Shown here one piece after another: positions 1-20,210 of a DNA stretch of 20,210 nucleotides. The first letter of the stretch is position 1. The number at the start of each line of letters is the position of its first letter. This stretch comes from a virus. The DNA lies in IMG/VR virus record IMGVR_UViG_3300035698_010002, positions 1-20,210 of that record. One strand, written 5' to 3'. The position numbers and the translations under genes were made by a program. The notes beneath the pieces are model-generated. The model was not told the origin of the DNA. It was given only the letters and a program-made list of their open reading frames with translations, and did not search any database.

Positions 1-150
1 ACTGCGTTTGAAACTATTATAGTAAATATTAATGGGGTAAAAGAAAATGTAGTACAAAATGTTTTGGATATGAAATCAAAAGATTTTGATTTTGTGGTTA
101 AAGAAATTAATAAAGTTACAAACGCAGACGAGGAGGTAAAAAACTCATAA
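1..150 (+). CDS. Tail assembly chaperone, upstream (gpG-like) product, 5'-truncated
   Basis: Frame 1 is open from the window edge to a TAA at 148-150 (49 codons); the start lies outside the window. The fragment is acidic and lysine-rich and not recognisable by motif. Its position just before a tape measure gene, and the -1 slippery heptamer overlapping its last codons, match the G product of the lambda-type G/GT tail assembly chaperone pair. That protein coats the tape measure during tail polymerisation and is absent from the virion. Inference rests on synteny and the frameshift signal rather than sequence similarity. Confidence 0.7.
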   Translation, partial: TAFETIIVNINGVKENVVQNVLDMKSKDFDFVVKEINKVTNADEEVKNS

Positions 151-180
151 AGTGCGAGTATAGTAGTTTGCTATCTCGTG
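138..180 (+). promoter_or_regulatory. Programmed -1 ribosomal frameshift site: A AAA AAC heptamer plus hairpin
   Basis: The heptamer A-AAA-AAC occupies 138-144 in the exact X-XXY-YYZ register of the upstream frame (codons GTA AAA AAC), two codons before that frame's TAA stop. A hairpin follows about 9 nt later. Bases 154-158 pair with 175-179 (one G·U) and 160-163 pair with 171-174, with T159 bulged and a 7-nt loop at 164-170. After slippage the -1 frame is open through CTC ATA AAG… to 362. This is the canonical arrangement for synthesis of the GT fusion in tailed phages. Confidence 0.88.
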
Positions 181-362
181 GGAAAGGGCGGGTATCGTAT
201 GAGTTATCGATTGTTTTACTTTGTCACGAAATGAAATGGGATTATTTCACTTACCTTAAACAACCCTCTTGGTTTATATCTGCATTGACTGAAAAGATAA
301 ATACGGAAGTTACATATCAAAATAATGAAAACAAAAGGGAACAACGAAAATTAAGAAAATAA
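144..362 (+). CDS. Tail assembly chaperone, -1 frame (T) extension
   Basis: This frame has no credible independent start (a TTG at 168 lies inside the frameshift hairpin). It is continuously open from the slippery site at 138-144 to the TAA at 360-362, so it is best read as the T half of a G-T fusion made by -1 frameshifting. The segment encodes about 72 residues. It includes a WDYFTYLKQPSWF stretch typical of the second domain of phage tail assembly chaperones and ends in a basic tail. In lambda-like phages the T domain contacts the major tail protein and recruits it to the gpG-coated tape measure. Stop and tape measure start are 7 nt apart. Family assignment is by context, frameshift architecture and the aromatic motif. 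Confidence 0.8.
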   Translation, partial: LIKCEYSSLLSRGKGRVSYELSIVLLCHEMKWDYFTYLKQPSWFISALTEKINTEVTYQNNENKREQRKLRK

Positions 363-369
363 TATAGCA

Positions 370-2508
370 ATGACATGTAAATTACAAATATTAGTACAAG
401 CCAAAGACGAAGCTACAAAAGTTTTGCAAGGAATGAATACTACTTTCAAGAAAACTGGTATATCACTTGATAAAGTTTCTAGACAGGCTAAGATAGCTGG
501 AACTGCAATAACAGGTTTTGGTGTTTCAATGGCTGGTACTGCAATAAAATCTGCTGTTAATTTTGAGCAAGCTATGTCAGATGTTAATACCTTATTTGAT
601 GATAGCGGAGAACAAGTAAAAGTATTAGGAGATGGAATAAAAGAATTGTTAAAAACAACTCCTAAGACTGCTGAGGATTTAGGTGCTTCTGCTTATGCTA
701 TTGTTTCAGCAGGAGTTAGTGACGCTAGTGATGCAATTAAAGTATTAAATGATAGTCAAAAGTTAGCAGTAGGTGGTTTAGGTACAACAGCAGAAGCAAC
801 AGATATATTAACTTCCGCTATGAATGCCTTCGAAAAAGGAGTTGAAGATTCTGGCAATATAGCTAATGCTTTTTTCTTAGCAGTTGATAGCGGTAAAACA
901 ACTGTATCTGAATTAGCACAAGGTTTTGGTCAGGTAGCACCATTAGCAAATGAAATGGGAGTTGAATTTGAAGATTTGATATCTGCTACTTCGGCAATGA
1001 CGGTGTCAGGTTTAAAAGCATCAATTGCATATACTCAAGTTAGAGCAGCATTATCTAATTTAGCAAAACCGACTAAAGAAATGCAAGAGGCTATGGATGA
1101 ACTTGGTGTTAGTAATTTTGATGCAATGCTACAAAGTGAAGGATTAGTTGGTACTTTCGGACAACTAAGAGATGTGGCTGAAAAAAATAATATCCCTTTG
1201 GCAAAGATGTTTGGTTCAGTTGAAGGATTAAATGCAATGTTGATGTTAACTGGGAAGGCTGGCGAGAACGCTACTGGAATAATGGACACAATGAAAAATA
1301 GTACGGATAGTTTACAAATAGCATTTGAAAAACAGACTAAAACAACAGCAGCTCAATATGCTATACTTAAAAACAATTTAAATGTTGCGATGATAGAATT
1401 AGGTACTCAGATATTACCGATGATATTACCTCTAATACAGCAATTAACAGATTTTATTGGAAACGTTGATACAAAGACTTTAAAATGGGTTACTGGACTT
1501 ACATTAGTGATTGGACCGTTATTATTACTTCTTGGATTCTTACCATCAATCATAGCTGGTTTAGGTTTCTTAGCAACTGCTATTAGTGCAGTTGGTTCGG
1601 CATTATTAATTTTAGCAGCGAATCCAATTGGTATTGTAATTATTGCACTTGCTGCAATTGGACTTGCAGTTTATAAAATAATAAAGAACTGGGATGAAAT
1701 AAAAGCGGCTACAATAGCAACTTGGAATGTTATTGCAAGTGTATTGTCTGCAGTATGGAATTTAATTGCAGCGGCAGCTAGATTTGTTTGGGACGCTATT
1801 GCTGGATACTTTATAGAGAAATGGGAAATGATAAAATCTATTTTTACAGTTGCTACAAATTTTATAGTAGGATTGATGGAAATGTTCTTTAACTTGTTAG
1901 GTACGGACACATTATTATATATGGAAGCATTCAGAGAAACTATTTCATCTGTCCTCGAAATAATAAAAACTATTTGGATAACAATTTGGAATACTATTAC
2001 TGCTCATTTTATAATGCAATGGAACATTATTAAGAAAATATTAACTACTTTAGGTAGTGTTATTGCAGGAATACTAAACGTAGCAAAAGAAAGCATATTA
2101 GGGGCATGGAATTTTATATGGAATGCCCTTGTAGAAAGAACTAACCAATTTGTTACAGATGTTAAAGCACCAATACAAGGGGTTGTCGATTGGATTCAAG
2201 AAAAGATAGATTCAATTATGGGAGCATACAATTCTGCTAAAGAAAAAGTTAAAGATGTATTCGGTGGCATAGTTGCAAAGGGAGCATCCGTAACTGGATT
2301 TGCAGATGGAGGAATAGTGACTCGTCCAACATTAGGCATGGTTGGAGAAGCTGGACCAGAAGCTATAATCCCATTAAATAAAACAGGTGGTTTTGGTAGT
2401 ACTATAATAAATATAACTGGTAATACTTTATTAGATGAAGATGTGGCAGAAAAGATAGGCGATATGATATTAAGAACTGTAAAAACAAATCAATTAGTAT
2501 CCGAATAA
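370..2508 (+). CDS. Phage tail tape measure protein (TP901 core family)
   Basis: A 712-residue protein that would set tail length and travel to the host membrane at DNA injection. The N-terminal ~40 residues form a lysine-rich helix (QAKDEATKVLQGMN). Residues ~60-330 match the TP901 tape-measure core by eye, with AVNFEQAMSDVNTLF, a TTAEATDILTSAMNAF segment and a SATSAMTVSGLKASIAYTQV segment. Residues ~372-440 are a long hydrophobic stretch with several potential membrane segments, followed by tryptophan-rich repeats of the IWNTITAHF type. The C-terminus carries the GFADGGIV…VGEAGPEAIIPL motif that is very common at the end of tape measures. It is short for the family, implying a short tail, roughly 100 nm at the usual ~1.5 Å per residue (inference). 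The start has an A/T-rich upstream and no Shine-Dalgarno. Confidence 0.93.
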   Translation: MTCKLQILVQAKDEATKVLQGMNTTFKKTGISLDKVSRQAKIAGTAITGFGVSMAGTAIKSAVNFEQAMSDVNTLFDDSGEQVKVLGDGIKELLKTTPKTAEDLGASAYAIVSAGVSDASDAIKVLNDSQKLAVGGLGTTAEATDILTSAMNAFEKGVEDSGNIANAFFLAVDSGKTTVSELAQGFGQVAPLANEMGVEFEDLISATSAMTVSGLKASIAYTQVRAALSNLAKPTKEMQEAMDELGVSNFDAMLQSEGLVGTFGQLRDVAEKNNIPLAKMFGSVEGLNAMLMLTGKAGENATGIMDTMKNSTDSLQIAFEKQTKTTAAQYAILKNNLNVAMIELGTQILPMILPLIQQLTDFIGNVDTKTLKWVTGLTLVIGPLLLLLGFLPSIIAGLGFLATAISAVGSALLILAANPIGIVIIALAAIGLAVYKIIKNWDEIKAATIATWNVIASVLSAVWNLIAAAARFVWDAIAGYFIEKWEMIKSIFTVATNFIVGLMEMFFNLLGTDTLLYMEAFRETISSVLEIIKTIWITIWNTITAHFIMQWNIIKKILTTLGSVIAGILNVAKESILGAWNFIWNALVERTNQFVTDVKAPIQGVVDWIQEKIDSIMGAYNSAKEKVKDVFGGIVAKGASVTGFADGGIVTRPTLGMVGEAGPEAIIPLNKTGGFGSTIINITGNTLLDEDVAEKIGDMILRTVKTNQLVSE

Positions 2509-2509
2509 T

Positions 2510-4030
2510 ATGGCAATAGTAATTAAAATAAATGATGTTGATAAGACAAAATTTGTCAGAGTTAATAGTTTTAGAATTGACAATATATTGACGAGTCAAG
2601 TAGATAGATGCAAACTTTCAATTTCAAAAGTACGAGGAGGTTCTATTTTGAATTATTCTCCAACAATAGGACAAGATGTTACTGCTACTAACAACGGTAC
2701 AAAGATTTTTGGTGGAATAATAGTTAGGGTTAATCAAGTTTTAGATAGTAGTGGCATTTTAGTTTTTGATGTTGAATGCGAAGATTATACAAGAATTTTA
2801 AATAGGAAGTTAGTACCAGATACATATAGTAAGCAAACTGTTAATCAGATTATAATATCAATGGTAGATACATATCTTTTAGGTGAGGGAGTTACTTATG
2901 CTAATGTAGATTGTACTACTGAAATAGATTATGTAGGATTTAATTATTTACCATTAGCAAAATGTATTCAACAACTTGCTGACACGGTGGGTTATGATTG
3001 GTATATTGATTATGATAAAGATATTCATTTTTTCGCTAAAGACGCTACGAATGCACCTTTCGACATACAAGATGATGACGCTAGTTATGTTACTAATAGC
3101 TTAAGGTTACAAAAAGATAATTCGCAAGTAAGAAATACGGTTTATGTTAGGGGTGGTGAATATTTAGGTTCGACTTTTACGACAGAAATTGAGGCAGACG
3201 GTACTAGAAATATATTTGATATAGCATATAAATATAGTGATTTAACAGTTACGTTAACAGGGCAACCATTATCAATAGGTCTAGATTATTTAGATGATGC
3301 AAATAGCTATGATGCATTATGGAATTTTGAAGAAAAGCTTATAAGATTTAAAGATGCTGATAAGCCAAGTGTAGGATCTGCTATGAGAGTTGGTGGAAGA
3401 CCTTATTTACCAGTTAGAGTTAAAACAGCAAACAATGATGCTATTACTGCAATGGCTACTGCTGAAGGCGGATCTGGAGTATATGAATATTTAATAATTG
3501 ATAAATCAATTAAAACAAAGCCCGAGGCTATTGCTCGAGCAAATGCAGAATTAGACGCTTACAAGTCTAGTTTAATAGAAGGAACATTTCAAACTTATAC
3601 TGACGGTTTAAAATCTGGACAAAGATTAAGAATCAATTCAACAGCACATGATATTGATGATTATTATTTAATAAATAGAGTTACTACAAAAATGCGAACG
3701 TATAATACTTTTCAATATAATGTCACCGTAGTAACGACAAAAACGTATGGTATTATAGAATGGATGCAACAACAATTAACTGATAAGAATAGTCAAATTA
3801 CAATTGATGCTGATGAGATTATAGATTTAATTGAAGCCCAATCAGAAGCAACTTCAATATCAGAAACCTTAACATCTTCTATAGACCATAATATGCAAAC
3901 AGAATTAATTTCAATAGCTGAAACATTTACAGCTCAAAGTTTAAATTATGATGTAGAATGGGTTTATGCAACAATGACTCCTTCGGGAGTAAGAAGACAG
4001 GGTACTTATGACGCAACTTATTACGAATAA
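2510..4030 (+). CDS. Tail baseplate hub-like protein
   Basis: A 506-residue protein starting one base after the tape measure stop, so translationally coupled to it. The N-terminal half reads like gp27/gpD-type hub proteins: DKTKFVRVNSFRID, a beta-rich IFGGIIVRVNQ segment, then VECEDYTRILNRKLVPDTY and CIQQLADTVGYDWYIDYDKDIHFF. The last is the common phrase in phage hub proteins that scan a reduced plane. The C-terminal ~80 residues are glutamine/serine/threonine-rich and probably helical. In siphoviruses the gene after the tape measure is often a distal tail protein and the next is the hub; here only one such gene is present, so it may combine roles. Catalytic residues were not identified. Confidence 0.72.
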   Translation: MAIVIKINDVDKTKFVRVNSFRIDNILTSQVDRCKLSISKVRGGSILNYSPTIGQDVTATNNGTKIFGGIIVRVNQVLDSSGILVFDVECEDYTRILNRKLVPDTYSKQTVNQIIISMVDTYLLGEGVTYANVDCTTEIDYVGFNYLPLAKCIQQLADTVGYDWYIDYDKDIHFFAKDATNAPFDIQDDDASYVTNSLRLQKDNSQVRNTVYVRGGEYLGSTFTTEIEADGTRNIFDIAYKYSDLTVTLTGQPLSIGLDYLDDANSYDALWNFEEKLIRFKDADKPSVGSAMRVGGRPYLPVRVKTANNDAITAMATAEGGSGVYEYLIIDKSIKTKPEAIARANAELDAYKSSLIEGTFQTYTDGLKSGQRLRINSTAHDIDDYYLINRVTTKMRTYNTFQYNVTVVTTKTYGIIEWMQQQLTDKNSQITIDADEIIDLIEAQSEATSISETLTSSIDHNMQTELISIAETFTAQSLNYDVEWVYATMTPSGVRRQGTYDATYYE

Positions 4031-4039
4031 TTAAAATAT

Positions 4040-4513
4040 ATGAAACAAGAAAAAGTATGTCTGAGAGGACATTATAAAATAACAATACAAGATGCTAAGA
4101 CTGGCAAGATTAAACGTGTTTACGAAGAGGTAAATATTATTCCAACAGTTGGAAGAACTATGATTGCTAATAATTTAACTAATACAAGCCCAACTAATAC
4201 GATGCTTGTAAATTATGTAGCTCTTGGTACTGGAACAACGGCTGTAGCAAACGGGGATACAGCACTTGAAACAGAAGTGTATAGAAATTCTACTGCAAGT
4301 AGAACTAATTCAACTAATGTAGGTTATGTCACAGGATTTTTCTCGGCTACAGAAGATGATGACACTTATTATGAAGCAGGTATATTTTCAGATGCTACTG
4401 GTGTTGCAGATAGTGGAATTTTATTTAGCCATGTTTTATTAAATGCACCAACTGGAATTGCAAAGAGTAATACAGAATCGCTTACGGTCGACTGGACGAT
4501 TTCTGTAAACTAA
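4040..4513 (+). CDS. Tail fiber-type structural protein
   Basis: A 157-residue protein of a type common next to tail fibers in uncultured phages. It has an N-terminal basic strand (GHYKITIQDAKTGKIKRV), then NIIPTVGRTMIANNL and VALGTGTTAVANGDTALETEV. A second half reads YYEAGIFSDATGVADSGILFSHVLL and ends in a beta-rich TVDWTISV. This pattern resembles proteins annotated as phage tail or tail-collar structural components; I see no enzymatic motif. It is separated from the hub gene by 9 nt and has the usual …aaaatatATG start. The homing endonuclease cassette follows directly, splitting it from the next tail gene. Confidence 0.6.
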   Translation: MKQEKVCLRGHYKITIQDAKTGKIKRVYEEVNIIPTVGRTMIANNLTNTSPTNTMLVNYVALGTGTTAVANGDTALETEVYRNSTASRTNSTNVGYVTGFFSATEDDDTYYEAGIFSDATGVADSGILFSHVLLNAPTGIAKSNTESLTVDWTISVN

Positions 4514-4523
4514 TACAATAGAC

Positions 4524-4552
4524 TTGACTTTTACAATAATATGATTTATAAT
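4524..4552 (+). promoter_or_regulatory. Sigma70-type promoter for the HNH endonuclease
   Basis: TTGACT (4524-4529), a 17-bp spacer, and a perfect TATAAT (4547-4552). Predicted transcription start is near 4559, giving a ~21-nt leader before the ATG at 4580. The HNH gene therefore seems to carry its own promoter inside the late tail operon. Confidence 0.8.
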
Positions 4553-4579
4553 TAAGATATAATTCTTAAATATAAATTT

Positions 4580-5227
4580 ATGCATTGGTCGAAAAATCCA
4601 AAAATTAGAGAAAAAGTATTAAAAAAAATAAGCGAAAGTAATATTGGAAGAATTTCACCAAGAAAAGGTGTTAAACTTTCTAAAGAAATAAAAAATAAAA
4701 TAAGTAAAAGTAAAAAAGGTCAAATCCCATGGATAAAAGGAAAACATCACACAAAAGAATCAAACAAAAAAAATAGCGAGACTCACAAAAAAAATTACAT
4801 AAAAGAATTACATCCAAATTATGGAAAAAAATTAAGTAAAGAAATTTGTAAGAAAAAAAGCAATTCAATGAAAAAAGCATATGAAGATGACAAAATGCCT
4901 CATATGAAAAAGGTTTGGAAAGATAGTAATAAAAGATGGCTAGGTGAAAATAATCCTAGATGGTCTGGCGGAAGATATGAAAATAGAGCCGGATATGTAA
5001 TGGTCCATGATGATAAAAATAGATGGAGAGTAGAACATAGAGTAGTAGTTGAAAGAATAATAGGTAGAGAATTAAAAAGAAGTGAAACTATTCATCATAT
5101 AAATGAAATAAAAAATGATAATAGAAAAGAAAATTTATATTATTTTCAGAATGATAGCTTGCATAAAAGACATCATGGATTAAAAAATAAGCCAATATTA
5201 AAATCTAATTTATATTTGATTAAATAA
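4580..5227 (+). CDS. NUMOD3/HNH free-standing homing endonuclease
   Basis: A 215-residue, very lysine-rich protein. The N-terminal ~75 residues contain NUMOD3-like DNA-binding modules: SESNIGRISPRKGVKLS, then ISKSKKGQIPWIKGKHHT. Similar elements recur near residues 75-135 (HPNYGKKLS, ENNPRWSGG). The C-terminal part is an HNH_3-type nuclease core with VEHRVVVERIIGRELKRSE, His172-His173 (IHHIN), KNDNRKENL and a terminal LHKRHHG. Such enzymes nick or cut an allele lacking the insertion and are copied in by repair. It has its own promoter and sits between two tail structural genes. Codon use is even more A-rich than that of its tail-gene neighbours, consistent with separate acquisition. Confidence 0.9.
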   Translation: MHWSKNPKIREKVLKKISESNIGRISPRKGVKLSKEIKNKISKSKKGQIPWIKGKHHTKESNKKNSETHKKNYIKELHPNYGKKLSKEICKKKSNSMKKAYEDDKMPHMKKVWKDSNKRWLGENNPRWSGGRYENRAGYVMVHDDKNRWRVEHRVVVERIIGRELKRSETIHHINEIKNDNRKENLYYFQNDSLHKRHHGLKNKPILKSNLYLIK

Positions 5228-5266
5228 TTGGACTATTACAATTAGTTAACAAATAAATTTAAATAT

Positions 5267-6418
5267 ATGGGTAAAACAATTAATACATTAGTTGCAGGAA
5301 ATGATATTCTAGCTTCTGAACTCAATACAAATTTAGAAAGTGTTCAAAATAATTTTGGTGGTGATGCAACAGATGGAGTATTAAATGTGGCTGCAGGTAC
5401 AACAACTTTAGATATAGGGAATGCATCTGTGTTTATAAAAGATTATACTACTATGACAGTTGCTGGCGGTGCTACTTTAGCTTTTCAAAATCCTGCAACG
5501 ACAGGTACTTTAGTAATATTAAAATGCAGAGGTGCTGTTGATATTTCTGGTGCTATAAATTTAAGTGGGATTGGTGGTGCGAAAGGGGCTGGTGGTGCAG
5601 GAGCTGATGGAACAGGAGCAGCGGCAGGCGATGGTACAGACGGAACTCAAGCTATTTTAATTTTAGATGATACGACTACCCATTTTGGCGATAAGGGAGA
5701 TAAAGGAACTGCTACTGGTGGATCAGGGGGTACTGCTGGTGCAATTTATACAAATAAATTTTTATATGTTACTCCAAGTGCATCTAGAGCGACTAGAAAA
5801 TCTTATCACTTAACTCCTGGTTCTGGAGGTGGTGGCGGGGGCGGAGGTCATTCTATAGCTGGAGGAGGAAATCCTGGTGGAAGCGGTGGCGATGGTGGAA
5901 ATGGAGGCGGTGCTTTAATTATAGAGTGTGCAGGCACTTTGGATTTTACGGGTACGATTGATTTAGGTGGCGATGTTGGCACTGCTGGAGATAATGTGGC
6001 TGGAAGTTATGAAAATGCAGCTGCAGGCGGTGGCGGTGGAGGGGGTGCATCAGGACAAGCATTAATAATTTATAATGCTGTAGGAACTAATACGGGTACT
6101 ATAACGGCTGACGGAGGGGCTGGAGCTGCAGGTGGCGATAATTCTGGCAGTGCTAGTGGCGTAGGATTAGCTGGCGGAGGTGGTGGTGGAGCTGGTGGAG
6201 GAGTATACGCTGGAGCTGGTGGAGCTGGTGGAGCTGGTGGTAATCAACAGCAAAATGGAGTTAATGGTTCGAACGCAGGTGGTATTGGTGCTGGCGGTGG
6301 AGCTGGTGGTGGCGGTGGTGCTGCTGGAGGCAGTGGATCTACAACAGGCGGAATAGCAGGAACTGGTGGAGCAACTGATAGTGATAATTATTTGATTGTA
6401 GAAAATACTATGTTTTAA
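5267..6418 (+). CDS. Polyglycine-rich tail adhesin/receptor-binding-like protein
   Basis: A 383-residue protein. Residues 1-100 form a mixed-sequence anchor (ILASELNTNLESVQNNFGG, then a beta-rich TTLDIGNASVFIKDY). From about residue 100 onward the chain is dominated by glycine runs, including eight consecutive Gly near residue 190 and a GAGGAGGAGG block near 320. Short hydrophobic strands such as GALIIECAGTLDF and GQALIIYNAVG separate the glycine segments. Polyglycine-II helix bundles are known from phage adhesins (S16 gp38-type), where loops between glycine strands bind the receptor. The alternation of glycine blocks and short strands suggests a similar scaffold (inference). Locally GC-rich, short-unit tandem repeats (9-bp GGAGCTGGT near 6212-6238) could vary in number. 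Host-recognition role is inferred from position and composition. Confidence 0.65.
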   Translation: MGKTINTLVAGNDILASELNTNLESVQNNFGGDATDGVLNVAAGTTTLDIGNASVFIKDYTTMTVAGGATLAFQNPATTGTLVILKCRGAVDISGAINLSGIGGAKGAGGAGADGTGAAAGDGTDGTQAILILDDTTTHFGDKGDKGTATGGSGGTAGAIYTNKFLYVTPSASRATRKSYHLTPGSGGGGGGGGHSIAGGGNPGGSGGDGGNGGGALIIECAGTLDFTGTIDLGGDVGTAGDNVAGSYENAAAGGGGGGGASGQALIIYNAVGTNTGTITADGGAGAAGGDNSGSASGVGLAGGGGGGAGGGVYAGAGGAGGAGGNQQQNGVNGSNAGGIGAGGGAGGGGGAAGGSGSTTGGIAGTGGATDSDNYLIVENTMF

Positions 6419-6429
6419 ATATTAATTAT

Positions 6430-6540
6430 ATGCTAAGAAAAATATTAAAAACTTTACTTTGGTTAGCATTCTGGTTTGTAGTTGTTTGGGGTTGGTTTTG
6501 GTTTATCATGGTAATGTATTTTACTATAAAAATGAGATAA
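6430..6540 (+). CDS. Small single-span membrane protein
   Basis: A 36-residue ORF with the local …aattatATG start. It encodes a basic N-terminus (MLRKILK), a hydrophobic tryptophan-rich span (residues ~8-30, LLWLAFWFVVVWGWFWF) and a short basic tail. One membrane segment is clear. It lies between the adhesin and the cysteine peptidase in the likely lysis/tail-tip region, so a lysis accessory or small holin role is possible but not shown. Confidence 0.5.
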   Translation: MLRKILKTLLWLAFWFVVVWGWFWFIMVMYFTIKMR

Positions 6541-6549
6541 GGAGGTTCA

Positions 6550-6720
6550 ATGTGGAACACAAAGAAGCTGTACGCTTACGCAGAATTGTACGGTATCTAT
6601 TGGACAAATACCCTGTCCAATACTTCTCTGCAACTCCTCAAAAAAGGCAAAGCGTTATTGAAAAACTTTGCAACCATCCGTTCTTTAAGAAAGAAAAATA
6701 GTCGTAGGCGAAGACTTTAA
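6550..6720 (+). CDS. Small basic ORF (ATG reading), overlapping alternative frame
   Basis: A 56-residue ORF starting at an ATG 4 nt after GGAGG (6541-6545), one of very few Shine-Dalgarno-like sequences in the window. It ends in a strongly basic KKNSRRRRL tail. The product is not recognised. Almost its whole length overlaps the GTG-started ORF at 6552-6701 in another frame; I cannot decide from sequence alone which is translated. Its stop lies in the loop of the hairpin at 6705-6729. Confidence 0.3.
   Translation: MWNTKKLYAYAELYGIYWTNTLSNTSLQLLKKGKALLKNFATIRSLRKKNSRRRRL
6552..6701 (+). CDS. Small ORF (GTG reading), overlapping alternative frame
   Basis: A 49-residue ORF from a GTG placed 6 nt after GGAGG, the better Shine-Dalgarno spacing. 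The product looks helical and amphipathic (AVRLRRIVRYLLDKYP, then RQSVIEKLCNHPFF). Its frame stays open upstream to about 6459 inside the membrane-protein ORF, but no good start lies there. It competes with the ATG ORF at 6550-6720. The region has more G and C than its surroundings, which suggests a different origin. Function unknown. Confidence 0.35.
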   Translation: MEHKEAVRLRRIVRYLLDKYPVQYFSATPQKRQSVIEKLCNHPFFKKEK

Positions 6721-6729
6721 ACTCGCCTA
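6705..6729 (+). other. Perfect 7-bp inverted repeat (RNA hairpin)
   Basis: TAGGCGA (6705-6711) and TCGCCTA (6723-6729) form a perfect stem with an 11-nt loop that contains the stop of the 6550 ORF. No T-tract follows, so it is not a standard intrinsic terminator; it may mark an mRNA processing or stability element ahead of the peptidase gene. Confidence 0.45.
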
Positions 6730-6754
6730 AATTACTAAGAGGTAAATTAAATAT

Positions 6755-8563
6755 ATGCCTAAAAAAAACTACGGATTAATAATCGAACCAGCACCGATAG
6801 AAGATTATGTATTTTTAGGAAGTAATAGTAAAGTAGCGAATAAAATATTAATTCCTGATGGAAATTGGTATGAGTATTTAGTTAGATTTGAAAAACAAAA
6901 AAGATTATTCGATACTTGGAACTGTTTTCCTTATGATACAGAAGTTTTAATGGAAGATTTTACAACTAAAAGAATATCAGAAATAAAAGTTGGAGAATAT
7001 GTAATGACACATATTGGAAGGAAGCAAAGAGTAAACGCAGTAATGAAAAGAGAATATGATGATTATATTTATGAAATAAAAGTGAAAGGCATTTATGATA
7101 CTATTCAATGTACAAATGAACATCCAGTATTAACTGAAAATGGATGGAAAAAAGCTAAAGATTTAAAAACAACTGATAGAGTTTGTATTCCAAAAATAAA
7201 TAAAATAGTAGAAGATAAAACTATTTATGAAGTTGAAAAAAATAAAGATTTTTTATGGTTATTAGGTTTTTATTTAGCGGAAGGAAGTTTAGGAAAAAGA
7301 AAAAATAAAATTGTTAATAAAAATAAAGCAGTTAGAGGAAGTGGTGGTAATAGTGGACAAATAGAATTTTCTGTTTCTATTGAAGAAGTAGATTATATAA
7401 ATAAAGTTATAGAAATTTGTAATAATTTATTTGGAACTAAGTTTACAGTTAATAAACATAAAGATAGTAAGTCAGCGGTTATCAGAGGTTATAATGTTTT
7501 TTTGAGAGATTTGTTAGAAGAACTTGGAAATGTTATATGTGATAAGAAAGAATTAGATAAAAGATTAATGTTTTTAGATCCAAAATTACAATTAGAAATA
7601 GTTAAAGGTTGGCTTGACGGTGATGGTTGTTATCAGAAAGAAAAAGGACGAATAATAGGTGTTAGTACTTCTGAAAAATTAATACAACAAGTGTATAGAA
7701 TATTATTAAGAAATAATATAAAAAGTAATACTAATAAAAGAAAAAAACAAGAAAATAGAAAAGATGTGTTTACTTTAGAATTATATGGTTTAGAAATAAA
7801 TAAAATATTTAATTGGAATTTAAAAAATATTAGAAAGTCTAATTATCAAGAAAGTAGAGCTAAAAAGAATCAAGATAATAAATATTTATATCAAAAAATT
7901 TCTAAAATAACAAAGTCAAAAAATGCTAAACATAAAAAAAGTAATAATAAAATAAAAAATGTATATAATATAGAAGTTAATATAGATAATACTTATATTG
8001 TTAATAATGTAGCAGTTCATAACTGCGTTGCCTTCTCTGCTTGCAATGCTTTAGAAGTTTATTTTAAGTATTTGATAAAGAATAATTTATTGTTATCAAG
8101 TAATATTGAATGGCTAACTAAGAAAGGTTATTTAGTAAATGGAGAGGTTAATTTTTCAGACAGACAAGTAGGTATAAATTCAAACACTAAAGTAGGTGTC
8201 GGTAATACAGGGAGTCGAGTTGCTAATGGTATGTATTATTTTGGATTGATACCAGAACAGATGTTACCGTTTACAGACGATATGCCGGAGAGTGAATATT
8301 ATAATAAGAAGGCAATAACTTTAGAAATGAAAGAACTTGCTCTAGAGTTTAAAGAAAGATTTAATATTCATTTTGAAGTTGTGTATGCTAAGGATTTTGA
8401 AGAAGCTTTGATGTATTCTCCGCCTCAGGTTTATGTAAATGCTTGGATAAAGAAAGATGGTATTTACATTAACACAGTAGACAAATGGAATCATGCAGTT
8501 ATTAAATATAGAAGGACAACAAAACAAATATTAGATCATTACGAACCGTTCTTAAAACTTTAA
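6755..8563 (+). CDS. Papain-like cysteine peptidase precursor interrupted by an intein
   Basis: A 602-residue precursor. Exteins are residues 1-56 and 424-602; splicing would join …LFDTWN to CVAFSACNALE…, giving a 235-residue papain-like (C1-type) peptidase. The joined CVAFSACNALE is the equivalent of papain's CWAFSA active-site helix, with Cys424 (Cys57 after splicing) as nucleophile. His580 in KWNHAVIKY is the general base, and ILDHYEPF corresponds to the motif-III region. The unspliced form lacks an intact active-site helix. In phages such peptidases may act at the tail tip or on cell-surface protein; the position between adhesin and holin-like gene fits a surface or lysis role (inference). 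The reading frame ends prematurely at …FLKL; the family-like continuation is in the -1 frame and runs into the 8629 ORF. Confidence 0.85.
   Translation: MPKKNYGLIIEPAPIEDYVFLGSNSKVANKILIPDGNWYEYLVRFEKQKRLFDTWNCFPYDTEVLMEDFTTKRISEIKVGEYVMTHIGRKQRVNAVMKREYDDYIYEIKVKGIYDTIQCTNEHPVLTENGWKKAKDLKTTDRVCIPKINKIVEDKTIYEVEKNKDFLWLLGFYLAEGSLGKRKNKIVNKNKAVRGSGGNSGQIEFSVSIEEVDYINKVIEICNNLFGTKFTVNKHKDSKSAVIRGYNVFLRDLLEELGNVICDKKELDKRLMFLDPKLQLEIVKGWLDGDGCYQKEKGRIIGVSTSEKLIQQVYRILLRNNIKSNTNKRKKQENRKDVFTLELYGLEINKIFNWNLKNIRKSNYQESRAKKNQDNKYLYQKISKITKSKNAKHKKSNNKIKNVYNIEVNIDNTYIVNNVAVHNCVAFSACNALEVYFKYLIKNNLLLSSNIEWLTKKGYLVNGEVNFSDRQVGINSNTKVGVGNTGSRVANGMYYFGLIPEQMLPFTDDMPESEYYNKKAITLEMKELALEFKERFNIHFEVVYAKDFEEALMYSPPQVYVNAWIKKDGIYINTVDKWNHAVIKYRRTTKQILDHYEPFLKL
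6923..8023 (+). mobile_element. Intein with LAGLIDADG (DOD) homing endonuclease, 367 residues
   Basis: The boundaries are read directly: Cys1 at codon 6923-6925 (N|CFPYDTEVLMEDF, block A), block B TNEHPVL (Thr-x-x-His-Pro), and terminal His-Asn at 8018-8023 followed by Cys+1 (8024). Endonuclease blocks C and E are LLGFYLAEGSLG (~170) and IVKGWLDGDGCY (~285). Block F is NVYNIEVNIDNTYIV and block G is VNNVAVHN|C. All splicing residues needed for a class 1 intein are present (Cys1, block B Thr/His, penultimate His, terminal Asn, Cys+1), so it is predicted to be active. The two acidic LAGLIDADG residues (E in LAEG, D in LDGDG) are present, suggesting a live endonuclease. A+T content is visibly above that of the flanking exteins. 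Confidence 0.97.
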
Positions 8564-8838
8564 GTATTAATTATAATTACTATTCAAGTGGCTATAAGTT
8601 TACAGTCACAGAAGTAATTCGTGATAATATGGATGTAGAAAAATTTTTAAAAGACAATGATTTGCTTTTCGTAAGGAATGAAGCAACAGGAGGCTTTGGT
8701 AGAATTATGCAAGACAAATTAAAAGTAGTTGAAACAAGCGACCGAGGGACGTTACTTTTACTCGATAATGCAGTTAGAACAAATGGTCGAAATCTAACAG
8801 CAGAGGAGTGGGAATTACTTCCTAAAATTTTATTTTAA
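8551..8838 (+). CDS. Probable C-terminal domain of the cysteine peptidase, in the -1 frame; ATG at 8629
   Basis: An ATG at 8629 gives a 69-residue ORF (MDVEKFLKDNDLLFVRN…, ending EEWELLPKILF). The same frame is open upstream without stops across the end of the peptidase gene. There it encodes L-K-T-L-S-I-N-Y-N-Y-Y-S-S-G-Y-K-F-T-V, the kind of tail expected to follow the peptidase's DHYEPFLK. I interpret this ORF as the C-terminal domain of the peptidase, separated by a one-base frameshift in the A-run near 8554-8557, or joined by ribosomal frameshifting. If translated independently from 8629 its function is unknown. RTNGRNLTAEEW suggests a compact helical end. Confidence 0.6.
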   Translation, partial: LKTLSINYNYYSSGYKFTVTEVIRDNMDVEKFLKDNDLLFVRNEATGGFGRIMQDKLKVVETSDRGTLLLLDNAVRTNGRNLTAEEWELLPKILF

Positions 8839-8856
8839 ATATTAACCTAAACGTTT

Positions 8857-9045
8857 ATGAAAATTACTAGAGACATTATTGGTGTGTTAATAGTATTAGG
8901 GGCAATTGCAACTTTATTCTTTGCAGTTAATCAGGCTGGCTCCCAGCTCGTTCAAGCTCTAGCTGGCGTAGTTATCGGCTATTATTTTGGTGCTAAACAA
9001 CTTCCATTAGGACTTGGGAAGTTGGTATCCGACAGAAAAAAATAA
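8857..9045 (+). CDS. Small membrane protein, holin candidate
   Basis: A 62-residue protein with two hydrophobic spans: residues ~7-24 (IIGVLIVLGAIATLFFAV) and ~30-45 (QLVQALAGVVIGYYFGAKQ). A basic C-terminus follows (KLVSDRKK). GYYFGAK after the second span is frequent in small phage membrane proteins. Two spans, small size, basic tail and last position in the late operon fit a class II-type holin, but other small phage membrane proteins look the same. It follows the peptidase unit by 18 nt and is followed by the terminator. Confidence 0.55.
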   Translation: MKITRDIIGVLIVLGAIATLFFAVNQAGSQLVQALAGVVIGYYFGAKQLPLGLGKLVSDRKK

Positions 9046-9082
9046 AAAGAAGTTAGCCAAATATATGCGTAACATTCTTTTT

Positions 9083-9107
9083 AACCCGTCATTCTGGCGG
9101 GTTTTTT
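9083..9107 (+). terminator. Rho-independent terminator of the late operon
   Basis: AACCCG (9083-9088) pairs with CGGGTT (9098-9103). The stem extends inward by a T·G and a C-G pair to a 5-nt loop, and a T run at 9102-9107 follows. It is placed right after the last late gene, before a promoter-containing gap. Confidence 0.9.
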
Positions 9108-9250
9108 AGTGGTGGATAACTATGCATAATTACGTTTATTTTGATTTAATTTAAAAAATTGGAGAATAAAAAAGTGCATAACTTTTTGATATAGCTAAAA
9201 AAGTGCTAACATTAGATAAAAAAACAAGGTGTATTTTTAGGTTAAAGCAC
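9108..9250 (+). promoter_or_regulatory. Intergenic control region with operator-like dyad
   Basis: The ~210-base gene-free stretch between late terminator and early gene holds no ORF worth calling. At 9169-9187 is a perfect dyad of AAAAAGT and ACTTTTT around a 5-bp GCATA spacer. AAGTGC recurs as AAGTGCATAAC (9172-9182) and AAGTGCTAAC (9201-9210), and inverted as GTTAAAGCACTT (9241-9252), the last overlapping the -35 box. This looks like a repressor-binding region for the early promoter; the binding protein is unknown. Confidence 0.4.
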
Positions 9251-9279
9251 TTGACTTATTTTTAATCTGGGTGTATAAT
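9251..9279 (+). promoter_or_regulatory. Early sigma70 promoter
   Basis: TTGACT (9251-9256), a 17-bp spacer and TATAAT (9274-9279). Predicted start near 9286, with a 33-nt A/T-rich leader to the ATG at 9319. It probably drives the run of small genes from 9319 onward. Confidence 0.82.
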
Positions 9280-9318
9280 TAAATTATAAGAGATTAAGTA
9301 ACAATTAATAAAAAATGT

Positions 9319-9720
9319 ATGAGCAAAAGAAAATATGCAAAAATAGAAATGTATCAAGGATTAAAAAATTCATTAGAAGTTTTGAAAAGATTAAAGAAAA
9401 AAGAAGAAATAGCAAATTATGAAATCTACGTAGGATGTTTTACTAATTGTAGAGAAGTTGGATTAACATTTTTCCCAGCTTCAAAAAAAAATAACAAAGG
9501 AAAAAATATCAATTTAATAAATTCTAAAACATTTTGTATCTATGAACATAGAAATTCAGACTCAATAATTATAAATGGTAAAGCTGGGTATATAGATATG
9601 AATGGAGAGCTTCCATACGCAGGAGATAGCAAAAATTGTTATTTAGGAAGTGTCGGGTGTAACAAATTTGATGAAGCAACTGATATTTTAGTAAAAGAAA
9701 TATTAAAAATTAAAAAATAA
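9319..9720 (+). CDS. Hypothetical early protein
   Basis: A 133-residue protein, first gene after the early promoter. The N-terminal ~35 residues are a basic helix (EVLKRLKKKEEIANYEIY), followed by a mixed alpha/beta part with cysteines (GCFTNCREVG, TFCIYEHRN) and a glycine-rich C-terminal part (CYLGSVGCNKFDEATDIL). I do not recognise the family. First position behind a strong promoter suggests an early host-takeover or regulatory product, but nothing in the sequence shows this. Confidence 0.65.
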   Translation: MSKRKYAKIEMYQGLKNSLEVLKRLKKKEEIANYEIYVGCFTNCREVGLTFFPASKKNNKGKNINLINSKTFCIYEHRNSDSIIINGKAGYIDMNGELPYAGDSKNCYLGSVGCNKFDEATDILVKEILKIKK

Positions 9721-9721
9721 T

Positions 9722-9817
9722 ATGAAAACAATAGAAATCAAAACAAAAAACAAAAAGGAAAGAGCAGAATGGATAAGATGGTGCGAGGTAAAAGGATATA
9801 CATATATAATAAATTAA
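9722..9817 (+). CDS. Very small hypothetical protein
   Basis: A 31-residue ORF starting one base after the previous stop with the local …aataATG context. It is basic with an aromatic C-terminal half (AEWIRWCEVKGYTYI). No family recognised. It is supported only by tight spacing and start context. Confidence 0.4.
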   Translation: MKTIEIKTKNKKERAEWIRWCEVKGYTYIIN

Positions 9818-9827
9818 TAAAGAACGT

Positions 9828-10121
9828 ATGCAGATCAATCACATAACAAAACTAGCTTACCAAGGAAAAAATCAAATGGAGCTTTCAGTAGCTAAAGAAG
9901 AATTAGGTTATAAATCAAATGAGTGGCTTACTTTTCTACAAGCTAGAGAAGTAAAAAGAAAAATAAAAAAAGGTTCAAAGGGTTTGCCAATATTTAAAGG
10001 ATTTAATAAAATTTCTGAAAAAGATAAAGACGGAAAGATAAAAGAAGTATCGGTGCCATTAGGCTCAGCGACCGTATTCAACTTAGATCAAACAGAATTA
10101 TTTAAAGAAATTAAAAAATAA
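9828..10121 (+). CDS. ArdC N-terminal-like (ssDNA-binding domain) protein
   Basis: A 97-residue protein resembling the N-terminal domain of ArdC-type antirestriction proteins. It has the EWLTFLQAREVKRKIKKGSKGLPIFKGF pattern (here residues ~32-59; WxTFxQA…G.KVxKGxKG in the family) and a final ATVFNLDQTEL, the common closing phrase of that domain. ArdC proper has a C-terminal metallopeptidase-like domain that is missing here. The stand-alone domain may bind single-stranded DNA, either as an anti-restriction aid during entry or in replication (inference). The start is at ATG 9828, upstream …aagaacgt, with no Shine-Dalgarno. Confidence 0.65.
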   Translation: MQINHITKLAYQGKNQMELSVAKEELGYKSNEWLTFLQAREVKRKIKKGSKGLPIFKGFNKISEKDKDGKIKEVSVPLGSATVFNLDQTELFKEIKK

Positions 10122-10125
10122 AAGT

Positions 10126-10428
10126 ATGAAATTTAACAAGACATCAAACTTAAAAAGAACAGAAGGAACATCGTTTAGTGGCATAGTATTAAGAATGGAC
10201 TTACAACAGTTAATAGACGTGTTTGGATCTCCATCTATAATAGGAAGCGGAGACGGCAAAACTCAGTTGACTTGGATTTTTATAAAAGCACACAAAGTAG
10301 TTACAATATACGATTATAAAGAAGAGAAGAATATTAACAATATAGTAAATTGGCATGTTGGATGTAAGGACGATTTAGATGTCATAGAATTTCTAAAAGA
10401 AAAAGACATAGAAGTTTACGTAAAATAA
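10126..10428 (+). CDS. Conserved phage hypothetical protein
   Basis: A 100-residue protein of a pattern I associate with small phage early proteins: LQQLIDVFGSPSIIGSGDGKTQLTWIF, then VVTIYDYKEEK and VNWHVGCKDDLDVIEFL. The conserved FGxP…GDxKT…W…TIYDYK…WHxG layout is visible from residue 27 onward. No biochemical role is known to me. It follows the ArdC-like gene by 4 nt and has an aaaagtATG start. Confidence 0.7.
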   Translation: MKFNKTSNLKRTEGTSFSGIVLRMDLQQLIDVFGSPSIIGSGDGKTQLTWIFIKAHKVVTIYDYKEEKNINNIVNWHVGCKDDLDVIEFLKEKDIEVYVK

Positions 10429-10429
10429 T

Positions 10430-10594
10430 ATGACAAAAGAAAAATTTAACCTATACAAAAGAATACAAGAGTCAGGACTTACAAATATGTTTGATGCAAG
10501 GACTGTAATAGATCTTTCAACTAATAGATTAACTAAAGAAGATTGTTTAGATATAATGAAAAATTATTCTAAATATGAAAAAGAATATATATAA
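10430..10594 (+). CDS. Small hypothetical protein
   Basis: A 54-residue ORF one base downstream of the preceding stop. The sequence reads like a genuine small helical protein (NLYKRIQESGLTNMFDA, then DLSTNRLTKEDCLDIMKNY). No family recognised. Tight spacing in the operon and the local start context support it. Confidence 0.55.
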   Translation: MTKEKFNLYKRIQESGLTNMFDARTVIDLSTNRLTKEDCLDIMKNYSKYEKEYI

Positions 10595-10595
10595 T

Positions 10596-10730
10596 ATGAA
10601 AGATAAATATTGTAAAAAATGTGAAACAGTTGGTCAATTAGTTAAGGAGCAACAAGAAGGAATTTGGTGGATTAGATGTTTAGCTTGTAAGTATAAAGAA
10701 CGTTTAAAACATTATTTCAATAAATCTTAG
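10596..10730 (+). CDS. Small zinc-ribbon protein
   Basis: A 44-residue ORF with two CxxC knuckles: Cys6/Cys9 (YCKKCE) and Cys28/Cys31 (RCLACKYK). This is a plausible four-cysteine zinc ribbon with a basic C-terminus. Function unknown; nucleic-acid or protein binding is the usual use of such folds. It starts one base after the previous stop. Confidence 0.55.
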   Translation: MKDKYCKKCETVGQLVKEQQEGIWWIRCLACKYKERLKHYFNKS

Positions 10731-10767
10731 ATACAAGGAAAATTTATTGAATTATTGATAGGCTAAA

Positions 10768-10815
10768 TTCTTTCTAAGTTACGGGTCACGCCATGCAACC
10801 ACAACTTGGAAAGAA
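10768..10815 (+). ncRNA. Structured intergenic RNA, 13-bp hairpin
   Basis: TTCTTTCTAAGTT (10768-10780) pairs along its whole length with AACTTGGAAAGAA (10803-10815), one pair being U·G. The 22-nt loop (10781-10802) is relatively GC-rich and can form a small inner GGT/ACC pairing. It occupies the 109-base gap 10731-10839 and ends 24 nt before the next ATG. No T-tract, so it is not a terminator. It could be a cis element or a small RNA. Confidence 0.6.
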
Positions 10816-10839
10816 CAATAGATTATTAATAAAAAAAGT

Positions 10840-11058
10840 ATGATAAAAACAACAAAGCAGCAAGACTACCATAAAAGCAAATGTGCTTATTGCAACGGAA
10901 CTGGTATAGATACTTTCAATAAGAAAGAACCCTGTCCTAATTGCTCTAAAGAACCTGCTTTAAGTAAAGAAGAAATAGATGAATTATTACAAGACGAAAT
11001 TAATTTAGAATTCCAACAAGATTGTATAGATCAAGAGATAAGAATATTTGGAGAATAA
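10840..11058 (+). CDS. DnaJ-type zinc-knuckle small protein
   Basis: A 72-residue protein with CAYCNGTGID (Cys15/Cys18, the CxxCxGxG knuckle of DnaJ zinc fingers) and CPNC (Cys32/Cys35), followed by a strongly acidic helix (SKEEIDELLQDEINLEF). It likely binds one zinc ion. It lies just after the 10768 hairpin. Its target is unknown; the acidic tail argues against plain DNA binding. Confidence 0.62.
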   Translation: MIKTTKQQDYHKSKCAYCNGTGIDTFNKKEPCPNCSKEPALSKEEIDELLQDEINLEFQQDCIDQEIRIFGE

Positions 11059-11066
11059 TTAATAAT

Positions 11067-11360
11067 ATGATGTTAGGAATAGCAAAATTATATATAGAAA
11101 TGACTTGCAGAAAATATAATATTATTTTAAAGCCTGAAGTATTTATTAGTGGAAGATTAAAAAAGAAATATTACAGATATGAACAAAAGGAAAATAAATT
11201 AATACTATCTAAAATGCTTTTAGAGAAAGATAGTGAATTTATAAAGAAGATATTAAACGAAGCACTTGTTAATATGGTTAACAGAATAGATAATCATTCA
11301 GGTAATAAATTAGCAAGACAATTAAACATAAAAATTAACATAGGAAAAAAATGGAGATAA
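11067..11360 (+). CDS. SprT-like fold protein lacking the HExxH motif (tentative)
   Basis: A 98-residue protein; ATG 11067 (…attaataatATG) is preferred over a longer frame from 11022, which would overlap the previous gene. The order of elements recalls SprT-like domains: EVFISGRLKKKYYRYE, then KLILSKMLLEK (the 'I-LS-LL' strand-helix), then a helix where HExxH is expected. Here that helix reads NEALVNMVN, so the zinc-ligand histidines are missing. If the relation is real it would be a catalytically dead version. I hold this loosely; otherwise it is a basic protein of unknown function. Confidence 0.5.
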   Translation: MMLGIAKLYIEMTCRKYNIILKPEVFISGRLKKKYYRYEQKENKLILSKMLLEKDSEFIKKILNEALVNMVNRIDNHSGNKLARQLNIKINIGKKWR

Positions 11361-11587
11361 AAAATAAAATAAGATTTATAGAAGGCGTGCAAAGTTTAGA
11401 GCAAGGTGATCTAGGAAATAGGGCTAGAAAATTAGGTTTTGAAAGCGTCAAGAAAATTATATTAAGAAGGATGAACCAGCCAGAAGATTTTTTAAATCAA
11501 TTTCACAGCTACTATATAAAATTTTTACTTGATGATGCTGGATATAAAAGTGATAAACTAGCTAAGAAATTAGGTGTACAGTTATGA
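11351..11587 (+). CDS. Hypothetical protein
   Basis: A 78-residue protein overlapping the previous gene by 10 bases, indicating translational coupling. It is mainly helical (ARKLGFESVKKIILRRM, DEDFLNQFHSYY-like region, then SDKLAKKLGV). No family recognised. Its stop TGA overlaps the next start as ATGA. Confidence 0.6.
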   Translation: MEIKNKIRFIEGVQSLEQGDLGNRARKLGFESVKKIILRRMNQPEDFLNQFHSYYIKFLLDDAGYKSDKLAKKLGVQL

Positions 11588-11712
11588 AGTGTCATCAATG
11601 TGAAAAAGAATATCCTAAAGAAGAAATGAGTAAACCAGAAGGATTAGATATAATGATATGTGCTGGTTGTTTAGAAGGATTACTGTTAGGATTTTTAAAA
11701 TTAAAAGAATAG
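11584..11712 (+). CDS. Small zinc-ribbon protein
   Basis: A 42-residue ORF coupled to the preceding gene by an ATGA overlap. It has CHQC (Cys3/Cys6) and CAGC (Cys26/Cys29), a compact zinc ribbon, then a hydrophobic leucine-rich tail (LEGLLLGFLKLKE). Function unknown. Confidence 0.55.
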   Translation: MKCHQCEKEYPKEEMSKPEGLDIMICAGCLEGLLLGFLKLKE

Positions 11713-11784
11713 CCTGAACTTATCGTTTGGCATCTGAAGCGACAGCGATGTGAATACATTAAGAAAGACAACGACAGTTCGGGC
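11712..11784 (+). ncRNA. Structured intergenic RNA with a closed 9-bp stem
   Basis: GCCTGAACT (11712-11720) pairs with AGTTCGGGC (11776-11784, one U·G), closing a 55-nt interior. Inside, TCGTT (11723-11727) pairs with AACGA (11770-11774), and CATC (11731-11734) pairs with GATG (11747-11750). ATGT/ACAT (11748-11759) is an alternative small hairpin. The nested design resembles a folded small RNA or riboswitch-like leader. It fills most of the 124-base gap before the 3D-domain gene. No known riboswitch core was recognised. Confidence 0.55.
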
Positions 11785-11836
11785 ATAAAAAACAAGGTGG
11801 ATTAACATAACAAAAATAAAAATTAAAACAAAAAGT

Positions 11837-12385
11837 ATGAAAAAAGTAATCAATTGGCTTATTGAGAAGCTAGCCAAAAATAATAAGCTTCCATTAACAA
11901 ACAGAGAATGGAGAACTCACAAAGCTTATATTCTCTTAATGTTAATTCTATTTGTATGGTTCACTCCAATTTCAAAAGGAGTAGACTATATAAAATATGT
12001 AGGTCAGCTTGAAACTAAAGTAGCACAAATTGAAATGATACAAAAAGTTCAAGCACAAGAATTAACAATTGACGATCTAGAAGTTTACGAAGTAAGTGAT
12101 GAATTTCAAGCAGTAGTAACAGCCTATTCATCTTGGGAAACATGCCCTAGTGGAATATGTACAATGGCTAATACAGAACGGGCTTATATTGGTGCAATAG
12201 CTTGTCCAAGGGCAATTCCATTTGGAACAGAGGTTACTATTGACGGTATACATTATACTTGTGGAGATAGAACAGCCAAAAGATTTGATGGAAGATTTGA
12301 TATCTTTATGGGTTTTGGAAAAGGTGCATGGCTAGAAGCCAAAAAATTCGGCAAGAAAGTAAAGCAAGTTAGAATATTAAAATAA
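11837..12385 (+). CDS. Membrane-anchored 3D-domain protein (putative peptidoglycan lytic enzyme)
   Basis: A 182-residue protein. Residues 1-30 are cytoplasmic and basic, ~30-45 form a membrane anchor (AYILLMLILFVWF), and 50-90 form a coiled stalk. The C-terminal 3D domain covers ~92-180: VVTAYSSW, IGAIACPRAIPFGTEVTI, GDRTAKRFDGRFDIFMG and a closing KKVKQVRIL. The Asp residues that name the domain are at 144 (GDR), 151 (FDG) and 155 (RFDIF). Three cysteines nearby (103, 108, 123; also 142) could form disulfides if exported. 3D domains occur in RpfB/YabE-type and MltA-related murein hydrolases, so a cell-wall-active role in lysis or superinfection control is likely. It sits in the early rather than the late cluster, which is unusual for an endolysin. 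Confidence 0.75.
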   Translation: MKKVINWLIEKLAKNNKLPLTNREWRTHKAYILLMLILFVWFTPISKGVDYIKYVGQLETKVAQIEMIQKVQAQELTIDDLEVYEVSDEFQAVVTAYSSWETCPSGICTMANTERAYIGAIACPRAIPFGTEVTIDGIHYTCGDRTAKRFDGRFDIFMGFGKGAWLEAKKFGKKVKQVRILK

Positions 12386-12394
12386 TTAAAAGGC

Positions 12395-12468
12395 AGCGGA
12401 GGAGAGCAGTCTGGTAGCTCATCTGGCTCATAACCAGGAGGTCGGAGATTCAAATCCTCTCTCCGCAA
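12395..12468 (+). tRNA. tRNA-Met(CAT), initiator-type
   Basis: A 74-nt cloverleaf: acceptor AGCGGAG/CTCCGCA, D-arm GAGC-AGTCTGGTA-GCTC, anticodon arm TCTGG-CTCATAA-CCAGG with anticodon CAT at 12429-12431, and T-arm GGAGA-TTCAAAT-CCTCT. Initiator hallmarks are present: no Watson-Crick pair at 1-72 (A1·A72) and the A11-U24 purine-pyrimidine pair. The D-loop is identical to that of bacterial tRNA-fMet as I recall it. Deviations: only two of the three usual anticodon-stem G-C pairs (position 29-41 is U-A), an A53·C61 mismatch in the T-stem, and no encoded CCA (the 3' end reads A73-C-A). Confidence 0.93.
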
Positions 12469-12482
12469 CAAATAAAAAAAAT

Positions 12483-12617
12483 ATGAAAATAGCTTTTGAT
12501 GTAGACGATACATTAATAATACCAAGCGTAGCTGGGTATGCTAAAGATATTCCAAACTACGAAACGATAGCGATATTTAGATGGTTCAAAGCACAAGGAC
12601 ATCACATGTTTGCATAA
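12483..12617 (+). pseudogene. Truncated 5' copy of the HAD-like phosphatase gene
   Basis: A 44-residue remnant (FDVDDTLIIPS…PNYETIAIFRWFKAQG, then HHMFA and stop). It parallels the first part of the intact HAD protein downstream at 13028-13402 (FDVDDCLIVPN…PNYETIAILKWFQKQG). Similarity ends exactly where the HNH cassette begins. The two copies differ at many codons, so this is not a recent tandem duplication. It looks like the left half of a resident gene cut off by insertion of the HNH gene together with a homologous HAD gene. Confidence 0.75.
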
Positions 12618-12638
12618 TAACACCATATTTGTTATAAT
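12610..12638 (+). promoter_or_regulatory. Promoter of the HNH gene at the HAD locus
   Basis: TTGCAT (12610-12615), a 17-bp spacer and TATAAT (12633-12638), preceded by TG at 12630-12631 (extended -10). The -35 box overlaps the end of the truncated HAD ORF, so the promoter begins right at the insertion junction. Confidence 0.65.
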
Positions 12639-12666
12639 GGAGTGGTAAGTAATTAATATAATAAAT

Positions 12667-13053
12667 ATGGAAATTAAAAAATGCAATAAATGTAAAAAAA
12701 ATAAACCAGTAGATGATTTTTATTGGCGTTCTAATTATGGAATACCGCACCCACATTCTCCATGTAAAGATTGTCATAATGAAGATTCTAGAAAAAGAAA
12801 TAAAAAATATAGATATGATGCATTAATGTATTATAGTAATGGTAAATTAAAATGTGATTGTTGTGGAGAAAATATTTATGAATTTCTTGCTATTGACCAT
12901 ATAAAAGGTGGTGGTAATAAGCATAGAAAAAAAATGACTGAAATGATATATACTTTTTTAAGAAGAAATAATTATCCTGATGGTTATAGGGTCTTGTGCC
13001 ATAACTGTAATCAGGCTATAGGCTATTATGGAAAATGTCCACACAAAAAATAA
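12667..13053 (+). CDS. HNH homing endonuclease inserted in the HAD gene
   Basis: A 128-residue HNH protein. The N-terminal zinc ribbon has CNKCKKNKPVDDF and CKDCHNE. The HNH core begins with CDCCGENIYEFLAIDHIKGGGNKHRKK (Asp-His in DHI) and ends YRVLCHNCNQAIGYYGKCPHK, providing the Asn and closing cysteines. The DHIxGGGNKHR…LCxNCN…CPH layout is a familiar family of small phage and organelle-type HNH nucleases. It carries its own promoter. Its 3' end overlaps the start of the intact HAD gene by 26 bases. It is placed between two diverged copies of the same gene start, as expected after homing. Confidence 0.88.
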   Translation: MEIKKCNKCKKNKPVDDFYWRSNYGIPHPHSPCKDCHNEDSRKRNKKYRYDALMYYSNGKLKCDCCGENIYEFLAIDHIKGGGNKHRKKMTEMIYTFLRRNNYPDGYRVLCHNCNQAIGYYGKCPHKK

Positions 13054-13402
13054 TAAAAAAAGACTTGTTGTTGCATTTGACGTAGATGATTGTTTAATTG
13101 TTCCAAATGTTGCTTCTGGTTTTGGTAATGATACTCCTAATTATGAAACTATTGCGATTTTAAAATGGTTTCAAAAACAAGGTGCTAAAATAATTATATG
13201 GAGTGGAAGTGGTGTTGACTGGGCTAAAACTTGGGCTGAGAAGTTAGGACTAGAAGCAGATGAATATCCAAGAAAAGGAGAAATAGAAGTTGATATAGCT
13301 TTCGACGATTGTGATGTTAAACTTGGAACTGTTAATGTAAAAGTAAAAAGAATTAATAATAGCATCAGCAGAGAAGATTGGAATAAGAATAAAAGAACTT
13401 GA
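13028..13402 (+). CDS. HAD-like phosphatase (nucleotidase or PNKP-like)
   Basis: A 124-residue protein with HAD motif I FDVDDC (nucleophile Asp18, acid Asp20), motif II IIIWSGSG and a C-terminal FDDCDVKLG acidic motif that would bind Mg2+. The small size (no large cap) resembles phage nucleotidase or polynucleotide phosphatase-like HAD proteins. A role in nucleotide or nucleic-acid end metabolism fits the neighbouring replication genes (inference). The chosen ATG lies within the HNH gene's last codons; the region before residue 12 is not homologous to the truncated copy, so the true start is uncertain. Confidence 0.75.
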   Translation: MENVHTKNNKKRLVVAFDVDDCLIVPNVASGFGNDTPNYETIAILKWFQKQGAKIIIWSGSGVDWAKTWAEKLGLEADEYPRKGEIEVDIAFDDCDVKLGTVNVKVKRINNSISREDWNKNKRT

Positions 13403-13427
13403 CTTATTTTTAAATATAATATATAAT
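13399..13427 (+). promoter_or_regulatory. Sigma70 promoter giving a near-leaderless transcript
   Basis: TTGACT (13399-13404), a 17-bp spacer and TATAAT (13422-13427). The next gene's ATG is at 13434, exactly where transcription is expected to start (about 7 bases after the -10), so the mRNA would be leaderless or nearly so. Confidence 0.82.
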
Positions 13428-13433
13428 TAAGAC

Positions 13434-13580
13434 ATGAAGAAACAAATAAAAGCACAGCTAGTAGAAAAGCCTGTTGCATGGGAAAGTCCAAATTTTGTCA
13501 AAGATTTTTGGTTTCATATTATGGATGGGATACCATTAATGAGAAGTCCGAAACATAAAAAAGTTAATTTATTAAAATAA
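13434..13580 (+). CDS. Small hypothetical protein on a leaderless mRNA
   Basis: A 48-residue basic ORF (MKKQIKAQLVEKPVAWESP…, ending KHKKVNLLK) with an aromatic centre (NFVKDFWFHIMDG). No family recognised. Support comes from the strong promoter placed at its ATG and the 6-nt spacing to the next gene. Confidence 0.5.
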   Translation: MKKQIKAQLVEKPVAWESPNFVKDFWFHIMDGIPLMRSPKHKKVNLLK

Positions 13581-13586
13581 AAAAGT

Positions 13587-14303
13587 ATGAGTGAAGTAAA
13601 ACAAATCAATGTCAAAATGTTTGATGAAAGATTTTATCAAGCAAAAGATGTCTATATGCCATCGGTGACTTATATGCTTGGTTGTGCTATGCCTATGAGT
13701 TATGGATTAATGCAATGGAAGGGAGATGTCGGCAATAAACGTGCGGAAGAAATAATGGAAGAAGCAGGTGAAGACGGGAGTTATGTGCATGAAGCGATCG
13801 ATAGGCTGATACAAGGTAAAAAAATTACAACGGAAGAAATTACAGATCAGTTTAAATCTAAAAGAGCTTTGAAAGTATTGAATTGTTTAAAAGGATTTCT
13901 AGAATTTTGGGAAAAGTACAAGCCAGAAGTAATATCAAGCGAGTATATTCTTTGGAGTACGGTTTTAAAATTAGCTGGAACTGCTGATTTAAAATGTAAA
14001 TTAAATATAGATGATTATAAAGAAGTATGGGTGCTTGATTGGAAGACTTCAAAAAGTATTCATCCAAGTCATAAGATACAATTAAGTCTTTATAAAGAAA
14101 TGGATAAAGACGTAACTAAAGCAGGTTTGGTTCATTTAGGAAACACAACAAAAGCAGGTTGGAGTTTCTTGCCATTAAAAGAAGAAGACAACGAGAAGTT
14201 TTTGGCACAAGGTTTATTAGCTAACGAAATGTTCAAGACATTATATCCAAATGCAAAGCCTAGCGATAATGTGTTTCCTGAATATTTTGCAATAAAAAAA
14301 TAA
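13587..14303 (+). CDS. PD-(D/E)XK (RecB/Cas4-like) nuclease
   Basis: A 238-residue protein with the motifs of the RecB-family exonuclease core. These are GSYVHEAIDRL (His68), LAGTADLKCKL (Asp134), VWVLDWKTSKS (Asp151-x-Lys153) and HKIQLSLYKEM (Gln165, Tyr169). The D…DxK…QxxxY set is the metal site and substrate helix. There is no Fe-S cysteine cluster at the C-terminus, so it is a compact phage exonuclease rather than Cas4. It is likely used in recombination or replication end processing together with the downstream ssDNA-binding protein, as in lambda Exo/Beta-style modules (inference). Confidence 0.85.
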   Translation: MSEVKQINVKMFDERFYQAKDVYMPSVTYMLGCAMPMSYGLMQWKGDVGNKRAEEIMEEAGEDGSYVHEAIDRLIQGKKITTEEITDQFKSKRALKVLNCLKGFLEFWEKYKPEVISSEYILWSTVLKLAGTADLKCKLNIDDYKEVWVLDWKTSKSIHPSHKIQLSLYKEMDKDVTKAGLVHLGNTTKAGWSFLPLKEEDNEKFLAQGLLANEMFKTLYPNAKPSDNVFPEYFAIKK

Positions 14304-14304
14304 T

Positions 14305-14388
14305 ATGGATATTTTAATTTTATTTACAACACATTTAGGATTATTCTTTGTAGGAATTTTAGTTGGTAAAAATATTAAATTTAAATAA
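14305..14388 (+). CDS. Very small membrane peptide
   Basis: A 27-residue ORF, nearly all hydrophobic (ILILFTTHLGLFFVGILVG), with a lysine-rich end. One membrane span is plausible. It starts one base after the nuclease stop and ends one base before the next ATG, which supports translation. Function unknown. Confidence 0.4.
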   Translation: MDILILFTTHLGLFFVGILVGKNIKFK

Positions 14389-14389
14389 T

Positions 14390-14545
14390 ATGAGTAATGA
14401 AAAAAAACATTGTTTAATTTGCGGACAAGAAACTTATTCGAAAGCTGGATTATGTCGAATACATAGAGAGGAAGCAGAAAACGTTGCTGTTTATTTAGAC
14501 TTAATAAATAAGGGTATAATAAAGGTCGATTTAAATATAAACTAA
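14390..14545 (+). CDS. Small zinc-binding protein
   Basis: A 51-residue protein starting at ATG 14390; a longer reading from 14363 would overlap the preceding ORF and is less likely. CLIC at Cys8/Cys11 and CRIH at Cys22/His25 form a compact zinc knuckle, followed by a helix (REEAENVAVYLDLINKG). This is one of several zinc miniproteins in the early region. Function unknown. Confidence 0.58.
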   Translation: MSNEKKHCLICGQETYSKAGLCRIHREEAENVAVYLDLINKGIIKVDLNIN

Positions 14546-14609
14546 AGGCACTTATAACGAATTAAGCAAAAATAAAAGCACTAATCGTTGAAGAGCCACA
14601 AAAAAAACT

Positions 14610-15287
14610 ATGACAAACTACAAAGATTATGAGCCAGCACAAAGTGGGGGTTGGTTTAATCTCAAAGACGGAGAAAACAAAATCAGAATTGTTTCAGGTT
14701 TTGAAGCATTCGGAAGACATTATGATAACGAAACAAGAAAACCAATAACTTGTATTGGCTTTGATGATGGTTGTGAATATTGTGCAAAGGCTAAAGAAGC
14801 TTTTGATGCGATGAATCTGTTAAAAGAAGGTACTCAAAATCCTCCAACCCCAGAAGAAAAGGTATCTATTGATGAGGCTTATAAAGTGTATGTTTCATTA
14901 AAATCTAAAGTTCAGTTCATGACTTGGGTAATTGATAGAGCTGATGGTCAGGTTAAATTAATGAGTTACGGGTCAATGATTCAAGACCAATTATCAGATC
15001 TTGCTAAGACAACAGATTACGGATTTGAAGATGCTCCTGGATATGATATTACTATAACTCGTTCAGGGAAAGGATTAGATACAAAGTATGCAGTTATTCC
15101 AGCTAGACAAGATACTCCACTTACAGAAGAAGAAACATTGGTTATTAATGAAGAAGCAAAAGATTTGAAAGGAATTATTGATAAGATGAAGGAAAAAGTA
15201 TTTCCTACTGTTCAAGAAGAAGCTCCTCCAGTTACAGCTAAAGAAGAAGGAAAAGAAGATATTAAAGTAGCGGATATCCCTTTCTAA
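14610..15287 (+). CDS. gp32-like single-stranded DNA-binding protein
   Basis: A 225-residue protein resembling phage gp32-type ssDNA-binding proteins. The N-terminal part has an aromatic strand (SGGWFNLKDGENKIRIVSG) and a probable zinc site of His37, Cys48, Cys55 and Cys58 (CEYCAKAKEAF). A central beta-rich region follows (KVQFMTWVIDRADGQVKLMSYG, then YDITITRSGKG). The C-terminus is acidic and ends KVADIPF. The DIPF tip matches the peptide that bacterial SSB uses to recruit partner proteins, suggesting this phage protein can dock the host SSB interactome (inference). It sits between a RecB-like nuclease and HNH/replication genes. Confidence 0.72.
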   Translation: MTNYKDYEPAQSGGWFNLKDGENKIRIVSGFEAFGRHYDNETRKPITCIGFDDGCEYCAKAKEAFDAMNLLKEGTQNPPTPEEKVSIDEAYKVYVSLKSKVQFMTWVIDRADGQVKLMSYGSMIQDQLSDLAKTTDYGFEDAPGYDITITRSGKGLDTKYAVIPARQDTPLTEEETLVINEEAKDLKGIIDKMKEKVFPTVQEEAPPVTAKEEGKEDIKVADIPF

Positions 15288-15604
15288 TGAAAAATAATTT
15301 TACTGAAAAAGATAGAGAGTTATTCTGGAACAATTATGAATGTTGGGTTTGTGGAAAAAATTGTTGGGATGCTTTACACCATATAACAAGAAGAGGGGAC
15401 GGTGATTCTAAGCTTGAATCATCCCCCCTCAATGCTGGACCGATATGCAATTACCCTTGTCATATCGGTAACGCTTTACATTCGGACGAACAACAAAAAA
15501 GATTCTTACAAAAGACTTTGTTTTATCTAGAGAAGCAAAGATATAAATTAACTGATAAGGACAAGGAGTTTATGATTAAGTATAAAAAATATTATGAAAA
15601 TTGA
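15287..15604 (+). CDS. HNH-type nuclease, probably recombination-related
   Basis: A 105-residue protein that starts on the last base of the preceding stop (TAATG). It has CWVCGKNCWDALHHITRRGD (Cys19/Cys22, His31-His32), SSPLNAGPICNYPCH (Asn49, Cys54, Cys58-His59) and NALHSDEQQKRFLQK. The CxxC…HH…N…CH layout is an HNH/ββα-metal fold. Coupling to the SSB gene suggests a phage recombination or resolvase function rather than a homing role. Exact family not determined. Confidence 0.68.
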   Translation: MKNNFTEKDRELFWNNYECWVCGKNCWDALHHITRRGDGDSKLESSPLNAGPICNYPCHIGNALHSDEQQKRFLQKTLFYLEKQRYKLTDKDKEFMIKYKKYYEN

Positions 15605-15815
15605 AGGACTTAAAAAAGAAGAGTATATAGACAGGATCGCTTCTATGTTGCCTGTGATGAAATCAAAAGAACTGGAATACATTCTGGCTCAGTGTGCTTA
15701 TTTTAAATATATGCCAGCTTATAAATCTTATTCATTATTAATTGAAGGAAATAACGAAAAAGTGAATATAATTAAAAAAGAGTTAAAGTTGACTACAACT
15801 ATAGACGAGGAATAG
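15594..15815 (+). CDS. Hypothetical protein
   Basis: A 73-residue protein overlapping the HNH gene by 11 bases. Helical, charged (KKEEYIDRIASMLPVMKSKELEYILAQ), with a lysine-rich C-terminal half. No family recognised; its coupling implies joint expression with the SSB/HNH pair. Confidence 0.6.
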   Translation: MKIEGLKKEEYIDRIASMLPVMKSKELEYILAQCAYFKYMPAYKSYSLLIEGNNEKVNIIKKELKLTTTIDEE

Positions 15816-15858
15816 CGAAATTTAACGAAATTTGGCGGTGTACTGCGATTTAAACGCA
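15816..15858 (+). promoter_or_regulatory. Candidate operator cluster
   Basis: CGAAATTT occurs twice (15816-15823 and 15826-15833), 10 bp apart, i.e. on the same face of the helix. A dyad TGCG-ATTTAAA-CGCA lies at 15844-15858. Both sit immediately upstream of the promoter at 15876, as expected for regulator binding sites. Confidence 0.4.
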
Positions 15859-15875
15859 ATATCTGGGTATGAACC

Positions 15876-15904
15876 TTGACAGTATAAAATATTCTTGTTA
15901 AAAT
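15876..15904 (+). promoter_or_regulatory. Strong extended -10 promoter for leader RNA 1
   Basis: A consensus TTGACA (15876-15881), a 17-bp spacer, TG at 15896-15897 and TAAAAT (15899-15904). Predicted start near 15911, just upstream of the pseudoknot, so the structured RNA would form the very 5' end of the transcript. Confidence 0.8.
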
Positions 15905-15918
15905 GGTTATATAGTTAA

Positions 15919-15993
15919 TTAACCGTCAGACACAAAACCCATTTGTTAAGTGGTTTCCCTGACGGTTAGCCACTAGGCAGATGGGTTTTGTGT
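15919..15993 (+). ncRNA. Pseudoknotted leader RNA, element 1
   Basis: Stem B: ACACAAAACCCATTTG (15930-15945) pairs with CAGATGGGTTTTGTGT (15978-15993), one U·G, and extends by two more wobbles. Stem C: AGTGG (15949-15953) pairs with CCACT (15970-15974), leaving an A·A mismatch between B and C. The 14-nt apical loop contains CTGACGGTTA (15959-15968), perfectly complementary to TAACCGTCAG (15920-15929) just 5' of the hairpin. The result is a long hairpin whose loop closes back on the upstream strand. It lies 10 nt before the HNH start at 16004. Element 2 at 16728 has the same design. Confidence 0.85.
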
Positions 15994-16003
15994 TAACAAA
16001 AAT

Positions 16004-16429
16004 ATGAATGATACAAAAAAATGCGTTTATTGTGGCGAATATGCTAATACAATTGATCATATAATACCAATTAGTTATTATTATTCTGGTAAAAGAACAG
16101 GTAAACATTTAACTACAGAATATGGAAAAGAAAATTTAGTTGATTGTTGTAAAGAATGTAATAGTATTGCATCTAATAAAGTTTTTATTGATTTTTATAA
16201 GAAAAAAGATTATATTCAAAAAAAATTAAAAATAAAATATAAAAAAGCTGTGAATATGCCTTATTGGTCCGATGAAGAAATAGAAGAAATTGGTATATTA
16301 TTAAAAAAAGAAATAAAAATACAACAATTAGCAAGAAAATGGATTTTAAACAGAATAAATTATCCCGTTGAAATGTATCCAGTAATAGAATTTAACAAAG
16401 AGTTAAAGAAATTTTTAGATACATTTTAA
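16004..16429 (+). CDS. HNH homing-type endonuclease
   Basis: A 141-residue protein: CVYCGEY (Cys7/Cys10), NTIDHIIPIS (Asp18-His19), ENLVDCCKECNSIASNKVF (Asn and closing Cys pair) and a basic C-terminal DNA-binding part (DYIQKKLKIKYKKA, then LARKWILNRI). The order CxxC…DHIIP…N…CxxCN is a standard HNH core (McrA-like). It is preceded by a strong promoter and the pseudoknotted leader. A/T-heavy codons resemble those of the other two free-standing HNH genes. A homing element is likely, although no split gene is visible on either side. Confidence 0.85.
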   Translation: MNDTKKCVYCGEYANTIDHIIPISYYYSGKRTGKHLTTEYGKENLVDCCKECNSIASNKVFIDFYKKKDYIQKKLKIKYKKAVNMPYWSDEEIEEIGILLKKEIKIQQLARKWILNRINYPVEMYPVIEFNKELKKFLDTF

Positions 16430-16471
16430 TTAAATAATCGCTTAGAACCGCATTTTAAGCTCAAAAAAAAT

Positions 16472-16663
16472 ATGGAAAAAGTATCATTTATAGCATCACT
16501 TCCAGACGCTCATCGTCAAGCTATTTCTTTAAATGGAGATGGGTCAGCTACTATTAAATTAAATACGTCAGCAGACCAAGTTAAAAACATAGTTGCGTTA
16601 ATGGCTTTGACAGAAGTTCCTCTTAAAGTAACTGTTGAAATTGACAGATCGGATATAGATTAA
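16472..16663 (+). CDS. Conserved small phage protein
   Basis: A 63-residue protein (SFIASLPDAHRQAISLNGDGSATIKLNTSADQVKN…) with a beta-strand pair followed by a helix (VKNIVALMALTEVPLKVTVEI). It looks well conserved in design and is less A-rich than the adjacent HNH gene. Function unknown. The 42-base gap before it has a weak GCTTA/TAAGC hairpin. Confidence 0.65.
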   Translation: MEKVSFIASLPDAHRQAISLNGDGSATIKLNTSADQVKNIVALMALTEVPLKVTVEIDRSDID

Positions 16664-16668
16664 TACAC

Positions 16669-16697
16669 TTGACTTTTTTAAAAAAATAATATATAAT
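16669..16697 (+). promoter_or_regulatory. Sigma70 promoter for leader RNA 2
   Basis: TTGACT (16669-16674), a 17-bp spacer and TATAAT (16692-16697); predicted start near 16704. It drives the second pseudoknotted leader and the replication genes behind it. Confidence 0.83.
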
Positions 16698-16727
16698 TAA
16701 AGTAACGAATAAATTTATGCATCAAAA

Positions 16728-16819
16728 AACATCGTCAAAATTAGAATATAGAAGGCTGGTAATTGCAAACCTTGGTGGTGCATTTGACGATGTTACCAAG
16801 AGAGGCAATTATCAGCTTT
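16728..16819 (+). ncRNA. Pseudoknotted leader RNA, element 2
   Basis: Stem B: GCTGGTAATTGC (16755-16766) pairs with GCAATTATCAGC (16805-16816), one G·U, with three further outer pairs to 16819. Stem C: CTTGGT (16771-16776) pairs with ACCAAG (16795-16800). The apical loop (16777-16794) holds TTTGACGATGTT (16783-16794), perfectly complementary over 12 bp to AACATCGTCAAA (16728-16739) upstream. The topology is the same as element 1 with different stem sequences. TTTTTGTGTTTT follows stem B, so premature termination after a ~110-nt RNA is also possible. The next ATG is at 16845. Confidence 0.85.
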
Positions 16820-16844
16820 TTGTGTTTTAATATATTTTAAAAAT

Positions 16845-17069
16845 ATGGATAAAATAAATTCAAGTGGTGATAGAATTGCATTAGAGCAATATATAGTAAC
16901 GTTACAAATAATTAAACAGTTTTCTTTTGATACAAAAAAAGAATTAGCAATTAAACTAGAAGAAAAGATAGATAGTCTTATTAATGTTTGTGGAGACGAA
17001 TTTAAAAAAACTGAAGAATTTAAAGAATTAATAGAATATTTAGAATTTGTAACTAAAATGAACATATGA
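16845..17069 (+). CDS. Hypothetical protein behind leader RNA 2
   Basis: A 74-residue, acidic and mainly helical protein (ALEQYIVTLQIIKQFSF, KKELAIKLEEKIDSLINVCGDEF). No family recognised. It overlaps the next start by four bases (ATGA), so it is the first cistron of the replication operon. Confidence 0.62.
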   Translation: MDKINSSGDRIALEQYIVTLQIIKQFSFDTKKELAIKLEEKIDSLINVCGDEFKKTEEFKELIEYLEFVTKMNI

Positions 17070-17788
17070 GTACATCTATAAAACCAAATTATTATTCTCA
17101 TGATTTTTATGCCAGAAGAGACCCTAAAATTGTTGCTTTATGTAGTGAATTTGGAAATGAAGGGTATGGAGTTTATTGTAAATTGACAGAAATAATGCAC
17201 GAACAGGGCGGAAAGTTAAAAAAGTTTCCAAAACTTTACTACGCTATAAGCATTGACATAGGAATTGATGAAATCTTGTTAACGAAGCAAATCGAAGCAA
17301 TGCTTAAAGATTATTTATTGTTAGATCAAGATGAAAACTTCATTTGGTCTAATAGAGTTTTAACTAATATTAAACAAATAACTGAATGTTATCAGAAAAA
17401 ATCTATGGCTGGTAGAATAGGTGGTTTAAAATCTGGGCAAGTTCGTTCGAAGCAAAATGAAGCAGTGCTCGAAGCAAACGAAGCAAACGAAGCAAATAAA
17501 ACTAAACTAAATAAAACTAAACTAAATAATATATATACCCTATATCAATTAAAAATCCATAAAGGGTCTAGATTAACAGAAGGGTCTAAAAAGAAGATTG
17601 CTAGTCGGCTATTGGAGTTTTCTGAGGATGAACTTAAAACAGCCATCAATAATTTTTCTAAAGACTCTTGGTGGATGAAGAATAATAGTGCTAGAGGTGT
17701 TGCGTGGTTCTTTCATACAGAAGAACGTATTGAACAATTTATTAATTTAAAGCCTAACAAGTCTGGTGGCTTAACAGTAATAAAATGA
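17066..17788 (+). CDS. DUF4373-type putative replication initiator / helicase loader
   Basis: A 240-residue protein. The N-terminal ~100 residues match the DUF4373 (Lin1244/Lin1753-like) pattern: NYYSHDFYARRDPKIVALCSEFGNEGYGVYCKLTEIM, then LLLDQDENFIWSNRV and a SMAGRIGGLKSG linker. A low-complexity middle (EANEANEAN, KTKLNKTKLN) is encoded by DNA direct repeats. The C-terminal ~75 residues resemble a DnaD/replisome-organiser tail (LTEGSKKKIASRLLEFSEDELKTAINNF, then WFFHTEERIEQFIN). Such genes lie before DnaB-type helicases and often contain the phage origin, as here. The ATG overlaps the preceding stop. Role in replication is inferred from domain order and neighbours. Confidence 0.78.
   Translation: MSTSIKPNYYSHDFYARRDPKIVALCSEFGNEGYGVYCKLTEIMHEQGGKLKKFPKLYYAISIDIGIDEILLTKQIEAMLKDYLLLDQDENFIWSNRVLTNIKQITECYQKKSMAGRIGGLKSGQVRSKQNEAVLEANEANEANKTKLNKTKLNNIYTLYQLKIHKGSRLTEGSKKKIASRLLEFSEDELKTAINNFSKDSWWMKNNSARGVAWFFHTEERIEQFINLKPNKSGGLTVIK
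17283..17525 (+). repeat. Iteron-like repeats, candidate replication origin
   Basis: CGAAGCAA occurs six times: 17283, 17293, 17448, 17470, 17479 and 17488 (the last three spaced 9 bp), with a further GAAGCA at 17459. Immediately after, ATAAAACTAAACTAA is repeated perfectly in tandem (17496-17510, 17511-17525), then a pure A/T stretch (to 17536). Initiator sites next to an A/T-rich unwinding element inside an initiator gene is the lambda O-type origin layout. Confidence 0.65.
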
Positions 17789-17976
17789 AGTATATAATTC
17801 TAAAAGATAAAACATTTATTAAGATAAGCAATGAACAGTACAAAGCTGTTTTAGATGCTAAGAACGATGATCAAAATAGTTTTGTTATCAATGAAGAATA
17901 TATTCCTTTCAGTTCTGTATTCCGAATAACAAATGAACAAAATTTTTATAAATATTATGAAAGCAAATGGATATAG
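17785..17976 (+). CDS. Hypothetical small protein
   Basis: A 63-residue ORF coupled to the upstream gene by ATGA and overlapping the helicase start by 10 bases. It reads MKYIILKDKTFIKISNEQYKA… and looks like a small beta-rich protein with a central VINEEYIPFSSVFRI strand pair. No family recognised. Sitting between initiator and helicase it might modulate loading, but this is only position. Confidence 0.6.
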   Translation: MKYIILKDKTFIKISNEQYKAVLDAKNDDQNSFVINEEYIPFSSVFRITNEQNFYKYYESKWI

Positions 17977-19361
17977 AAAATAAACCACAACCCTATAATT
18001 TAGAAAATGAACAAAGAGTGCTTGGCGGATTAGTTGGAAGTACGATTAAATTTTTAGATGTTGCTAGTATTGTTAATGCTGAAGATTTTTATTTTGAAAA
18101 TCATCAAACTATTTTTGCTACCATAAAATTTTTATTTGAAAGAAATAAGGATATAGATATTATATCTGTGTCTGGTAAGTTAGAACAAAAAAAACAATTA
18201 GAAGATATTGGCGGAAGAACTTATTTAGTAAAATTAGTTAACACTGTTATAACAGGATCTGGATTAATTAATGTCGCAAAAAATATTCAAAATCAAGCAA
18301 CGTTAAGAAAGATAATAATATCTTGTGAAAAGGTTAAAGATAAAGCATATGAATCTGATTTAGATGACACAGACAAAGTATTGAACGAGTACAATGATGA
18401 AGTTTTTAAAATATCTAATGATTATTTAAATAAGACAATTGAAGAAACCCCAGGATCTGACGAACTAATAACAAAGTTAGAAGATGAAATGAAGAAGTTT
18501 AAGAATAATGAATTTTCTGCTTATAAGACAGGTTTTAAAGAATTGGATAGAATAACGCAAGGATTAATGATCCCTAATATCTGGATAATAGGCGGATTTA
18601 GTGGAACAGGTAAAACATTTTTTACTCTGGATATGTTAATGGGCATGATGGAGAATGGTGCTAGACCTATATTATTTTCAACAGAAAATTCTGCTACAAG
18701 AAACATTTTAAGAATGATTGGTTGCAAGACAGGCATATCAGAGATGATGTTATTAAAAGGTAATATTGAAAATGAAACAATGTTAGATAGAATAGAACTT
18801 TTAAAATGTAAGATAGCTGATTACGATTTGCAAGTATATGATAATGTTTTTAGAACTGACCAGATGAGGGTTTTAATTCAAAAACACAAAAGACAGAATA
18901 AAAGCAATGTAGTTGTTATAGATTATATTCAACTTATTAATCCGCATATAACAGATTTGTATGCTAGAATGGCAGATGTGTCACAACAGATTGCGATGTT
19001 TTCAAGAGAGCTTGGAGTAGCAGTAATTGGAGTCAGCCAGATAAGTAATGAGGAAGCAAGGCGGAAAGACATTGACGATATAATGAGTTTCAAAGGGGCA
19101 GGCGAATTAGTTGCAATAGCTGATGTTGGTATTTGGTTAAGACGTATGAAAGACGATAATACAAAGATGACAGCTTTTGTTAAAAAGGTTAGGCACGGAA
19201 TACCAGGCAATGTTAATTTTGATTTCTTTACTCATGAGAATATGGAAAAATATAATTGTTATCTAAGAGAAGCTAAAATTGAAAATCAAAATATCAGCAA
19301 CAAGGAAACAGATAACAGCGAAGAAGAAAGTAATCCGATTGATGATATTGAATATAATTAA
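17967..19361 (+). CDS. dnaB: DnaB-like replicative DNA helicase
   Basis: A 464-residue protein, full length for the family. The N-terminal domain (to ~150) begins with QPYNLENEQRVLGGL, the usual DnaB opening. Residues 185-200 (YKTGFKELDRITQGL) lead to the RecA-like domain, with Walker A GGFSGTGKT at ~209-217, Walker B VVVIDYIQLI at ~314-323, then VSQQIAMFSRELGVAVIGVSQ and a FKGAGELVAIADVGIWLRR segment. It unwinds the fork and is loaded by the initiator encoded two genes upstream. The C-terminal tail (from ~435) is acidic and of low complexity. The symbol refers to function; naming by phage homologue is not possible here. Confidence 0.95.
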   Translation: MDIENKPQPYNLENEQRVLGGLVGSTIKFLDVASIVNAEDFYFENHQTIFATIKFLFERNKDIDIISVSGKLEQKKQLEDIGGRTYLVKLVNTVITGSGLINVAKNIQNQATLRKIIISCEKVKDKAYESDLDDTDKVLNEYNDEVFKISNDYLNKTIEETPGSDELITKLEDEMKKFKNNEFSAYKTGFKELDRITQGLMIPNIWIIGGFSGTGKTFFTLDMLMGMMENGARPILFSTENSATRNILRMIGCKTGISEMMLLKGNIENETMLDRIELLKCKIADYDLQVYDNVFRTDQMRVLIQKHKRQNKSNVVVIDYIQLINPHITDLYARMADVSQQIAMFSRELGVAVIGVSQISNEEARRKDIDDIMSFKGAGELVAIADVGIWLRRMKDDNTKMTAFVKKVRHGIPGNVNFDFFTHENMEKYNCYLREAKIENQNISNKETDNSEEESNPIDDIEYN

Positions 19362-19375
19362 ATAATAAAAAAAGT

Positions 19376-19741
19376 ATGAAAAAAATGATTTATGTTGATA
19401 CGCCACAAGGCAAAAAGTTTCATGGAGTTATCAAAACAAATAAAAAAGATCAAAAGATTTTTTGTAGAGAGTTAAGAAATAAAGACAAGATGAGAATGTT
19501 TGATGCTTGGTCTTTAAACCCAGAAGCATATAAGCAATTACATAATGAAGGTGTAGTTGGAATTTATTATAGAAATATTGATAACGAAGAAAGTTATAAA
19601 TTGCGGTTAGACAATCTCGATAAAATGCTTCAAAAAGAAATGCGAAGTGATAGTGGAAATGTTTTAGCTTGGGAAGCAGAATTTGCTGGAGGTAAAACGA
19701 TTTATATAAAAGAAGAGGCTTTTGAAATAATTAAAAAATAA
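19376..19741 (+). CDS. Hypothetical protein
   Basis: A 121-residue protein 14 nt after the helicase with an aaaaaaagtATG start. It is basic, mixed alpha/beta, with a central RMFDAWSLNPEAYKQL helix, a GIYYRNIDNEESYKLRLDN segment and a closing AWEAEFAGGKTIYIKEEAF strand-helix. No family recognised. Probable last gene of the helicase operon. Confidence 0.65.
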   Translation: MKKMIYVDTPQGKKFHGVIKTNKKDQKIFCRELRNKDKMRMFDAWSLNPEAYKQLHNEGVVGIYYRNIDNEESYKLRLDNLDKMLQKEMRSDSGNVLAWEAEFAGGKTIYIKEEAFEIIKK

Positions 19742-19743
19742 AA

Positions 19744-19763
19744 GTTATCAACGTGTTATCAAC
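19744..19763 (+). repeat. Tandem GTTATCAAC operator-like sites
   Basis: GTTATCAAC at 19744-19752 and 19755-19763, repeated with an 11-bp period and ending exactly at the -35 box of the next promoter. Each copy also matches 7 of 9 positions of a DnaA box (TTATCCACA). Placement suggests control of the promoter at 19764 by DnaA or a phage regulator. Confidence 0.5.
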
Positions 19764-19792
19764 TTTACTTATTTTTAGAATAGGTGTATAAT
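19764..19792 (+). promoter_or_regulatory. Promoter of the HTH regulator gene
   Basis: TTTACT (19764-19769), a 17-bp spacer and TATAAT (19787-19792). The ATG at 19801 lies 8 bases past the -10, so transcripts would have almost no leader, as at 13434. Confidence 0.78.
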
Positions 19793-19800
19793 ATAACTAT

Positions 19801-20118
19801 ATGATGAACAGAACTAAATTTGAATATAAAGACAAGGGGGGCATAAAACAACTTGATAAATTTAAAGAACAGAAAGCGTCTATAAATAAAATATCAGATC
19901 ATTTTGGTGTTACAAAAACAGCAGTACAATTTTGGTTTAGAGATATTTACGGAATTGATTACGATCCACGCAAAGAAAGGAAAGTAGGAAGAGTAGCCGA
20001 GATGATTGAGCATGCTAGAACTCATACACAGGAAGAATTTAAAGAAAAATATAAAAGATCACAATATTATTATCATATAGCATTAGCAAAATGTTATCAG
20101 CTTAAAATTTATAAATGA
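19801..20118 (+). CDS. HTH DNA-binding regulator
   Basis: A 105-residue basic protein with a helix-turn-helix of the resolvase/homeodomain-like style at ~25-50: KEQKASINKISDHFGVTKTAVQFWFRDIYG (ISDHFGVTKTAVQFW as the two helices). The C-terminal half is helical and charged. It has a dedicated promoter with upstream direct repeats and is almost leaderless, so it could be autoregulated. Start may be ATG 19801 or the adjacent ATG 19804. Confidence 0.68.
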   Translation: MMNRTKFEYKDKGGIKQLDKFKEQKASINKISDHFGVTKTAVQFWFRDIYGIDYDPRKERKVGRVAEMIEHARTHTQEEFKEKYKRSQYYYHIALAKCYQLKIYK

Positions 20119-20210
20119 AGGAACAAGATAAAACAAACGAATGTTATTTTAATTTAATTGCTTCTTGTATTCAAACCTGTTTTGCTCCTATTAGGAAACA
20201 AATAAATGGA
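20115..20210 (+). CDS. Partial ORF at window end
   Basis: Begins at an ATG overlapping the preceding stop as ATGA and runs to the window edge (32 codons: MKEQDKTNECYFNLIASC…). Cysteine-containing, otherwise unrecognised; the rest lies outside the window. Confidence 0.5.
   Translation, partial: MKEQDKTNECYFNLIASCIQTCFAPIRKQING

Follow-up and report, generated by a model that had tools for sequence, protein, structure and literature searches.

Genomic layout of the E1 and E2 leaders

The DNA analysed here was the IMG/VR virus record IMGVR_UViG_3300035698_010002, whose whole stretch of 20,210 bases is referred to as the window. Two structured leader elements, E1 (15920-15993) and E2 (16728-16831), were located on the + strand. 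E1 precedes an HNH endonuclease gene, the start codon of which lies 10 nt after the hairpin, and E2 precedes a 74-aa ORF starting 13 nt after its hairpin and followed by replication genes. The features of the region are as follows.

15876..15904, + strand: E1 promoter, TTGACA - 17 nt - TAAAAT, 11/12 matches
15920..15929, + strand: E1 strand A (TAACCGTCAG), pairs with 15959-15968; identical in the homologue L173
15930..15947, + strand: E1 strand B, 18 nt, directly 3' of A, pairs with 15976-15993
15949..15954, + strand: E1 strand C (AGTGGT), pairs with 15969-15974
15959..15968, + strand: E1 strand A', inside the hairpin loop (topology scan)
15969..15974, + strand: E1 strand C' (GCCACT), immediately 3' of A' (folding and topology scan)
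15976..15993, + strand: E1 strand B', with the U-tract TTTTGTGT(T) at its end (terminator score)
16004..16429, + strand: HNH endonuclease gene behind E1 (Pfam HNH, PHROG 36777)
16669..16697, + strand: E2 promoter, TTGACT - 17 nt - TATAAT, 11/12 matches
16728..16739, + strand: E2 strand A (AACATCGTCAAA), pairs with 16783-16794
16740..16766, + strand: E2 strand B, 27 nt, directly 3' of A, pairs with 16805-16831
16771..16776, + strand: E2 strand C (CTTGGT), pairs with 16795-16800
16783..16794, + strand: E2 strand A', inside the hairpin loop (topology scan)
16795..16800, + strand: E2 strand C' (ACCAAG), immediately 3' of A' (folding and topology scan)
16805..16831, + strand: E2 strand B', with the U-tract TTTTTGTGTTTT within it (terminator score)
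16845..17069, + strand: 74-aa ORF behind E2, no Pfam or PHROG match
17066-17788, + strand: Lin1244-type replication initiator behind E2 (family search)
17967-19361, + strand: DnaB-like helicase behind E2 (family search)

Direct reading and folding confirmed the original prediction that both elements have the strand order A-B-C-A'-C'-B' at these places. The order is exact and leaves no spare bases, as A adjoins B and A' adjoins C' in both elements. The earlier description of the stems held for topology and position, but stem B was longer than described, with 18 pairs in E1 and 27 in E2, where six pairs of B:B' are G-U. The core CGTCA/TGACG, proposed as a shared feature, was confined to E1, E2 and L173; the remaining members have different A strands, and the core is no signature of the family. 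The common ending TTTTGTGTT does occur in E1 and E2, where it makes up the 3' base of stem B and looks like an intrinsic terminator's U-tract. That the two elements are copies of one sequence element was not demonstrable, since what they have in common is the topology, the promoter type and a terminator-like tail. A scan of the 20.2 kb record for further copies, as had been proposed, revealed no third one.

Evaluation of the topology against shuffled sequences

The original prediction had named a dinucleotide-shuffle control as the test that could refute it. In a strict topology scan, none of 300 shuffled windows reached E1 or E2, which were by far the best sites of the window itself. With a looser scan, none of 100 further shuffles equalled either element. 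These scans replaced a first one without length limits, in which shuffles reached -39 kcal/mol and no discrimination was obtained. The nested hairpins alone also stood out from shuffled sequences (z = -7.3 for E1 and -7.1 for E2).

Folding energies, compared on segments of slightly unequal length, were -41 kcal/mol on the + strand and -30 kcal/mol on the - strand for E1, and -45 and -22 kcal/mol for E2. The + strand folds better because several pairs in B and C are G-U, and therefore the structure belongs to the + strand RNA.

Related elements in other phages

Pattern and topology searches revealed eight further elements in six other phage contigs (L173, L279a, L279b, L314a, L314b, L389, L105 and L186). 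A pattern of core and tail (CGTCA, TGACG, TTTTGTGTT) matched at least 119 stretches, and among the matches listed L173 was a clear E1 homologue, in which A and B were nearly unchanged. A pattern based on stem B retrieved L279b and L314b, and a topology scan of the whole contigs then produced a second element in each, L279a and L314a. L389 was found by a topology scan of other loci. L105 and L186 were found by a scan that also demanded a promoter, which gave 11 distinct hits in 4.2 Mb but just one in shuffled sequence of the same length; of the 11, L092 and L286 were judged to be chance. The sequences of A, C and the loop vary between members.

With 100 shuffles per contig, none reached L173, L279a, L279b, L314a or L389, and two reached L314b; L105 and L186 are more weakly supported statistically than the other members. 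Both linkers were zero in five of the ten members (E1, E2, L173, L279a and L314a), compared to approximately 7% of shuffled hits. Across 1.1 Mb of further low-GC phage contigs, L389 apart, the topology occurred at the shuffled rate, and the device is therefore rare. That three of the seven phages carry two elements is notable. The remaining four carry one each in the sequence analysed, and the proposal that E1 and E2 act jointly as a regulatory pair was not supported.

The pairing appears to be under selection, as originally predicted, because compensatory changes could be observed among homologues. In helix C, E1 has AGTGGT/GCCACT and L173 has AATAGT/GCTATT, so that two pairs are altered on both sides and are still paired; this count refers to a hand alignment, MAFFT placing the gap elsewhere there. 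L279b and L314b align almost gap-free, and on this alignment, with the structure given, two pairs of helix A were changed on both sides and none was broken. Sliding the partners by 1-3 columns abolished the helix A signal. A column shuffle gave 110/500, a value that cannot become significant with only two sequences, so the covariation of this pair is taken as support and not as a formal R-scape result.

The phages bearing the elements have only a few distantly similar proteins in common; therefore, the elements were not simply inherited by near relatives. Close relatives of the window were obtained neither with the DnaB or replication-initiator proteins as queries nor by blastn of the region. 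No element was found in L077 and L078, two phages whose initiators are 47% identical. Isolated phages gave no BLASTn match to E1 or E2, and relatives of the two L314 elements were limited to short weak matches in 311 genomes of that order.

Several other candidates were set aside. A topology hit in L096 was coding sequence without excess structure (z 0.07) and was dropped. L386, L368/L375, L406, L092 and L286 contained A-like complements, but their folds were unfit or chance-like, and they were not counted. The L386 site, near 6230-6340 on the reverse strand, has a 12-nt strand with a match in a hairpin loop 53 nt further on (TAGCAGAGTCTA); its final fold is unlike the group, and it is located between convergent genes.

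The predicted absence of the family from Rfam was supported. Rfam 15 (E-value limit 1) returned only a tRNA for the window, and only tRNAs and one sub-threshold microRNA match for L173, L279, L314 and L389. In a literature search of partial coverage, no known phage leader of the same design was found.

Promoters and terminator-like tails

Each leader had been predicted to lie right behind a promoter, and near-consensus promoters were indeed present before both E1 and E2. In each of the first seven members (E1, E2, L173, L279a, L279b, L314a and L314b), a near-consensus sigma-70 promoter precedes A by 5-30 nt. Over the 60 bases upstream of A, the best promoter of sigma-70 type scored 10 to 12 of 12 in these seven, six of which have an exact TTGACA, while a random position in the same contigs reaches a score of 10 with a probability of 0.011 and 11 with 0.006. 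L389 has no sigma-70-type promoter of such quality before A; its box TAnnTTTG, judged by eye, is presumably of the Bacteroidota-like type. As L105 and L186 were selected for their promoters, these are not independent evidence.

The hairpins were further evaluated using a d'Aubenton-Carafa-type terminator score, with modern energies and a cut-off of 0. Only three + strand sites in the window scored above 0, namely 9085-9101, E2 and E1, compared to two sites in total in five shuffled windows. E1 (15938-15985 plus tail) scored 4.3 and E2 (16755-16816 plus tail) 11.0. L279a, L314a and L389 were also above the cut-off, L173, L279b and L314b were under it, and L105 and L186 have no U-tract. The tails of E1, E2, L279a and L314a are independent evidence, whereas those of L173, L279b and L314b are not, these members having been found with tail-containing patterns. 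The terminator-like look of the hairpins was missed in the original prediction, as was the competition of A:A' with them.

Alternatively, the elements might be ordinary intrinsic terminators with chance matches between their loops and upstream sequence. This explanation agrees with the observation that, elsewhere, most CACAAAACCC..GGGTTTTGTG stems are plain hairpins and have no matching strand upstream, and with the background rate of the topology in the 1.1 Mb of other contigs, L389 apart. The shuffle controls, the compensatory changes, the promoters and the strand asymmetry disfavour it, and it is hardly credible.

A strong promoter and a terminator-like end could also delimit a small RNA gene, the released RNA acting in trans. 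The final fold leaves A free at the 5' end and A' exposed in the loop, not paired together, so that such RNAs could also bind one another. However, E1, E2, L173 and L314b have a gene start within approximately 20 nt and no promoter of its own between, and L105 and L186 lack the terminator-like end; this explanation is considered unlikely.

Genes downstream of the elements

The predicted link to replication genes was borne out by several members. Besides E2, L389 precedes a replication initiator and a DnaB-like helicase, L105 a Lin1244-type initiator, and L186 an SSB-like protein ending in DDLPF (assignment by eye), with a Shine-Dalgarno-like AAGGAG between the hairpin and the gene start. The HNH endonucleases behind E1 and L173 belong to different families. 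L314a (L400 4641-4815) comes from a phage-like contig belonging to a Methylobacter MAG, and a tRNA-Met gene begins 15 nt after the element ends; the genes behind L279a, L279b and L314b have no assigned function.

Start codons 10-30 nt behind several of the hairpins would suit a translational operator in the 5' UTR, in which the pseudoknot, or its switch to the hairpin, would govern ribosome access and might be bound by a replication protein of the phage, for example an SSB, in the manner of T4 gene 32. The L186 arrangement, including its AAGGAG, is consistent with this, as is the gp32-like SSB encoded in the window, and RNA hairpins do repress homing endonuclease translation in T4-like phages (PMC3014915). 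An operator would, however, have no start codon to control where L314a stands before a tRNA; the start codons behind E1 and E2 lie outside the helix, a gp32-family SSB occurred in only one of six records searched, and the terminator-like tails are left unexplained. Translational control is thus rated as somewhat unlikely.

A type III toxin-antitoxin system (pseudoknot RNA, terminator, toxin gene) was set aside, the downstream genes not being toxin-like in general family searches. As a separate observation, E2 contains a 37-codon ORF (16717-16831) with its ATG near the predicted transcript start and its stop at the hairpin end (MHQKTSSKLEYRRLVIANLGGAFDDVTKRGNYQLFVF). Short ORFs near the 5' end are also present in L279b, L314b, L389 and L105, and none in E1 or L186; all of these could be chance or leader peptides. 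Reading the elements themselves as translated ORFs fits E2 only, with its 37 codons, and fails for E1.

Order of folding and proposed mode of action

Folding of growing prefixes was computed for eight members. The best nested fold held the complete A:A' helix up to the point at which the 3' arm of the hairpin had emerged in part or in full, after which the long hairpin replaced A:A' in the nested minimum-energy folds of all eight. In E1 the change takes place at 15983-15986, where the U-tract starts. The pattern that defines a metastable leader, an early fold giving way to a more stable later one, was therefore obtained in 8/8 members, as judged from nested folds only.

In E1 and E2, a single molecule probably cannot contain both A:A' and a fully closed B, because A adjoins B and A' adjoins C'. 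This exclusion is geometric and model-based, and L389, L105 and L186 have 24-29 nt between A and B; in these, A:A' and the hairpin could therefore coexist.

Pairing, covariation, promoter position, terminator-like hairpins and fold order were all computed, and from them we infer the following course. RNA polymerase would start a few bases upstream of A, and once A' is made, A:A' (10-12 bp) would pair. C' could then add C:C' on top, which would give an H-type pseudoknot whose linking strand is B. After synthesis of B', B:B' may zip onto C:C' and produce the long hairpin with its U-tract, a putative intrinsic terminator. If A:A' persists, polymerase would read through into the downstream gene; if B:B' wins in time, transcription would stop and an RNA of roughly 80-130 nt would be released. 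Polymerase speed or pausing might determine the balance, as might a factor binding A or the pseudoknot. The genes behind E1 and E2 would depend on read-through from their own or an upstream promoter, because a further promoter would not fit into 10 or 13 nt.

Pairing of the 5' end could alternatively protect the message, or the long hairpin could be an RNase III site, so that the element would be a signal for mRNA stability or processing. A lies at or near the predicted 5' end, and stems of 17-36 bp are plausible RNase III substrates. Neither idea, however, requires a loop that matches the 5' strand plus a U-tract, and the A:A' pairing is the better conserved feature; a role of this kind seems quite unlikely.

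The best fit is a promoter-proximal leader attenuator, in which a folding race would be run with A:A' as the transient antiterminator. The tRNA behind L314a disfavours translation as the general target, and the members without a U-tract, L105 and L186, speak against termination as the output of the whole group. Two readings would accommodate both: a mixed group, or a terminator added to the basic device. Because these cases pull apart, confidence in E1 and E2 as such attenuators was kept below one half, at a probability of about 0.42.

Comparison with known RNA elements

Transcription attenuators consist of a promoter, a leader, a terminator-like hairpin and a gene, and the elements have the same order. 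They differ from attenuators in that an overlapping antiterminator stem is absent, the strand that competes pairs with the loop of the terminator-like hairpin, and two members have no U-tract. The put RNAs of HK022 are two cis elements behind two promoters of one phage, as are E1 and E2. They consist of two adjacent hairpins that modify polymerase, and their structure differs from that of the present elements.

In hok mRNA, the MS2 maturation leader and H. pylori aapA3, a transient early fold likewise gives way to a more stable fold during RNA growth and times expression (PMC6733600, PMC6582335). Those systems act on translation or on folding into inert mRNA, whereas here the later hairpin looks like a terminator and the early helix is a 5' strand paired to the loop of the later hairpin. 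In the gene 32 leader of T4, T2 and RB69, a pseudoknot precedes the gene of a phage replication protein, an arrangement like that of L186 (PMC3014915). In contrast, the present elements have a 14-36 bp hairpin, a 5' end paired to the loop and a position directly behind a promoter, and their sequences change and their downstream genes are varied; the gene 32-type position, as leader of an SSB gene, was found in L186 only, E1 and E2 preceding the HNH gene and the 74-aa ORF. A 2010 review noted that the pseudoknot of T4 gene 32 may be the only one from a virus that serves translational autoregulation (PMC3014915). The translation-blocking hairpins of I-TevI and mobE are located at the start of HNH-type endonuclease genes, like E1 and L173 (PMC3014915), whereas here the start codon and ribosome site lie outside the helix and most members precede other genes. 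STAXI motifs (RF01728) are pseudoknots near SSB and other DNA-handling genes, as here, and unlike the present elements they are tandem repeats in Enterobacteriales with frequent UUCG loops (PMC2864571). No RF01728 match was found at E-values up to 1 in the window, L173, L279, L314 and L389.

HDV-like, hammerhead and riboswitch readings were rejected, as no core fits by eye and Rfam gave no match; for a riboswitch, the A, C and loop sequences also differ between members.

Elements of the E1/E2 type are considered a new form of metastable leader RNA. A wider and doubtful proposal is that they represent an unrecognised, topology-defined class of phage regulatory RNA, in which a promoter and a self-displacing 5' pseudoknot would serve divergent phages as a folding timer or speed sensor for genes of the replication module. 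As the topology is common to the members and little of the sequence is, current libraries would overlook such RNAs. A switch of this kind, if real, would be a very economical device, the 5' end pairing with the loop of the next hairpin and the race between two folds setting replication-gene expression. It would also show, in a natural setting, kinetic (metastable) RNA control exerted on phage transcription. The model is easy to test, as single and combined mutations of A and A' can be made.

Other features of the window

The strongest ordinary terminator-like site of the + strand was located at 9085-9101 (CCCGTC..GGCGGG, T6, score 16.1), and CCGTCA occurs within it as in strand A of E1. A promoter, TTGACT-17-TATAAT, was present at 13399-13434. 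An ATG (13434) follows so closely that the 48-codon ORF there probably has no leader. By eye, most gene starts in the record had no Shine-Dalgarno sequence. The tRNA found by Rfam at 12395-12468 (50.4 bits) was not reported by ARAGORN. Four HNH-like genes could be recognised in the 20 kb (4580-5227, 12667-13053, 15287-15604 and 16004-16429), two by family search and two by eye. Such a load of candidate homing endonucleases is unusually high. A 602-aa ORF at 6755-8563 resembles, by eye, an intein-interrupted protein, and a 178-aa stretch of it matches L394 at 42%.
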